This document shows positions 1 through 64,000 of a stretch of 64,000 nt of DNA, piece by piece. Within the stretch, counting starts at the first letter, position 1, and every line of letters starts with the position of its first letter. The notes beneath the pieces are model-generated. The model searched no databases, was not told the origin of the DNA, and worked only from the letters and a program-made list of their open reading frames with translations. The stretch comes from Marivivens sp. (GTDB lineage Bacteria; Pseudomonadota; Alphaproteobacteria; Rhodobacterales; Rhodobacteraceae), in assembly GCA_017643845.1 (NCBI GenBank), contig JAEPMR010000010.1, positions 1 to 64,000 on the forward strand, given 5' to 3'. The position numbers were made by a program, and so were the translations under genes.

Positions 1-102
1 CTCCGTGGCCTGCAAGGTTCCGCCGCGACAGGCTCTGGTGGCGTCGATCAAGGTACGAATATCCTGATCAACATTCTCAACACCCTGCTTAACGGCGGAT
101 AG
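1..102 (+). CDS. C-terminal end of an unidentified protein (cut by window start)
   Basis: An open frame runs from the first base to a TAG at 100-102 and gives about 33 residues, rich in Gly, Leu, Asn and Ile and ending in LLNGG. The stop lies 2 bp before the convergent minus-strand gene, which fits a real gene end. Too little is visible to name a family; low-complexity Gly/Asn/Leu tails occur in AsmA-like and other envelope proteins, but that is only a guess. No start, domain or signal can be judged. Confidence 0.45.
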   Translation, partial: LRGLQGSAATGSGGVDQGTNILINILNTLLNGG

Positions 103-104
103 GG

Positions 105-464
105 TCAGTTAGGCTCCGGGCAGCGCGAATACCGAAACGCATATCCGTCCCAAATCATGAAGATGTCGTCATTATCGGCAGCATTCATCATCATGACCCG
201 CTCGGACCACGTCGTTCCCTCACCCGCGCACTCGAGCGTATAAAGGATCGCATCCATCCGATCGACATTGACGGGGCGCGTCATTTCACACCGGCTCTCA
301 ACGCCATGGAAAACGTTGTCGCGTATCTCCAGCGCACCGCCATCCACACCGACCAGCCCACATTCCGCATTCGCCGCTTGCCTGAAGATTCCGTCAAAAG
401 GTCCCGCGAGCAGGGCAGCAGGGGCCAGCATGATCGCAATGGCCAAACCTCCTGCCCGTCGCAT
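105..464 (-). CDS. Small secreted hypothetical protein, last gene of the mla operon
   Basis: This encodes about 119 residues that I do not recognise. The N-terminus has two Arg followed by a hydrophobic stretch and an AxA-like site near residue 20, so it is probably exported. Four Cys remain in the mature part, allowing two disulfides. The start is taken as the ATG at 462-464, which overlaps the mlaC stop as TGATG; the same arrangement joins mlaA to mlaC, so the three genes are probably translationally coupled. A GTG one codon upstream is possible. Position suggests an envelope role, but no function can be assigned. Confidence 0.6.
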   Translation of the reverse strand: MRRAGGLAIAIMLAPAALLAGPFDGIFRQAANAECGLVGVDGGALEIRDNVFHGVESRCEMTRPVNVDRMDAILYTLECAGEGTTWSERVMMMNAADNDDIFMIWDGYAFRYSRCPEPN

Positions 465-1063
465 CACATCGCCTCCATTGCAGCGATCAATTCGTCCAGA
501 TCGCCCCGACGGGCATCGAGCATTGCGCCAATCTCTGTCCTTTCGGACAACAGCATATCAATGCCCTCAATGATCACATTGAAAAAGAGCACCTTTCCAG
601 ACGCATCTGAGACATGAAAATCCACGCGGAAGGGCGATTGCCCCTGCAAGATCGCCAAGGTCTCGACCTGAATTCCACGGGGGATGCTCCGCTCGCCCTG
701 CACTTCGACGCGACCACCGATAAACTCGCGAAACCGACGCCCATAGCGCCGCGCAATATTCGCGCGGAACGCTGCGGTGAATCTCCGCATCTGCTCAGGG
801 GTCGCGCGACGGGCATCTACGCCCAGCGCATAGCGCGCAATGATCGGAACATCAGCATAACGGTCAAAAATACCTTCGAAATCCGCGATCATCCCCGCCT
901 CTGATTTGCCAGAAGCGATGACCGCATTGATGTCTGCGACCACGCGGTCCACCAGTGCCCGCGCCTGTGCGGCACTCTGCGCCGCAACTGCACCCGGCGC
1001 ACCGCTTGCCAAAGCGCCCATAGCAAGCGCCAATATTTCCCGCCGTCGGTAGTCGAATGACAT
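464..1063 (-). CDS. mlaC: MlaC-type periplasmic phospholipid-binding protein
   Basis: MlaC (Ttg2D) carries phospholipid between the outer-membrane MlaA complex and the inner-membrane MlaFEDB transporter. The 199-residue product has an export signal beginning with Arg-Arg-Arg (possibly Tat-like) and ending after an Ala-rich stretch near residue 27. The body has the family pattern: a helix with FEGIFDRYADV, an ARYALG stretch, and a C-terminal beta-rich section with VDFHVSD and FFNVIIEGI. The start is the ATG at 1061-1063, overlapping the mlaA stop (TGATG) with an AGGAGAG ribosome site upstream. No mlaFED or mlaB is in the window, so the ABC partner must be elsewhere, as is common in Rhodobacteraceae. 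Confidence 0.88.
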   Translation of the reverse strand: MSFDYRRREILALAMGALASGAPGAVAAQSAAQARALVDRVVADINAVIASGKSEAGMIADFEGIFDRYADVPIIARYALGVDARRATPEQMRRFTAAFRANIARRYGRRFREFIGGRVEVQGERSIPRGIQVETLAILQGQSPFRVDFHVSDASGKVLFFNVIIEGIDMLLSERTEIGAMLDARRGDLDELIAAMEAM

Positions 1064-1899
1064 CAATTCTCTCCTGTCAGATCGGCATATGGATCAATAT
1101 ATGGGTCCGCGTATGGATCAGCGTAAGGGTCCGCATAAGGATCGGCGTATGGATCTTCATAGTCTTCGTCCTGTTCCGCCCTTGCCGCTTCTACGAGCAG
1201 GCCACCCGTCTGCCCGACTTCGAAACGGCGGTTCTGCAAATACATTTGGCGCGTGATCGCATAACTGTCGGCGCTTTCATACAGAACCGCATCTACAGAG
1301 TTCGAAAAACGCCCGCGTGTGATGACCTCACCGGCAATCCGGCTCGGCCCGACATAGGGCTCAATCGCGTCCGGAACAAAGAGCTGCAACGGATCAAACA
1401 CCGCATCGACGATCAGCCCCAGACTGTCTCTTTGCGTCGAGGGTCCATAAACCGGCAGTTCCACATAGGCGCCTTCCCCCACGCCCCATTTCGCCAGCGT
1501 CATTCCAAAATCGGTTTCCCGTTCATAGAGCTTCATCCGGTCCGCCACATCAAGCAAACCACCAATGCCCACGGTCGTATTCACGAGAAACCGAATGGTA
1601 TTGATGCCGGCGCTTTCCAAATCTCCCTGAAGAAGACCATTAACCACCATTCCGGGCAGAGCGGTATTTTCCGCAAAATCGACGACCGCGCCGGTTACTT
1701 CTTTCGGCACAGCATTTCCGCCACGCGATAACGGGCGAAAGACCGCCTCATCCAGAGCCTTATTGAATTCATGCGTCCGCCGGTTCGATTCCTCGAAAGG
1801 GTCGTTCACAAACGCCCCACGTTCAGGTCCGCTACACGCCGTCAAAATCAGCGCTAACCCTGCTGGAACAATAATCTTTGTGATAATCTGGTCCGGCAT
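1063..1899 (-). CDS. mlaA: MlaA (VacJ) outer-membrane lipoprotein with Asp-Pro-Tyr-Ala repeat tail
   Basis: MlaA removes misplaced phospholipid from the outer leaflet of the outer membrane and passes it to MlaC. The chosen ATG at 1897-1899 follows a GAGGG box and gives 278 residues with a lipobox LTAC (Cys22); a GTG 21 bp upstream is a weaker alternative. Family features are clear: DPFEESNRRTHEFN near the mature N-terminus, NTTVGIGGLLDVA, and YVELPVYGPS followed by RDSLG. The C-terminus carries six tandem D-P-Y-(A/I) tetrapeptides after an acidic stretch, which is not part of the conserved fold. It is first in an operon with mlaC and a small secreted protein. Confidence 0.92.
   Translation of the reverse strand: MPDQIITKIIVPAGLALILTACSGPERGAFVNDPFEESNRRTHEFNKALDEAVFRPLSRGGNAVPKEVTGAVVDFAENTALPGMVVNGLLQGDLESAGINTIRFLVNTTVGIGGLLDVADRMKLYERETDFGMTLAKWGVGEGAYVELPVYGPSTQRDSLGLIVDAVFDPLQLFVPDAIEPYVGPSRIAGEVITRGRFSNSVDAVLYESADSYAITRQMYLQNRRFEVGQTGGLLVEAARAEQDEDYEDPYADPYADPYADPYADPYIDPYADLTGEN
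1081..1155 (-). repeat. 12-bp tandem repeat coding the MlaA tail
   Basis: Six imperfect 12-bp units (type ATCGGCATATGG as read on the plus strand) follow each other within the 3' end of mlaA. Each encodes one D-P-Y-A tetrapeptide. The unit length is a multiple of three, so copy-number change keeps the frame. Units differ mainly at third positions, which suggests an old array or selection to limit slippage. Confidence 0.8.
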
Positions 1900-2065
1900 C
1901 AAACCCTCAAACAATTTCACGGCACCGGACAGGGAATCGCGGCGGTCTTTGATCTCTTACGGTCAATCTTGCACGCCCGATCAAGGAACCTCAATGCATC
2001 CTCGTGGATTGCCTCTCCCGCAGTGCGACTGTAGCGTCGCGCCAACTCATAATCCGGAGGAAACA

Positions 2066-2530
2066 ATGACTGGAAATTTCGAATCCCGCCTTGCCAAACT
2101 CGGCGTCACCCTGCCATCCGCTCCTGCACCCGCCGCCAACTACGTCCCCTTCATACAATCGGGAAATCTCGTTTTTGTTTCTGGCCAGATTTCCAGCGAC
2201 GCAAATGGAATGATCATCGGCAAGCTCGGAGATGACATGTCTCTCGAAGACGGCACCGCCGCCGCACGCGCCTGCGCGATCAGCCTGCTGGCTCAGCTGA
2301 AAACAGCCTGCGACGGGGACCTCGACCGCCTGCGCCGCGTCGTGAAGCTGACAGGCTTCGTAAACTCGACCGCAGACTTCACCGATCAGCCCAAAGTGAT
2401 CAATGGTGCCTCGGATTTTCTGGTCGAAGCTCTCGGCGATGCCGGTCGTCATACCCGCTCGGCCGTCAGCGCCTCGTCACTTCCGTTTGGCGTTGCAGTA
2501 GAAATCGAAGGGATCTTCGAAATCCTATGA
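2066..2530 (+). CDS. ridA: RidA family enamine/imine deaminase
   Basis: RidA proteins hydrolyse reactive enamine or imine intermediates (for example 2-aminoacrylate) released by PLP enzymes. The product is 154 residues. It has the long-form RidA pattern: SRLAKLGVTLP at the start, YVPFIQSGNLVFVSGQ, LKTACDGDLDRLRRVVKLTGFVNS, and the C-terminal RSAVSASSLPFGVAVEIEGIFEI, in which Arg and Glu of the active-site pocket are visible. The open frame extends upstream to 1763, but the ATG at 2066 has a strong GGAGG box 5 bp before it and matches family length. It overlaps the next gene by ATGA. Confidence 0.93.
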   Translation: MTGNFESRLAKLGVTLPSAPAPAANYVPFIQSGNLVFVSGQISSDANGMIIGKLGDDMSLEDGTAAARACAISLLAQLKTACDGDLDRLRRVVKLTGFVNSTADFTDQPKVINGASDFLVEALGDAGRHTRSAVSASSLPFGVAVEIEGIFEIL

Positions 2531-3279
2531 CACTGCCCGATGTTTTCTTGCAGCGCCCCCTTGCCCATAGGGGTCTGCATGATCGTGCGAATGGCCGGCC
2601 AGAGAACTCGATGGAAGCGATCGAGGCCGCCATTTCGTCCGGCTATGGAATCGAAATTGATCTTCAGCGCGCCTCGGACGGTGTGCCGATGGTCTTTCAT
2701 GATTATGACCTCAGCCGCCTGACAGACCAGAGCGGCTCCATCGCCTTACATAGCTCTGACCAACTCCATAAAATAATGCTTTCCGGCGGCAAGACCGGCA
2801 TCCCGACACTAACAGACGTGCTGTCCCTCGTAGCTGGCCGCGTGCCGCTCCTGATCGAGATAAAGGATCAGGACGGCGCAATGGGCCCCGATACCGGCCC
2901 CCTCGAAATCGCGACGGCTGAGGCACTTCGCGCCTACCTCGGTCCGGTAGCGGTTATGTCCTTCAATCCACACAGCATGCGAGCCTTTACAAAGGCCGCA
3001 CCAGACATACCAATTGGTCTCACGACATGCAGTTGGCTGGCGGAAGATTGGCCCACCGTTCCAAAATCCCGCCGCGAACAGCTCGCAACCTTACACGATG
3101 TTATAGACGTTGGTGCCTCGTTCATCAGCCACGATGTGACAGACCTCGGCAATCCCGCCGTTACCGCGCTCAAGGGAAAGGGCATGCCCGTCCTCTGCTG
3201 GACCGTCCGTTCACCTGATCAGGAAAAACAGGCACGGCAAATAGCCGACAATATCACCTTCGAAGGTTATGCCGCTTGA
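2527..3279 (+). CDS. Glycerophosphodiester phosphodiesterase
   Basis: The enzyme cleaves glycerophosphodiesters to glycerol-3-phosphate and an alcohol. The 250-residue product is a GDPD TIM-barrel with catalytic and metal residues in expected order: HR at 14-15, PENS at 25-28, E43 and D45 in the EIDLQ strand, and HD at 58-59; a later EIKDQ supplies another metal ligand. No signal peptide is seen, so it is probably cytoplasmic (UgpQ-like rather than periplasmic GlpQ). It is translationally coupled to ridA through ATGA and closely followed by the acyltransferase-like gene. Confidence 0.9.
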   Translation: MTLPDVFLQRPLAHRGLHDRANGRPENSMEAIEAAISSGYGIEIDLQRASDGVPMVFHDYDLSRLTDQSGSIALHSSDQLHKIMLSGGKTGIPTLTDVLSLVAGRVPLLIEIKDQDGAMGPDTGPLEIATAEALRAYLGPVAVMSFNPHSMRAFTKAAPDIPIGLTTCSWLAEDWPTVPKSRREQLATLHDVIDVGASFISHDVTDLGNPAVTALKGKGMPVLCWTVRSPDQEKQARQIADNITFEGYAA

Positions 3280-3310
3280 CGACGGTTACAAAGCCACCAC
3301 CTTCTGCCAT

Positions 3311-4492
3311 ATGAATACGCCGGTTGAAATCTCGACGCACGCAAACATCGCCGACATTCCGGCCAGCGAGTGGGATGCATGCGCTTGCCCCGAAGCGATT
3401 GATGGCAGTCGCCCCATTGACCCGTTCACGACCTACAGGTTCCTCGTAGCATTGGAAGAGAGCGGCTCCGTCGGTCCGGGAACTGGTTGGCAGCCGCACC
3501 ACCTCGCAGCACGGCAGAACAACGCCCTGATCGCCGTTTCCCCCACCTATGCAAAGGGTCACAGTCAGGGTGAATACGTCTTCGATCACAACTGGGCCCA
3601 TGCTTATGAACAGGCGGGGGGCCGATACTATCCGAAACTTCAAATCGCCGTTCCGTTCACACCCGCCACTGGCAGGCGCTTCCTCATCCGCACCGGACAT
3701 GAAGTCTCCGGCATTAGCGCACTCCTGCAGGGCGCCCAGCAAGTTTGCGAAGCCAACCGACTTTCCTCATTCCATACAACGTTCTGCACCGGGACAGAGG
3801 CGCGGATCGGGAGCGAAATCGGCCTTCTGCATCGTATCACCCAGCAATTTCACTGGGAAAACTCTGGCTACAACAGCTTTGACGACTTTCTCTCCGCGCT
3901 CTCCAGCCGAAAACGCAAGACCATCCGCAAGGAACGCGCCACTGCTCAAAGCTTCGGCGGTCAGATCGTTGCACTCACGGGCGACCAGATTCAGCCTGAA
4001 CATTGGGATGCCTTCTGGGTTTTCTATCAGGATACCGGCAGCCGCAAATGGGGATCGCCCTACCTCTCGCGCCATTTCTTCGACATCCTGCATGAAACGA
4101 TGCGCGATGATGTGCTGCTCGTTCTCGCCATTCGCGACGGGCGACCCGTTGCCGGCGCCCTGAACTTCATCGGACGGGACACCTTATTCGGGCGGTATTG
4201 GGGATGCGTTGAACACCATTCCTGCCTGCACTTTGAATTGTGCTATTATCAGGCGATCGACTACGCGATTGCCCACGGCTTGCGCGTCGAAGCTGGCGCT
4301 CAGGGGGAACACAAACTCGCCCGGGGATACATGCCCGCGCCAGTCCATTCGCTGCACTGGATTGCCGATCAGGGCTTTCGCGATGCCGTCGCCCGCTATC
4401 TGGACGCCGAGCGGGAAGCAGTCGATCACGAAATCGAGGTGCTCACCAGCTACGGCCCCTTCCGCCGCGAAACCATGGAGGAACAGGAATGA
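3311..4492 (+). CDS. GNAT/FemAB-like protein of the DUF482 (COG3146) family
   Basis: The product is about 393 residues and belongs to the family once labelled peptidogalycan biosynthesis/recognition (PF04339), which has a tandem GNAT-like fold related to FemAB acyltransferases. Typical stretches are the [14 protein letters not shown] helix, [38 protein letters not shown] and [14 protein letters not shown]. Substrate is unknown for the family. The frame is open from 3269 (overlapping the previous gene); I prefer the ATG at 3311 because related proteins begin just before the IADIPA segment, though no strong ribosome site decides it. Its stop overlaps phhB. Confidence 0.85.
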
Positions 4493-4785
4493 CCGAAAAA
4501 CTCGCTCCCGCCGAACGCGATTCCGCTTTGCCGCCGCTGCTGGCGACTGGCTGGCAAATATCCTCAGACCGGGATGCGTTGGAAAAAACATTTGTTTTCA
4601 ATAATTTCATCGAAGCTTTCGGCTTCATGTCCCGCGCAGCAATCTGGGCTGAAAAACTCAACCACCACCCAGAGTGGTTCAACGTTTACAAGACTGTCCA
4701 GGTCACGCTCACAACCCACGACGTTGACGGGCTGAGCGATCTCGACATAAAGCTGGCCCAGAAAATGGATAATCTCGCTGGGTAG
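4489..4785 (+). CDS. phhB: Pterin-4a-carbinolamine dehydratase
   Basis: The enzyme dehydrates 4a-hydroxytetrahydropterin formed by aromatic amino-acid hydroxylases and returns the cofactor to the quinonoid form. At 98 residues it is of family length, with the active-site His pair H59-H60 followed by Pro, and the later T-H-D stretch (H77) before [14 protein letters not shown]. The start ATG overlaps the stop of the preceding gene (ATGA) and follows GGAACAGG. No phenylalanine hydroxylase gene is visible in the window, so the partner is not known; some homologues have other roles. Confidence 0.92.
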
Positions 4786-4787
4786 TC

Positions 4788-5639
4788 ATGGAAAATTTGC
4801 TTTCGACAGAAATTTGGGCAGGTCAAACGCTGGCCGATGTCCTGACGGTTGATTTTTTTGCAGGGGTGATGGGCAACATTCTCGCCGCCATCGCAATCCT
4901 GCTCGTCGGTATGTTCGTTGCAGGTTGGGCCCGCAAACGGATCATGGCGGTGGGAAGCCGCTACAAACAACTCGACGACACGCTGTTCAACTTCCTCGCC
5001 AACATCACACGCTATGTGATCCTCGGCTTCTCGTTCCTGTTTGTTCTGAACACGTTCGGGATCCAGACGACAAGTTTCGTCGCCGTAATCGGTGCTGCTG
5101 GCCTTGCTGTCGGCCTTGCCCTTCAGGGAACACTTTCGAACGTCGCCGCGGGCGTGATGATCATCCTGTTCCGTCCGTTCAAGCTGGGCGACTTCGTCGA
5201 AATTGGCGGTCAAATGGGAACAATCAAAGATATCTCGCTGAACTTCATCGAGCTGGCCACCGCCGCCAACGTGCAAGTCATCGTGCCCAACGCTCAGGTT
5301 TGGGGCAATACGATCACCAACTACTCCGTCTACAGCACCCGCCGCGCCGAATGGCTGTTCGGCGTTGGCTATGGGGCCGACCTCAAGAAAGCCGAAGCCA
5401 TCATCCGCCGCGTGGTTCTGGAAGACCCGCGCGCATTGGCAGAGCCCGCCCCCTTTATTCAGGTCAATAATCTGGGCGATTTTTCGGTCGATTTTCTGGT
5501 GCGTGTCTGGTGCAACAGCGGCGATCTCTTCCAGTTTCAGGCGGATATGAAACGTGCCGTCAAAGAGGCCTTCGATGCTAAAGGGATCGACATACCCTTC
5601 CCCACCCAGACGGTCATTCGTCAGGACGAGACCGCCTGA
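4788..5639 (+). CDS. Small-conductance mechanosensitive channel, MscS type
   Basis: This is a 283-residue inner-membrane protein of minimal MscS architecture: an N-terminal segment, three membrane helices (about 22-42, 64-84 and 90-125) and a cytoplasmic beta/vestibule domain. The pore helix with repeated Gly and Ala is clear at AAGLAVGLALQGTLSNVAAG, followed by FRPFKLGDFVEIGGQMGTI, the family signature. It would open on membrane tension to release solutes in hypo-osmotic shock. It starts 2 bp after phhB and ends the gene run. A second, longer MscS-like gene lies at 31.1 kb. Confidence 0.92.
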   Translation: MENLLSTEIWAGQTLADVLTVDFFAGVMGNILAAIAILLVGMFVAGWARKRIMAVGSRYKQLDDTLFNFLANITRYVILGFSFLFVLNTFGIQTTSFVAVIGAAGLAVGLALQGTLSNVAAGVMIILFRPFKLGDFVEIGGQMGTIKDISLNFIELATAANVQVIVPNAQVWGNTITNYSVYSTRRAEWLFGVGYGADLKKAEAIIRRVVLEDPRALAEPAPFIQVNNLGDFSVDFLVRVWCNSGDLFQFQADMKRAVKEAFDAKGIDIPFPTQTVIRQDETA

Positions 5640-5645
5640 CACCAA

Positions 5646-5669
5646 CAGGGCGCCGTCACCGGCGCCCTG
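5646..5669. terminator. Hairpin between convergent mscS and peroxiredoxin genes
   Basis: A perfect 10-bp GC-rich inverted repeat (arms 5646-5655 and 5660-5669, loop TCAC) lies just beyond both stop codons. No T-run follows on either side, so it may end transcription weakly, require Rho, or protect 3' ends from both directions. Confidence 0.6.
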
Positions 5670-5677
5670 CATTCGCC

Positions 5678-6181
5678 TCAGGCGATCACCTTTTCGAGCT
5701 CGTCCAGCATGGTCTCGCCGCCAGACAACTCACAGACCCCACGGCCCTCTTCGACATTGATCACCTTGACCACGCCATCTTCTGCGTAGAGGGCGTATCG
5801 GACGGACCGGTCGATGAAACCAACCGGCTCCGCGGTAAAGCTCATACCGACGGCCTTGGTATATTCCGCAGCCGGATCTGCCAGCATCGTAATGCCGGCT
5901 TCCTCAGCCCCTGACATTTCCGCCCAGAGCTTCATCACGTGAATATCGTTCACCGAGATGCAAATGATCTCGTCGACCCCTTTCGCGTCAAACTGCGCTT
6001 TCGTGCGGATGAAGCTCGGCAAATGCGCCGATGAACAGGTCGGGGTAAACGCCCCCGGCAACGCGAAAATCACCACGCGACGCCCTTTGAGCTTCTCGCC
6101 CAGCGATACAAACTCGGGGCCCTCTTCACCCCGGTAAGCCAGTTGAACATCCGGGAGTTTGTCCCCGACAGAAATTGCCAT
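5678..6181 (-). CDS. Peroxiredoxin (Prx5/AhpE-like redoxin)
   Basis: This encodes a 167-residue thiol peroxidase that reduces hydrogen peroxide and alkyl hydroperoxides. The peroxidatic Cys is C49 in PGAFTPTCS, the hallmark of the Prx5 group; other Cys are C74 and C150, the latter placed like the resolving Cys of atypical 2-Cys Prx5 enzymes. The frame is open further upstream, but the ATG at 6179-6181 has AAGGGGA before it and starts the conserved MAISVGDKLPD. It is cytoplasmic and divergent from the ferredoxin reductase gene, sharing an 85-bp promoter gap. Confidence 0.92.
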   Translation of the reverse strand: MAISVGDKLPDVQLAYRGEEGPEFVSLGEKLKGRRVVIFALPGAFTPTCSSAHLPSFIRTKAQFDAKGVDEIICISVNDIHVMKLWAEMSGAEEAGITMLADPAAEYTKAVGMSFTAEPVGFIDRSVRYALYAEDGVVKVINVEEGRGVCELSGGETMLDELEKVIA

Positions 6182-6266
6182 CTGATTCCCCTTTTTCGGA
6201 ATTGCACAAGTCCTTTTGCGGGATATAGGGTCACCCTCGTCAATCGACCACTGGAAAGGGAAGAGA

Positions 6267-7478
6267 ATGGCACATTTCGTCGTCATAGGAGCCGGACAGG
6301 CCGGTGCTTCGCTGGTTGCCAAACTTCGTAGCGAAGGTTTCGACGGTGAAATCACACTGATCGGAGCCGAAGAACACCCACCCTACCAGCGGCCTCCCTT
6401 GTCGAAGGCATATCTGTTGGGCGAAATGGCGCTGGAACGCCTGTTTCTCCGCCCGCAGTCATTTTATGACGATCACGATATCACCCTGCGCCTGAATACC
6501 CGCGTGACAGATATCGACGCCGCTGCTCATTCGATCACCCTGTCCACAGGCGAGACACTCAATTATGACAAGCTGGCATTGACCACAGGCTCACATCCAC
6601 GCACCTTGCCCGCCGCAATAGGCGGGACGCTGGATGGCGTTTATACCATGCGCGATCTGCAGGACGCCGATACGATGGCCCCCGAATTCACCGCAGGCCG
6701 TCACGTCCTGATCATCGGCGGGGGCTACATCGGCCTTGAAGCGGCAGCCGTCGCCGCGAAGAAAGGCCTCAAAGTCACTCTTGTTGAAATGGCCGACCGC
6801 ATACTCCAGCGCGTCGCCTGCCCCGAAACCTCTGACTATTTCCGCGAGCTCCACAAATCCCACGGGGTAGAAATCCGTGAGGGCGTCGGTCTCGACCGTT
6901 TGACCGGAACGGATCGCGTGACTGCGGCCCGGCTAACCGACGGTAGTGAACTTCCTGTCGACTTTGTAATTGTCGGCGTGGGCATCCTTCCCGCAACCGC
7001 ATTGGGCGAAGCTGCGGGCGTAGAGGTCGAAAACGGCATCGTCACGGACCAGTATACTTGCACCAGCGACCCGGACATCTTTGCAGCCGGAGATTGCGCG
7101 ACGCTTCAGTTCAAGGGCCAGAAAATCCGCCTTGAAAGCGTTGGAAACGCGATAGACCAGGCAGAGATCGCCGCTCAAAATATGATGGGAAAGGGCATCG
7201 AATACGTTCCCGCCCCTTGGTTCTGGTCCGATCAATACGACTGCAAACTCCAGATTGCGGGCCTCAATATCGGCTACGATAGAGTGTTCGTCAAAGAGGG
7301 TGACAACGGCGCGCGCTCGCATTGGTACTATCAGGGGGATACCTTGATTGCCGTCGATGCTATGAGCGACTCGCGCAACTACATGGTCGGCAAGCGCCTG
7401 ATCGAAGCGGGTAAATCCCCGGCACCCGAAATAATAACCGACCCGGCAACCGACATGAAAGCGCTCCTGCGCGCGTGA
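6267..7478 (+). CDS. FAD-dependent NAD(P)H:ferredoxin-type reductase
   Basis: The 403-residue flavoprotein resembles putidaredoxin/rhodocoxin reductases, which pass electrons from NAD(P)H to a [2Fe-2S] ferredoxin serving P450s or dioxygenases. The FAD Rossmann motif VIGAGQAGAS is at the N-terminus, PPYQRPPLSKAYL follows, the NAD motif IIGGGYIGLEAA is near residue 150, and the second FAD motif IFAAGDCA is near 275; a C-terminal reductase domain completes the protein. The ATG at 6267 follows AAAGGGAAGA. No P450 or ferredoxin gene is adjacent, so the electron acceptor is unknown. It overlaps rsmD by GTGA. Confidence 0.9.
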   Translation: MAHFVVIGAGQAGASLVAKLRSEGFDGEITLIGAEEHPPYQRPPLSKAYLLGEMALERLFLRPQSFYDDHDITLRLNTRVTDIDAAAHSITLSTGETLNYDKLALTTGSHPRTLPAAIGGTLDGVYTMRDLQDADTMAPEFTAGRHVLIIGGGYIGLEAAAVAAKKGLKVTLVEMADRILQRVACPETSDYFRELHKSHGVEIREGVGLDRLTGTDRVTAARLTDGSELPVDFVIVGVGILPATALGEAAGVEVENGIVTDQYTCTSDPDIFAAGDCATLQFKGQKIRLESVGNAIDQAEIAAQNMMGKGIEYVPAPWFWSDQYDCKLQIAGLNIGYDRVFVKEGDNGARSHWYYQGDTLIAVDAMSDSRNYMVGKRLIEAGKSPAPEIITDPATDMKALLRA

Positions 7479-8071
7479 GGATCATCGGCGGAAAATGCCG
7501 CGGCCTCACGTTGGCCTCAGTAGGCAAGGGCGATCAGGCTGCACATCTGCGCCCGACCTCCGACCGCGTTCGTGAAAGCCTGTTTAACGTGCTCGCCGGG
7601 GGGCGGTTTGGCGAACCGGTAGACGGTGCTATTGTCCTCGATCTCTTTTCCGGGACGGGCGCTCTCGCGCTCGAGGCTCTCTCCCGCGGGGCTGCATCCG
7701 CCACGCTGGTAGACGATGGTCGCACAGCGCAAAAACTGATACGGGACAATATCAGTCGCTGCCGGATGGAAGACAAAACACAGCTACTGCCGCGCGACGC
7801 CACCCGTCTACCGCCACGCAGCGCGTCCCAGCCACCCGCGACCCTCGTGTTTCTTGATCCCCCTTACTCAAAAGGGCTTGGCCTCAAAGCATTAGCCCAT
7901 GCCATTACACAGGACTGGATCGCCGCAAAGGCCCTAATTGTATGGGAAGAAAGCACGGCGCAACCTGCCCCGGAAGGGTTTACGCTCTTAGACCAGCGCC
8001 GCTACGGCGATACATGGATCACCTTCCTCAAAGCGGCGCCCCACCTTCCCAAGACCGGCGTCGAGAGTTAG
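7475..8071 (+). CDS. rsmD: 16S rRNA (guanine966-N2)-methyltransferase RsmD
   Basis: RsmD methylates G966 of 16S rRNA in the assembled small subunit using S-adenosylmethionine. The 198-residue product begins MRIIGGKCRG (family start), binds the cofactor with VLDLFSGTGALALEALSRGA, and carries the catalytic DPPY in VFLDPPYSKG near residue 130. The GTG start at 7475 overlaps the stop of the reductase gene, so the two are coupled. The zapE gene follows after 9 bp. Confidence 0.93.
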   Translation: MRIIGGKCRGLTLASVGKGDQAAHLRPTSDRVRESLFNVLAGGRFGEPVDGAIVLDLFSGTGALALEALSRGAASATLVDDGRTAQKLIRDNISRCRMEDKTQLLPRDATRLPPRSASQPPATLVFLDPPYSKGLGLKALAHAITQDWIAAKALIVWEESTAQPAPEGFTLLDQRRYGDTWITFLKAAPHLPKTGVES

Positions 8072-8080
8072 TCAATCACC

Positions 8081-9139
8081 ATGACCCTGTCCGCTACATA
8101 CGAGGCCGCCGTTTCATCCGGCAAAATCAAGCCTGATCCGGCTCAACAGGCGATGTTACCGCATTTGGACCGCATCGCCGAGGAATTGGCGAAACCGGTC
8201 AAAAAGGGGCTATTTCGCAAGAAATCGCCTGACCCTGTACGCGGTCTCTATATCTGGGGAGGCGTCGGACGCGGCAAGTCGATGCTAATGGACATGCTCT
8301 ATGAAGCCGTGGACGCCCCCAAAAGACGGGTGCATTTCCACGTCTTCATGCAATGGGTTCACACCGAAATGACAACCGCACGAAAATCGGGTGTGGAGGA
8401 TGCTCTCGCCCCGGTCGCCGCGCACCTGACCGACAATCTCCGTTTTCTTGCATTTGACGAAATGCAGATCACGGACATCACCGATGCGATGATCGTCGGA
8501 CGCCTGTTCCAATCTCTTTTCGATGGCGGCGTTACCGTTGTCACGACCTCAAATCGGCACCCTGACGACCTCTATAAAAATGGCTTGAACCGCCAGCTGT
8601 TCCTGCCCTTCATCGACCTGATCAAATCCCATCTGGATGTTGTCGAACTTGTCAGCCCAACGGATCACCGACAGGGGCGACTGGCTGGCGCACAGAGCTA
8701 TTTCACCCCGATCGGCGCGGAGGCCCGCGCAGCCATCACCGCCGTCTGGGACGACCTGACAGGCGGCGCAACAGACCCGCTCGTTCTTCATGTCAAAGGC
8801 CGGAAGGTCGAAATCCCCGCCTATCATAATGGGGTAGCGCGCGCGCGTTTTTACGATCTGTGCGGTCAACCACTAGGAGCGGCAGATTATATTGCTCTCG
8901 CCGAGGCAGCGCGGGTAGTGGTGCTCGAAGACATCCCCCGACTATCCCGTTCAAACTACAACGAAGCAAAACGCTTCGTCACGCTTATCGATGCACTCTA
9001 CGAAGCCAAAGTGCGCCTGATCTGCTCTGCCGCGGCAGAGCCGGAAATGCTCTACATCGAGGGCGAAGGCACATTTGAATTCGAACGAACCGCCAGTCGG
9101 CTCCGCGAAATGCAGGCCGGGGATTGGGGGCGCTCCTAA
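8081..9139 (+). CDS. zapE: Cell-division/AFG1-family ATPase ZapE
   Basis: ZapE is an AAA-like ATPase linked in Escherichia coli to Z-ring constriction; eukaryotic AFG1 homologues act in mitochondrial protein quality control. The 352-residue product has Walker A GGVGRGKS at residues 60-67, Walker B FLAFDEMQITD near 125, and an arginine-finger region TTSNRHPDDLYKNGLNR. The C-terminal RLSRSNYNEAKRFVTLIDALYE block is also family-typical. It follows rsmD closely. The 156 bp beyond it to folC show no gene or convincing terminator. Confidence 0.92.
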   Translation: MTLSATYEAAVSSGKIKPDPAQQAMLPHLDRIAEELAKPVKKGLFRKKSPDPVRGLYIWGGVGRGKSMLMDMLYEAVDAPKRRVHFHVFMQWVHTEMTTARKSGVEDALAPVAAHLTDNLRFLAFDEMQITDITDAMIVGRLFQSLFDGGVTVVTTSNRHPDDLYKNGLNRQLFLPFIDLIKSHLDVVELVSPTDHRQGRLAGAQSYFTPIGAEARAAITAVWDDLTGGATDPLVLHVKGRKVEIPAYHNGVARARFYDLCGQPLGAADYIALAEAARVVVLEDIPRLSRSNYNEAKRFVTLIDALYEAKVRLICSAAAEPEMLYIEGEGTFEFERTASRLREMQAGDWGRS

Positions 9140-9295
9140 TCCGAATAACCGAAAAAACAGAAGGACGGATCTTATGTCCGCCCCCCCGCCCTGCCAATCC
9201 CTTGTTCACGTCAGAGGCAGGTCTCTTTCACCACGCGAACACTGTTGCACCTATCTAGCGGCGAAAGCGAATCACCGTCAACAGTCTTGAGCAGC

Positions 9296-10570
9296 TTAGC
9301 CGTTTTCCCGCAGGACATGGCCCGCGAGATAAAGCGAACCGCAGATCAAAATACGTGCCGCAGGGTCGCGTGCGATTATTTCGGAAATCGCCTCCCGCAC
9401 GCCCTCGGAAATCGCCACCTCTGCAAATCCGGCCCGTCTTGCGGCGTCGGCAGTGGTTTCTGCTGGCAACGTGTTCATCTCACCGGGAATGGAGACCGCT
9501 GTCAGGCTTTCGGCAACACCGGCGAGGGGCTTGAGGTAGCCGGTAATATCCTTGGTGTTCAGCATGCCGCAGATCAGGTGCGTCGGTCTTGGTGTCTGCT
9601 CTCTCAGCGTTTCCGCCAGAACCACGCCCGCCGCCGGATTATGACCTCCATCCAGCCACAGCTCCGCAGGTCGCGCCAGATCCACCAGCGCACCTTGTCT
9701 GAGGTGCTCCATTCGCGCCGGCCAATACGCGCGTGTCACCGCAGCTTCACAGGCAGCTTCATCCTTGCCCAGCGCCCGCAGCGCCGCAATCGCGGCACCA
9801 GCATTCATCACCTGATGCGGCCCGGGCAGGTTTGGCATCGGTAAATCGAGAAGACCCCGCTCATCCTGATAGATCAGCCGTCCCCTCTCAGATGTAACAT
9901 GCCAATGTTGGCCGTAGGCCACAAGCGGCGCACCAAGTCGCGCTGCCTGCCGCTCGATCACCTCCAGTGCCGCCTCATGCTGCGGGCCGACAACGCACGG
10001 CACGCCGCGCTTAATGATGCCCGCCTTTTCTCCGGCGATCTCGGGCAGCGTCTCACCCAGAAACTGCTGATGATCCAGATCGACCGGCGTAATGACAGTC
10101 AGTTCCGGTGCGCCGATCACATTCGTCGCATCGAGCCGTCCACCCAGCCCGACCTCCAGCAGCGTATAGTCCGCCTCGGTCTCGGCAAATGCCAGCAAAC
10201 CGGCGACAGTCGTGATCTCGAAATATGTGATGCTTTCACCGTTATTCGCCGCATAGCACCGGTCCAACACCTCAGTCAGCGCCGCCTCACTGATCAGCTC
10301 GCCCGCCAGTCGGATGCGCTCATGGAATCGCGCCAGATGTGGTGACGTGTAGGCATGTACCCGCGCGCCGCCAGCCTCCAGACCCGCCCGTATCATCGCC
10401 TGGGTTGATCCTTTGCCGTTTGTCCCTGCCAGATGAATGACAGGCGGCAACCGGTCCTGCGGATTGTCCAGCGCCTCCAGCAATCTCCAGACACGGTCGA
10501 GCGTGAGGTCAATCACCTTGGGGTGAAGGGCCATCATCCGCTCCAGGATGAGATCAGATTTTTGGGTCAC
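9296..10570 (-). CDS. folC: Bifunctional folylpolyglutamate/dihydrofolate synthase
   Basis: FolC joins glutamate to dihydropteroate and extends the gamma-glutamyl tail of folates, using ATP. The 424-residue product has the Mur-ligase-like P-loop GTNGKGS at 49-55, ITPVDLDHQQFLG with the metal-binding His, EKAGIIKRGVPCV, and the C-terminal LWLDGGHNPAAG. The start is a GTG (10568-10570), 11 bp after the accD stop, so accD-folC form one operon, an order seen in many alphaproteobacteria. Confidence 0.94.
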   Translation of the reverse strand: MTQKSDLILERMMALHPKVIDLTLDRVWRLLEALDNPQDRLPPVIHLAGTNGKGSTQAMIRAGLEAGGARVHAYTSPHLARFHERIRLAGELISEAALTEVLDRCYAANNGESITYFEITTVAGLLAFAETEADYTLLEVGLGGRLDATNVIGAPELTVITPVDLDHQQFLGETLPEIAGEKAGIIKRGVPCVVGPQHEAALEVIERQAARLGAPLVAYGQHWHVTSERGRLIYQDERGLLDLPMPNLPGPHQVMNAGAAIAALRALGKDEAACEAAVTRAYWPARMEHLRQGALVDLARPAELWLDGGHNPAAGVVLAETLREQTPRPTHLICGMLNTKDITGYLKPLAGVAESLTAVSIPGEMNTLPAETTADAARRAGFAEVAISEGVREAISEIIARDPAARILICGSLYLAGHVLRENG

Positions 10571-10581
10571 GGTCGTGCTTT

Positions 10582-11511
10582 CTATGCGCCGCTTGGGGCG
10601 GTTTCACCGTCTTTGGCGTTATCCGGGGTTCCCGGTGCGGGCAGATCCCCCTTCAGCGCCGGCTCCATACCCAAGAGCATCCGCAGAATCTGGATCAGTT
10701 CATCCCGCATCTCGGTGCGTGGCGTCACGCGGTCTAGCATTCCGTGATCGAGCAAATACTCCGCCCGCTGGAACCCTTCTGGAAGTTTCTCACGGATCGT
10801 CTGTTCGATGACGCGCGGCCCTGCAAAACAAATCAGCGCATTCGGCTCCGCAATTTGGATATCCCCGAGCATCGCATAGGATGCCGTTACCCCGCCGGTG
10901 GTCGGATGGGTCAGCACCACGATATATGGCAGCCCCGCTTCCTTGAGCATCTCGACAGCCACAGTCGTCCGCGGCATCTGCATAAGGCTCAAAATGCCTT
11001 CCTGCATGCGCGCGCCACCCGCTGCTGAAAACAGCACGAGGGGGCGCTTCAATTCGACAGCACGCTGGGCTGCGGCGATAATCGCATTGCCCACATACAT
11101 TCCCATCGAACCGCCCATAAAGGTGAAATCCTGCGCCGCGGCGACGATCGGTGTCTTCCCGATCTCACCTTCCGCGACCAGCATCGCCTCTTTTTCAGCC
11201 GTGGACCGCTGCGCCGCCTTTAGACGCTCGGTATATTTCTTCTGATCGCGAAAGTTCAGAGGATCCGCAATCGGCTCCGGCACCGCCACCTCTTTGAAAA
11301 CACCATTGTCAAACAGCGCCTGGAATCGTGCCCGTGGGGTGATCGCCATATGATGCCCGCAGCTTGTGCAAACATTCAGGTTCTCGGCCAGTTCCCTGTG
11401 GAACAGCATCGTCCCGCATTCGCTACACTTCTTCCAGAGGTTCTCGGGAACCTCACGCCGCGAAAACAACGAGTTGATCGTGGGACGGACGTAGTTGGTG
11501 ATCCAGTTCAT
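10582..11511 (-). CDS. accD: Acetyl-CoA carboxylase carboxyltransferase subunit beta
   Basis: AccD with AccA transfers the carboxyl group from carboxybiotin to acetyl-CoA, giving malonyl-CoA for fatty acid synthesis. The 309-residue product has the N-terminal four-Cys zinc ribbon (C29, C32, C48, C51) and the crotonase-fold carboxyltransferase core with GGARMQEG and [16 protein letters not shown]. The ATG at 11509-11511 is chosen because it starts the MNWI segment common in this family; an upstream extension in frame lacks conservation. It lies between a CPBP protease gene and folC on the same strand. Confidence 0.95.
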
Positions 11512-11566
11512 GCGCAGTCTCTTACCTTGGTTGATCCGAGATAATCCGCAGCGCAATGAAATGCAA

Positions 11567-12484
11567 TCAGAGCCTGATCGCAACCCGCGCCGCCAGCCAC
11601 ATCACCCCGACGATGAGCAGTATATAGAGAAACTCGAAAATCACCATGGGATCGGCAAGCGCCTCCAGCCCACGCATTCTCAATTCGGGATCCACTGGTG
11701 TCAGCAAGACCAGCGCCAGCCCCGAGGTCTCTCCGTCGTGGTATCCGTATAGCAAAAGCGCATGGGCATTGTTCGCCACATGCAGGCCCACAGCCGCTCC
11801 GATCGACCCGCTCCGCGCTGTCAGATCCGCAGCGGCAATGCCGATCATCGTGGCCCATAGCGCCCAGAGCACCCCCTCTGCCGGACCCATCGCATTGAAA
11901 TAGTGGCTTGCCCCGAAAATCGCGCTCGGGACCACCATCCAGATCAAAGGCGAGCGCCACCGCACCGCCAGCTGTTGCTGCAGATATCCACGAAAGAATA
12001 GCTCCTCAGCGCCCGCCTGCAGGACGATGAACGGCAACGCGAAGACCGCCATCATTAGCCACGGTGCAATCGGACGCACCTGCTCGATCCACTCCGCACC
12101 GAGCCACGGCGGCAGCACCTCCAGCGCCAGCGTGACCATAACGACGCCCAGAAAGGCGCGTTTGAGGTCTGCCAGAACGACCGGACTTCCCAACAGGCTG
12201 GTCACACGGCGCCCGTGCAGCCTGCGCGTCACGATCCCCAACGCAACCACCGGCACCCCGAACATCGCCAGTTGCAGGATCACCGCCCCCGGCGTATCGC
12301 CTTTGGCGAAATCTTCGATCTGCTCACGCTCCACCGGCAGAAATCCCGCCAACGCGGGCGCCAAGAGAAACGCGAAAACAACCAGCGCGACCCCTGCCAG
12401 CGTGCGTGGAAGTTCTGCCGCATCTCTCGCGACCGCCACAAAAGCGGCGTGTCGGGCATAAGGGTCATTCTGCGATATCTGCAT
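11567..12484 (-). CDS. CPBP-family intramembrane metalloprotease
   Basis: This is a 305-residue membrane protein with about seven to eight hydrophobic helices. It contains the CPBP (Abi, Rce1-like) motifs: EE at 160-161 with R165 in EELFFRG, and H194 in the following ASHYFNAM motif, which form the presumed zinc-free or metal glutamyl-protease site. Bacterial members have been linked to bacteriocin immunity or membrane-protein processing, but the substrate here is unknown. It begins at an ATG facing ilvD across a 113-bp gap and is followed 55 bp later by accD. Confidence 0.88.
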
Positions 12485-12549
12485 ACCTTCCTTTCCTATG
12501 CTCCCGCGTCACATCGTGCAATTGCTCCATATCGCACTTGTGAAGGTAA

Positions 12550-12571
12550 GGACGGTCTTTTAGACCTGTCC
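12550..12571 (+). promoter_or_regulatory. Hairpin in the ilvD leader
   Basis: GGAC-GGTCT, a three-base loop, AGACC, one bulged T and GTCC form a 9-bp stem about 30 bp before the ilvD start; TTTTT follows shortly before the GGAGG box. It could be an attenuator-like element for branched-chain amino-acid control, but no leader peptide with Ile/Val/Leu runs is visible. Confidence 0.35.
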
Positions 12572-12597
12572 GGACAGCATTTTTCGGAGGATCCAAG

Positions 12598-14328
12598 ATG
12601 GCTCGCCAGTTCGACAAATCCAAACTACCCAGCCGTCATGTTTCGGTCGGCCCAGCCCGCGCACCGCATCGTTCGTATTATTACGCGATGGGCATGGACG
12701 AAGACGACATCAAACAACCCTTCGTTGGCGTCGCGACGTGCTGGAACGAAGCCGCACCCTGTAACATCTCGCTGAACCGTCAGGCACAGTCCGTCAAACT
12801 CGGCGTCAAGGCTGGCGGCGGCACGCCCCGCGAGTTCACCACCATTACCGTCACCGACGGCATCGCCATGGGGCACGAAGGCATGCGTTCGTCGCTCGCC
12901 TCCCGCGAAGCCATCGCCGATACGGTTGAACTGACAATGCGCGGCCACTGCTACGACGCTATCGTCGGTCTTGCCGGATGTGACAAATCCCTGCCAGGTA
13001 TGATGATGGCAATGGTGCGCCTTAACGTGCCTTCCGTCTTCATCTACGGCGGCTCGATCCTTCCGGGCCGGTTGAACGGTCAGGATGTCACCGTTCAGGA
13101 CGTGTTCGAAGCGGTCGGCAAGCATCAGGCAGGCAATATGAGCGACGCCGAGCTGGAGATCATCGAACGCGTTGCATGCCCGTCCGCTGGTGCTTGCGGC
13201 GGCCAGTTCACCGCCAACACCATGGCCTGTGTGTCCGAGGCAATCGGCCTCGCGCTGATGAATTCGTCGGGCGCTCCGGCTCCCTATGAAAGCCGCGACC
13301 AATACGGCATCGCTTCTGGCGAAGCCGTGATGGATCTCATCGAGCGCAACATCCGCGCCCGTGATGTCGTAACCCGCAAGAGCCTCGAAAACGCTGCCCG
13401 CGTCGTGGCTTGCACCGGCGGCTCGACCAACGCAGGTCTGCACCTGCCCGCCATCGCGCATGAAGCCGGCATCGACTTCGATCTGGCTGATGTCTGCGAA
13501 ATCTTCCGCGACACGCCGTACTTCGTCGATCTCAAGCCCGGCGGTCAGTACGTTGCCAAAGACCTCTACGAGGCGGGCGGCGTCCCCGTGGTAATGAAGG
13601 AACTGCGCAAAGCAGGTCTGCTGCACGAGGATTGCATGACCGCATCAGGCCGCAGCATCGGCGAAGAACTGGACATGATCAAAGGCGAAGCCGACGGCCG
13701 CGTTATCTACCCGATCGAAACACCGATCACCAAAACCGGCGGTGTTGTCGGCCTGCAAGGCAACCTCGCGCCCGAAGGCGCGATCGTAAAAGTCGCCGGC
13801 ATGGAAAAAGAGCAGCAGGTCTTCACCGGCCCTGCCCGCGTTTTCGAATGCGAAGAAGACGCGTTCGAGGCCGTCAAGCAGCGCGCCTACGAAGAAGGCG
13901 AAGTCCTCGTCATCCGCAACGAAGGCCCCGCTGGCGGCCCTGGCATGCGCGAAATGCTCGCCACCACCGCCGCGCTCTCCGGTCAGGGCATGGGTAAGAA
14001 AGTCGCTCTGATCACCGATGGTCGCTTCTCCGGCGCGACCCGAGGCTTCTGTGTTGGTCACGTCGGCCCAGAGGCCGCGCACGGCGGACCGATTGCTCTG
14101 CTCAAAGACGGCGACATGATCACCATTGATGCGATCAAAGGCGAAATCAGCGTCGCTCTCTCGGACGAAGAGATGGCCGCCCGAAAAGACGCATGGTCTG
14201 GCCCTCGTGATACGATCTACGCCTCCGGTGCGCTCTGGAAATACGCCCAGCTCGTCGGCTCGACCCGGCTCGGCGCCGTCACCCACCCCGGGGCGAAGGG
14301 CGAAAAGCACATCTACGTCGATCTCTGA
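12598..14328 (+). CDS. ilvD: Dihydroxy-acid dehydratase
   Basis: IlvD makes 2-oxo acids from 2,3-dihydroxy acids in the isoleucine, valine and pantothenate pathways, using an iron-sulfur cluster. The product is 576 residues with cluster-ligand candidates C55 (EAAPCN), C128 (GLAGCDKS) and C200 (SAGACGGQF), plus the metal-binding [13 protein letters not shown] and the C-terminal [24 protein letters not shown] precedes the ATG. Codon bias is strong compared with neighbours, which fits high expression. A lipoprotein gene follows after 4 bp. The leucine branch (leuC, leuD, leuB) lies about 20 kb away in the same direction. Confidence 0.96.
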
Positions 14329-14332
14329 CACG

Positions 14333-15022
14333 ATGCGCGGAACCCGCCTTGCGCCACCCCTTTTGGGGCTCGGGCTAGCATTCACCCTGACCGCCTGCAC
14401 CGAGGGCGGTCTGCCGGGGCTGTTTGGCGGGACCACACAACTTGCCGTGCGCGATGGCGCTGTCATCGTGCGCGGCCCGCAGAATTTCTGCATTGATGAC
14501 ACAGCGAGCAATTCCGCAGGTGGTTTTGCCGTCCTGGCAGGCTGCAATGTCATCGCCTATAGGGGGCAGGCCCCCGCCCATCCCGCGCTGATCACCGTTC
14601 AGGTCGGCGAAGAGGGTAGCGCCACTGTCACAGGTGCCGAAGAGGTTATGGCAGAATTTCTCTCAAGTGATGACGGCGTGCTCTTGCTCAGCGTGGCTGG
14701 CGACGCCACCACAGTGGACATCGAGGAAGTTCAGCACTCTGACGGTCTCGTCGAAGTGCGCTTCTCCGACACGAGCGCACCTGTGCCGGACGGTCTTCAA
14801 ACGGGCGAATGGCGCGCATTTCTCGATGTGGCTGACCGGCTAGTAACAATCCGCATACGCAGCCTTGCCCACGCACCTTTGCTTCCGCAGGAAGGTGCCG
14901 TCCTGCTCCGCCAGACCGTCGCGCAAATTCAGGCTGCCAACCCAGTCGCGCGTCCGAGTGAAAACGAACCCGCCGCTCCCGAAGCTCCTGAACCGGCGAC
15001 CGCACGCGCCAGCGCAGGTTGA
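14333..15022 (+). CDS. Uncharacterised lipoprotein downstream of ilvD
   Basis: The 229-residue product has an N-terminal Arg, a hydrophobic core and a lipobox LTAC with Cys22, so it is a likely lipoprotein. The mature part includes FCIDDTASNS, repeated short beta-type segments and a C-terminal Pro/Glu/Ala-rich tail of low complexity. I recognise no catalytic motif; similar proteins next to ilvD are common in Rhodobacteraceae. The ATG lies 4 bp after the ilvD stop, and the ribosome site would be inside ilvD, so co-transcription is likely. Confidence 0.75.
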   Translation: MRGTRLAPPLLGLGLAFTLTACTEGGLPGLFGGTTQLAVRDGAVIVRGPQNFCIDDTASNSAGGFAVLAGCNVIAYRGQAPAHPALITVQVGEEGSATVTGAEEVMAEFLSSDDGVLLLSVAGDATTVDIEEVQHSDGLVEVRFSDTSAPVPDGLQTGEWRAFLDVADRLVTIRIRSLAHAPLLPQEGAVLLRQTVAQIQAANPVARPSENEPAAPEAPEPATARASAG

Positions 15023-15106
15023 GACGCGCATTTGTCAACCACCGCACCTGGTGTATTAACTTGAGACAGACCGCATGAGCGGCGCGGATTTGGCAGGCCC
15101 ACAGGA

Positions 15107-15880
15107 ATGATGCGCAGATACCTCACAACTCTGGACAAGCTGCTCCACCGCCGGCTCCTGCGTCGATGGTCCAACATCGCAAGCAATGCAGCCACAATGG
15201 ACATTGCGGAACTCAGACGCGCACGCAACGCCGCGCGTCAGCTGCGCGCCCGTATCGACGAGCTCGCGAACAAGGCCGACGGGCGCCTTGCGCTCCCGAT
15301 GGTCGGAAATGACATCGTTCAGGCTCCGCCCAACAGCGAGTGGTCTTGGCGCCCGCCTCTATTCCGCGGTCCGCTCGCGCGGCAAGGTTTGACCGCGGTC
15401 CCCACCAAAACAGCGATGGCCGACGGAATTACCCTCTTTCACGATTGCCGCGAGAGTGAGCTGACCCTCCGCCAACTGCGAAACATCAGGCCAGAGGACC
15501 TCGCCCCCTACGGACTACGCATGGATGTTTTCCGGTTCGACGGAACGTTCCTTTCCCTCGTGGTCGACATCCCGAAAGAAGGCGCACAAGGTCTGCTCAA
15601 ACGGCATCTCGTCCGCCTCTCCGCCATTATCGAGGTGGAAAAACCGCTCGAAATCTTTGCCCGCCTCAACGTCCGGCACGGTCCCAATACCGAACAGGTC
15701 GTGCGGGAACTGCCCCTCCACATGGATGAAATCGTCGTCGAGTTCGATCTCGCCTACACGAAATTGAATGAAAAAAGGATCGAAGGCATGTGGCTCGATC
15801 TGATTTTCGAGAGCCCCCAAATGAATCAGGTCACCATTCGCGACCTGACATTCAGCCGTTATCCCCGCGCAGATATCTGA
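15107..15880 (+). CDS. DUF6478-like protein of unknown function
   Basis: The product is about 257 residues, apparently soluble, with no signal peptide. It starts with a basic Leu/Arg-rich helix (HRRLLRRWSNIA) and an ADGRLALP segment; the middle part LFHDCRESELTLRQLRNI and LSLVVDIPKE, and the end MWLDLIFESPQMNQVTIRDL, match my memory of the DUF6478 family confined to Rhodobacterales. Function is not known. ATG ATG at 15107-15112 follows AGGA; either codon may be used. The next gene starts 8 bp after its stop, so the pair is probably one operon. Confidence 0.72.
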   Translation: MMRRYLTTLDKLLHRRLLRRWSNIASNAATMDIAELRRARNAARQLRARIDELANKADGRLALPMVGNDIVQAPPNSEWSWRPPLFRGPLARQGLTAVPTKTAMADGITLFHDCRESELTLRQLRNIRPEDLAPYGLRMDVFRFDGTFLSLVVDIPKEGAQGLLKRHLVRLSAIIEVEKPLEIFARLNVRHGPNTEQVVRELPLHMDEIVVEFDLAYTKLNEKRIEGMWLDLIFESPQMNQVTIRDLTFSRYPRADI

Positions 15881-15888
15881 GGTTCCAG

Positions 15889-16272
15889 ATGGCCGATATG
15901 ACACTCGAAAAAACCCGACTGACCGGCGGCGTATGGGAAGGCATCATCACCTTGCACCGCGACAACGGCCTGCCACCGATTCTCAGGATCACCCATTTCG
16001 ACACACCGCTCGAGGATTTCGAACTGAAAGCCGCAGAGACCACAGGCCAATGGCACCTCCGCATCCCGATCCCGCCGGAGTTAATCACCGAAGGCGTCCA
16101 GACCTTCGTCATTGCCGACCGCGACTCCGGCGAAGCACTCGGCAGCTTCGCGCTTCTCGCAGGTGATGCAATGGCAGAGGACATCCGCGCCGAAATGGAC
16201 ATGCTTCGCGCCGAACTTGACATGCTTAAACGGGCCTTCCGCCGTCACTGCAACGAGACCATGGGCAGCTAG
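15889..16272 (+). CDS. Conserved hypothetical protein, coupled to the DUF6478-like gene
   Basis: The product is about 127 residues, mostly predicted beta strands up to residue 90 (with WHLRIPIPPELITEG and TFVIADRDSGEALGSF), followed by an amphipathic C-terminal helix with repeated Met-Leu-Arg-Ala-Glu-type heptads that could form a coiled coil. No known motif is seen. It starts 8 bp after the preceding stop, and GAGG precedes the ATG. The tight pairing suggests the two proteins act together, but this is inference only. Confidence 0.68.
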   Translation: MADMTLEKTRLTGGVWEGIITLHRDNGLPPILRITHFDTPLEDFELKAAETTGQWHLRIPIPPELITEGVQTFVIADRDSGEALGSFALLAGDAMAEDIRAEMDMLRAELDMLKRAFRRHCNETMGS

Positions 16273-16292
16273 CCCGATTTCCCTCTCGGTGA

Positions 16293-18377
<2,085 letters not shown>

Positions 18378-18423
18378 CTGGCTGTTTCGATACGTTCATC
18401 AGTCCACGGTAAATTCCCGATAT

Positions 18424-18478
18424 TGTCAGGCGCTGGCCGCTTTCCTGCCCGAATTGGCGGCCAAAAATGCCTGAACAA
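18424..18478 (+). promoter_or_regulatory. Nested inverted repeat in the lysR leader
   Basis: TCAGGC (18426-18431) pairs with GCCTGA (18469-18474), and TGGCCGC (18434-18440) pairs with GCGGCCA (18457-18463), forming one interrupted stem some 25 bp before the LysR start codon. No T-run follows. It could be an operator for the LysR protein, an mRNA structure, or a weak terminator for the oxidoreductase gene. Confidence 0.45.
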
Positions 18479-18502
18479 GTTGTGGAATTGTAAGGACCGA
18501 GT

Positions 18503-19408
18503 ATGGATCGTCTCACCGAAATGGAAGCTTTCGCCACGGTCGTGGATCAAGGTGGCTTTACCGACGCCGCGAGGAAGATGGGAATCTCGAAATCGGCCGT
18601 GTCCAAACACGTCTCCGCACTCGAAGCCCGCCTCGGTGCCCGCCTGCTCAACCGCACCACCCGCCGCGTCAGCCCAACCGAAATCGGGCTCGCATACTAT
18701 GACCGTGCCCGTCGCGTTCTAAATGACGCAGGCGAAGCCGACGCCCTCGTCACATCCATGCAATCCGCACCGTCGGGCCTGCTACGCATATCAGTCGCCA
18801 CCGATTTCGGCGTGAACCACCTCAGCCCTGTCCTCGGCGAATTTCTCAAAGAATTCCCCGACATCACAGTCAACATGGTGCTCAATAACCGTTACGTGGA
18901 ATTGATATCCGAAGGCTTCGATATGGCCGTTCGCATCGGCGAATTGGAAGACAGCACCCTCCGCGCCCGCAAACTGACCGAAACCAGTCTGCGCATGATC
19001 GGTTCGCCCGCCTATTTCCAGCGCCACGGCCGTCCGATCAAGATCGACGATTTGAACGACCACAAGCTGCTGCATTATTCCAATCAGGCCAATGCCGCCG
19101 TCTGGAAATTGACCGCACCCTCTGGTGAAAAACGCCAGATCCGCACCTCCGGCTCGCTCACTGTCAATGACGGACAGTCCTTGCTCAATGCCTGCATTGG
19201 TGGCCTCGGCATCGCCTATCTTCCGTCATTCCTTTACGCTGACGCATTGGAAAAAGGCTTGGTAGAAGAAGCGATCCCTGACCTCCCCGAAGAACGCCAA
19301 GGTATCTACGCGGTCTACCCACCGGGCCGGTTCACCCAGCCAAAGGTGCGCGCATTCATCGACTTCCTCGCCCATTCCTTCGCGGACAAAGGCCCGGAAA
19401 CCTGGTGA
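18503..19408 (+). CDS. LysR-family transcriptional regulator
   Basis: The 301-residue regulator has an N-terminal winged helix-turn-helix (residues 1-60: MDRLTEMEAFATVVDQGGFT, SKSAVSKHVSALEARLG, LLNRTTRRVSPTE) and a C-terminal substrate-binding domain (about 90-295). This subgroup, similar to DsdC/YhjC-type CrgA-like proteins, often controls oxidoreductase genes. It is transcribed in the same direction as the FadH-like gene 125 bp upstream. AAGGA precedes the ATG. Ligand and targets cannot be told from sequence. Confidence 0.9.
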   Translation: MDRLTEMEAFATVVDQGGFTDAARKMGISKSAVSKHVSALEARLGARLLNRTTRRVSPTEIGLAYYDRARRVLNDAGEADALVTSMQSAPSGLLRISVATDFGVNHLSPVLGEFLKEFPDITVNMVLNNRYVELISEGFDMAVRIGELEDSTLRARKLTETSLRMIGSPAYFQRHGRPIKIDDLNDHKLLHYSNQANAAVWKLTAPSGEKRQIRTSGSLTVNDGQSLLNACIGGLGIAYLPSFLYADALEKGLVEEAIPDLPEERQGIYAVYPPGRFTQPKVRAFIDFLAHSFADKGPETW

Positions 19409-19430
19409 TCTCTAAGAGGCGGATCGTATC

Positions 19431-20396
19431 CTACCGCGCTGCGGGGACGACCGCCTCTACCCGTCTGTTCGCCGTCCGCCCAGCCTCGGAAGCATTGCTT
19501 GCAATCGGTGCCAGATAGCCCACGCCTTCCGCCGATAGGTGCTCGGGATCAACACCGTAGCGTGTCACCAATCGCTCCATGACAGCTTCAGCCCTCCGGC
19601 GAGAGAGCGTCACATTGCCTTCTAATGCGCCAACGGCATCAGTATGCCCCACCAGAACGATCTGCCGTTCTGGGTCATCATTGAGATAACGCACTACCGC
19701 CGCCAGCGAAGCGAACGGCCCCTCCCCCAGAGTTGCCGCGCCACTTTCAAAGGTCAGATCATCGAGCACGAGTCGTCCGTCACGCTCCAGCGAATACGAT
19801 GCACCGGTTCTCTCAACCGGGGCACGCGCACCATCACTGGTTTCTATTCCGATGAGTGGCTGCGACCCCGCCGCCGGTGCCACGGAAATCTCCCCCTCTG
19901 GACCCACTTGCGACACCTGAACAAAGCCCGCAGCCTGCGAACGGCTAACCAGAATCGTAACGCCGCTCTCACCATCTGCACTCCGTGCTGCGAGAAACCG
20001 GAAGCCGCTTAGGTCAACATACATCTTGGGCGGTGGCAGAACATCGATTGCCCCCACGAAATCAAACCCTCCGCAATTTGCAGCACGGCATTCCAGCAGA
20101 ATATCATATCCAGCCTTTTGCAGCTGTTCCCTCAGCGGACGAAGGATTTGCAGCGTCGTGATCCCCCCACCGCCAAGACGCCAGGCCTCCTGCCGCACCG
20201 CGCCTTCGATCCTGACGGTCGCCAGCCCGTCCTCACGCCACGGTGCCGTTGGCAGCCGCAAACTTCCAAGCGCCACAGTGCGTTCTGCCTGCACTGTGGC
20301 ATTCGCCGGCAATTCGAGCGGCGCGGCGCCTGCCGCCGACGCAAGCAAAGTCACAAACCCCGCCACCGCCACGATGATCTTCGTTTTCTGGATCAC
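19431..20396 (-). CDS. OmpA-family cell-envelope protein
   Basis: The protein has an export signal (basic start, hydrophobic core, ASAAGAAP cleavage site near residue 25) and a C-terminal OmpA-like peptidoglycan-binding domain at about residues 215-320, with LTFESGAATL, IVLVGHTDAVG and NVTLSRRRAEAVMERLV, the pattern that contacts diaminopimelate. The middle region is unassigned. The frame is open to an ATG at 20444 inside the upstream gene; the GTG at 20394-20396 is preferred because it sits directly before the signal peptide, giving 321 residues. It ends an operon of cinA-like gene, GNAT gene and this gene. Confidence 0.82.
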   Translation of the reverse strand: MIQKTKIIVAVAGFVTLLASAAGAAPLELPANATVQAERTVALGSLRLPTAPWREDGLATVRIEGAVRQEAWRLGGGGITTLQILRPLREQLQKAGYDILLECRAANCGGFDFVGAIDVLPPPKMYVDLSGFRFLAARSADGESGVTILVSRSQAAGFVQVSQVGPEGEISVAPAAGSQPLIGIETSDGARAPVERTGASYSLERDGRLVLDDLTFESGAATLGEGPFASLAAVVRYLNDDPERQIVLVGHTDAVGALEGNVTLSRRRAEAVMERLVTRYGVDPEHLSAEGVGYLAPIASNASEAGRTANRRVEAVVPAAR

Positions 20397-20406
20397 GCGC
20401 GCCCCA

Positions 20407-21123
20407 TCACTCCGCCTTGATGCGATAATGGTAGTGTCCCACAACGCTCATCCCGAGGGAAGCATAGAGCTGATGCGCACCGGAATTCGCTTCTGTCACG
20501 ATCAGGCTTAGCCAGCTTGCACCCTGCTGCATCGCCCAGCGCATCGCCCCTTGGACAAGCGCCCTCCCCGCCCCCTGACGACGCAGGCCCACGGGCACTT
20601 CGATAGCATGCGCCATCGCAATGTCGCGATCCACCCCCACATAGCAGTTTCCGGCCGCACGGCCTTGTTTTCGGGCCAATAGCGTTGTTTTCGGCTCCAC
20701 GCCACGCGCCATCACATCCAGACGGGCTGCCCCGATGCCCCCAGCTTTCCAGATTTCCTTCTGCACTTCCAGCGGCGGCCAGCAGTCATAGGTTACAGGG
20801 GCGGGCGGATCTCCCGTCAGCTCGACAATATAAAACCTGACCGGATCCTTGATCGCATATCCCTGGTTGGCGAGCAGCCCGTCTAATACCGCCTCGCCCT
20901 CGCGCACCATGAAGAGCGGCACCTGCCCAATGTCCCGCATGGCGGCTTCAGCCACTCCGATGTCCTCCTCGTGAACCACTCCGTCCAAGAGTGTCGCCGA
21001 TGACACCCGACTTCCCGCGCCACCGCCATCACGAATGGTCCAGCACCCCTCCTGCCATCGCTTTCGCGCAGGCCAGGTGGCCTCCGTGACCGCATAGAGT
21101 CGCTCGATGGTGGGCTTGTTCAT
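20407..21123 (-). CDS. GNAT-family N-acetyltransferase
   Basis: The 238-residue product carries an acetyl-CoA-binding GNAT core in its C-terminal half: AMAHAIEVPVGLRRQGAGRALV gives the V-P-x-x-R-x-x-G-x-G/A motif, and later NSGAHQLYASLGM is the usual motif B. The N-terminal half is a second, degenerate GNAT-like part. Substrate is unknown. It overlaps the upstream cinA-like gene by ATGA, so the two are translationally coupled. Confidence 0.85.
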   Translation of the reverse strand: MNKPTIERLYAVTEATWPARKRWQEGCWTIRDGGGAGSRVSSATLLDGVVHEEDIGVAEAAMRDIGQVPLFMVREGEAVLDGLLANQGYAIKDPVRFYIVELTGDPPAPVTYDCWPPLEVQKEIWKAGGIGAARLDVMARGVEPKTTLLARKQGRAAGNCYVGVDRDIAMAHAIEVPVGLRRQGAGRALVQGAMRWAMQQGASWLSLIVTEANSGAHQLYASLGMSVVGHYHYRIKAE

Positions 21124-21842
21124 GCCGGGAACAGTTCCCGCAACCGGATCATCGCAGCGTCAACACGGGCACCATCGCTTCCGCGAATGACAATATTCGC
21201 GCCATAGGCCCCGTTCTGCTGAAACGGATAGGATCCAATCGACAGGTCGGAAAAAGCTTCTGCCAACTCCGCCAGTGGCCCGGCAATGTCACCCTCACCT
21301 CTATCAATCCTCAGAGACTGGCTCAGCAGAGGCGCGCCGCCGGTCAGCCCAGGCAGGACCGATGCCACCATCGCCTGAAAGACACTCGGCACCCCTGCCA
21401 TCACATGCACATTGCGGATCGTGAACCCCGGCGCTCCGCTGACAGGGTTATCAATCAATGTCGCGCTATCAGGAATGCGCGCCATGCGCAGACGCGCCGC
21501 ATTCAGCTCCTGTCCACTGGCATCGTAACGTGCCTGCAAAATCGCCCGCGCATCATCGCGCACGTCGATTTGATCGCCAAAGGCTTCAGCCACGCAATCG
21601 GCCGTTATGTCATCATGTGTTGGGCCGATCCCGCCACTGGTGAACACATGCTCATACCCGCCACTGAGCGCCTTTACGGCTGCCACGATCGCACCACGAT
21701 CATCGCTGACAACGCGCACCTCTTTCAGATCGATGCCGCGCTTTGTCAGTTCACCTGCAAGGTAGTGCATGTTGGCGTCCCGTGTCCGTCCGGAAAGGAT
21801 TTCATCCCCGATCACGAGCATAGCGGCAGTTGGGTTGGGCAT
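21120..21842 (-). CDS. CinA N-terminal-like molybdopterin-binding domain protein
   Basis: The 240-residue product matches the MoCF-biosynthesis/CinA N-terminal domain: MLVIGDEILSGRTRDANMHYLA at the start, FTSGGIGPTHDDITADCVAEAFG in the middle, and NPVSGAPGFTIRNVHVMAGVPSVF. The deamidase half of full-length CinA is absent. Such stand-alone proteins have been tied to nucleotide (ADP-ribose or FAD) hydrolysis, but the role here is unproven. The ATG at 21840-21842 has AAAGGAG before it. It faces sfsA across 42 bp, an arrangement I associate with Rhodobacteraceae. Confidence 0.88.
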   Translation of the reverse strand: MPNPTAAMLVIGDEILSGRTRDANMHYLAGELTKRGIDLKEVRVVSDDRGAIVAAVKALSGGYEHVFTSGGIGPTHDDITADCVAEAFGDQIDVRDDARAILQARYDASGQELNAARLRMARIPDSATLIDNPVSGAPGFTIRNVHVMAGVPSVFQAMVASVLPGLTGGAPLLSQSLRIDRGEGDIAGPLAELAEAFSDLSIGSYPFQQNGAYGANIVIRGSDGARVDAAMIRLRELFPA

Positions 21843-21884
21843 TGCGCTTCTCCTTTGTTCTTGGCTTGGGTATAGGCTTCCCCC

Positions 21885-22589
21885 ATGCGCTTTTCCACTC
21901 CTCTCGTACCTGCCCGCCTGATCCGGCGCTACAAGCGCTTTCTTGCCGACTGCCAGCTCGAAACCGGCGAGGAAGTCACAGCCCATTGCGCCAATCCCGG
22001 CTCGATGATGGGCCTCGCCGCGCCAGGCACCCGTATCTGGCTGGAGCCGAACAATGACCCCAAGAAAAAGCTCAAATTCGGCTGGCGTCTGGTCGATCAC
22101 GAAAACGGCCTTTTTACCGGCGTCGATACGTCCGTGCCGAACCGTGCACTCCGTCACGCGCTCGAATCTCGTGAAATCCCCGAATTCTCTCGCTACTCCA
22201 ATCTGCGCGCCGAGGTGAAATACGGCCAGTCCAGCCGCATCGACTTTCTGTTACAGGCAGACGGCTTTCCCGATGCCTATGTCGAGGTCAAAAGCGTAAC
22301 GCTCAGTCGCACGGCTGACCTTGCAGAATTCCCCGACAGCGTTACCCAGCGCGGTGCCAAACACCTCCGCGAACTGGCGGAAATGGCCGCCCTAGGTCAC
22401 CGTGCAGTGATGTTCTATCTCGTCCAACGGACCGACTGCGCGGCGATGACCCTCGCCTCCGACATCGACCCCGCCTATGCAGCCGCCTTCAAGGATGCCC
22501 GTGTCGCCGGGGTAGAGGTCGTCTGTTACGACACACATATTTCCCCCGAGGCGATCACCATCGGCCAGCGCCTTCCCGTGCGGGTCTAG
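21885..22589 (+). CDS. sfsA: SfsA family DNA-binding/nuclease-like protein
   Basis: SfsA was named for sugar fermentation stimulation in Escherichia coli and has an OB-fold plus a PD-(D/E)XK nuclease-like domain. The 234-residue product shows RLIRRYKRFLADCQLETGEEVTAHCANPGSMMGL near the N-terminus, SRIDFLLQADG with the active-site Asp, and YVEVKSVTL with E-x-K, then FPDSVTQRGAKHLRELAEM. It is the first gene of a plus-strand run with map. True biochemical role is still poorly known for the family. Confidence 0.93.
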   Translation: MRFSTPLVPARLIRRYKRFLADCQLETGEEVTAHCANPGSMMGLAAPGTRIWLEPNNDPKKKLKFGWRLVDHENGLFTGVDTSVPNRALRHALESREIPEFSRYSNLRAEVKYGQSSRIDFLLQADGFPDAYVEVKSVTLSRTADLAEFPDSVTQRGAKHLRELAEMAALGHRAVMFYLVQRTDCAAMTLASDIDPAYAAAFKDARVAGVEVVCYDTHISPEAITIGQRLPVRV

Positions 22590-22645
22590 ATCATCGTGTC
22601 GGTTTCCCTTATGTGGCGATAGGATCGAATACAAAAGGTGGCCCA

Positions 22646-23455
22646 GTGACCGACGGCAAGGCAACAGTGACCAAAGACGGCATCCGCATCTATCAGGAGG
22701 CCGATTTCGCAGGCATGCATGCGGCAGGAAAGCTCGCCGCGCAAATCCTTGACGATATTGCCGCACATGTATTCCCCGGCCAGACCACAGCCCAGATCGA
22801 CAAGCTGATTACCGATATGGTCGAGGCCGCAGGGGCGACCTCCGCGACGATCGGCTACAAAGGTTACCAGCACGCCTCCTGCATCAGCGTTAATCATGTG
22901 GTCTGCCACGGCATTCCCGGCGACAAGGTTCTCAAAGACGGCGACATCCTCAATATTGACGTCACCGTGATCGTCGACGGATGGTTCGGCGACACCAGCC
23001 GCATGTATGTCGCAGGCTCCCTCAGCCGAAAGGCCGAGCGCCTGATCCAAGTCACCCATGACGCCCTGATGAAAGGCATCGAAGCGGCGCGCCCCGGTAA
23101 CACATTCGGGGACATCGGCCATGCCATCCAGACCTATGTCGAAAAGAACCGGATGTCAGTCGTCCGCGATTTTTGCGGCCACGGCCTCGGACGCGTTTTC
23201 CACGCACCGCCGAATGTCTTGCACTATGGTCGCGCTGGAAGTGGCCCCACGCTGGAAGAAGGCATGTTCTTCACCATCGAGCCGATGGTGAATCTGGGCA
23301 GACCTGAAACCAAGGTGCTTGCCGATGACTGGACGGCTGTAACCCGCGATAAATCGCTCTCCGCGCAGTTCGAACATTCGATCGGCATCACTGCGGACGG
23401 CTGTGACATCTTTACCCTGTCACCTTCGGGAACCTTCCACCCGACTTATGGCTAG
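22646..23455 (+). CDS. map: Type I methionine aminopeptidase
   Basis: Map removes the initiator methionine from nascent proteins and binds two metal ions. The metal ligands are visible in order: Asp in LNIDVTVIVDGWFGDTSRM (two Asp), His in GHGLGRVFHAPP, Glu in FFTIEPMV, and Glu in QFEHSIGIT; the substrate His is in YQHASCISVNHVVCHG. I choose the GTG at 22646 (AAGGTGG upstream), giving 269 residues; an in-frame GTG at 22613 is an alternative. The last codons overlap the next gene by 8 bp. Confidence 0.94.
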   Translation: MTDGKATVTKDGIRIYQEADFAGMHAAGKLAAQILDDIAAHVFPGQTTAQIDKLITDMVEAAGATSATIGYKGYQHASCISVNHVVCHGIPGDKVLKDGDILNIDVTVIVDGWFGDTSRMYVAGSLSRKAERLIQVTHDALMKGIEAARPGNTFGDIGHAIQTYVEKNRMSVVRDFCGHGLGRVFHAPPNVLHYGRAGSGPTLEEGMFFTIEPMVNLGRPETKVLADDWTAVTRDKSLSAQFEHSIGITADGCDIFTLSPSGTFHPTYG

Positions 23456-23948
23456 GATTCCCACGCTGCGCCCAGCCACTCTTGCCGATGCCGATTCCAT
23501 CGCATCCCTTCACGTTCAGGCGTGGGACGAGACATATCGCGGCCTGCTGCCCGACCCGGAAATAGACGCCCGTTCTTTCGAGGTCCGCCAGCAGCAATGG
23601 CGCAGTCAGCTTTCCAGGCCGGATCGCCGCGTTTTCCTGATAGAAGGTCTGGGCTTCGTGCAAATGGGTGCGCAACCCGATCCCGAGCACGCTGCTGAAT
23701 TCCCTGAATTCCTCTTTGCACTCTACCTTTTGCGTGCGGCGCAAGGGCACGGTCTGGGGCGAAAACTCCTCGCCGCCGCCTGTGGTCATCCGCTCCGCCC
23801 CTTCACCGCATTGTGCCTCTCGACAAACCACGCCGCGCGCGCCTTCTATCGGCACATGGGTGGCACCGAGCTATCCGAGGTGCCAGGTCCAGGCGGCCCC
23901 GACGATGTGCCTGATGTCCTGATCGGCTGGCGGCACCGCAGCTTCTAG
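23448..23948 (+). CDS. GNAT-family N-acetyltransferase
   Basis: The 166-residue product is a single-domain GNAT protein: LRPATLADADSIASLHVQAWDETYRGLLP is the typical N-terminal strand-helix, LLRAAQGHGLGRKLLAAA is the acetyl-CoA loop (Q-G-x-G-x-G pattern), and TNHAARAFYRHMGG is motif B. Proteins with this start are often annotated as amino-group acetyltransferases; the substrate is unknown. Its ATG lies inside the end of map, suggesting translational coupling. Confidence 0.87.
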   Translation: MARIPTLRPATLADADSIASLHVQAWDETYRGLLPDPEIDARSFEVRQQQWRSQLSRPDRRVFLIEGLGFVQMGAQPDPEHAAEFPEFLFALYLLRAAQGHGLGRKLLAAACGHPLRPFTALCLSTNHAARAFYRHMGGTELSEVPGPGGPDDVPDVLIGWRHRSF

Positions 23949-23995
23949 GGATTTTCCCGATTGACCCGCCGGAATTTCCGGCGTCATGTCTTGCC

Positions 23996-25240
23996 ATGCA
24001 AAAATCCGCGCCGCTCTTTACCCCTGTTCTGATCGTCGGCAGCTTGATCGTCCTGATCGGCTTTGCGATCCGTGCCTCTTTCGGCGTTTTCCAAATTCCC
24101 ATCGCCGAAGATTTCGGCTGGATGCGCGCAGATTTCAGCCTTGCCATTGCTATCCAGAATCTGGCCTGGGGCATCGGTCAGCCCATATTCGGCGCGATTG
24201 CCGAGCGGATCGGAGATCGCAAGGCGATCATCATGGGCGCGGTTGCCTACGCGCTGGGCCTTCTGCTGTCCGCGGGTGCAACCACCCCGCTTGCGCACCA
24301 GATGTACGAAGTGCTTGTCGGCTTCGGCATCGCGGGTACCGGCTTTGGGGTTATACTTGCCGTCGTGGGGCGGGCCAGCTCGGATGAAAACCGCTCCATG
24401 TCGCTGGCGATTGCCACCGCGGCAGGGTCTGCTGGTCAGGTCTTCGGTGCACCCATCGCCGAATACCTCCTGAGCTTCATGTCATGGCAGATGGTGTTCG
24501 TTGTTTTCGCGATCACAATCCTCGCAGCACTCCTGATGCTGCCCTTCATGCGTGCGCCTGCGCAGGCATCAAAGGCCGAACTTGAAGAAAGCATCGGAGC
24601 ACTCCTGACCCGCGCATTCCGCGATCCGTCCTACACGATGATCTTTCTGGGGTTCTTCTCCTGTGGCTACCAGTTGGCTTTCATTACCGCACATTTCCCC
24701 GCTTTCGTGACGGAAATGTGCGGCCCGATCGCCAGCGGCGGAATGCTCACGACCTTGGGCATTTCAACCACCTCCGCTCTCGGCGCTGTTGCAATCTCTC
24801 TTATTGGCGTGGCCAACATCGTCGGAACCATCGCCGCAGGTTGGGCCGGCAAGCGTTTCACCAAGAAATATCTGCTCGCAGGCATCTATGCGGGGCGAAC
24901 CCTTGTCGCCGCGTGGTTCATAATGACGCCTATGACACCAACGACCGTGATCGTATTCTCCATCCTCATGGGAAGTCTCTGGTTGGCAACCGTGCCGCTG
25001 ACATCCGGTCTCGTCGCTCATATCTACGGGCTGCGTTACATGGGGACTCTCTACGGGATCGTTTTCTTCAGCCACCAGCTTGGCAGTTTCCTCGGCGTCT
25101 GGCTGGGCGGGCGGCTCTATGACATTTACGGCACCTATACCCACGTCTGGTGGGTCGGGGTCGGCGTCGGCGCATTCTCCGCGCTGATCCACCTGCCAAT
25201 CCGCGAGAAACGCTCCCCGATCGCCGCGCCAGCAGCCTAG
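23996..25240 (+). CDS. MFS transporter
   Basis: This is a 414-residue inner-membrane protein with about twelve hydrophobic helices. The motif-A loop between helices 2 and 3 reads FGAIAERIGDRKAIIMGA, typical of the major facilitator superfamily; the layout is close to the oxalate/formate- or monocarboxylate-type group. Substrate cannot be told. It shares the last bases CTAG with the convergent alpha/beta hydrolase gene, whose stop is read on the other strand. The final five residues are on the cytoplasmic basic side. Confidence 0.88.
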   Translation: MQKSAPLFTPVLIVGSLIVLIGFAIRASFGVFQIPIAEDFGWMRADFSLAIAIQNLAWGIGQPIFGAIAERIGDRKAIIMGAVAYALGLLLSAGATTPLAHQMYEVLVGFGIAGTGFGVILAVVGRASSDENRSMSLAIATAAGSAGQVFGAPIAEYLLSFMSWQMVFVVFAITILAALLMLPFMRAPAQASKAELEESIGALLTRAFRDPSYTMIFLGFFSCGYQLAFITAHFPAFVTEMCGPIASGGMLTTLGISTTSALGAVAISLIGVANIVGTIAAGWAGKRFTKKYLLAGIYAGRTLVAAWFIMTPMTPTTVIVFSILMGSLWLATVPLTSGLVAHIYGLRYMGTLYGIVFFSHQLGSFLGVWLGGRLYDIYGTYTHVWWVGVGVGAFSALIHLPIREKRSPIAAPAA

Positions 25241-26154
25241 CGTGCGCCCATAGACGCCAACACCAATGCGGCGATCTGTCGACCGTGCGTATAGGCCACT
25301 CCGTGATCCGCGCCTGCAATCACCTCATGTTCCGCCGTCGGATTCCACTGGGCCAGGGTGCCCATTGCCGCAATCGGGATCACATCATCGGCCTCCCCCC
25401 AGATCGCCAATGTCGGGATCTCTTCGGCACGGATTTTCCGATGCTCTTCCTTCCGCATTCCGGGCAGATATACAGCCCCGCTCGACCTGACCGCCGCCCA
25501 AAAACCCGCCTGCTCAAGCTGCCACAGCTGAGTGGCAACGATCCCCCGCACCTCGCTCGGCTGGCCCTTTGCCCTGTTTAAATCGCGCCGAAACCGCCAT
25601 CGCTTCGGCCCATAGGAAACCCAAAGCTCCCATAACCACCGCCACCCCGTCTGTGGATGAACGTCCCAGCCGGTTTCAGCGATCCCAGCTGGAGCCACCA
25701 ACACAAGCCGCGCCACCCTCTCAGGCTGAGCCGCTGCAAAATCGACGGCAATGGCCCCACCCATGGAAAACCCCATGAGTACAAATGGCTCCTTGATCCC
25801 CTGGTCTGCCAGCAAATCGGTTAGCTGCCCTAGGAAATGGGCTTTCGTCTGCGCTTCCCTCGGAGGGTCCGAATACCCCCGTCCGTAGAGATCGTAGCAC
25901 AAGACCCGATACCCCTCCTCAGCCAGCGCTTCAGCGACGGACTGCCATGCCTGCATCGGCGTTGTCAGACCGTGCACAGCCACCACGACAGGCCCCTTGG
26001 ATGGCCCGAACCACCGATAATGCGTGGCTCCATGTCCCAGCGCCACCAGCTCACCTGGCGCATTGCGGATGTCAGGTGCAGGCCGTGACCAATCCCACAG
26101 AAACGGCGCCACCAGCACCAAAATCACCGCGATCAGGACCAGCCAGAAAACCAT
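25237..26154 (-). CDS. Alpha/beta-hydrolase with N-terminal membrane anchor
   Basis: The 305-residue product has one hydrophobic helix (residues 2-20) followed by an alpha/beta-hydrolase fold. The oxyanion region is VAVHGLTTPMQAW, the nucleophile Ser lies in GFSMGGAIA near residue 128, and the acid and His candidates are in WGEADDVIP and GADHGVAYTHG. It is probably a membrane-attached esterase or lipase-like enzyme; the substrate is not known. It is the last gene of a three-gene run after a HAD phosphatase and an ornithine cyclodeaminase-like gene, only 3 bp after the latter. Confidence 0.87.
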   Translation of the reverse strand: MVFWLVLIAVILVLVAPFLWDWSRPAPDIRNAPGELVALGHGATHYRWFGPSKGPVVVAVHGLTTPMQAWQSVAEALAEEGYRVLCYDLYGRGYSDPPREAQTKAHFLGQLTDLLADQGIKEPFVLMGFSMGGAIAVDFAAAQPERVARLVLVAPAGIAETGWDVHPQTGWRWLWELWVSYGPKRWRFRRDLNRAKGQPSEVRGIVATQLWQLEQAGFWAAVRSSGAVYLPGMRKEEHRKIRAEEIPTLAIWGEADDVIPIAAMGTLAQWNPTAEHEVIAGADHGVAYTHGRQIAALVLASMGAR

Positions 26155-26157
26155 CCG

Positions 26158-27072
26158 TTATCCGTTCCGCCATGCTTCCAGAATGTAGCGGCTCACCATC
26201 AGGTCCAGATGCGCGCCGCCACCGTTCTTGAAAAGGGTAATCTCGGTCTCGGACTGCCGTCGGAAATGTGCCAGGTCATAGAAATCCGCGACCACGTCTT
26301 CGACCCCGATAGCCCCTGCCGAAATTGGAATTTTCAGCTCACCGATATGCTCAATCGTCGTGTCGCGGCTGTCCACAAAAATCCGCGCCCGCCGCATGGC
26401 ACTGTCATCTGCTTCCCGCATGTCGGGTCGGTAGGCCCCGATAAGGTCAATATGCTGGCCGGGCCGAAACCACTCCCCCTTGATCAGTGGCTCAGTCGAC
26501 ATCGTAGCGGAGGTCACAATATCGGCCTCAGCCACAGCTGCCGCCAGATCTTCTGCGATCTCCACATCGGGGAAGGCATCGACAAACCGTTCCGCCCCCT
26601 CCCGCGACCGGTTCCAAACCACGAAATCCGCCATCGGAAAGGCCGCACCATAGGCCTGCCGTAAACTATGCCCCACAGTTCCGGCGCCAACGATCAAAAT
26701 CCGTCGGCTGTCAGGCCGCGCCAACCGACGTGCGGCAAGCAGACTGTCGCCCGCAGTCTTCCACTTGGTCACCAGATGGAAATCGACAATCGCCTCTAAT
26801 GCGCCGTCTTCAGCAGAGAACAAATTGACGGCCCCGCCGATCATCGGCTTGCCCTTGGCCGGATTCCCCGGAAAGACAGTCGCGCATTTGACCGCCAGCC
26901 CCATTTCCGCGCTCCATGCAGACCGGTTCAAAAGCGTGTTGTCCCCCTCATAGAGAAAGACATCCTTTACCTGCGCCCTTGATTTCTCGTGCCCCTGCGC
27001 GATTGCCTCCGTCAAACCGATCCAGTCGAGGCATGCCTCACCTTCATCAAACGGAATCACAGTCCGTGTCAT
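26158..27072 (-). CDS. Ornithine cyclodeaminase / mu-crystallin family dehydrogenase
   Basis: The 304-residue product belongs to the OCD/mu-crystallin family, NAD(P)-dependent enzymes that include ornithine cyclodeaminase, alanine dehydrogenase and ketimine reductases. The Rossmann motif is ILIVGAGTVGHSLRQAYG near 130, with WNRSREGAERFVDAF after it, and IDLIGAYRPDMREAD is the family C-terminal block. Which reaction it performs is not decidable here. It overlaps the HAD gene by ATGA. Confidence 0.87.
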   Translation of the reverse strand: MTRTVIPFDEGEACLDWIGLTEAIAQGHEKSRAQVKDVFLYEGDNTLLNRSAWSAEMGLAVKCATVFPGNPAKGKPMIGGAVNLFSAEDGALEAIVDFHLVTKWKTAGDSLLAARRLARPDSRRILIVGAGTVGHSLRQAYGAAFPMADFVVWNRSREGAERFVDAFPDVEIAEDLAAAVAEADIVTSATMSTEPLIKGEWFRPGQHIDLIGAYRPDMREADDSAMRRARIFVDSRDTTIEHIGELKIPISAGAIGVEDVVADFYDLAHFRRQSETEITLFKNGGGAHLDLMVSRYILEAWRNG

Positions 27073-27689
27073 GCTGCCTCCTCAGCGGTCAACAGTCCCG
27101 CCTCAACCAATGCCGCAGCCCATCCTTCAGGCCGTTCGAACCGGTGCGTTCGCCACCCGCGCGCCTGCGCGGCGCCGATATTTTCGGCCCTGTCATCAGT
27201 GAACAAAAGCGATGCGCCCGCTAGGCCGCTTTCCGCCTCCACCACCTCATAGATTTTGGGATCGGGCTTGATCACGCCCAGCCGCGCCGAGACAAAACTC
27301 CGGTCGAACTCTTCCAGAAATGGATATTCCCGCCGCGCGATCTCAAACGTCCCGTGCCCGAAATTCGTCAGCGAAAAGACCGGAACACCCTTCCGCCTCA
27401 GCGCTCGAAGGAGCCGCACTGAAAGGTCAATCGGCGGTGAAGCCAGCTCGATCCAGCGGTCGTGCCACATCATGATTTCGGTGCGCCATTGCGGATGCGC
27501 ATCCGCCGTCGCCGAAACAACTGCGTGAAAATCGCCACCGCGGTCGATCTCGTCATTCATCCTGTGCAAATCGACTTCGGCAAACATCGCCTTGCGCCGC
27601 GCCGCGCCAATCACACGGTCATAAAACCGCTCCGGCTGCCACGCGATCAGCACATTGCCAATATCGAAAACGACTGCCTCAATGCTCAT
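27069..27689 (-). CDS. HAD-superfamily hydrolase
   Basis: The 206-residue product has the HAD catalytic motifs: VVFDIGNVLI with the nucleophile Asp (D9) and general acid replaced by Gly-Asn in the usual YihX-like form, FSLTNFGHG for motif II, IKPDPKIYE with the motif III Lys, and FTDDRAENIGAA for motif IV. The YihX/epoxide-hydrolase-N-like subgroup contains sugar phosphatases and haloacid dehalogenases; substrate is unknown. It is the first gene of the three-gene run. Confidence 0.88.
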   Translation of the reverse strand: MSIEAVVFDIGNVLIAWQPERFYDRVIGAARRKAMFAEVDLHRMNDEIDRGGDFHAVVSATADAHPQWRTEIMMWHDRWIELASPPIDLSVRLLRALRRKGVPVFSLTNFGHGTFEIARREYPFLEEFDRSFVSARLGVIKPDPKIYEVVEAESGLAGASLLFTDDRAENIGAAQARGWRTHRFERPEGWAAALVEAGLLTAEEAA

Positions 27690-27744
27690 TTAGCCCCTCC
27701 GTCCCCGTGCCAGCTAAGCACGTGAGTAGGTTCAGGAAAAGAGC

Positions 27745-28713
27745 CTAACGTCGGTAGCGCGGCGTATCGGGGACATCGACCTCAGCCAGCCGCGCCTCCC
27801 GCCAGATCATATAAAGCCCTGAGCCGAGGATGAGCGCAATCCCTGCTAATGCGACGCCGTCTGGCCATTCATCAAACACCAGAATTCCCCAGACAATCGC
27901 CATCGGCATGGCGATATACTCGAACGGCGCAACCAGCGCCGCCTCACTCACCCGGTATGCCTGCGAGATGAAAAATCCGCCAAATGCACTCGCAACCCCC
28001 AAAAGAACGAGCACCCAATAATCCCCCACCGGCGGCCAGACCCACGCCCTGAACAGAAACGAAAGCGACGGGTCCGTCGTCCCGGCAAACTTCCCGTCCC
28101 CCATGAGCAAGCCCAATCCGGCTGACACCATGATGAAGGTCATCTGGATGTAGAAGGACATCGCAGCCGCTGTTTCTGTCCGCCCGATATAGCGCGTGAG
28201 CATGTGCAGCGCCGCGTAGCCGAACGCGGCCATCAACGGCAGCAGCGAGGCGAGTTGAAATGCCGCCGTTCCCGGTCGCAGCACAATCACCACCCCGACA
28301 AGCCCCAGCGCAATCGCCGCCCAGCGGCGCGGCCCGACTTGCTCCTTAAGGAAAATCACCGAAAAAACCGTGATCACCAACGGGCTGATGAAAAAAATGG
28401 CGACCCCTTCCGCCAGCGGTAGCGCCGCCAGCCCCAGAAAGAAGGCCATATTGGCGAAAACAACGCAGCTTCCACGCAGAATGTGGATCCCCAGCCGTCT
28501 TGTCCGTAGCGCTGGCAAGCCGCCGGAAATGGGTACAATTACAGCCAGCAAAAAGATCGAGCCAATAATTGACCGGATCAACACCACCTGATGCAATGCA
28601 TAGTCGCCGCTGAGAAACTTGATCGCCACGTCATTGATTGAAAAACAAATAACGGCAACGATCGCACTGACCGAGCCCAGCAGGGCCGGATTATCTTTAG
28701 CAAATGTGAACAT
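27745..28713 (-). CDS. DMT-family (EamA) transporter
   Basis: The 322-residue membrane protein has ten hydrophobic helices in two EamA repeats (about 10-145 and 160-300), the drug/metabolite transporter pattern. The conserved Pro/Glu-containing ends of helix 4 (FFISPLVITVFSVIFLKEQVGPRRW) and helix 9 (FEYIAMPMAIVWGILVFDEWP) are clear. Such proteins usually export amino acids or related metabolites; the substrate is unknown. A similar permease lies at 38.5 kb. Confidence 0.87.
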   Translation of the reverse strand: MFTFAKDNPALLGSVSAIVAVICFSINDVAIKFLSGDYALHQVVLIRSIIGSIFLLAVIVPISGGLPALRTRRLGIHILRGSCVVFANMAFFLGLAALPLAEGVAIFFISPLVITVFSVIFLKEQVGPRRWAAIALGLVGVVIVLRPGTAAFQLASLLPLMAAFGYAALHMLTRYIGRTETAAAMSFYIQMTFIMVSAGLGLLMGDGKFAGTTDPSLSFLFRAWVWPPVGDYWVLVLLGVASAFGGFFISQAYRVSEAALVAPFEYIAMPMAIVWGILVFDEWPDGVALAGIALILGSGLYMIWREARLAEVDVPDTPRYRR

Positions 28714-28745
28714 GGCCTGACAGAACAGGTCGCTTTCGGGAAAGT

Positions 28746-29198
28746 CTACCCCCCCAGCGACATTGCCTTCCTCACCGCCCGTTCGAGACCATCAAGAAAA
28801 CGTGCACGGTCCGCCTTCGAAAACGGTCGCCCACCCCCCTGCCGGAACGGATCCGCCGCTCTGAGATCTGCCATCAGATCGCGCGTTGCCAACGCCTGCC
28901 CCACGTTTGCGTGGGTCAGCATCTCGCCGTCCGCCTTGATGACCAGCGCACCACCTTCGACACAACGCGCCGCGAGCGGGATATCATTGGTCACTACTAC
29001 ATCCCCTGCTGTCGCGCGCTCGGCAATCCACTTATCCGCCTCGTCCGGTCCGTCGGGGACGATCACTGTCTGCACAAGTGGATTGGGGGATGGGCGAATG
29101 CCTCCGTTGCAGACCAAAAACATCTGTAGGCTATGCCGTGTCGCGACGCGCTCGGTCTCTGCCTTCACGGGGCAGGCATCGGCATCCACATAAATCAC
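28746..29198 (-). CDS. YaiI/YqxD family protein (UPF0178)
   Basis: The 150-residue product begins with [11 protein letters not shown], the signature of UPF0178, and has [14 protein letters not shown] and [18 protein letters not shown], giving a PIN-like or NYN-like nuclease fold with conserved Asp residues. The biochemical role is not established. The start is a GTG that overlaps the fghA stop (GTGA), making it the last gene of the rsfS-rlmH-fghA run. Confidence 0.9.
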
Positions 29199-30025
29199 CG
29201 CCAGAGCGCCTCGGCGTGAAACGCAACATGCTCTTCGATGAAACTCGAAACAAAGAAATAAGAATGATCATAGCCCCGTTGCAGCCGCATCTGACCCGCT
29301 TGCCGCCGCTCGGCCATCGCCTCCGCCATCGCACCGGTTTTCAACAAGTCCCAGAATTGGTCGTCGGTGCCGGTGTCGATCAACACATCACCGTCGAAGC
29401 CCACCTCCCGCATGAGCAGCGACGCATCATGGGCCGCCCAGGCACTTTCGTCCGTGCCAAGATAGGCGGTCAGCTGCTTGCGCCCCCAATCGCTCTGGGT
29501 CGGGTGGCAAATTGGCGAAAAAGCCGAGACCGAGCGAAACCGCCCCTTAAGCCCCATAGCCAGCGTCAGCGCCCCGTGTCCGCCCATCGAATGGCCGGTG
29601 ATTGCCTGCCGGTCGGGATCAACGGCAAAGCCCTCGGCGATCAGCTCCGGCAACTCATGGCCCACATAATCCCACATCCGGTAATGCGCAGCCCAAGGGC
29701 TCTGGGTCGCATTCACATAGAAGCCTGCCCCCTTACCCAGATCATAGGCCTCGTCATCCGCCACGTCCTCACCGCGCGGGCTGGTATCGGGGAAACACAG
29801 CGCAATCCCCTGTTCCGTGGCCCATTGCTGCGCCCCAGCTTTCACCATCGCATTCTCATGGGTGCAGGTAAGCCCCGAGAGATACCACAGCACCGGCACC
29901 GGCCCCTCTTTCGCTTCCTCCGGCAAGAACAGCCCGAAAGTCATATCCACACCGCAGCTCTGCGATGCGTGGGTATAAACCCCCTGAACACCCCCGAAAC
30001 ACCGGTTTTCTGATACTGTTTTCAT
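29195..30025 (-). CDS. fghA: S-formylglutathione hydrolase
   Basis: FghA hydrolyses S-formylglutathione to formate and glutathione, the second step of glutathione-dependent formaldehyde detoxification; the first enzyme, adhC, is at 56.5 kb in this window. The 276-residue esterase-D protein has [18 protein letters not shown], the nucleophile Ser in [10 protein letters not shown] near 147, and [10 protein letters not shown] and [16 protein letters not shown] carrying the acid and His. It overlaps yaiI at its end and follows rlmH by 49 bp. Confidence 0.93.
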
Positions 30026-30074
30026 GCGTCATGCCTCCTTGTTGCCCCAGCGCTACCTGAGCCGCAGAGCCTTG

Positions 30075-30545
30075 TCACGCCCGATGATACGGACTTCCGG
30101 CCAGGATCGAAGCTGCGCGATACAGCTGCTCCGCCAACATCACGCGCACTAGCATATGCGGCCACACCATCTTGCCAAACGAGAGCGCCGCATCGGCTTG
30201 CCCGCGCAGCGCGGCATCCAGCCCGTCCGCGCCACCGATCACAAAGGCCACATCCTGCCGCCCCTGATCGCGCCAGCCGCCAATCTGCTCTGCAAATGCG
30301 GGAGAGGTCATCACCTTGCCCCGCTCGTCCATCACACAAACCAAAGCGCCGCTTGGAATGGCCTTCGACAGAAGCGCCGCCTCAGCATTCATGCCGCCGC
30401 CCTTCTTGTCCTCGACCTCAATCACCTGCGCCGGCCCCAGCGCCAGGGCGCGGCCGGTCCGGTCAAATCGTGTCAGGTAATCGTCGATCAAGTCGCGTTC
30501 TGGGCCAGCCCGCAGGCGGCCCACCGCAACGATATGAATGCGCAT
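30075..30545 (-). CDS. rlmH: 23S rRNA (pseudouridine1915-N3)-methyltransferase RlmH
   Basis: RlmH, a SPOUT-family methyltransferase, modifies pseudouridine 1915 in helix 69 of 23S rRNA in the 70S ribosome. The 156-residue product has the SPOUT signatures LDERGK-like VMDERGKVMTSPAFAEQ, FVIGGADGLD with the cofactor knot, and the C-terminal LYRAASILAGSPYHRA. The gene follows rsfS by 15 bp, the conserved rsfS-rlmH pairing. Confidence 0.95.
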   Translation of the reverse strand: MRIHIVAVGRLRAGPERDLIDDYLTRFDRTGRALALGPAQVIEVEDKKGGGMNAEAALLSKAIPSGALVCVMDERGKVMTSPAFAEQIGGWRDQGRQDVAFVIGGADGLDAALRGQADAALSFGKMVWPHMLVRVMLAEQLYRAASILAGSPYHRA

Positions 30546-30560
30546 CAGGTTGCCGTCAGC

Positions 30561-30923
30561 CTAACGCGCGGAGGCAGAACCCACAGGCGTCTGCCACATC
30601 TTTTCCAGCTGGTAGAACTCGCGCACTTCCGGCCGGAACACATGGACGATGACGTCACCGGCGTCGATCAGAACCCAGTCCCCAATATCGGCGCCCTCGA
30701 CCTTGCACAGAACGCCCAGATCGGCCTTCAACCGCTCGGTCAGCTTTTCCGAAATCGCCGCCACTTGCCGCGAGGAGCGACCGGAGGCGATCACCATGTG
30801 ATCGGCCATTTCGGACTTGCCGCGCAGCGAAATCTGCACGATGTCCTCGGCTTTATCATCGTCAAGAGATTTGAGGATCGCGGCGAGGATCTGATTGCTC
30901 GTCGCTTGGTCGGATGCGGTCAT
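30561..30923 (-). CDS. rsfS: Ribosomal silencing factor RsfS
   Basis: RsfS binds ribosomal protein uL14 and blocks subunit joining in stationary phase or starvation. The 120-residue product shows LDDDKAEDIVQISLRGKSEMADHMVIASGRSSRQVAAI and the end VLIDAGDVIVHVFRPEVREFYQLEKMW, which is the family signature. I use the ATG at 30921-30923 (GGTGG before it), though the frame stays open another 38 codons and an upstream non-ATG start cannot be excluded. No nadD is next to it, unlike many bacteria. Confidence 0.92.
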   Translation of the reverse strand: MTASDQATSNQILAAILKSLDDDKAEDIVQISLRGKSEMADHMVIASGRSSRQVAAISEKLTERLKADLGVLCKVEGADIGDWVLIDAGDVIVHVFRPEVREFYQLEKMWQTPVGSASAR

Positions 30924-31133
30924 GGCCGGACCACCCTGAATGACGGCTTGCTCCGTCGTGATGTTGAAAGACAGATCATTGTCCCCCTTGCTGCGCGCCG
31001 CCTGATCCCCGGCGCCGGGATGGTTTGAAAATAGCAATGCCGCCGGTCCATTTCAACGAATCCACGTTGGTCCAGCCGACGGATTGCGGCACCTGACGCA
31101 ATTCTGCCACCGATGCAAGCCCCCGTCGCCCTC

Positions 31134-32456
31134 TCATCTGTCCTTCTGACCCTGTTCCGATCCCAGCATTCGCACTTCCCGCTGCGGGAACGGGATAGAG
31201 ATTCCGTTCGCCTGAAATGCATCCCAGAGCGCCAGATAGACGTTGCCCCGAATATTGGTCAGCCCCTGCGTCGGGTCGGAAATCCAGAATCGCAACACAT
31301 AGTCGACGCTCGAATCCCCGAACCCGGTGATGTGGCAGACGGTTTTCTGGTGGCTCAAAACACGTTCGACACTCTGTGCCGCTTCAATCGCGATCTTGCG
31401 CACCAAATGCGGGTCGTCGTCATAGGAAGTGCCGAAATGAATATCGAGCCGCACGAAATCATTGGAATGCGACCAGTTCACCACCTGCCCGGTGATCAGG
31501 TCTTCGTTCGGAATCAGATATTCCCGCCCGTCCCGTGTGGTAATCGAAACATAGCGCGCGCCCAGCGTGTTGATCCATCCGAACGTCTGACCAAGGCTGA
31601 TCACATCCCCCGGTTTGATCGACTTATCGAGGAGCAGGATCACCCCCGAAACGAGGTTCGAAACAACCTTCTGCAAACCAAAGCCAAGGCCCACACCGAT
31701 GGCACCCGAGAGCACAGCAAGCCCAGTCAGATCCACCCCGACCGCCCGCAACCCGATGAAAAACGCGGCGCCATAAAGCACAAGTTGCAGGAACTTCACC
31801 GTCAGCACCCGCATGGACGGGCTCAGATCGGTTGTCTCCTGAATGCGCACCGCCGTCGCACGCGAAACCACCCGCGCACCTGCGAACAAGACACCGACGA
31901 TCAGAACAGCCTGCAACACAACGAGCAGCGACAGCCGCATCTCGCCCGCCGTTATCGCGATCCCGTCCAATATCGCCTCGGCCTCATCGGTGACGTTCAG
32001 AACGCTGAGCGTGACCCAGATCCACGCGCCGTATCGGATCACCAGACGCAGCAGGTTGTTGGCAATCAGCCGCGTCGCCAACGCCACCACCAGCCATGCC
32101 AGCGACAGCTCCGCCACAATCGCCAGAAGATAGGAGCGTGACGGCCACGTAACCTCGCGCATCACCAGAACAACCGTCCAGATGCCAACCACGAACAGGA
32201 TCAGTCCCATCCGTTTATGCACGACGAGCAAGTAGCGAAGCCGCCATTTCGGCCAGCCCTCTCGGGTCCGCAGCCATTCATGAAGGATCGGCGCAAGCCA
32301 CCGGCGCAAGAGGTATGCCGCCAAAAGCAGCCCCAGCATGATGAGAACTTGATAGGCGTTCCAAGGGCGCAAGAGCGAAGCTAGGAAAATCTCGGTATCG
32401 GCCCAGATACCCTGCCCGATCTCAATGACGTCCGCCTGTGGTGTTTCTTCGTCCAT
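31134..32456 (-). CDS. Larger MscS-family mechanosensitive channel
   Basis: The 440-residue protein has an extended membrane part (about six helices in residues 20-230) and an MscS core: the pore helix AVLSGAIGVGLGFGLQKVVSNLVSGVILLLDKSIKPGD is diagnostic, then ETFGW-like GQTFGWINTLGARYVSI. The ATG at 32454-32456 has GGAGG 3 bp upstream; the open frame extends to 33173 antisense to leuC and that part is not coding. It could be a cyclic-nucleotide-insensitive relative of YnaI/YbdG. It faces leuC over a 269-bp gap. Confidence 0.88.
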   Translation of the reverse strand: MDEETPQADVIEIGQGIWADTEIFLASLLRPWNAYQVLIMLGLLLAAYLLRRWLAPILHEWLRTREGWPKWRLRYLLVVHKRMGLILFVVGIWTVVLVMREVTWPSRSYLLAIVAELSLAWLVVALATRLIANNLLRLVIRYGAWIWVTLSVLNVTDEAEAILDGIAITAGEMRLSLLVVLQAVLIVGVLFAGARVVSRATAVRIQETTDLSPSMRVLTVKFLQLVLYGAAFFIGLRAVGVDLTGLAVLSGAIGVGLGFGLQKVVSNLVSGVILLLDKSIKPGDVISLGQTFGWINTLGARYVSITTRDGREYLIPNEDLITGQVVNWSHSNDFVRLDIHFGTSYDDDPHLVRKIAIEAAQSVERVLSHQKTVCHITGFGDSSVDYVLRFWISDPTQGLTNIRGNVYLALWDAFQANGISIPFPQREVRMLGSEQGQKDR

Positions 32457-32725
32457 TGGCCTCCGATCCGTGCGTCCATCCTGAAGCCTCATTTTGCATG
32501 CGGCAAGTCCAAACAGCACACCCTTGCGAGACTCAGCACTTGGGTATATCTGCCCTTGCATGAAACGTGTTTTTGATATGGATGATCGGGCCCGCTTGCC
32601 GTGGCGCTTCTTTGGCGCGACCCGCACCATTCTGGCTCGACTTTGATCGTTCCGCCCCTCGCTGCAGCGCCTAGTGCTGCAAAATTTGACGTTTCGACAT
32701 TCACACACATCACGGGAGAGGACCC

Positions 32726-34132
32726 ATGTCCCCCAAAACGCTCTATGATAAAATCTGGGACGCTCACGTCGCCCATGAAGATGCAGACGGCACATGCCTG
32801 CTTTACATCGACCGCCACCTCGTCCACGAGGTAACCTCGCCGCAGGCCTTTGAAGGACTGCGCATGGCGGGTCGTCAGGTGCGCGCACCGGAAAAGACAA
32901 TCGCTGTGCCGGATCACAACGTGCCAACAACGATTGGCCGTGAAAACCCCGACCAGATGCCCGAAGACAGCCGCATCCAGGTCGCCGCGCTCGACAAGAA
33001 CGCGAAGGATTTCGGCATTCACTACTACCCCGTCTCCGACGTCCGTCAGGGCATCGTGCACATCGTCGGCCCCGAGCAAGGCTGGACCCTGCCCGGCATG
33101 ACCGTCGTTTGCGGCGACAGCCACACCGCCACCCACGGCGCGTTCGGCTCGCTGGCCCACGGCATCGGCACATCCGAGGTCGAGCACGTGCTCGCCACGC
33201 AGACGCTGATCCAGAAAAAGTCCAAGAACATGAAAGTCGAGATCACCGGCAAACTGCGTCCCGGTGTCACGGCGAAGGACATCACGCTTTCCGTCATCGG
33301 CAAGACCGGCACCGCCGGCGGCACTGGCTACGTCATCGAATATTGCGGCGAAGCGATCCGCGATCTGTCGATGGAAGGCCGGATGACCGTCTGCAACATG
33401 GCCATCGAAGGCGGCGCTCGCGCTGGCCTGATCGCGCCCGACGAGAAAACCTTCGAATATGTCAAAGGCCGCCCGCACGCGCCAAAAGGTGCCGCATGGG
33501 AAGCCGCTCTGACCTACTGGAAGACCCTCTTCTCCGATGATGACGCCCATTGGGACAAGGTCATCACCATCAAGGGCGAAGATATCGCACCCGTCGTCAC
33601 CTGGGGCACCTCGCCCGAGGACGTGCTGCCGATCACCGATGTCGTTCCCGCGCCGGAAAGCTTCTCCGGCGGCAAGGTCGGCGCCGCCCAGCGCGCGCTC
33701 GAATACATGGGCCTGACCGCCGGTCAGCGTCTGCAGGACATCGAGATCGACACCGTCTTTATCGGCTCCTGCACCAACGGCCGGATCGAAGACCTCCGCG
33801 CCGCCGCTGACGTGGTCAAAGGCAAGAAGGTCAAAGACGGCCTCCGCGCCATGGTCGTGCCCGGCTCCGGTCTGGTCCGTGCCCAAGCCGAAGAGGAAGG
33901 CCTTGCCGATATCTTCAAGGAAGCCGGTTTCGAGTGGCGGATGGCAGGGTGCTCCATGTGCCTCGCGATGAACCCAGACCAGCTCGCCCCTGGCGAGCGC
34001 TGCGCTGCGACCTCCAACCGGAACTTCGAAGGCCGTCAGGGCCGCGGTGGCCGTACCCACCTGATGTCTCCGGCGATGGCCGCAGCCGCCGCGCTGACCG
34101 GCAAGCTGACCGACGTTCGCGAACTGATGTAA
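32726..34132 (+). CDS. leuC: 3-isopropylmalate dehydratase large subunit
   Basis: LeuC with LeuD isomerises 2-isopropylmalate to 3-isopropylmalate via a [4Fe-4S] cluster in leucine synthesis. The 468-residue product has [29 protein letters not shown] (cluster Cys) and [17 protein letters not shown] (two cluster Cys), all canonical aconitase-superfamily sites. GGAGAGG precedes the ATG. The codon use is strongly biased. leuD follows after 184 bp instead of the usual close coupling. Confidence 0.96.
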
Positions 34133-34231
34133 TCCAGTGGCCCGATGCGCAGGTCGCGTCGGGCCGCTCTTTCCGATACAAGATAACCAAGGGAGACCGC
34201 GTTAACGATCTGGCAAGTTTCTGCACCTGCG

Positions 34232-34275
34232 ATATGCATAGGTTGTGCATCGGATGTGTATGGATTGTGCATCAC
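34232..34275 (+). repeat. Four tandem 11-bp repeats upstream of leuD
   Basis: Four imperfect units follow without spacer: ATATGCATAGG, TTGTGCATCGG, ATGTGTATGGA and TTGTGCATCAC, consensus (A/T)T(A/G)TG(C/T)AT-GG. The 11-bp period is one turn of the DNA helix and not a codon multiple, so the array is unlikely to be coding. It ends 41 bp before the leuD ATG and could be an operator for cooperative protein binding, or a chance duplication. Confidence 0.55.
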
Positions 34276-34316
34276 GCGAAATCCCCCGTTTTGCCCCTTA
34301 GGGCTATGAGGACACG

Positions 34317-34922
<606 letters not shown>

Positions 34923-34946
34923 GCAATAACGCCACATTCACAATTA

Positions 34947-34985
34947 TTGCCGACACTCCATACGTGTGTCGGCAATTTTATTTTG
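34947..34985 (+). terminator. Rho-independent terminator after leuD
   Basis: A perfect 10-bp stem (TTGCCGACAC at 34947-34956 and GTGTCGGCAA at 34966-34975) with a 9-base loop is followed by TTTTATTTT. Its position 24 bp after the leuD stop ends the leuC-leuD transcript. Confidence 0.88.
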
Positions 34986-34994
34986 CCCGCCTAG

Positions 34995-35077
34995 ATTAGA
35001 TTTTTGCCAACACGCCAATATGCATTTCGATTCATACATATTGCGGCTCCCACTGCATAATGTGGGAAAAATCTAAT
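34995..35077 (+). other. AT-rich structured element (three-way junction)
   Basis: An outer 11-bp perfect stem (ATTAGATTTTT at 34995-35005, AAAAATCTAAT at 35067-35077) encloses two hairpins: CAATATG (35016-35022) with CATATTG (35037-35043), and CCCAC (35049-35053) with GTGGG (35062-35066). The last hairpin abuts the outer stem directly. It may be a structured RNA or a relic of a small inverted-repeat element. It follows a strong terminator, so it would need its own promoter. Confidence 0.45.
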
Positions 35078-35217
35078 ATTTATCAATATGATGTGGCGTA
35101 GCACTACCAGGCCACAATTTCGGCAAAACATGGTTGCAAAGCTGCACCAGTCCCGTCCCAATTGCGCCCCTGTTTTCTGCAACCAGAAGATGGGTTGTTG
35201 AAACGGGAGATCAAATT

Positions 35218-35250
35218 GGGCAACAATGGGGCAAGAATAGGGCAATGGCA
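35218..35250 (+). promoter_or_regulatory. Three GGGCAA direct repeats with 11-bp period
   Basis: GGGCAA occurs at 35218, 35229 and 35240, exactly 11 bp apart, each preceded by an A/T-rich spacer. Direct repeats with 11-bp spacing are the usual binding pattern of OmpR/PhoB-type response regulators. It lies about 90-120 bp upstream of the likely start of the membrane protein gene at 35339. No regulator is identified. Confidence 0.4.
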
Positions 35251-35338
35251 TCGGCTGATGTCTCGACCCGAAATAAAATCACGGGACACGGCAGAGCAAA
35301 GTACTGTGCCGGACCGAGGCGAGAGCAGGAATGAAACC

Positions 35339-36175
35339 ATGAGCCGTTTAACCGGTGCAATCGGGCGTGCGATATTTGTCGTAATGCTGATCACGACCCC
35401 GTCCATTCTTTTGCCCTGGACTCATTCGGATACCATCACGCTCGTCACACTCGTCGCCCTTTTGGCCGGAGCTTACACATTCTTCGAATACAAGAGCGAG
35501 CTTCCCAGCATTCTCGAGTTCCGCGATGCTCCGCCGTTTAACCGTATCCGCTTTTTCGCCCTTTTCACTTCTGTTCTCGCGATCTCGCTTGCCTGCAGTG
35601 GCAAAGTCGCGCCGACAACCCTAACAACCTTCGTTTCCGCGATTGGCGACTCGATCGGTCGCACAATTGATGTCCCGTTCTCACCGGTTCGCCTGATGGT
35701 CCTCATGCTGCCGGAAAATGCGCCGCCGAGCCTTTATTCAACAGTCAGAACAGCAGCAGGTGTCTCCTATCTGGTCTCCGTTCTTGCTATCGCCGCGTTT
35801 ATCCTGTCCGTCAGGATGAGGGACTGGCCGCATTCGGAAACTGCCTTCAACGTCTGGACGAACCTGCCAAATTTCGATCCAACCGCCGGCGGCGACGTTG
35901 TACACCGCCTCAGCCGCGATAGTCAGCTTAACATTATCTTAGGATTTCTCCTTCCATTCATGGTGCCAGCGGTAATCAAGCTGACGTCCGATATCGTCAA
36001 TCCGATTAGCCTGATGAACCCGCACACACTGATCTGGACGGTTTCGGCATGGGGCGTCATACCTGCATCACTGATCATGCGCGGCATCGCCATGGGCAAA
36101 GTGGCCGAAATGATCACCGAACAGCGCCGCGCCAGCTACGGTGCCGAAGATGGCATGATTGGCAGCGCCGCCTAG
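35339..36175 (+). CDS. Uncharacterised integral membrane protein
   Basis: The 278-residue product is a membrane protein with about six hydrophobic helices (near residues 8-25, 30-48, 73-90, 115-130, 140-165, 205-225 and 235-255), no signal peptidase site and no motif that I recognise. The frame is open upstream to 35162, but the ATG at 35339 follows an AGGA and begins the first hydrophobic helix. It overlaps or abuts the following nuclease-like gene, and both sit between leuD and leuB. A partnership between the two is plausible, but function is unknown. Confidence 0.65.
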   Translation: MSRLTGAIGRAIFVVMLITTPSILLPWTHSDTITLVTLVALLAGAYTFFEYKSELPSILEFRDAPPFNRIRFFALFTSVLAISLACSGKVAPTTLTTFVSAIGDSIGRTIDVPFSPVRLMVLMLPENAPPSLYSTVRTAAGVSYLVSVLAIAAFILSVRMRDWPHSETAFNVWTNLPNFDPTAGGDVVHRLSRDSQLNIILGFLLPFMVPAVIKLTSDIVNPISLMNPHTLIWTVSAWGVIPASLIMRGIAMGKVAEMITEQRRASYGAEDGMIGSAA

Positions 36176-37233
36176 CGTGGTTCCTTTGTATCCTTCTGGC
36201 CTGCTCTGCTCAGTCCGCAGACACGGCGAGGGCCGAAGAATCGACCCTGCGGCTCGCGGTTTATTCGGCCAGCCTCAGCCGTGACGGGCCAGGGATACTG
36301 CTGCATGATATTCTAACTCAGGCGCCTGAAATCGGCGCAATCGTCACGGTCATTACCGAAACTCGGCCAGACATCCTCTTACTCACAGACATCGACTACG
36401 ATGCAGGCGCAACTGCATTGGACGCTTTCCGCACGCAATTGGCGGCTTCGGGTGTCGCTTATCCTTATCACCACGCACCACCACCCAATTCGATACATAT
36501 CACAGGTCTTGATCTGGATGGCGATGGACGGACCTCCTCCCGCGAGGACCGTCAGGGCTACGGGCGATTTTCGGGAGACGGTGGCCTGGCGCTACTCTCA
36601 CGCTTCCCCATCCGCACACCGGATATCAAAAGCTACAGCAATCTACTATGGGCCGAGCTTCCTGACACCGAACTCCCCGAAAACATGACACCAGAGGCAA
36701 AGGCGTTACAACGCCTCTCCTCATCTTCCCACGTCAACATTCCTATCGCCTTGCCGGATGGCTCGACGCTCACAATATTGGCCTACGCTGCCACGCCACC
36801 CGTTTTCGACGACGAATATGACCGCAACGGCCTGCGAAATTCGGCGGAAACGGCCTTCTGGGAGTATTGGCTGGATGGTCATTTCGGCACACTTCCTGAT
36901 CACTTCGCATTAATGGGGAATGCCAACCTCGATCCCGACCGCGGTGATGGACGCCGTGGCGCAATCAGGTCGCTCCTTCGACACCCTGCGTTGCAGGATC
37001 CACTCCCGACTTCTCAAGGTGCAGCCAGTATGCGCCTTGGCGGTGCCGCCGATACCGTCGACTGGCCCGAACCAACCCCCGCCAACATGCGAGTCTCCTA
37101 CATTTTGCCGGCTAGAACATTGACGGTCGCAGCTGTCGGCGTCGTCTGGCCGCCCTCGGGTTCGGCATTTATCAAGACCGTCGAAACCGCCGGACCGCAC
37201 CGCCTTGTCTGGACTGATATCGTTATCCCTTAG
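36049..37233 (+). CDS. Secreted endonuclease/exonuclease/phosphatase-family protein (start uncertain)
   Basis: The C-terminal 340 residues show an exported EEP-like protein: a signal peptide (about LAWFLCILLACSAQSADTARA) is followed by LRLAVYSASLSRDGPGILLHDI, ILLLTDIDYDAG, RFSGDGGLALLSRFPI, LMGNANLDPDRGDGRR with metal-binding Asn/Asp, and a His-Arg-Leu-Val end. Such proteins conserved next to leuB in Rhodobacteraceae have unknown substrate. The only in-frame ATG is at 36049, which overlaps 127 bp of the upstream gene and adds about 41 basic His/Arg-rich residues; no ATG, GTG or TTG precedes the signal peptide. A frameshift, a sequence error, or a non-standard start would explain this. Confidence 0.72.
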   Translation: MGRHTCITDHARHRHGQSGRNDHRTAPRQLRCRRWHDWQRRLAWFLCILLACSAQSADTARAEESTLRLAVYSASLSRDGPGILLHDILTQAPEIGAIVTVITETRPDILLLTDIDYDAGATALDAFRTQLAASGVAYPYHHAPPPNSIHITGLDLDGDGRTSSREDRQGYGRFSGDGGLALLSRFPIRTPDIKSYSNLLWAELPDTELPENMTPEAKALQRLSSSSHVNIPIALPDGSTLTILAYAATPPVFDDEYDRNGLRNSAETAFWEYWLDGHFGTLPDHFALMGNANLDPDRGDGRRGAIRSLLRHPALQDPLPTSQGAASMRLGGAADTVDWPEPTPANMRVSYILPARTLTVAAVGVVWPPSGSAFIKTVETAGPHRLVWTDIVIP

Positions 37234-37299
37234 GGCTTTCTTGACCCTACCCGCGCAACGGGCTACGCGGTGCCAACGCTTTCAGACGAGGAAATTCCA

Positions 37300-38406
37300 A
37301 TGTCCAATCCATCGCTCCTCATTCTCGCCGGTGACGGCATCGGCCCAGAGGTCATGACCGAGGTCAAAAAGATCATCAACTGGTATGGCGAAAAGCGCGA
37401 TATGCCTTTCGACGTATCCGAAGATCTCGTCGGCGGCAGCGCCTATGATGCCCACGGCACCCCGCTTCATGATGATACGATGGCTAAGGCGCAGGAAGTC
37501 GATGCAGTCCTGCTCGGTGCCGTTGGTGGCCCCCAATATGATAGCCTCGACTTCAGCGTGAAGCCGGAGCGCGGCCTGCTGCGCCTCCGCAAAGAGATGG
37601 ATCTCTTCGCTAACCTTCGCCCGGCGCAATGCTTTGACGCATTGGCGGATTTCTCTTCGCTGAAGAAAGATGTCGTTGCCGGTCTCGACATCATGATCGT
37701 CCGCGAACTGACCTCTGGCATCTACTTCGGCGAGCCGCGCGGCATTATCGAGGAAGGCAACGAGCGCGTTGGAATCAATACACAGCGCTATACCGAAAGC
37801 GAAATCGCCCGTGTTGCTCGCTCCGCCTTCGAAATGGCACGCCGCCGGAACAACAAGGTCTGCTCCATGGAAAAGGCCAACGTCATGGAATCGGGCATCC
37901 TTTGGAGAGACGTTGTCACCGAAATCCATCAGGCCGAATATCCTGATGTCGAGCTCAGCCATATGTATGCTGACGCTGGCGCAATGCAGCTCTGCCGCTG
38001 GCCCAAGCAATTCGACGTGATCGTCACGGACAACCTCTTTGGCGACCTCCTCTCCGACGCAGCCGCCATGCTGACAGGCTCCCTCGGAATGCTGCCCTCC
38101 GCATCTCTCGGGGCACCCATGGCAAACGGGCGCCCGAAAGCACTTTACGAGCCGGTCCACGGCTCTGCGCCCGATATTGCGGGACAGGGCAAAGCAAACC
38201 CGATCGCATGCGTCCTCTCCTTTGCAATGGCACTGCGCTACAGCTTCGATCAGGGCGCCGAGGCAGATCGCCTCGAAAACGCTGTTGAAAAAGTTCTCGC
38301 TGACGGCCTGCGCACCGCAGACCTGCTGGGCGAGGAAGGCGCACAGCCCGTCTCCACCTCTGAAATGGGTGACGCAATCATCGCGGCGCTCGACGCCAGC
38401 CTCTAA
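37300..38406 (+). CDS. leuB: 3-isopropylmalate dehydrogenase
   Basis: LeuB oxidises and decarboxylates 3-isopropylmalate to 2-oxoisocaproate with NAD. The 368-residue product starts [14 protein letters not shown], has [11 protein letters not shown], the catalytic [14 protein letters not shown] with Tyr, [10 protein letters not shown], the magnesium Asp in the [12 protein letters not shown] and [14 protein letters not shown] blocks, and [12 protein letters not shown] for NAD binding. GAGG lies before the ATG at 37300. It completes the leucine set with leuC and leuD, but its transcription may be separate since leuD is terminated. Confidence 0.96.
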
Positions 38407-38428
38407 GCCAGAGTTTGGACAGGACAAG

Positions 38429-38460
38429 GCCCTCGCCTTTCGGCGGGGGCTTTTCTTTTC
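38429..38460 (+). terminator. Rho-independent terminator after leuB
   Basis: GCCCTCGCC (38429-38437) pairs with GGCGGGGGC (38442-38450) with one G-U pair and a TTTC loop; TTTTCTTTT follows. The stem is 23 bp after the leuB stop. Confidence 0.88.
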
Positions 38461-38507
38461 CACCGCCTCCCGCCAATATTTAGGCTGTCAGCAATGAAAG
38501 TTCTCCG

Positions 38508-39470
38508 ATGTCAGGGAATATGAAAGGCGCGCTCTACGCGCTGCTCGCCTTCGGAATTTTTTCGACCCACGATGTCATCGTGAAGGTGCTCGGCGGGCAA
38601 TATTCGCCTGTCCAAATCGTTTTCTTTTCTGTCTTGCTGAGCTTCCCGCTGGCGACGATCATGCTGATGCGGGATGCAACGGCCGATACACTTCTACCAA
38701 AACATCCTTGGTGGACCGCACTGCGCACTGTCGCCGCTGTATTGACTGGAATCTCCGCCTTTTACGCTTTTTCAGTCCTTCCGATGGCGCAGGTCTATGC
38801 AATTCTCTTCGCCGCACCCCTGCTGATCACGATCCTTGCAATTCCAGTTTTGGGCGAAACAGTTCGGGTCCGCCGCTGGTTAGCCGTCCTCGTTGGTCTG
38901 GTGGGTGTGCTTGTCGTTCTGCGACCGGGACAGGCACCGCTTGAGCTCGGCCACCTAGCCGCGCTCGTCGCCGCATTTGGTGGCGCAGTCGCGTCTGTTA
39001 TCGTGCGCAAAATCGGCCGTGATGAACGTCCTGTCGTCCTGATGCTATATCCAATGGTGGCGAATTTCCTCGTGATGGGCGTGGCGCTTGCATTCGTCTA
39101 TAAACCCATGCCCGCGGAACACCTCGGACTCCTTGCGATAATATCACTATTTGGCCTCACAGCGGGCCGATTCGTGATCGCGGCCTATAACGCAGGCGAA
39201 GCGGTCATCGTTGCACCAATGCAGTATTCCCAGATCCTTTGGGCTACACTGTACGGCTTCTTGTTTTTTGACGAACGGATTGATCTTGGCACAGCGGTCG
39301 GCGCCTCAATCATTATCGGCAGCGGCATCTACATTGTGCTTCGCGAAAGCCGTGGCGGCAACTCCTCCACCACACCCGTTCTCCGAACGCGCTCTCGTAC
39401 GGAAAGCCCGACAAGCTTCCGCATTTCCAGCCTGCTCAGATTACGCGAGCGCCGTCAGGAATCACGTTAG
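38508..39470 (+). CDS. DMT-family (EamA) transporter
   Basis: The 320-residue protein has ten membrane helices in two EamA repeats, with FAAPLLITILAIPVLGETVRVRRW ending repeat one and MQYSQILWATLYGFLFFDERID ending repeat two. The family exports metabolites such as amino acids; no substrate is inferred. The C-terminal 40 residues are Ser/Thr/Arg-rich and cytoplasmic. ATG codons at 38508 and 38520 are both possible (AGGGA precedes the second). It follows the leuB terminator, so it has its own promoter. Confidence 0.87.
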   Translation: MSGNMKGALYALLAFGIFSTHDVIVKVLGGQYSPVQIVFFSVLLSFPLATIMLMRDATADTLLPKHPWWTALRTVAAVLTGISAFYAFSVLPMAQVYAILFAAPLLITILAIPVLGETVRVRRWLAVLVGLVGVLVVLRPGQAPLELGHLAALVAAFGGAVASVIVRKIGRDERPVVLMLYPMVANFLVMGVALAFVYKPMPAEHLGLLAIISLFGLTAGRFVIAAYNAGEAVIVAPMQYSQILWATLYGFLFFDERIDLGTAVGASIIIGSGIYIVLRESRGGNSSTTPVLRTRSRTESPTSFRISSLLRLRERRQESR

Positions 39471-39516
39471 AAGGTCTTGTCAAACCCCGGCAGAGGGGTT
39501 AGTCCGCCACCACGGT

Positions 39517-39593
39517 CGGAGCGTAGCGCAGCCTGGTAGCGCACCTGCTTCGGGAGCAGGGGGTCGGAGGTTCGAATCCTCTCGCTCCGACCA
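39517..39593 (+). tRNA. tRNA-Pro (anticodon CGG)
   Basis: The 77-nt sequence folds as a tRNA: acceptor CGGAGCG pairs with CGCTCCG before A-CCA (CCA encoded), D-arm GCGCAGCCTGGTAGCGC, anticodon stem CCTGC / GCAGG around TTCGGGA giving CGG, and the T-arm with GGTTCGAATCC. It reads codon CCG. It stands alone between a permease gene and the ccoS gene, the latter on the opposite strand. Confidence 0.95.
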
Positions 39594-39625
39594 TTCCCCG
39601 AAAAATCCATAGTTGTGAAAGCCGA

Positions 39626-39787
39626 TTACCCGTTGGGCGGTGCGTCGTCATAATCCGTGCGCAAAATACGCGCGGCATCACCGTCCGGATCCTCATACTG
39701 CCGTGACCGCATCGTCCAGTAGAATGCCAGGAGCCCTATGGCCCCAAGGCCGAGCGATGCAGGTATCAAAATGACAAGCACGTCCAT
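39626..39787 (-). CDS. ccoS: cbb3-type oxidase maturation protein CcoS
   Basis: The 53-residue protein has one N-terminal membrane helix ([22 protein letters not shown]) followed by a short acidic tail with the [16 protein letters not shown] motif that is typical of CcoS/FixS. CcoS is required for insertion of haem and copper cofactors into CcoN. It starts at an ATG 4 bp after the ccoI stop with GGTGAG upstream, so it is translated with ccoI as the last gene of ccoGHIS. Confidence 0.93.
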
Positions 39788-39791
39788 TGGC

Positions 39792-41978
39792 TCACCGCGT
39801 CCGTAATGCGTTGACCGACACAATAATCGAGGATGTCGACATTGCAATTGCGGCCATCAGGGGAGTCGCAATGCCCGAGAATGCAAGCGGAATTGCGATA
39901 GCATTGTAGATGGCAGCTACACTGAAATTCTCCAAAATCCGGCGTCGTGCGGATCGCGCGGTAACAAACATATCCCAGACCCGATCCAATTCCCGAGACA
40001 CCAGAACCGCATCTGCAGCGACACGCGTCGCCTCCAATGCACTTGCAGGGGCAATCGACACATGCGCCGTCGCCAGTGCAGCCGTGTCATTTAGACCGTC
40101 CCCGACCATAAGGACTTTGCGGCCTGCGTGCTTTCGTTCTTCCAAAACTGCGACTTTCTCATCCGGCAGCATCGATCCGATCCAGTCATCGACCCCAAGC
40201 GCATCCGCAATACGCTTCACCGCTTCCTGCGAGTCTCCCGATAGAATCGTTACTGGCACGCCGGCCCCTTGAAGCTCTTTGACCAAGGCTTCCGCGCCGG
40301 GGCGCAAAACGTCCTCGAATTCAAAGCGAACGACCGGTTCGCCCTCGACCGCCAGCCATGAACCATCTGCAATGTCTCCGGCACCTGCCCAGCTTCCGCG
40401 CCCGAGCCGGACCAGCTTCCCCTGCCAACGACCCTCAACGCCATAGCCCGGGACTTCATGAATATCTTCAATTCGGACAGGAACCGTTCCCTGCTCCGCT
40501 GCCGCGGCGACAATCGCCTGCGACCTGGGATGACCCGACGCCGCCGCCAGCGCCGAAGCAACTCCAAGAGCATTTTCACTATATAAACCCGCATTCATCA
40601 GCCGCGGCGCACCTGCAGTCAGCGTGCCCGTCTTGTCGAAAAAGACCTCCTCGATCTCTGCCATCCGCTCCAGCGCTGTTCCGTGCTTAAGCAACAGCCC
40701 TTTCTTATAGAGCCGCCCCGAAGCCACAGTGCTCACCGCAGGGACAGCGAGCCCCAGCGCACACGGGCAGGTGATAATAAGAACGGCAACTGCGACATTG
40801 AGTGCAATCCGCACATCACCAGCGGTGAGATACAGCCAAAGCGCAAAGGCAATAAATGCCAAGAGGTGAACAGCAGGCGCATAGATCCTTGCCGCTTGAT
40901 CTGCCAACGAATTATATTTGGATTTCGCGGTTTCCGCGACAGCGATCAGATCTGACAATCCATGAAGTAAGGTATCATGACCAACTGCATCCGCGCGCAA
41001 TCTGACGGCACCGGTCAGATTGATTTCACCCGCCCGCACCATGTCCCCGGGCCCCGCCAAGATAGGGTCAGTTTCTCCCGTCAGGAACGCACGGTTCAGC
41101 TCCGTGGAACCTTCAGTAATAACACCATCAACCGGCACCTTGCCGCCCGGCTGAACCAGTAGCACATCACCAATTTCTACGGTCTTCGTCTCGATCGTTT
41201 TGGTTGTTCCGTCAGCCATCACCTTCAATGCCGTCGGGGCTTCAAGTGCAGCCAGCTCCGCTGCGGCGGATCGAGCATTTGATCGCATCCGTTGATCGAG
41301 ATACCGACCTCCCAAGAGGAAGAACGTCAGTGACAGCGCCGCATCGAAATAGGCATGTTCACCGTGGTTGATGGTCTCGTAGAGCGACATCCCGGCGGCC
41401 AAAAGGATCGCAAGCGAAATCGGCACATCCATGTTCAGCCGCGCCGCAGAAACCGCTCTCCATGCTGATTTGAAAAAGGGCTGAGCCGAAAAAGTCACCG
41501 TTGGCAGGGCGATCGCTGCTGATAACCAATGAAACAGATCCCGTGTGGCATCTGATGCCCCGGACCAGACCGCCACGGACAGCAGCATCACATTCATCAT
41601 CGCGAAACCGGCCACGCCCAACCGCATGGCGAGATCACGCGCAGCGCGATCACTGTCCTGTGCAGTGAGTGTGGCCGTGTCTAGCGGCTGCGCCTCATAT
41701 CCCAGAGCCGAAATTCGTGCCGCCACATCATCGGCACTCACGCCTTCTTTGGCCCAAACCGATGCCCTCTTGCGCGTCAGATTAATCCGAACATCTTCGA
41801 TATCTGACTGCACGGAGAGTCCGCGCTCGATGGTCGAAATACACCCCGCGCAATGGATCGTGGGCAATGAAATTTGGATCGCACCATCATACAGCCCGCC
41901 GTTTTGCCTTGGCAGCGAAGCCGGCGAGGCGACACATCCCGGACATGCGGCAGCGCCAGGGTGTTCGGTTACGCTCAT
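39792..41978 (-). CDS. ccoI: Copper-translocating P-type ATPase for cbb3 oxidase assembly
   Basis: CcoI (FixI, CtpA-type) moves copper across the inner membrane for the CuB centre of the cbb3 oxidase. The 728-residue product has an extra Cys pair C12/C15 at the start, an HMA metal-binding domain with C43-A-G-C46, eight membrane helices including the ion site CPC in ITCPCALGLAVPAV, the phosphorylation site DKTGTLTAG, and the hinge GDGLNDTAAL. It follows ccoH by 3 bp and precedes ccoS by 4 bp. Confidence 0.95.
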   Translation of the reverse strand: MSVTEHPGAAACPGCVASPASLPRQNGGLYDGAIQISLPTIHCAGCISTIERGLSVQSDIEDVRINLTRKRASVWAKEGVSADDVAARISALGYEAQPLDTATLTAQDSDRAARDLAMRLGVAGFAMMNVMLLSVAVWSGASDATRDLFHWLSAAIALPTVTFSAQPFFKSAWRAVSAARLNMDVPISLAILLAAGMSLYETINHGEHAYFDAALSLTFFLLGGRYLDQRMRSNARSAAAELAALEAPTALKVMADGTTKTIETKTVEIGDVLLVQPGGKVPVDGVITEGSTELNRAFLTGETDPILAGPGDMVRAGEINLTGAVRLRADAVGHDTLLHGLSDLIAVAETAKSKYNSLADQAARIYAPAVHLLAFIAFALWLYLTAGDVRIALNVAVAVLIITCPCALGLAVPAVSTVASGRLYKKGLLLKHGTALERMAEIEEVFFDKTGTLTAGAPRLMNAGLYSENALGVASALAAASGHPRSQAIVAAAAEQGTVPVRIEDIHEVPGYGVEGRWQGKLVRLGRGSWAGAGDIADGSWLAVEGEPVVRFEFEDVLRPGAEALVKELQGAGVPVTILSGDSQEAVKRIADALGVDDWIGSMLPDEKVAVLEERKHAGRKVLMVGDGLNDTAALATAHVSIAPASALEATRVAADAVLVSRELDRVWDMFVTARSARRRILENFSVAAIYNAIAIPLAFSGIATPLMAAIAMSTSSIIVSVNALRTR

Positions 41979-41981
41979 GAC

Positions 41982-42446
41982 TTACTCCACCAGCACCACA
42001 ACGCGCTGTTTAAAGACTGTTCCATCCTGTGCGATTGCCTCGAACCTCAGGTTCCAGTTGCCGCCAGAGATCGTCACGGGCGCGATATAATCCTGACCAT
42101 CATAGACAAAGGCGGGAATCTGATCATCCTGTACGTTAGTCGCCCGTCCGAACACACCATCTAGCTGGGCCACTTCAACCGGCGCACCGGCCCCGTCACG
42201 TATAACCAGATGCAGGTTCTCGCCTGTAACGTAGGCGCTCACATCCCAGCCGAGTGCCAGCTGCGCGGCGCGGTCATCATCGAAATTCTGACTGGCTACA
42301 TAGGAATTCTTCACCTCCAGTCCGGGGAATGTCGCGACAGCCTTGAAGGCAAGTACGAGGTTCACCGAAATTATGACGACGAAGAATGACGAAAAAATCA
42401 GGAAAAACTTCGGCCCCGTAATTGGCCCTCTGAACATTTGCAGCAT
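41982..42446 (-). CDS. ccoH: cbb3 oxidase assembly protein CcoH (FixH)
   Basis: CcoH is needed for stable assembly of the cbb3 oxidase and contacts the late assembly intermediate. The 154-residue product has a short N-terminus (MLQMFRGPITGPK), one membrane helix (FFLIFSSFFVVIISVNLVLAF), and a periplasmic beta-rich FixH domain with NSYVASQNFDDDRAAQLALGW and WNLRFEAIAQDG. The ATG at 42444-42446 directly follows the ccoG stop, with AGAGG upstream; a longer start at 42464 would overlap ccoG. Confidence 0.92.
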   Translation of the reverse strand: MLQMFRGPITGPKFFLIFSSFFVVIISVNLVLAFKAVATFPGLEVKNSYVASQNFDDDRAAQLALGWDVSAYVTGENLHLVIRDGAGAPVEVAQLDGVFGRATNVQDDQIPAFVYDGQDYIAPVTISGGNWNLRFEAIAQDGTVFKQRVVVLVE

Positions 42447-42447
42447 G

Positions 42448-43875
42448 TTATTGTCCTCTTCCATTGAAGAATGTGTCTTCCCAAGTCCGTTCTTTCGATG
42501 CTTGGTCTTCAGCCCAAATACGAAAATCCGTACGCTCTGCCACGCTCGGCGGTGTACCGGATGCCGCCGTCACGTAGGCACGCACGTGCAGCATCTCATC
42601 AGGTGCGACCTCGACGGTACGGCCTGAATAGCCTTCGAGTGTTATTCTCAGCGGGGAGTCCGGCGTCAGCGTAAATGTCACCAGACGCCTGTCAGGGGAC
42701 ATATTACGGAGTCGGATATCATAGACATTCCGAATTCCACCGTCCGATTGCACGATAAACGTTGGATTCCGCTCAGGAGCAACCGTGAGGTCCAGATCAG
42801 AGCGGATGAACAAGGCAAAAATCAGGGCGAACCCGACAGCACTCCAAAGAGCGGTGTAAAGGATCGTCCTTGGTCGGAAGATATGCTTTGAGAGCGCTGG
42901 AGTCGGCTGCCCCGCTCGCTCCGCCGCTTCATCTTTCAGCGCGAGATAGTCTACCAGCCCGCGCGGCTTGCCCAGCTTTGCCATGATGTCGTCGCAGGCA
43001 TCAATACAGAGGCCACAGGTGATACAGGCCATCTGCTGTCCGTCACGAATATCGATTCCCATCGGGCAGACGTTGACGCAGGCCATGCAGTCCACGCAGT
43101 CGCCCATCGGCTCGCCCGCTTTGACCGCATCCGAATGTTTGCGGGGCTCACCTCGCCACTCGCGATACCCTATGGTGATTGTATCCTCGTCCATCATCGC
43201 AGCCTGAATGCGCGGCCATGGACACGCATAGATACAGACCTGCTCCCGCGCGACGCCACCAAAGAAAAAAGTCGTGGCAGTAAGCACTGCGATTGTGGTG
43301 TAGGCAATCGGATGTGCGGTGCCCTGAACCAGATCGACAGCCAGAGTCGGCGCGTCCGTAAAATAAAAAACCCAGGCTCCACCAGTCGCCAGTCCGATCA
43401 ACAACCAGACAATCCATTTCGTAAGGCGCAGCCGCGCCTTGCGAAAGGACCACGGCGCATTCCACAGACGGACCCGCGCGTTCCGATCTCCCTCGATCCA
43501 GCGCTCAACGAGAATGTATAAATCGGTCCAGACCGTCTGCGGACAGGCATAGCCACACCAGACGCGCCCCAGCGCCGAGGTAAAAAGGAACAGGCCCAAG
43601 CCAGCCATGATCAGCAGACCTGCCACAAAATAAAATTCGTGCGGCCAAATCTCGATCCAGAAAAAGAAAAAGCGCCGTCCCGCCATATCAACAAGGATCG
43701 CCTGATCGGGCATTTCAGGGCCGCGATCCCAACGAATCCATGGGGTCAGGTAATAAATGCCCAGAGTCACCGCCATGATGACCCATTTGAGATTGCGGAA
43801 CCAACCGTTCACCCGCCGTGGGAAAACCGGCTCTCGTGCCGCATATAAGGACGGGGGATTCTCCGAAGAAGACAT
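42448..43875 (-). CDS. ccoG: cbb3 oxidase accessory protein CcoG (cupric reductase)
   Basis: CcoG (RdxA/FixG) is an inner-membrane protein with two [4Fe-4S] clusters and has been shown in Rhodobacter to reduce Cu(II) to Cu(I) for oxidase assembly. The 475-residue product has the motif YACPQTVWTDLY, a ferredoxin domain C-x2-C-x2-C-x3-CP (CVDCMACVNVCP) then CITCGLCIDAC, five or six membrane helices, and an immunoglobulin-like C-terminal part ending in periplasm. The ATG at 43873-43875 has GGGA before it; it lies 62 bp downstream of an FNR-type box. Confidence 0.94.
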   Translation of the reverse strand: MSSSENPPSLYAAREPVFPRRVNGWFRNLKWVIMAVTLGIYYLTPWIRWDRGPEMPDQAILVDMAGRRFFFFWIEIWPHEFYFVAGLLIMAGLGLFLFTSALGRVWCGYACPQTVWTDLYILVERWIEGDRNARVRLWNAPWSFRKARLRLTKWIVWLLIGLATGGAWVFYFTDAPTLAVDLVQGTAHPIAYTTIAVLTATTFFFGGVAREQVCIYACPWPRIQAAMMDEDTITIGYREWRGEPRKHSDAVKAGEPMGDCVDCMACVNVCPMGIDIRDGQQMACITCGLCIDACDDIMAKLGKPRGLVDYLALKDEAAERAGQPTPALSKHIFRPRTILYTALWSAVGFALIFALFIRSDLDLTVAPERNPTFIVQSDGGIRNVYDIRLRNMSPDRRLVTFTLTPDSPLRITLEGYSGRTVEVAPDEMLHVRAYVTAASGTPPSVAERTDFRIWAEDQASKERTWEDTFFNGRGQ

Positions 43876-43936
43876 ACTAATCCCAGAATTTCTGTTCGCG
43901 TTCGTTGCTTTTTGCCCTGCATCCACTCGGGCTGCT

Positions 43937-43950
43937 TTGACATGGATCAA
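43937..43950 (-). promoter_or_regulatory. FNR/FnrL-type box upstream of ccoG
   Basis: TTGACATGGATCAA matches the consensus TTGAT-N4-ATCAA with one mismatch (C for T in the first half). It lies 62 bp before the ccoG start on the minus strand, a position that fits activation near -40, so it probably activates ccoGHIS under low oxygen through the FnrL protein encoded at 48.7 kb. Confidence 0.72.
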
Positions 43951-43976
43951 CGATTCCGCGAGTTCCCTAAAAGAGT

Positions 43977-44006
43977 GATCCCCGGGGACGGACGGCCCCG
44001 GGGATC
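43977..44006 (-). terminator. Terminator after ccoP
   Basis: GATCCCCGGGG (43977-43987) and CCCCGGGGATC (43996-44006) form a perfect 11-bp stem with an 8-base loop. Read on the minus strand, it is followed by ACTCTTTT. It ends ccoNOQP and separates it from ccoGHIS, which then has its own promoter. Confidence 0.82.
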
Positions 44007-44104
44007 GTGCCCTCTCGCCAGAGAGCGCATTCGATCGGGCGACATGCGCGAACAGAACCCGATCGACAAGTTATCCGGCATGGCTGCAATACGCCGGATA
44101 ATCT

Positions 44105-44980
44105 CTATTCGCCGCCACCAAGTTGGTGAACATAGGACGAAACCGCCTTGACCTCAGCACCGGTGAGACCCGCAGCTGGCTGCCACTCCGCACCCCAGGC
44201 CGGCATCACGCCAAAACGGGCGTTCATAACGGTCTCGGTCAGCGTGGCTTCATCGCCACCGTAGAGCCAGATCGCGTCATTCAGCTGTGGCGCACCCATT
44301 TCACGGATCCCTTCGCCAGCATCACCGTGGCAACCTGCACAGTTGTTGAGATAAACCTCTTCACCGAGAGCCAGCTGGGTTGCGTCATGCTCTTGGCCCG
44401 AAATGGCAAGGAGATGCTGAACCACGGCAGAGATTTCCTCTTTCGGAAGGATTTCACCAAACGCAGGCATCTCTGTCCAACGGGCGTCAGGCGATTGCTC
44501 ATTCCGTATCCCGTGCTCGACTGTGTAGGCGATTTCCTCGATCGTGCCGCCCCAAATCCAGTCGTCATCGAGCAGGTTGGGATAACCCGTGGCCCCCGCA
44601 GCACCAGAGCCGTGGCACTGGGAGCAATTGGCGAGGAAGATCGCCGCGCCACCATTTACCGCGAATTGGTGCAGCTCGGCATCGTCCGCGATTGCAGCCA
44701 GCTCGGTCGTTTCCAGTTTGGCAAGGATTTCAGCGTTCTGCGCCTCGACCGCAGCGATTTCATCAGCCACGTTCTGTCGGGTCGAGTACCCCAAATATCC
44801 CGAAGTTGCCTCTTTCAGCATCGGCCATGCTGGATAAGCAATCGTGTACCAGATACCCCACACAATCGTCGCATAGAATATCCAGACCCACCAACGCGGC
44901 AGCGGGTTGTTCAGTTCCTCGATCCCGTCCCACTCGTGGCCTGTGGTTCCGACGTCCTGCTTCTTGTTGTCTTTGCTCAT
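44105..44980 (-). CDS. ccoP: cbb3 cytochrome oxidase subunit III (dihaem cytochrome c)
   Basis: CcoP passes electrons to CcoO. The 291-residue protein has one N-terminal membrane helix (about 31-54) and two c-type haem sites, C119-S-Q-C122-H123 and C214-A-G-C217-H218, in the periplasmic part, with Met ligands in PAFGEIL- and MPAWG-type segments. It overlaps ccoQ (ATGA) and is the last gene of the ccoNOQP operon. Confidence 0.95.
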   Translation of the reverse strand: MSKDNKKQDVGTTGHEWDGIEELNNPLPRWWVWIFYATIVWGIWYTIAYPAWPMLKEATSGYLGYSTRQNVADEIAAVEAQNAEILAKLETTELAAIADDAELHQFAVNGGAAIFLANCSQCHGSGAAGATGYPNLLDDDWIWGGTIEEIAYTVEHGIRNEQSPDARWTEMPAFGEILPKEEISAVVQHLLAISGQEHDATQLALGEEVYLNNCAGCHGDAGEGIREMGAPQLNDAIWLYGGDEATLTETVMNARFGVMPAWGAEWQPAAGLTGAEVKAVSSYVHQLGGGE

Positions 44981-45216
44981 GACCGGACCTCCGGATCAGT
45001 ATTAAATTTCGAGCCACAGTCGCATTCACCGCAACTGCCGCCACAGCCCGCCTCAGTCAGCGGACGATCCTCATGACGAAACGGAACATTCGCCGCGTCA
45101 CCGTGGATCTCTCGACTGCCTGGCCGGAACGCCCAGACCCACGTGCCAAGGAAGAACACAAACAAGGCAAGCAGCACCCAGCTGTCCGCCAGTTCTCTTA
45201 GAAAATGATAATTCAT
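44977..45216 (-). CDS. ccoQ: cbb3 oxidase subunit CcoQ with Cys-rich tail
   Basis: CcoQ is a small subunit that helps stabilise the complex and, in Rhodobacter, signals to the redox regulators. The 79-residue protein has one membrane helix (WVLLALFVFFLGTWVWAF) and the usual RPGSREIH segment followed by ANVPFRHEDRP. The C-terminal end adds GCGGSCGECDCG with four Cys at 58, 62, 65 and 67, which is unlike the plain tail of the best-studied CcoQ proteins. Overlaps ccoP by ATGA. Confidence 0.92.
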   Translation of the reverse strand: MNYHFLRELADSWVLLALFVFFLGTWVWAFRPGSREIHGDAANVPFRHEDRPLTEAGCGGSCGECDCGSKFNTDPEVRS

Positions 45217-45227
45217 CCCAAGTCCTC

Positions 45228-45953
45228 CTAGCGGCTCGCATCAGGCGTGAAGGTAGAGAAATCCACCAAGGTTCCGAGCATTTGCAGATACGCGATCATC
45301 GCATCCATCTCGGTCAGTTCAGGCTGGCCATCAAAGTTCCGCACCTGAGCACCAGGGTAGCGCTCGACAAGCCCGTCCCAGTCTCCCAGCGGATCGACCT
45401 GCACCTCGAAATCCGCAACAGCAGATTCGATCATCTCGTCCGTATACGGGACACCGACAAGCCGATGGGTTTTCATCAGATCCTGAATATAGGTTGCTTC
45501 AATCTCGGCATCCGCGAGGAAACCGTATTTCGGCATGACGGATTCCGGCACCACCGCTTGTGGGTCGATGAGGTGGTCGACGTGCCACTCATCCGAATAC
45601 CGCCCGCCGACACGCGCCAGATCAGGTCCGGTTCGTTTCGAACCCCATTGGAACGGGTGATCATACATCGACTCCGCCGCGAGGCTATAGTGACCATAAC
45701 GCTCAACCTCATCCCGCATTGGGCGGATCATTTGGCTGTGGCACACATAGCATCCTTCACGGATGTAGATTTCACGGCCCGTCAACTCCAGTGGCGAATA
45801 CGGTCGGACGCCTTCGACGTCTTCGATCGTGTTTTCCAGATAGAACAGCGGTGCGATTTCGACGATCCCGCCTACAGTGACGACCGCGAAGCTGGCCACC
45901 AGCAGAAGCGTCGCGTTCTTTTCCAGAACCTTATGACGATCAAGGATTCCCAT
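45228..45953 (-). CDS. ccoO: cbb3 cytochrome oxidase subunit II (monohaem cytochrome c)
   Basis: CcoO carries electrons from CcoP to CcoN. The 241-residue protein has an N-terminal membrane helix (about 15-35) and one c-type haem site C68-Y-V-C71-H72, then [31 protein letters not shown] and, near the end, a [12 protein letters not shown] tail with possible Met ligand, matching FixO/CcoO. It lies 12 bp after ccoN, before ccoQ. Confidence 0.95.
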
Positions 45954-45965
45954 GATCTGCTCTCC

Positions 45966-47567
45966 TTATTCTGCGGGGGTGGCGGCTGCCTCGGATGCCG
46001 CGGGCACGCGGTTTCCAAAGGCCGTCATCCAGAGGTTGTAGCACATGATCAGCGCACCAGCGAGGTAAAGCACCCCACCAAGTCCACGTACGATGTACAT
46101 CGGAAGCTTGGCGCTCACGGTGTCGGCAAAGGAATTCACAAGGAACCCTTGCGCATCGACTTCACGCCACATCAGGCCTTCCATGATACCGGTCACCCAC
46201 ATCGAAGCGGCGTAAAGCACGATACCGATGGTCGCGAGCCAGAAGTGCCAGCTGACCAGACGCAGGCTGTAAAGGCGTTCCTTATTCCACAGGCGCGGCG
46301 TCAGGAAGTAGAGCGCTGCAAAAGTAATCATCCCATTCCAGCCAAGAGCACCGGAATGCACGTGACCAATGGTCCAGTCAGTGTAATGCGACAGTGAGTT
46401 AACCGCACGGATCGACATCATCGGCCCTTCAAACGTGGACATGCCGTAGAATCCGAGGCTGATCACCATCATGCGAATGATCGGGTCGGTGCGGATCTTG
46501 TCCCATGCACCCGAAAGCGTCATCAGACCGTTGATCATACCTCCCCAGCTGGGCATCCACAGGATCACCGAGAACACCATACCGAGAGTCGACGCCCAGT
46601 CAGGCAGCGCGGTGTAGTGAAGATGGTGCGGACCTGCCCAGATGTAGAGGAAGATCAGCGCCCAAAAGTGGATGATCGAGAGCTTATAGCTGAACACAGG
46701 CTTCTCGGCTTGCTTGGGCACGAAATAATACATCATCCCCAAGAAACCGGCGGTCAGGAAAAAGCCCACTGCATTGTGGCCGTACCACCACTGGGTCATC
46801 GCATCCTGCACACCCGCGAAAAGCTGAACTGAACGCGATCCGAAGATCGAGACTGGGACAGAGAGGTTATTGACCACATGCAGCAACGCCACCGTGACGA
46901 TGAAGCTCAGGAAAAACCAGTTCGCAACGTAGATATGTGGCTCTTTGCGCTTGATAATCGTGCCAAGGAAGACTGCCAGATAGGCAACCCAGACGATTGT
47001 GAGCCACAGGTCAACATACCATTCAGGTTCCGCATATTCCTTGGATTGCGTTGCCCCCATTAGATAGCCGGTCGCGGCGAGCACAATAAACAGGTTGTAG
47101 CCCCAGAATACGAACCAATGGAGGTTTCCACCCCACAGGCGCGCGGCACTGGTGCGCTGAACGATATAAAAGGACGTTGCAATCAAGGCGTTGCCGCCGA
47201 ACGCAAAAATCACCGCCGAGGTGTGCAGCGGACGCAACCGCCCGAAGTTGCCGTAGCCCTGCAGAAACTCGAAATTGAGCGCCGGAAAAGCAAGCTGGAA
47301 CGCGATGAAAACGCCAACCAGAAATCCGGCGACCCCCCAAAACGCGGTCGCTATGACACCCGCCCGAATTACGCCGTCGGCATAGCCCGTATCGGCAACT
47401 TTCGGCCCGTCACCTGCGGTTCGCACCGTCCAGATGAACAAGCCGGTCGCTACCGCCATCACGATCAGAGCATGTACCTGGTATGCCAGGTCACGAGCCC
47501 AGTTCGCGGCAAGTGCGGCAAGAAGGGCGATAATGCCCAATGCCGCAATCTTAATCCAATCCCACAT
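45966..47567 (-). CDS. ccoN: cbb3 cytochrome oxidase subunit I (catalytic)
   Basis: CcoN is the oxygen-reducing, proton-pumping subunit with haem b, haem b3 and CuB. The 533-residue protein has about 12-14 membrane helices and typical His-rich ligand segments: [38 protein letters not shown], and [16 protein letters not shown]. The operon is preceded by an FNR-type box 89 bp upstream and begins with this gene. cbb3 oxidases have high oxygen affinity, so the operon serves micro-oxic respiration. Confidence 0.97.
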
Positions 47568-47655
47568 GAGATCTGTCCCTTATTTTTCGGCTGGGCACAC
47601 GTCGCCCAGTCGTTCAGCTGTGGGTTGGGTTTCCCAAAACGCCCGCACCGCTGCC

Positions 47656-47669
47656 TTGATCCATGTCAA
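47656..47669. promoter_or_regulatory. FNR/FnrL-type box between ccoN and uspA
   Basis: TTGATCCATGTCAA matches TTGAT-N4-ATCAA with one mismatch (G for A). It lies 89 bp upstream of ccoN (minus) and 106 bp upstream of uspA (plus), so it could serve either or both divergent genes. The fnrL gene is nearby. Confidence 0.78.
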
Positions 47670-47774
47670 GTTTTTCCCAGCTAGCGTTTGCTAGGGATCG
47701 ATTATGAAAATTTCGGAACTGGTCGCGCGGCCCATATCACGGCGCAGTTGGCCGCTGGCCTTGGGAGAGTCCAA

Positions 47775-48611
47775 ATGACCTACAAGACAATCAGCATTGT
47801 CGTCACTGACGACAGCAGCGACGAAACCGCTCTGCGGTACGCTGCTGCTTTCGCCGAATCGCAAGATGCGCATCTAGACGTGCATTGCGTTGGCGTAGAC
47901 CCCGCCCGATATGAACCTCTACCTGCCGGCGCTGCCGCGGTCGTCCTTGAAACCGGCGCTGCCGAAGCCATGGAACAGGCGGAAAAACTCAGCGCTTGGG
48001 CCAAGGAAGTCCTGCCCAGAACGATGAACAAAGCCTCGGTCAATCCAGTTGTCATTCCACATCTGGGCCTTGATACGCTTGTTTCACGACAAACCAGATA
48101 TTCCGACCTGATTATTGCGAGCCAGCCTTATGGCAAACAGCGCAAGCCGCTTCAGGTTACCGTACTTGAGGCCGAGCTTTTTGGCACAGGTGCCCCGGTC
48201 CTGATGGTGCCGGAAGGCGCTGAATTTGGCAGCCTGGATCGCATTGTCGTCGGCTGGAACGAGAGCAGCGAATCCTTTGCCGCGATTCGCGGTGCGATGC
48301 CCCTGCTGCGAGCCGCCAGCCATGTGGACATAGTAATGGTCGATCCGCCTTCCCACTCACCGGAGCGCGCCGACCCGGGCGGTGCCATCTGCCTGATGCT
48401 CGCACGCCATGGTGTCAAAGCAGAGGTTTCGATCCTCGCCAAGACACTTCCCCGCGTTTCGGAGGTCATCGAGCGGTTTTCCGAGGAACACAACGGCTCA
48501 ATGATTGTCATGGGTGGCTATGGTCACTCGCGTTTCCGCGAGTCGATCCTGGGAGGCGCGACCCGCGACATGCTCGAGGGTGCCAAACGCCCGTTGCTAC
48601 TGGCCCACTAA
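47775..48611 (+). CDS. Tandem universal stress protein
   Basis: The 278-residue product has two Usp folds (about 1-140 and 145-278): TISIVVTDDSSDETALRYAAAFA begins the first, and RIVVGWNESSESFAAIRGAMPLL plus GSMIVMGGYGHSRFRESILGGATRDML (ATP-binding GGxGHS) forms the second. It is cytoplasmic and is commonly next to cco genes in Rhodobacteraceae. The ATG at 47775 has GGGAGAG before it. The first 29 codons of the longer open frame are not credible. It may be activated by the same FNR box. Confidence 0.88.
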   Translation: MTYKTISIVVTDDSSDETALRYAAAFAESQDAHLDVHCVGVDPARYEPLPAGAAAVVLETGAAEAMEQAEKLSAWAKEVLPRTMNKASVNPVVIPHLGLDTLVSRQTRYSDLIIASQPYGKQRKPLQVTVLEAELFGTGAPVLMVPEGAEFGSLDRIVVGWNESSESFAAIRGAMPLLRAASHVDIVMVDPPSHSPERADPGGAICLMLARHGVKAEVSILAKTLPRVSEVIERFSEEHNGSMIVMGGYGHSRFRESILGGATRDMLEGAKRPLLLAH

Positions 48612-48654
48612 ATTGCAGGACCGGCATAAAAACCTCTGGAAAAGCGCGGCTTGG

Positions 48655-49392
48655 TCAGGAGACCAGGCCACCGTCCATGTCGTCGCCGGTTTCAATCAAA
48701 AGGTCTTGGAAGTCGGGAACAACAATCCGCCGTTTCCCGTCCAGTTGGATGATACCTTCCCGCTTCAGAGCAGAGATCTGCCGACTGACTGTTTCAAGCG
48801 TCAGCCCCAGATAATCCGCCATCGCCTCTCGCGTCAGCGGAAGGTTTACCACAATCGGGCCAGACAAGGGCGCCATGCCGATCACCGATTCGCGACGGGC
48901 TATGATTGTAAGGAGGCTGGCAATTTTTTCTCGGGCGGTCTTGCGTCCCAGAACGAGCATCCATTCCCGCGCGGCGTCCAACTCGTCGAGGGTCATGTCC
49001 AAAAGCCTTTCGGACACATGCGGTGTCGTAGTCAACAACTCCTCAAACGGTTTCCGGCGGAAACAGCACAAGGTCACGTCACTCACTGCCGTAACATCAT
49101 AAGGCGACGTCGCACGACCGGGACGACCGATGAAATCCGACGGCAGGAGAAGCCCCACCATCTGTGTTCGGCCATCCTCCAGCGTCTGGCTCAATGTCGC
49201 CACCCCGGCCACCACAGACGCCACAAAAGGCATTTCGTCGTCCGCCCAGGCAATCGTCTGCCCAGGCTCGTAGTTCCTGTAGTACTTGATCTGCTCAAGC
49301 CGCTCGAGCTCGTCCGCGTCACAGCGCGCACAAACGGCCCGATGCCGAATAGGGCATTCACTACAATCAGCTTTCGCCATCAAAAGCGCCAT
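48655..49392 (-). CDS. fnrL: Oxygen-sensing Crp/Fnr regulator FnrL
   Basis: FnrL is the [4Fe-4S] sensor that activates micro-oxic and anaerobic genes in Rhodobacterales. The 245-residue product has the N-terminal Cys cluster C10, C13, C21 and C24, another Cys pair (LCCF) near 120, a cyclic-nucleotide-binding-like fold, and a C-terminal HTH with LTREAMADYLGLTLETVSRQISALKREG, in which E-x-x-S-R recognises TTGAT. The ATG at 49390-49392 begins near the Cys cluster; a longer open frame is unlikely. It faces hemN across 77 bp, in which I see no FNR box. Confidence 0.94.
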   Translation of the reverse strand: MALLMAKADCSECPIRHRAVCARCDADELERLEQIKYYRNYEPGQTIAWADDEMPFVASVVAGVATLSQTLEDGRTQMVGLLLPSDFIGRPGRATSPYDVTAVSDVTLCCFRRKPFEELLTTTPHVSERLLDMTLDELDAAREWMLVLGRKTAREKIASLLTIIARRESVIGMAPLSGPIVVNLPLTREAMADYLGLTLETVSRQISALKREGIIQLDGKRRIVVPDFQDLLIETGDDMDGGLVS

Positions 49393-49469
49393 TCGACCCC
49401 ACAAAATGCAACTATTGAAATCCCCGGCACCGCCGGTTGTTTTCTGCAAGTTAACGGATCACAATTCCA

Positions 49470-50825
49470 ATGACCACTCAAAGCGAACTCCGCGATCTCG
49501 GACTTTTTGACGCCCGTGTCCCGCGCTACACATCCTATCCGCCTGCCAACCATTTCTCAGAGGCCACCGACCCTGAACTGACAGCGCAGTGGCTCTCTGC
49601 TGTTCCGGTCAAGGGGCGCGTTTCGCTTTACGTCCATATCCCCTACTGCCGCCGTCTTTGCTGGTTTTGCGCCTGCCGGACCCAAGGCACCTCAACCAAC
49701 CGACCTCTCGTTCCCTATCTGGAACAAGTCGCGAAAGAATTTGCGATCGTCGACCAATATTTGCCGAAAGATGTCCGCGTCAGCCATATCCACCTCGGCG
49801 GTGGCACACCGACAATCCTCGACCCCGAACTGATCGAGCAACTCGGCTCAATTGTGAACACCTTCCGTCCGAAAGATGATGATCTGGAATTCTCGGTCGA
49901 AATCGACCCGACCGAAGTTGATCAGGCTCGCATAGACGCCCTTCGGAACATTGGAATGACCCGTGCCTCAATCGGCGTTCAGGATTTTGACCCGCTTGTG
50001 CAAAACTCGATCGGCAGAGAACAGAGCTACGAAGACACGCGCAACGTCGTCAACATGCTGCGTGCGGCTGGTGTTACGTCATTGAACATGGATATTCTCT
50101 ATGGCCTGCCTCACCAGACCCGTGCGAGGCTGACCGACTCAGTTCAAAAGGTTCTGTCACTCTCGCCGGATCGTGTCGCGCTCTACGGTTATGCCCATGT
50201 TCCATGGATGGCAAAGCGGCAAGTGATGATCCCGAGCGAGGCCCTCCCCCATGCAGAGGACCGCCTTAAGCTGTTCGAAACCGCACGGAAACTTTTCGTA
50301 TGGGACGGCTACGAAGAAATCGGCATCGACCATTACGCCCGCCCCGAAGATAGTCTGGCTATCGCCGCACGTCAGGGAACTATGCGGCGAAATTTCCAAG
50401 GCTACACCGAAGACAGTGCAGAAGTCCTGATTGGTTTTGGCGCGTCCGCTATTTCCCGTTACCCGCAAGGGTACGCTCAAAACCACTCGACATCGTCACG
50501 CTATGCAGCCGCAATCGAGGCAGGTTCACTTGCGACGGCGCGGGGCCATGCCATGACCCGAGATGATCTGTTGCGCGGTGCCATGATCGACGATCTGATG
50601 TGCCAGTTCGAATTGGACACGGAGGCACTCGCTCATCGCTTTGGCACAACGCAGCTCGCTATCTTCGACATGACGGAATCACTCCGGCACCGCTTCGCAG
50701 ACTACATCGACGTCAAAGGCAGCAAAATTCGCCTGATCAAAGACGCGCGCCTGATCGCGCGCCTCGCGGCTCAAGAGATCGACGCCTATTTAATGCCCGA
50801 CGGGCGGCATAGTCGCGCAATGTAA
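49470..50825 (+). CDS. hemN: Oxygen-independent coproporphyrinogen III oxidase
   Basis: HemN is a radical-SAM enzyme that makes protoporphyrinogen IX from coproporphyrinogen III without oxygen. The 451-residue product has the radical-SAM site C60-x3-C64-x2-C67, with an extra C69, then HLGGGTPTIL, EIDPTEVD, NMDILYGLPHQT, and YEEIGIDHYARPEDSLA, the genuine HemN-type pattern rather than HemW. The position beside FnrL and the cbb3 cluster fits supply of haem under low oxygen. Confidence 0.95.
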   Translation: MTTQSELRDLGLFDARVPRYTSYPPANHFSEATDPELTAQWLSAVPVKGRVSLYVHIPYCRRLCWFCACRTQGTSTNRPLVPYLEQVAKEFAIVDQYLPKDVRVSHIHLGGGTPTILDPELIEQLGSIVNTFRPKDDDLEFSVEIDPTEVDQARIDALRNIGMTRASIGVQDFDPLVQNSIGREQSYEDTRNVVNMLRAAGVTSLNMDILYGLPHQTRARLTDSVQKVLSLSPDRVALYGYAHVPWMAKRQVMIPSEALPHAEDRLKLFETARKLFVWDGYEEIGIDHYARPEDSLAIAARQGTMRRNFQGYTEDSAEVLIGFGASAISRYPQGYAQNHSTSSRYAAAIEAGSLATARGHAMTRDDLLRGAMIDDLMCQFELDTEALAHRFGTTQLAIFDMTESLRHRFADYIDVKGSKIRLIKDARLIARLAAQEIDAYLMPDGRHSRAM

Positions 50826-50914
50826 CACGTTTCGGGGACATCCACATGCTTCCCCCTTTTATTCGGCCTTTGTTCCTTATATGACGCGCCCGTCTCAATG
50901 AAGGAGCAAAGCCA

Positions 50915-51937
50915 ATGGGCTACAAAGTCGTCGTCGTCGGCGCCACCGGTAATGTGGGCCGCGAAATGCTGAACATCCTCGCCGAGCGCGAGTTTCCTGT
51001 GGACGAGATCGCTGCGCTGGCCAGCCGAAAATCTCTCGGCACCGAAGTCAGCTTTGGCGACAAGACACTCAAAACCCAGGATCTCGATGCGTTCGATTTT
51101 GCAGGCTGGGACATGGCGCTGTTTGCAATCGGTTCTGATGCAACAAAAACCTACGCGCCAAAGGCGGCCGCTGCAGGCTGTGTTGTCATCGACAACTCCT
51201 CGCTCTACCGCTACGATCCCGACGTTCCGTTGATCGTTCCCGAAGTGAACGCCGATGCTATCCACGGCTATTCCAAGAAGAACATCATCGCCAATCCGAA
51301 TTGCTCGACCGCTCAGATGGTTGTCGCTCTCAAGCCGTTGCACGACCGCGCCAAAATCAAGCGCGTCGTCGTTTCGACCTATCAGTCCGTTTCCGGCTCA
51401 GGCAAAGAAGCGATTGACGAGCTGTGGGACCAGACCAAAGGCATGTACGTGCCGGGCCAGGAAGTCGCGCCGTCGGTTTACCCCAAACAAATCGCCTTCA
51501 ACGTGATTCCGCATATCGACGTATTCCTCGACGACGGATCCACGAAGGAGGAGTGGAAAATGGTCGCCGAGACCAAGAAGATTGTCGATCCTTCAATCAA
51601 GGTCACCGCAACCTGCGTTCGGGTCCCTGTGTTCGTCGGTCACTCCGAAGCCATCAACATCGAATTCGAGGACTTCCTTGATGAGGAGGAGGCTCGTGAC
51701 ATCCTGCGCGAAGCACCCGGCATCATGGTAATCGACAAGCGGGAAAACGGTGGATACGCCACTCCAGTCGAATGTGTAGGTGATTTTGCGACGTTTATCA
51801 GCCGCATTCGTCAGGACAGCACAATCGAGAACGGGATCAATCTCTGGTGTGTGTCGGACAACCTCCGTAAAGGCGCTGCTCTGAACGCTGTTCAGATCGC
51901 TGAGGTACTCGGGCAGCGCGTGCTGAAGAAGGGCTAA
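50915..51937 (+). CDS. asd: Aspartate-semialdehyde dehydrogenase
   Basis: Asd reduces beta-aspartyl phosphate to aspartate semialdehyde for synthesis of lysine, methionine, threonine and diaminopimelate. The 340-residue product has the NADP motif VVVVGATGNVGREML at the start, active-site Cys C130 in NPNCSTAQMV, VVSTYQSVSGSGKEAIDEL, and RVPVFVGHSEAINIEF with the catalytic His. AAGGAG precedes the ATG. A clear terminator follows 23 bp after the stop. Confidence 0.96.
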   Translation: MGYKVVVVGATGNVGREMLNILAEREFPVDEIAALASRKSLGTEVSFGDKTLKTQDLDAFDFAGWDMALFAIGSDATKTYAPKAAAAGCVVIDNSSLYRYDPDVPLIVPEVNADAIHGYSKKNIIANPNCSTAQMVVALKPLHDRAKIKRVVVSTYQSVSGSGKEAIDELWDQTKGMYVPGQEVAPSVYPKQIAFNVIPHIDVFLDDGSTKEEWKMVAETKKIVDPSIKVTATCVRVPVFVGHSEAINIEFEDFLDEEEARDILREAPGIMVIDKRENGGYATPVECVGDFATFISRIRQDSTIENGINLWCVSDNLRKGAALNAVQIAEVLGQRVLKKG

Positions 51938-51960
51938 ACCGCCTCGAGCCGATCTAAGAG

Positions 51961-51987
51961 AACGCCCGCCATCTGGCGGGCGTTTTT
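51961..51987 (+). terminator. Rho-independent terminator after asd
   Basis: AACGCCCGCC (51961-51970), loop ATCT, GGCGGGCGTT (51975-51984) and a short T-run form a strong hairpin terminator. Confidence 0.9.
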
Positions 51988-52115
51988 GATTCTATTCGAG
52001 CGGTTGACAAGCGCAAAAAACACGTAAAAGGAGAAATATCCCCAGATTATCCTTGGCAAAATCCCACTGATCAGCACTGCAATCTGGAATTTTCTCGGTT
52101 TTTTTACACCTTTAG

Positions 52116-52121
52116 TATAAT
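52116..52121 (+). promoter_or_regulatory. Candidate -10 element TATAAT
   Basis: A perfect TATAAT lies in an AT-rich stretch 200 bp before the short ORF. A fitting -35 hexamer is not obvious at 17 bp (TTCTCG-like), so only the -10 part is supported; start of transcription would be near 52128. Confidence 0.35.
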
Positions 52122-52243
52122 TTTAGATACGTCTGATGCTCTTAGGAGCCTTTTGGCACAAAGACAGCACCAGCAAGTCTCGGCTAGGTTGATGACGTGA
52201 GATGGTCTCCCCCAACCCGGATCAGATCACAACCCAACCTAAG

Positions 52244-52302
52244 TCCCGGGCTGACTGTAAGCCCCCCAATTTTCCCTGCTGGCGAGCAGGTAGCCCGGGA
52301 CA
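52244..52302 (+). ncRNA. Structured C-rich leader hairpin (unclassified)
   Basis: GTCCCGGGCT (52244-52253) pairs perfectly with AGCCCGGGAC (52293-52302); inside it CCTGCT (52276-52281), loop GGCG, and AGCAGG (52286-52291) form a second stem. The left internal loop contains a run of six C, and CTCCCCC occurs upstream near 52208-52214. Exposed C-runs can pair with purine-rich ribosome sites, as in some alphaproteobacterial small RNAs. It lies 20 bp before the short ORF and may control it or be a separate RNA. Confidence 0.45.
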
Positions 52303-52322
52303 GAATAAATTGGAACTGAGTG

Positions 52323-52436
52323 ATGTCTTTGCTCAAGAAAGCACGTGAGGGAAGGATTTCGGCCCTCGAGACTTTGGCAGCACGTCCCCTGAAGACAATC
52401 GTCAGACGGGGCAACCTCCGGCTGATCAAAGCTTAA
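52323..52436 (+). CDS. Possible small basic protein of 37 residues
   Basis: An ORF begins at ATG 52323 with GGAACTGAG upstream and ends at TAA 52434-52436. The product is basic and amphipathic: MSLLKKAREGRI, then ALETLAARPLK, and RRGNLRLIKA (about ten Lys/Arg to two or three acids). A strong terminator starts 23 bp after the stop, and the ORF fits exactly between hairpin and terminator. Third-position GC is lower than in neighbouring genes, so coding is not sure. No family is recognised; binding to RNA or a membrane surface would be guesses. Confidence 0.42.
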   Translation: MSLLKKAREGRISALETLAARPLKTIVRRGNLRLIKA

Positions 52437-52458
52437 CCCCTACTTAAAGAATTAAGAT

Positions 52459-52488
52459 AAGGGTCGCATCGCTGATGCGGCCCTTCTT
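52459..52488 (+). terminator. Rho-independent terminator after the short ORF
   Basis: AAGGGTCGCATC (52459-52470), loop GCT, and GATGCGGCCCTT (52474-52485) form a 12-bp stem with one G-U pair, followed by CTTTTAT. It may also act on the convergent carbonic anhydrase mRNA, whose stop is at 52489-52491. Confidence 0.85.
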
Positions 52489-53139
52489 TTATGACACTGT
52501 TTCAAAACGTCCCGTTTCCGGGTGGTAGCATTCCACCGTTCCCTCACCGATATCATTCCAGAGTCCGTGAAGGCTCATCATTTCACTCTCAACGGCCTCT
52601 TTGACGAACGGGAACGTCATCAGATTTTCGAGAGAAACAAGAACCGCTTCTTTCTCAAGCGCGTCGCATCGCTCCTGATCATCGCCTTCCGGCAATCTGT
52701 CGAACCCGGGGCGCAGAATATCCATCCACCGCCCAATAAAGCTCGTTTTCTTGTCGAGCTCAGGCGCGCGCCCGGAGCACATTTCATAACACCCTTTCAC
52801 GCCACCGCAGCTCGAATGTCCGAGCACGATTAGATGCGCGACCTTCAGTGCATTTACGGCGTATTCCACGGCGGCCGAGGTCCCGTGGTATTCGCCATCG
52901 GGGTTATAGGGAGGTACGAGGCTCGCAATATTTCGGTGAATAAAAAATTCACCCTGATCCGCCCCAAAAATCGACGTTACATGCACACGGCTGTCGCAGC
53001 ATGAAATCACCATCGCACGCGGATGTTGTCCGATCTCCGCGAGGCGTTTGTACCATGCTCTATTGTCCGAGTAATTCGTCGCCCTCCATCCCAGATAGCG
53101 TTTTGCCAGATAGTCGGGGAGGGGCTTGGCATTTTTCAT
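52489..53139 (-). CDS. Beta-class carbonic anhydrase
   Basis: The enzyme interconverts carbon dioxide and bicarbonate with a Zn ion. The 216-residue product has the Zn ligands and dyad in SCCDSRVHV (C48 with D49 and R51) and in HSSCGGVKG (H108 and C111), with HRNIASLVPP in between; it is of beta class. It is cytoplasmic and supplies bicarbonate for biosynthesis or pH balance. It is divergent from the aminopeptidase gene with a 138-bp gap and convergent with the short ORF. Confidence 0.94.
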   Translation of the reverse strand: MKNAKPLPDYLAKRYLGWRATNYSDNRAWYKRLAEIGQHPRAMVISCCDSRVHVTSIFGADQGEFFIHRNIASLVPPYNPDGEYHGTSAAVEYAVNALKVAHLIVLGHSSCGGVKGCYEMCSGRAPELDKKTSFIGRWMDILRPGFDRLPEGDDQERCDALEKEAVLVSLENLMTFPFVKEAVESEMMSLHGLWNDIGEGTVECYHPETGRFETVS

Positions 53140-53277
53140 CTTTTGATCCGTTTATTGTCCCTACTGGATTGATACGCAGCTTTCATGGGAATTTCGAGTG
53201 CTTTCCCTTTGTGCTTGCCTCTTGCGGCCACTTATTGCGGCGCTACTCTGCAACCGAACAAAATAAATAGGCTCATC

Positions 53278-54657
53278 ATGACCGTCAGCTTTGCCGCCCC
53301 TTCCGATAGGGATATTCCACTCCATGCCGTCGCCCCCGCTGATCTGGAATCCCTGCTCGATGGGCTCCCGCCTGCACAATCCACATGGGCACGGGCGAAC
53401 GGCTACGCCGCGAAGCTCGGCCAGACCATCGCAATCCCCGGCATTGACGGCAAAATCGCCTGTGCAATCGTCGGCGTCGGTGATGCAAAATCTCGGCGGC
53501 GGACTCGGTTCGGAACGGCACGCGCCGCTTCCCAATTGCCAGCAGGCACCTATGCGATCAGCGCTGGCGCAAGTCCCGCACTTCGCGCCGAAATCGCTCT
53601 GGGCTGGCTCATGGAGTCTTATCGCTTTTCTCGTTATCGCGACCAAGATCAGCCAAAGGCGCGGCTGGCTCGTCCCGATGGGATCGATTGGGAGAGGATC
53701 GAAGCGATTGCTACAGGAGAATACCTGACACGCGATCTGATCAATACGCCCGCATCAGATATGGGGCCAGATGCCCTCGAAGGGGCGGCACGTGATCTTG
53801 CGGAAAAATTCTCTGCCGAAATCTCGGTCATCACCGGCGACGAACTTCTGTCGCAGAACTTCCCCCTCATTCATACCGTCGGTCGCGCCTCAACCCGCGC
53901 ACCCCGCCTTATCGACATGACCTGGGGCAATTCCGGTCCGTCAATCGTTCTGGTCGGGAAAGGTGTCTGTTTTGACACGGGCGGTCTTAACATCAAGCCA
54001 AACTCTTCGATGGGACTGATGAAAAAGGACATGGGCGGCGCAGCCACCGTCCTTGGTTTGGCGCATATGATTATGTCTCTGAACTTGAATATCCGACTGA
54101 GAGTACTGATCCCCGCAGTGGAAAACAGTATTTCCGGCAATGCATTCCGCCCGCAGGACATTCTGAACTCTCGCAAGGGATTGACCGTCGAGATCAACAA
54201 CACAGACGCTGAAGGGCGCCTTGTTCTAGCCGATGCGCTGGCACTCGCTGATGAGGCAAAACCCGATCTGGTAATCTCTATGGCCACGCTCACGGGCGCA
54301 GCCCGCGTCGCGGTCGGAGGTGACATCGCCCCCTTCTTCACGGATGAAGACCAGATCGCCGCAAAAATTAGCGCAGCAGGCGCGGCGGCCCTTGATCCGG
54401 TCTGGCGCCTCCCCCTCCACCCTGCCTATGAGGCCATGATCGAGCCGGGCATCGCTGACCTCGACAATGCTCCGTCCGGTGGGCAAGGCGGCGCAATTAC
54501 CGCCGCGCTTTTCCTGCGCCGGTTTGTAACTGCATCCTACGTTCATTTCGACATCTACGGCTGGCAGCAGGCCGCTGCACCCGCCCGCCCGAAGGGTGGC
54601 ATAGGCCAAGGTGCCCGCGCACTCCTCGAAGCCTTGCCGAGCCTGCTTGACGCGTGA
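53278..54657 (+). CDS. M17-family leucyl aminopeptidase-like enzyme
   Basis: The 459-residue product belongs to the M17 cytosol aminopeptidases with two metal ions. VGKGVCFDTGGLNIKPNSSMGLMKKDMGGAA carries a Lys and Asp ligand, and NTDAEGRLVLADALALA the Asp-Glu-Arg site, all intact. The N-terminal domain is short. I use the ATG at 53278, where the conserved MTVSFAAP begins; the frame is open from 53185. The product would release N-terminal residues from peptides. It overlaps the next gene by GTGA. Confidence 0.92.
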   Translation: MTVSFAAPSDRDIPLHAVAPADLESLLDGLPPAQSTWARANGYAAKLGQTIAIPGIDGKIACAIVGVGDAKSRRRTRFGTARAASQLPAGTYAISAGASPALRAEIALGWLMESYRFSRYRDQDQPKARLARPDGIDWERIEAIATGEYLTRDLINTPASDMGPDALEGAARDLAEKFSAEISVITGDELLSQNFPLIHTVGRASTRAPRLIDMTWGNSGPSIVLVGKGVCFDTGGLNIKPNSSMGLMKKDMGGAATVLGLAHMIMSLNLNIRLRVLIPAVENSISGNAFRPQDILNSRKGLTVEINNTDAEGRLVLADALALADEAKPDLVISMATLTGAARVAVGGDIAPFFTDEDQIAAKISAAGAAALDPVWRLPLHPAYEAMIEPGIADLDNAPSGGQGGAITAALFLRRFVTASYVHFDIYGWQQAAAPARPKGGIGQGARALLEALPSLLDA

Positions 54658-55484
54658 TCGACCCACGATTTCACCCCGTTAACGCCCGCGTCGCGTCAGC
54701 AGCTCTTGCCGGACATGTGCCTGACCGCAAATTGGTCAGCGGAACAGAAATGTCCGTTAAAATCGCTGTCGCAAGCCTGTGTTCAGCGCCGGCTGGCCCT
54801 TGCCTGCGGCAGCTCAGCTACGGCGCAGCGGTCGATTGCTATGAACAGCACGAGGGATGGAGCTTCGTCCGCTCGCGATTGGATGGCTATGTCGGGTATC
54901 TCCCCAATGAGTCTCTGACAGCAGATGCCCGTCAAACGACTCACATCGTCAGCAATCTCGCCACCCTCGCCTACATTGACGAAGACCTTCGTGCACCTGA
55001 TCCGCTCTGGCTCCCGTTTGGTGCCAAACTACAGGTAATCGACGAACGGCGTCATTATTTCGAAACGGACGCGGGATTTGTTCCTAAAAAACACCTGCGG
55101 CCGTCTGATCGCCCATTCTCTGATCCAGCAACCGTTGCGCAATTATTCTTTGGCGCACCCTACCTCTGGGGAGGAAACTCTCCTATGGGAATTGATTGCT
55201 CGGGTCTGGTTCAATTAGCCTACACCGCCTGCGGGCTCCAATGCCCGCCTGACAGCGATCTTCAATGCAGGGATTTTGGCACATCTCTCCCCGCTGACAC
55301 GACACCCAACCGAGGCGATCTGGCGTTTTGGGACGGCCATGTCGCGGTCTTTGTCGATGAGGCCGTCTTGCTTCACGCCAACGCTCATTTCATGGCGGTC
55401 ACCTATGAACCATTCGAGCAGGCGCGCCTTCGCATCGCGGCCCAAGGCGGTGGACCCGTCATCGGCATCAAACGACCCTGTTAA
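54654..55484 (+). CDS. NlpC/P60-family peptidase with SH3-like domains
   Basis: The 276-residue product has bacterial SH3-like segments in its N-terminal part (GAAVDCYEQHEGWSFVRSRLDGYVGYL) and an NlpC/P60 domain at about 155-270: catalytic Cys in GIDCSGLVQLAY, His in GHVAVFVDE, and a third polar site in HANAHFMAV. Such enzymes cut the gamma-D-Glu-diaminopimelate bond of murein peptides. No signal peptide is seen, so it may act in the cytoplasm on recycled muropeptides, in line with translational coupling (GTG start at 54654) to the M17 aminopeptidase. Confidence 0.9.
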   Translation: MIDPRFHPVNARVASAALAGHVPDRKLVSGTEMSVKIAVASLCSAPAGPCLRQLSYGAAVDCYEQHEGWSFVRSRLDGYVGYLPNESLTADARQTTHIVSNLATLAYIDEDLRAPDPLWLPFGAKLQVIDERRHYFETDAGFVPKKHLRPSDRPFSDPATVAQLFFGAPYLWGGNSPMGIDCSGLVQLAYTACGLQCPPDSDLQCRDFGTSLPADTTPNRGDLAFWDGHVAVFVDEAVLLHANAHFMAVTYEPFEQARLRIAAQGGGPVIGIKRPC

Positions 55485-55490
55485 ATCTCG

Positions 55491-55835
55491 TCAATCATCG
55501 ACGGCGCGGATCAGCTTCCTCTCCAGAACACGAAGCACCTGGCGTAAATCATCCCCCCGCTTCAGGATGCGCCCGTCCATTCCGATCACAGCATATTGCC
55601 CCTGCTTCAATCGCAGCTTTGGCCGTTTCTCTATGCGATAGAGCGGCTGTTCCGCAGTTCGACGAAACACAGAGAATACAGCAACATCCCGCAAACAAGA
55701 TATTCCGTAGTCTCGCCACTCTCCGGCAGCGACCATGCGCCCGTAAAGTCCGAGGACAACCGCCAGCTCTGTTCGGTGAAATGCCACCTGCTCTGGGCGC
55801 TTTCCGCTGAAATGGGTTACCGTGTGTAAGGTCAT
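55491..55835 (-). CDS. DUF2794 domain protein
   Basis: The 114-residue product matches the DUF2794 family of alphaproteobacteria: VAFHRTELAVVLGLYGRMVAAGEWRDYGI, VAVFSVFRRTAEQPLYRIEKRPKLR, and the C-terminal GRILKRGDDLRQVLRVLE. Function is unknown; the gene is widely kept. The ATG at 55833-55835 is preferred; an in-frame GTG lies 30 bp upstream. It is convergent with the NlpC/P60 gene, whose stop lies 6 bp away. Confidence 0.9.
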   Translation of the reverse strand: MTLHTVTHFSGKRPEQVAFHRTELAVVLGLYGRMVAAGEWRDYGISCLRDVAVFSVFRRTAEQPLYRIEKRPKLRLKQGQYAVIGMDGRILKRGDDLRQVLRVLERKLIRAVDD

Positions 55836-56033
55836 ACCAACAGAGTTGCGCCTATAGCGCCACAAATCAAGCGCCTTAACCTTGCCTTAATATTTCCCCA
55901 AACAAGCCCCGATCCGCACGCAGCCGCGCCGCAATGGATATTTAGCAGTGAATATGAGCGATATGCTTACCCGGCGAGGCGACTTAATTGCCCCCACCCA
56001 GTTCGGCTCGTCGGGATATCGCCCCCTTAGTTG

Positions 56034-56070
56034 GCCTCCGCGTCCCCAACACGCGGAGGCTTACTTCTTT
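56034..56070 (+). terminator. Plus-strand terminator without an assigned gene
   Basis: GCCTCCGCGT (56034-56043), seven-base loop, ACGCGGAGGC (56051-56060), then TTACTTCTTTCT. The T-rich side is on the plus strand, whereas the flanking genes on both sides (DUF2794 and the I78 lipoprotein) are on the minus strand. It therefore ends an unknown plus-strand transcript, maybe a small RNA beginning in the DUF2794 promoter region. Confidence 0.6.
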
Positions 56071-56361
56071 CTAGCCACATGAAATCCGATCAATCCTGTG
56101 GTCAGCACCAACATGGAAATTGATCCGGTCAGGCAAATAATCCATCGTCACCATCTGCCCCGGTCGGATCACGCGAACAGGATCAAGGATCAGCACCCGT
56201 TCCAGATCGGTTGCTGGCGCACCGATAAGTCCGGCTCGCGAATTGGCATCGCAGCTGTCTTCGGACACGGGCGGGAGGCTCCGCAATTCAGGACCGGCCA
56301 CGCATGACGCCAAAAGGAAACATGCGAAAAGCGGTGCAAAAATCGAAAATTGTCGGGTCAT
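56071..56361 (-). CDS. I78-family peptidase-inhibitor lipoprotein
   Basis: The 96-residue product has a lipoprotein signal with lipobox LASC (Cys20), and in its second half the I78 motif: SCDANSRAGLIGAPATDLERV, VRVIRPGQMVTMDYLPDRINFHVG, and DRISCG. The I78 family holds a small serine-peptidase inhibitor fold (Aspergillus elastase inhibitor), common as lipoproteins in Rhodobacteraceae. The target protease is unknown. It faces adhC over a 107-bp gap. Confidence 0.88.
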   Translation of the reverse strand: MTRQFSIFAPLFACFLLASCVAGPELRSLPPVSEDSCDANSRAGLIGAPATDLERVLILDPVRVIRPGQMVTMDYLPDRINFHVGADHRIDRISCG

Positions 56362-56468
56362 AACAGTGCTCCGTCGCGGACAAGGTATCGACCTACCACT
56401 TAAACTCTATGGTTGAATACAATCACGCTTTCCGCAACGGTAACACAGTAATTCGAGGGAGAGATTTC

Positions 56469-57581
56469 ATGCGCACCAAAGCCGCAGTCGCCACCGCCGC
56501 CGGAAAACCACTTGAAATCATGGACGTTAATCTCGACGGTCCCCGTGCGGGCGAAGTCCTGATCGAGGTCAAAGCAACCGGTATCTGTCACACGGACGAG
56601 TTCACCCTTTCCGGTGCAGACCCCGAAGGCCTTTTTCCTGCAATTCTTGGACACGAAGGCGCAGGGGTCGTGCTTGAAGTCGGCGCTGGCGTAACATCGC
56701 TCAAGCCCGGCGATCACGTTATCCCGCTCTACACCCCAGAATGCCGCGAGTGCGAATACTGCCTCAACCCGAAAACCAATCTCTGCCAGTCGATCCGAAG
56801 CACGCAGGGCCAGGGCCTTATGCCCGATGGCTCATCGCGCTTCTCAACTCTCGATGGCGACCCCATCCTTCACTATATGGGCTGTTCGACCTTCTCGAAC
56901 CATACCGTCCTGCCTGAAATCGCTCTGGCAAAGGTGCGCGAGGACGCGCCATTCGACAAAATTTGCTACATCGGCTGCGGTGTTACGACAGGAATTGGCG
57001 CGGTGATCAACACCGCGAAAGTCGAAATTGGAAGCCGCGCCATCGTGTTTGGCCTAGGCGGGATCGGACTCAACGTAATCCAGGGTCTTCGCCTTGCTGG
57101 CGCTGATCAGATTGTTGGCGTGGATCTCAACCCTGACAAAAAACCAATGGCCGAAAAGTTTGGCATGACCGATTTCGTCAACCCTACGGAGGTCGATGGC
57201 GATCTCGTCGCCTACCTCGTCAACTTAACCAAAGGTGGCGCTGACTACACATTCGACGCAACCGGCAATGTTCAGGTGATGCGCACCGCGCTGGAGAGCG
57301 CACACAAGGGCTGGGGTGAATCAATTATCATCGGCGTTGCGCCCGCAGGTGCTGAAATTGCCACCCGCCCATTCCAGCTCGTCACAGGTCGCAGCTGGCG
57401 TGGCACCGCTTTCGGCGGCGCGCGCGGCCGAACTGATGTCCCCAAAATCGTGGACTGGTACATGGAGGGCAAAATCGAAATCGACCCGATGATTACGCAT
57501 ACGCTCTCGCTGGGAGACATCAACAAAGGCTTTGACCTGATGCATGCAGGCGAGTCGATCCGCTCGGTCGTCGTCTACTAA
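56469..57581 (+). CDS. adhC: S-(hydroxymethyl)glutathione dehydrogenase (class III alcohol dehydrogenase)
   Basis: The enzyme oxidises S-hydroxymethylglutathione, formed from formaldehyde and glutathione, to S-formylglutathione with NAD; it also reduces S-nitrosoglutathione. The 370-residue product has the catalytic zinc residues C40, H62 and E63 in GICHTDEF and GHEGAG, the structural zinc Cys C92, C95, C98 and C106, and the NAD motif [20 protein letters not shown] precedes the ATG at 56469. The hydrolase for the product (fghA) is at 29.2 kb, separate from here. Confidence 0.95.
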
Positions 57582-57624
57582 TTTTGTCTCGGATTAATCG
57601 CTTGTCCGGGGTCACGGCCCCGGA

Positions 57625-58251
57625 TCAGGCTCCGGTATCGCTGCGATAGCGCGCGAGGAATGTCATGACCGCCTCATGCGCTACATGCTTGATCTCGTCC
57701 TCCGAAAATTCGCTTCGGATTCCGAAAATTATCTGGGGATAGAGCAGCGCTTGGCAAAGCTCGGTAAACTGATCCGCCGCGAGCTCGAAATGCTCGACAT
57801 GCAATTCCCCCCGTTCAGCGGTCGCTCGGAAATACTCGGCGAGCCGACGCTGGCCCATCAATGGCCCCGCCTCATAGAACTCGCGGCCCAATTTCGGGAA
57901 ACGCTCAGCCTCGGCGACACAAATTCGAAAGATTTTGATCGAGAAATCCGACAAGGTGAAACGAACGATTTGCTCGGCTACAAAGTGCAGGACAAGCTCC
58001 GCCGGAGCCGTCGGGTCAATACTTGCCTCTGCACCGTCCGCCATTCTCTGGCATTCAGTGCGGACCACCTCGACAAAGAGCTGCTCTTTATCCTGAAAAT
58101 AGCTGTACAAGGTCGCTTTAGAGACACCCGATACACGCGCGATCTCATCAACACCCGCACCTTCAAATCCACGAGACAGGAACACCTGCCGCGCCCCGTT
58201 TAACACGTCGTCGAACTTGCGCCCGCGTTTCGGTTGTTCCGACCCATCCAC
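57625..58251 (-). CDS. TetR-family transcriptional regulator
   Basis: The product is about 208 residues. It has an N-terminal HTH (VLNGARQVFLSRGFEGAGVDEIARVSGVSKATLYSYFQDKEQLF) and a C-terminal all-helical ligand domain resembling AcrR-type TetR_C members (FRICVAEAERFPKLGREFYEAGP). The GTG at 58249-58251 has GGAGG seven bases upstream; the frame extends five codons further. It is between adhC (convergent) and mbfA (divergent, 122 bp away), so it may regulate mbfA or itself. Confidence 0.87.
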   Translation of the reverse strand: MDGSEQPKRGRKFDDVLNGARQVFLSRGFEGAGVDEIARVSGVSKATLYSYFQDKEQLFVEVVRTECQRMADGAEASIDPTAPAELVLHFVAEQIVRFTLSDFSIKIFRICVAEAERFPKLGREFYEAGPLMGQRRLAEYFRATAERGELHVEHFELAADQFTELCQALLYPQIIFGIRSEFSEDEIKHVAHEAVMTFLARYRSDTGA

Positions 58252-58347
58252 TATGATGCCTCCCACAGGGTTTCAGACTATCGGCATCCACATAACCGGA
58301 GCAAGCCTTTCACGCACGGGGTTGAAAGATTGGAAGCAATCAATAAC

Positions 58348-58362
58348 TTAGAATTATTCTAA
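58348..58362 (+). promoter_or_regulatory. Irr-type (iron-control) palindrome before mbfA
   Basis: TTAGAATTATTCTAA is a perfect 15-bp palindrome-like element (TTAGAA / TTCTAA with a TTA spacer) ending 11 bp before the mbfA start. It agrees with the alphaproteobacterial Irr (ICE) consensus TTTAGAA-N3-TTCTAAA as I recall it. Irr bound here would repress mbfA when iron is scarce. It abuts the AAAGGAG ribosome site. Confidence 0.7.
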
Positions 58363-58373
58363 AGGAGCTAGCT

Positions 58374-59351
58374 ATGATCCCTGGTGTCAGCACACGGAGG
58401 CGTTTCGCCGACCTCAGCGAACAGGAAATTCTCGCCCTCGCCATTTCGTCGGAAGAGGATGATGCGCGTATCTATCGATCCTACGCAGAGCGTCTGCGTG
58501 CGGACTATGCCGCAACTGCGAAGATCTTTGACGGAATGGCTGAGGAAGAAGACGAACACCGCAGACGCCTGATTGATTTGCACGAACACCGCTTTGGCAG
58601 TGTCATCCCGTTGATTCGCCGCGAACACGTATCCGGCTTTTACGCCCGCCGCCCTGTTTGGCTCGTCGAGAACCTGAGCATCGAACGCATTCGGGACGAA
58701 GCTGCACAGATGGAGCGCGACGCGGAACGTTTCTATCGCGCGGCGGCCGCTCGAACGAGTGATGCCGATACACGAAAACTCCTCGGCGATCTTGCGGCAG
58801 CAGAGGCGGGACACAACGCCAAGGCAGAAGACCTCGAGCGCGAACATCTCAGCGACAACAACATCGACAAGGAGAAAGACGCATCCCACCGCCAGTTCGT
58901 GCTGACATGGGTTCAGCCCGGCCTGGCAGGCTTGATGGACGGCTCGGTATCCACGCTCGCGCCGATCTTCGCCACAGCATTCGCCACCCAAGACACAGGC
59001 ACGACTTTCCTCGTAGGGCTCGCGGCCTCCATAGGAGCGGGTATCTCTATGGGCTTCACCGAGGCCGCTTCCGACGATGGGCAGATCTCAGGCCGTGGCA
59101 GCCCCGTCAAACGAGGGCTTGCCTCTGGCGTGATGACCACGCTCGGTGGCCTAGGGCACGCACTCCCTTATCTGATTCCCGATTTCTGGACAGCCACGAT
59201 CACCGCCATTATCGTGGTTTTCATCGAACTTTGGGCGATTGTCTGGATCCAGAACAAATACATGGACACCCCTTTCCTACGCGCAACATTTCAGGTCGTT
59301 CTCGGCGGCGCCCTCGTTTTCGCCGCAGGTGCCTTGATCGGCGGCGGCTAG
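58374..59351 (+). CDS. mbfA: MbfA, membrane-bound ferritin-like iron exporter
   Basis: MbfA joins an N-terminal rubrerythrin/ferritin-like (Er) di-iron domain to a C-terminal VIT1-type membrane part and exports iron in Bradyrhizobium and Agrobacterium. The 325-residue product shows the Er part with Glu-rich helices (SSEEDDARIYRSYAERL, GMAEEEDEHRRRLIDLHE, AAEAGHNAKAEDLEREH) and a VIT1 part of five membrane helices (GLAGLMDGSVSTLAPIFATAF, LAASIGAGISMGFTEAASDDG). AAAGGAG lies before the ATG, and an Irr-type palindrome just upstream suggests iron regulation. Confidence 0.9.
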   Translation: MIPGVSTRRRFADLSEQEILALAISSEEDDARIYRSYAERLRADYAATAKIFDGMAEEEDEHRRRLIDLHEHRFGSVIPLIRREHVSGFYARRPVWLVENLSIERIRDEAAQMERDAERFYRAAAARTSDADTRKLLGDLAAAEAGHNAKAEDLEREHLSDNNIDKEKDASHRQFVLTWVQPGLAGLMDGSVSTLAPIFATAFATQDTGTTFLVGLAASIGAGISMGFTEAASDDGQISGRGSPVKRGLASGVMTTLGGLGHALPYLIPDFWTATITAIIVVFIELWAIVWIQNKYMDTPFLRATFQVVLGGALVFAAGALIGGG

Positions 59352-59430
59352 CCATCTTTTTGCACGCCACCCTGTTCCAAGCATCAACCAGACCGGATAG
59401 AAGAGCGGCAAACCTATAGGAGCACTCCCA

Positions 59431-60954
59431 ATGACCACGCCCAAACCTGTCGTTCTGTGTATTCTGGATGGCTGGGGCAAGCGTGCAGATACCACGGCAA
59501 ACGCTCCGGCGCTGGCAAAAACCCCGGCATTTGACTCGATTATGGCAACTTGCCCCAACGCCGAACTGATCACCCATGGCCCGGATGTCGGTCTTCCAAG
59601 CGGGCAAATGGGTAACTCCGAGGTGGGGCATACCAATATCGGTGCGGGCCGCACCGTTGCGATGGACCTCGGCCAAATCGACCTATCAATCGAGGACGGT
59701 AGCTTTGCCACTATGTCAGCATTGCAGACCTTCATCGCAAAACTTCAAAATAGTGACGGAACCGCCCACTTGATGGGCGTTGTTTCCGATGGCGGGGTTC
59801 ACGGCCACATCAGCCACATCAAAGCGGCGATTGAGGCCATCACTCGGGCCGGTGTCCCGGTGATTTTGCACGCAATAACCGACGGTCGCGACGTCGCTCC
59901 GAGTTCCGCACTCGATTACCTTTCAGATCTGGTGAACACGCTGCCAGAAAATGCCCGCATCGGGACAGTCATTGGAAGATACTACGCCATGGACCGCGAC
60001 AACCGGTGGGAGCGGGTCCAGACAGCCTATGATGCGATCGTTCACGGAAGGGGCAGCACGGCAGCACCTGACGCCATTTCCGCCGTCAAAGCTTCGTATG
60101 AGGCCGAAAAGACAGATGAATTCATTGTCGCAACAGCAATCGGCCCTTACAGCGGTATGGTCGATGGAGATGGGTTCTTTTGCCTCAACTTCCGCGCCGA
60201 CCGCGCACGGGAACTATTGGCCGCAATCGCAGACCCGGACTTCGATGGCTTCAATAGGGGGCTACAGCCGTCGCTCACGGCACGCCTCGGAATGGTCGAA
60301 TATTCAGACCATCACAACGATTGGTATGAAACAGTTTTCCCAAAACGGAAGATCGTCAATACGCTCGGGGCATGGGTCGCGCAGCACGGCCTGACGCAGT
60401 TTCGCCTCGCCGAGACCGAAAAATACCCGCATGTGACCTTCTTCCTCAATGGCGGGAAAGAAACACCGGAACCAGGCGAAGACCGCCACATGCCGAAATC
60501 CCCCAAAGTCGCCACCTACGACCTGCAGCCGGAAATGTCTGCGTCCGAAGTCACCGATCACTTCGTCGCGGCAATTGAAAAGGGCTACGATCTCATCGTA
60601 ACCAACTACGCCAACCCCGATATGGTCGGGCACACTGGCGATCTTGGGGCCGCCATCAAAGCCTGCGAAGCGGTCGATCAGGGACTCGTACGCGTTCTCG
60701 ACGCACTTGAAAAAGCCGGTGGCGCAATGGTCATCACGGCCGACCACGGCAATTGCGAAATCATGGTCAATCCCGAGACTGGCGGCCCTCACACCGCACA
60801 TACGCTCAGCCCGGTCCCCGTCGCCATAGTCGGTGCGCCGGAGGGCACAACGCTTCGCAATGGGATACTCGCAGATCTGGCCCCGACCGTCCTCGACCTC
60901 ATGGACCTCGAACAGCCGCCTGAAATGACCGGCCGCAGCCTTATGCGCCCATGA
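59431..60954 (+). CDS. gpmI: 2,3-bisphosphoglycerate-independent phosphoglycerate mutase
   Basis: GpmI interconverts 3- and 2-phosphoglycerate with two Mn ions and a phosphoserine intermediate. The 507-residue product starts VVLCILDGWGKR (D13 metal ligand), has the nucleophile Ser63 in GQMGNSEVGHTNIGAGR, YDLQPEMSASEV, NYANPDMVGHTG, and ADHGNCE, with metal ligands in the last two. GAG precedes the ATG. It is first in the gpmI-envC-ctpA-rppH run and overlaps envC by ATGA. Confidence 0.96.
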   Translation: MTTPKPVVLCILDGWGKRADTTANAPALAKTPAFDSIMATCPNAELITHGPDVGLPSGQMGNSEVGHTNIGAGRTVAMDLGQIDLSIEDGSFATMSALQTFIAKLQNSDGTAHLMGVVSDGGVHGHISHIKAAIEAITRAGVPVILHAITDGRDVAPSSALDYLSDLVNTLPENARIGTVIGRYYAMDRDNRWERVQTAYDAIVHGRGSTAAPDAISAVKASYEAEKTDEFIVATAIGPYSGMVDGDGFFCLNFRADRARELLAAIADPDFDGFNRGLQPSLTARLGMVEYSDHHNDWYETVFPKRKIVNTLGAWVAQHGLTQFRLAETEKYPHVTFFLNGGKETPEPGEDRHMPKSPKVATYDLQPEMSASEVTDHFVAAIEKGYDLIVTNYANPDMVGHTGDLGAAIKACEAVDQGLVRVLDALEKAGGAMVITADHGNCEIMVNPETGGPHTAHTLSPVPVAIVGAPEGTTLRNGILADLAPTVLDLMDLEQPPEMTGRSLMRP

Positions 60955-62078
60955 ACCGGCTGGCAGTATTCCTGCTGACCGTCGCTTTGGCGGGTGGGGC
61001 TACCGCACAGGGCGCCCATCCAACCGAGATTGCCAAGATCGCGTCCCAACGCCTCAAAGAAGCAGCGACCCACCTACAATCCGCCGAAAGCGGAAGAGAC
61101 CGGGTCGCCGCCCTGACAAACGCGATACGCGCATATGAGGACGGATTATCCGCACTGCGCGACGGGATACGTCGCGCTGCAATACGCCAGTCCACCCTTG
61201 AAACTGACCTCGCGGCACGTGAAGCCGATGTGACGCGTCTACTCGGCGTGCTCCAGACCCTCTCTCGCACGCCACCATCAGCCCTACTCTTGCACCCTGA
61301 CGGACCAGCAGGAACAGCACGTTCCGGGTTGTTGCTGGCAGAGGTGACACCCGCACTCCAACAGGAAGCGCGTGAATTGGCCGCGCTTCTGGATGAACTC
61401 GAAATTCTGCAATCACTTCAGGAAAACGCCGAGACCACCCTGAATGAAGGACTTACAGGCGCACAACAGGCGCGAGCGGAATTGAGCGATGCGCTCGGGG
61501 ACCGGCGCGAGCTGCCAAAACGCTTTATTGACGACCCGATTGGAACCGCGCTCCTGATTGCCTCGACAGAAACGCTGGACGCATTTGCATCAGGTTTGGG
61601 TGGAACCATTGCCGAGACACTCGACACGGATGCCCCTGATGCGACACAGCTGAAAGGCACACTTCCGCTCCCTGTCAACGGGACCATCTTGCGGCGGGCC
61701 GGTGATATGGATGCCGGAGGCAACGTTCGCCCCGGCATCGTCATTGCCACCCGCCCGGAAGCACTCGTCACCGCACCGGCAACAGCGACCGTACGCTTCC
61801 ACGGACCACTTCTTGACTACGGAAATGTCGTCATCCTGGAACCCGCGCCCGATGTTCTCCTCGTCCTTGCGGGCCTCGACGCGCTCTACGCAGAGGTCGG
61901 GACCATTCTACCTGCAGGGGCTCCTATCGGACTCATGGGCGACGATCGCGCCACATCTGACGGGAAATTGAGCGAAAATCCGAACATCGCGCCTGTCCCT
62001 GCCACACAAACCCTTTATCTTGAGGTCAGAGAGGGGCAAGGTCCGGTCGATCCCGCTCTCTGGTTCGCATTCGAGTAA
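60951..62078 (+). CDS. EnvC-like murein hydrolase activator with degenerate LytM domain
   Basis: The 375-residue product has a signal peptide (about 1-19), a long coiled-coil region (25-190), and a C-terminal LytM/M23-like domain (225-375). It matches the EnvC position in the Rhodobacteraceae gpmI-envC-ctpA cluster. EnvC activates AmiA/AmiB amidases at the septum. The zinc-binding HxD and HxH residues of active M23 enzymes are missing here (RPGIVIATRPEA and VVILEPAPDVLLVLAGLD stand in their place), so it should be inactive as an enzyme. Confidence 0.85.
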   Translation: MNRLAVFLLTVALAGGATAQGAHPTEIAKIASQRLKEAATHLQSAESGRDRVAALTNAIRAYEDGLSALRDGIRRAAIRQSTLETDLAAREADVTRLLGVLQTLSRTPPSALLLHPDGPAGTARSGLLLAEVTPALQQEARELAALLDELEILQSLQENAETTLNEGLTGAQQARAELSDALGDRRELPKRFIDDPIGTALLIASTETLDAFASGLGGTIAETLDTDAPDATQLKGTLPLPVNGTILRRAGDMDAGGNVRPGIVIATRPEALVTAPATATVRFHGPLLDYGNVVILEPAPDVLLVLAGLDALYAEVGTILPAGAPIGLMGDDRATSDGKLSENPNIAPVPATQTLYLEVREGQGPVDPALWFAFE

Positions 62079-62087
62079 GGAAATCTG

Positions 62088-63416
62088 ATGAAGAAGTTCG
62101 CAATCGCCGCAGCAACCGGCTCGATACTCGGTCTCTTGGTTACGACTCAGGTCGCTGGCCCGCTGATCGCCCAAGAGGACCGCAGCAATTCCACCGTTTA
62201 CGAACAGCTGGATCTCTTCGGAGATATTTTTGAACGTATCCGCGCACAGTATGTCGAAGAAGTCGGCGCACCGGACCTGATCGAGGCAGCAATCAACGGG
62301 ATGCTCACCTCTCTCGACCCGCATTCCAGCTATCTCTCGCCCGAGGACGCCGCTGACATGCGTGTGCAGACCCGTGGCGAATTTGGCGGGCTCGGCATCG
62401 AGGTGACCCAAGAAGACGGCTGGGTCAAAGTGGTCTCTCCGATGGACGGAACACCGGCCGATGCTGCAGGCATTCTCGCAGGTGATTTCATCACTGCTGT
62501 CGATGGAGAGAGCGTGCTTGGCCTCACGCTCGACGAAGCTGTCGACATGATGCGCGGCCCTGTCGGCTCGGAAATCATCATCACCGTCGTGCGCGAAGGT
62601 GAAAGCGAACCATTCGATGTCTCGATTATCCGTGACACCATCCGCCTGACCGCTGTCCGCGCCAGGACCGAAGACCGGTCGGTCATCCTTCGGATAACCA
62701 CCTTTAACGACCAGACCATGAGCAACCTCGAAGACGGCTTCAAAGAGCAGGTCGAAGCAGCTGGAGGTATGGATGAAATTAACGGCATCGTCCTGGATCT
62801 CCGCAACAACCCCGGCGGCCTTCTCAATCAGGCGATTTTTGTCTCCGACGCCTTCCTGGACGCCGGCGAAATCGTGTCTACACGCGGGCGCGATCCTCAG
62901 GATGGCGAGCGCTTCAATGCGACGCCAGGCGATCTGAGCGAGGGCAAACCGATTGTCATTCTGATCAATGGCGGTTCCGCCTCCGCCTCGGAAATTGTCG
63001 CAGGCGCTCTTCAGGACCATCGCCGCGCCATCGTCGTAGGTACAAAGTCTTTCGGCAAAGGCTCCGTTCAAACCGTCATGCCGCTGCGCGGTGACGGTGC
63101 GATGCGTTTGACCACAGCACGCTACTACACCCCATCGGGACGTTCGATTCAGTCGCTGGGTATCCAACCGGACATCATCGTCCAACAGCCACGCAACCGC
63201 CCCAATGAAGATGAGGAAGACCGCCCGCAGCTCCGCTCAGAGGCCGATCTCCGTGGGGCTTTGGACAACGACAGCCTATCCGAAGACGAGCGCCGCCAGA
63301 TCGAGGAAGACGCAAGCCGCGCCGAGGCGACCGCCGCCCTGCGCGAACAGGATTACCAGTTGGCCTATGCCATCGACATCCTGCGCGGCCTCAGTGCACT
63401 CGGGCCGAGCAAGTAA
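62088..63416 (+). CDS. ctpA: C-terminal processing peptidase (S41)
   Basis: CtpA-type peptidases trim periplasmic proteins and murein hydrolases after the C-terminus. The 442-residue product has an N-terminal membrane/signal helix (1-28), a PDZ domain (about 90-170) with [25 protein letters not shown], and an S41 protease core with DLRNNPGG and the Ser-Lys dyad S299 ([11 protein letters not shown]) and K324 ([13 protein letters not shown]). The C-terminal tail is Glu/Arg-rich. It lies 9 bp after envC and 4 bp before rppH. Confidence 0.95.
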
Positions 63417-63420
63417 AGCG

Positions 63421-63903
63421 ATGTCACCGGAAGAAATCGCCAAACTCCCCTATCGCTCCTGTGTTGGCGTCATGCTCGCCAACGCAGCTGGGCAGGTTTT
63501 TGTTGGACAAAGACGCGACCGAGACCACGACGCATGGCAAATGCCACAAGGTGGCATCGATCCCGGCGAGGCACCGCGCGATGCCGCGTTACGCGAGCTT
63601 TGCGAAGAAACCGGCGTAAGCGCCGATCTCGTGACGATCGAGGCCGAAACCAGAGATTGGGTGCCATACGACCTTCCACATGACGTTGTTCCGACGATCT
63701 GGGGCGGCCGCTATCGCGGACAGGAACAGAAATGGTTCCTGATGCGCTTTCATGGCCGAGACTCCGATATCGACATCGCAACCGAAACACCTGAATTCTC
63801 GCGCTGGAAATGGTGCGACAAGGACAAACTTGTCGAGGCAATCGTCCCGTTCAAGAGAGCCGTCTATGAAACGGTCGTCGCCGAGTTTGGGGACCAGATT
63901 TGA
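63421..63903 (+). CDS. rppH: RNA 5'-pyrophosphohydrolase RppH (Nudix)
   Basis: RppH removes pyrophosphate from triphosphate mRNA 5' ends and triggers decay. The 160-residue product starts [26 protein letters not shown] and has a complete Nudix box at residues 44-66: G44, E50, R58-E-L, E62-E63, G65. WQMPQGGID just before it is typical of IalA/RppH. The ATG at 63421 is right after the ctpA stop; the frame running upstream from 63205 is ctpA in another frame. It overlaps the next, truncated gene by TTGA. Confidence 0.95.
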
Positions 63904-64000
63904 GACGAGCACTGCTCCTTGCGATGCTGCTCGCGATCCAATCATTTCCCGTTCACGCGCTCAGTTGCCTCCGCCCCGATCCTCTCGCCACCTACCGCGC
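63900..64000 (+). CDS. N-terminal part of a secreted protein (cut by window end)
   Basis: A frame begins at TTG 63900 (overlapping the rppH stop) or ATG 63924 and continues to the window edge. The first 25 residues are a clear signal peptide ([21 protein letters not shown]) with a probable AxA-like cleavage (VHA-LS), then [13 protein letters not shown] similar small secreted protein after rppH is present in other Rhodobacteraceae in my memory, but I cannot name a family from this fragment. Confidence 0.55.

Follow-up and report, generated by a model that had tools for sequence, protein, structure and literature searches.

A small-protein gene and its folded, C-rich leader between asd and can in a Marivivens genome

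The interval between asd and can in the 64,000-nucleotide stretch of Marivivens DNA analysed here (the window) contains a small protein gene and a folded, C-rich leader that looks like a switch for its production. We regard this as a modest new regulatory locus and not as a new kind of biology. Both flanking genes are housekeeping genes: asd (50915-51937, plus strand) lies on one side and the convergent carbonic anhydrase gene can (52489-53139, minus strand) on the other. The order asd, small ORF, can is kept in G001, the only further genome of the same genus among those searched. The source genome (G000) comprises 3.19 Mb, and its GTDB family has at least 393 genera among those searched. At an E value of 0.001 or better, peptide and DNA matches were obtained in two of the 101 genomes of the first set, G000 and G001; the other 99 gave no match to either the peptide or the DNA at this threshold. 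Searches of the plasmid collection with two peptides returned no matches, and the DNA search of that collection returned one 49-base match, from Paracoccus, which spans the terminator and the end of the ORF. The initial annotation had described a self-contained small-protein locus with a structured leader. This description holds, with the ORF intact and the leader conserved in G001, and each of the parts that it named (TATAAT, C-runs, 10-bp stem, inner repeat, ORF, and terminator stem) was located in the sequence.

Comparison with G001 indicates that the 37-codon ORF (MSLLKKAREGRISALETLAARPLKTIVRRGNLRLIKA, 52323-52436, plus strand) is under purifying selection. The two products are identical at 28 of 37 residues (76%), with no indel. 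Seventeen codons differ by silent changes and nine by changes with replacement, and the differences at codon positions 1, 2, and 3 number 10, 3, and 21, respectively (chi-square p 0.0007 vs equal thirds). A Nei-Gojobori count for the two species gives a dS of about 1.8, a dN of about 0.19, and a dN/dS of about 0.10; the ratio is approximate, as there are just 30.5 synonymous sites, but its direction is clear. This ratio, the third-position excess, and the lack of frameshifts bear out the synonymous-biased change that the initial annotation had proposed looking for. It had also proposed a tblastn-type search with the 37-residue product, which found the copy in G001 and then family members in other genera. 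Frameshifts in relatives' ORFs, with no stem covariation, were to count against the locus; we found no such combination, because in G001 the ORF is intact and is under purifying selection. A weak Shine-Dalgarno-like GGAA (52312-52315, plus strand) stands 7 nt upstream of the start codon in the window and in G001 alike. On the minus strand, an 81-codon frame across the locus was considered and dropped; the G001 locus (L002) has no plus-strand frame of at least 60 codons between 1500 and 1740.

Its sequence places the ORF among the short members of a small-protein family that occurs within the same GTDB family and that we define here by the N-terminal motif LxxKARxxRxxAL (the KAR family). We were led to this family by frames that follow asd in G354 (E 0.2; reached via tblastn of asd) and in G014 and that resemble the peptide weakly. 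In an alignment of 11 members (A8), K6, A7, R8, R11, and A14 are invariant. The A8 profile matched 21 of 139 genomes of the GTDB family at E 0.01 or better; five of these matches were already in A8, three were set aside, and 13 were new, and the 24 members counted here are the 11 of A8 plus the 13 new ones. The three were set aside by judgement (G147, G006, and G026; L122-L124) and are longer proteins of about 89 residues sharing KARRNREAAL. L107 and L108 repeat L106 and L104, respectively, and L079 (G307) was excluded from the family as doubtful. Within family loci spanning about 1.5 kb each way, so that farther gene links are missed, 10 of the 24 members are adjacent to asd; six of the 10 lie between asd and can, the window locus being one of them, and three between asd and sbtA. 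One further member adjoins can only.

The assignment of the window ORF is also indicated by a profile that leaves its genus out. Built from nine members of other genera, this profile placed the window ORF first of 1,834 frames (those of the 64-kb window and of L002), with an E value of 1.9e-6 and about 24.6-24.9 bits, and the ORF of G001 second with 21.1 bits; the next frame scored 5.4 bits, and none of 10,000 shuffled peptides exceeded 12.4 bits. There is some circularity in family membership because the chain of searches started from the window peptide. The C-terminal half of the longer members (NVVS...FVSTR...AA) is absent from the 37-residue form; the member at L104 is equally short, with 35 residues. 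In the predicted structure of a 57-residue member, residues 2-26 form a helix, with a mean pLDDT of 84 for residues 1-10 and 92 for residues 11-20; the model overall has a mean pLDDT of 75 and a pTM of 0.39.

Pfam returned no family for the window peptide (E up to 10) or for eight relatives (E up to 1), and none of these nine peptides matched an NCBIfam model. The product that the initial annotation had called undescribed can thus be described more specifically, as belonging to a family that occurs in other genera, often beside asd, and had no Pfam or NCBIfam match among the nine members scanned. In the literature searched, the available text of PMC5036791, PMC8625941, PMC9779115, and PMC10253847 held no description of this locus or of the KAR family. 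A term search found neither asd nor carbonic anhydrase in the available text of two sRNA papers (PMC4809877 and PMC5107571).

Other features of the family loci were noted in passing. By eye, a second small ORF of the DNVVS..EW/YR...RT..GVFF type often lies upstream of the KAR ORF (L100, L101, L103, L109, and L112); in the window, the structured leader occupies its place. In L100, L101, and L103, an SbtA-like bicarbonate transporter gene is found beside asd, where the window has can, and in L021 an SbtB-like frame occurs alongside the SbtA-like gene; the bicarbonate genes swap at the asd-adjacent place (can vs SbtA-like). In another genus, asd is directly followed in L058 by tandem repeats with strong hairpins, which are partly masked by Ns.

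The small-gene unit is set apart from asd by the intrinsic terminator of the latter, which has 13 pairs (51958-51987, plus strand) and a core conserved in G001. Beyond it lies a putative promoter region (52103-52135, plus strand), judged from its sequence and from a block common to both species, TACA.CTTTAG.ATA..TTT..GATACG. Conservation with G001 is 0.60-0.65 over 52098-52137, 0.15-0.45 over 52038-52097, and 0.35 over 52138-52157. The TATAAT of the initial annotation is present at 52116-52121, but no -35 partner was recognized for it, and a promoter scan gave 0 promoter-like sites vs 0.6 expected. The 12-bp terminator stem noted earlier was found again at the other end of the unit, with 12 pairs at 52459-52485 (plus strand) and a U-rich tail; it lies past the small gene and before the convergent can. 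G001 has a strong hairpin of different sequence at the equivalent place; termination there is less sure because the tail of this hairpin is not U-rich.

Judging from the two sequences on which the RNA side rests, the leader is conserved both as a structure and in its loop sequence. The folded transcript has a z of -3.4 in the window and -5.0 in G001, and 0 of 100 shuffles were as stable in either. For the two-species alignment of 52150-52340, the consensus energy is -47.3. Column shuffles averaged -21.3 (sd 3.9) and block-wise shuffles -22.1 (sd 3.8), and none of the 400 of either kind reached the energy of the real alignment. An upstream reading frame as the cause of the leader's conservation was ruled out by leader indels of 1 and 2 nt.

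Hairpin P2 (52197-52230, plus strand) has stems at 52197-52200/52227-52230 and 52203-52207/52220-52224 and a C-rich loop, CCCCCAACCC, at 52209-52218. It is identical to G001 at 31 of 34 bases and at 10 of 10 in the loop, whereas synonymous divergence is about 1.8; all nine of the listed pairs are kept, one through a change from G-U to A-U. An outer helix of P2 (UAGGUUG/CAACCUA, 52185-52241, plus strand) folds in the window, and G001 has a different helix at a like place. This outer helix and the terminator hairpin form in both species by fold and stand outside the pair-by-pair counts. Hairpin P3 (52243-52301, plus strand) has a 10-bp stem (52243-52252/52292-52301) and a large C-rich loop that reads CCCC-AA-UUUCCCUGC. 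Here 46 of 59 bases are identical in G001 and all 10 stem pairs are kept, with one two-sided and one one-sided change.

Several of the leader elements had been named in the initial annotation. Its C-runs are present (CTCCCCC at 52207-52213, and six C at 52262-52267 in the loop of P3), and its perfect 10-bp stem is that of P3. For the inner 6-bp stem, the inverted repeat (52275-52280/52285-52290) is present in the window but broken in G001; the predicted fold and the two-species consensus have a pairing alternative to this stem, leaving the C-run and CCCUGC in the loop. Covariation in the hairpins, which it had proposed as a check, is thin: changes that keep pairs exist, but most stem pairs are invariant. 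Pairing is preserved by a two-sided change at one place in P3a and one in P1b, and by a one-sided change at one place in P2b and one in P3a. The C-rich loops show no change from one species to the other, as would fit a recognition site.

Absent from the initial annotation is a possible long-range helix over the start codon, between 52159-52166 and 52324-52331. In the window fold, the 5' strand of P1a, CAAAGACA (52159-52166, plus strand), pairs with the 3' strand, UGUCUUUG (52324-52331, plus strand), which overlaps the start codon and is placed by the fold and the pair count. P1a pairs with a probability of about 0.9 in the window; in G001, the values along its strands span about 0.2-0.9 and are mostly 0.6-0.8. 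The 5' strand is identical to G001 at seven of eight bases, and AAAGACAGC at nine of nine though its neighbors differ. The inner part of P1 enters the two-species consensus (RNAalifold). P1 is the least certain of the helices because it is weaker in G001, where six of eight pairs are kept in P1a, two of three in P1b, and none of three in P1c; the mechanism proposed below depends on it.

The initial annotation had recognized no known RNA family, and the Rfam scan agrees: for 51000-53500 at E up to 5 it returned four matches, all below the gathering threshold and none within 52116-52488. A covariance model for P2-P3, built from G000 and G001, gave strong scores only in these two of 394 genomes of the GTDB family, and with laxer filters only in the same genus (two of 40 relatives). 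The other matches (E 0.015-0.091, about 19-23 bits) were taken as chance and inspected in part. They include five weak matches in the 394 genomes (E 0.036-0.091), at loci without asd or can by tblastn, and four in the search of 40 relatives (E 0.015-0.091; two shared with the five), L125 and L126 among them. Scanning 84,980 species genomes for the pattern, in a set that may omit records near the window's genome, gave six loci; the model scored these below 10 bits, and we consider them chance. The P2-P3 model matched none of the 23 other loci of the KAR protein family. Leader control is therefore not general to this family.

We also compared C-rich elements across the family. The first 11 loci contained 30 runs of at least four C and 11 such runs of G. 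In the next 18, two of which repeat earlier loci under new ids and three of which were later set aside, the numbers were 39 and 29. A general C-run asymmetry around family members was suggested by the first 11 loci but not upheld in the next 18. Hairpins with a C-run in the loop were found at four of 24 family loci in sense and at two of 24 in antisense orientation, by a script that demands uninterrupted stems and therefore overlooks both leader hairpins of the window; we rejected such hairpins as a family-wide feature. At two loci, L100 (1674-1830; G354) and L104 (1605-1720; G051), C-rich-loop hairpins lie directly 3' of the small ORF. Their loops read CCCCAACCC and CCUUCCCCAACCC in L100 and CCCCCCCAAAC and CACCCCCCCAAACG in L104. 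L100 also has a CUCCUCCC string before the terminator, which together with these loops recalls the window loops and CcsR motifs. In L106 (1436-1500), the leader is very C-rich, with CGCCCCCCGUACCCCCAA repeats immediately before the ribosome-binding site.

We propose, and consider the chances about even, that the small-protein gene is monocistronic and that its own structured 5' leader regulates translation in cis: P1 would sequester the start codon, and the C-rich loops would serve as recognition sites. The transcript would begin near 52125-52130 and terminate beyond 52485. As the mRNA emerges, its 5' end (CAAAGACA) would pair with the start-codon region, so that the leader would fold as a P1/P2/P3 junction with the start codon shut. 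The invariant C-rich loops of P2 and P3 would then be recognized by a trans partner, which might be an RNA-binding protein, a ligand, or another RNA that is rich in G, and binding or release of this partner would open P1 and set the amount of peptide. The N-terminus of the peptide would form a basic, amphipathic helix whose probable role is to bind RNA or a protein partner. The path from conservation to control is one that we infer from sequence. A bolder form of the proposal, in which the twin C-loop leader would found a new RNA class whose two invariant CCCCAA-type loops sense a trans partner and gate the start codon of a new small regulatory protein family situated between an amino-acid synthesis gene (asd) and a bicarbonate gene (can or sbtA), seems to us unlikely.

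The transcript might instead be a dual-function sRNA, in line with the suggestion of the initial annotation, which makes the peptide and whose C-rich loops also pair in trans with G-rich ribosome-binding sites. This would account for loops that are invariant while their flanks diverge, and it is in keeping with the unit's own terminator and with the hairpins of like loop directly after the ORF at L100 and L104. The available text of two papers offers precedents, namely Pos19 (PMC5036791) and the small DUF1127 proteins beside CcsR RNAs (PMC10253847). However, by the C-run and hairpin counts given above the C-rich element is not consistent family-wide, and we hold a dual function to be possible but somewhat doubtful. 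The twin hairpins, the invariant loops, the helix over the start codon, and the lack of an Rfam match would also suit a ligand-binding or ribosomal-protein-type cis element of unknown class, with the C-rich loops as a pocket or in a kissing interaction. Metabolite riboswitches usually spread wider than one genus, whereas the P2-P3 model is confined to one at both filter settings, which makes such an element distinctly improbable.

Two readings leave regulation out altogether. If the peptide alone mattered, the leader would be a structure for stability or insulation; the ORF is indeed the part common to several genera, and the leader is absent elsewhere. Mere stability, however, needs no invariant loop sequences, and here the loops are invariant and not just the stems, so we think this very unlikely. 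That the locus is not expressed and its conservation is due to chance would agree with the lack of a recognized promoter, but it is hard to reconcile with the dN/dS, a structure z of about -6.6, and synteny, and we give it hardly any credence. In this genus the leader is structured and its loops are unchanged although synonymous sites have come close to saturation, so that what binds the loops can be posed as a clear question for experiment. The small-protein family, whose nine scanned members have no Pfam or NCBIfam match and which is repeatedly found beside asd, opens to direct study. Small basic proteins recur together with C-rich RNA elements in alphaproteobacteria, and the locus is a further case.

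Cuckoo (CcsR) RNAs carry a CCUCCUCCC-type anti-Shine-Dalgarno motif; the CCUCCUCCC motif is absent at the window locus, where the loops have the P2 and P3 sequences given above. As far as the available text of PMC10253847 describes it, the CIN1-type locus of Rhodobacter sphaeroides contains ccaF1 (DUF1127) and the CcsR1-4 cuckoo RNAs, and the association of CcsR RNAs with small DUF1127 proteins is well established. In the window locus, too, one putative transcript with its own terminator would combine a gene for a small basic protein with C-rich RNA elements. In contrast, the CcsR RNAs lie 3' of the ORF in that account, whereas the C-rich hairpins are 5' here; moreover, the window peptide has no DUF1127 match and the window locus no Rfam match. 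Pos19 (RSs0019) of R. sphaeroides is a coding sRNA with an RpoE promoter, TGATCC(N15)GCGTA, reported only in R. sphaeroides strains in the available text of PMC5036791. Compared by description and not by sequence, it has a short transcript, a small translated ORF, and its own terminator, which resembles the putative short transcript, predicted small ORF, and terminator of our locus; it differs in its promoter, since no RpoE promoter was noticed here, and in that our ORF has relatives in other genera. In UdsC with RSP_7527, also from R. sphaeroides, an sRNA is contained in the UTR of a small hypothetical protein gene (PMC9779115 and PMC8625941, in their available text). UdsC derives from the 3' UTR, unlike the leader described here, but both loci join a small hypothetical protein gene to an RNA element in its UTR.
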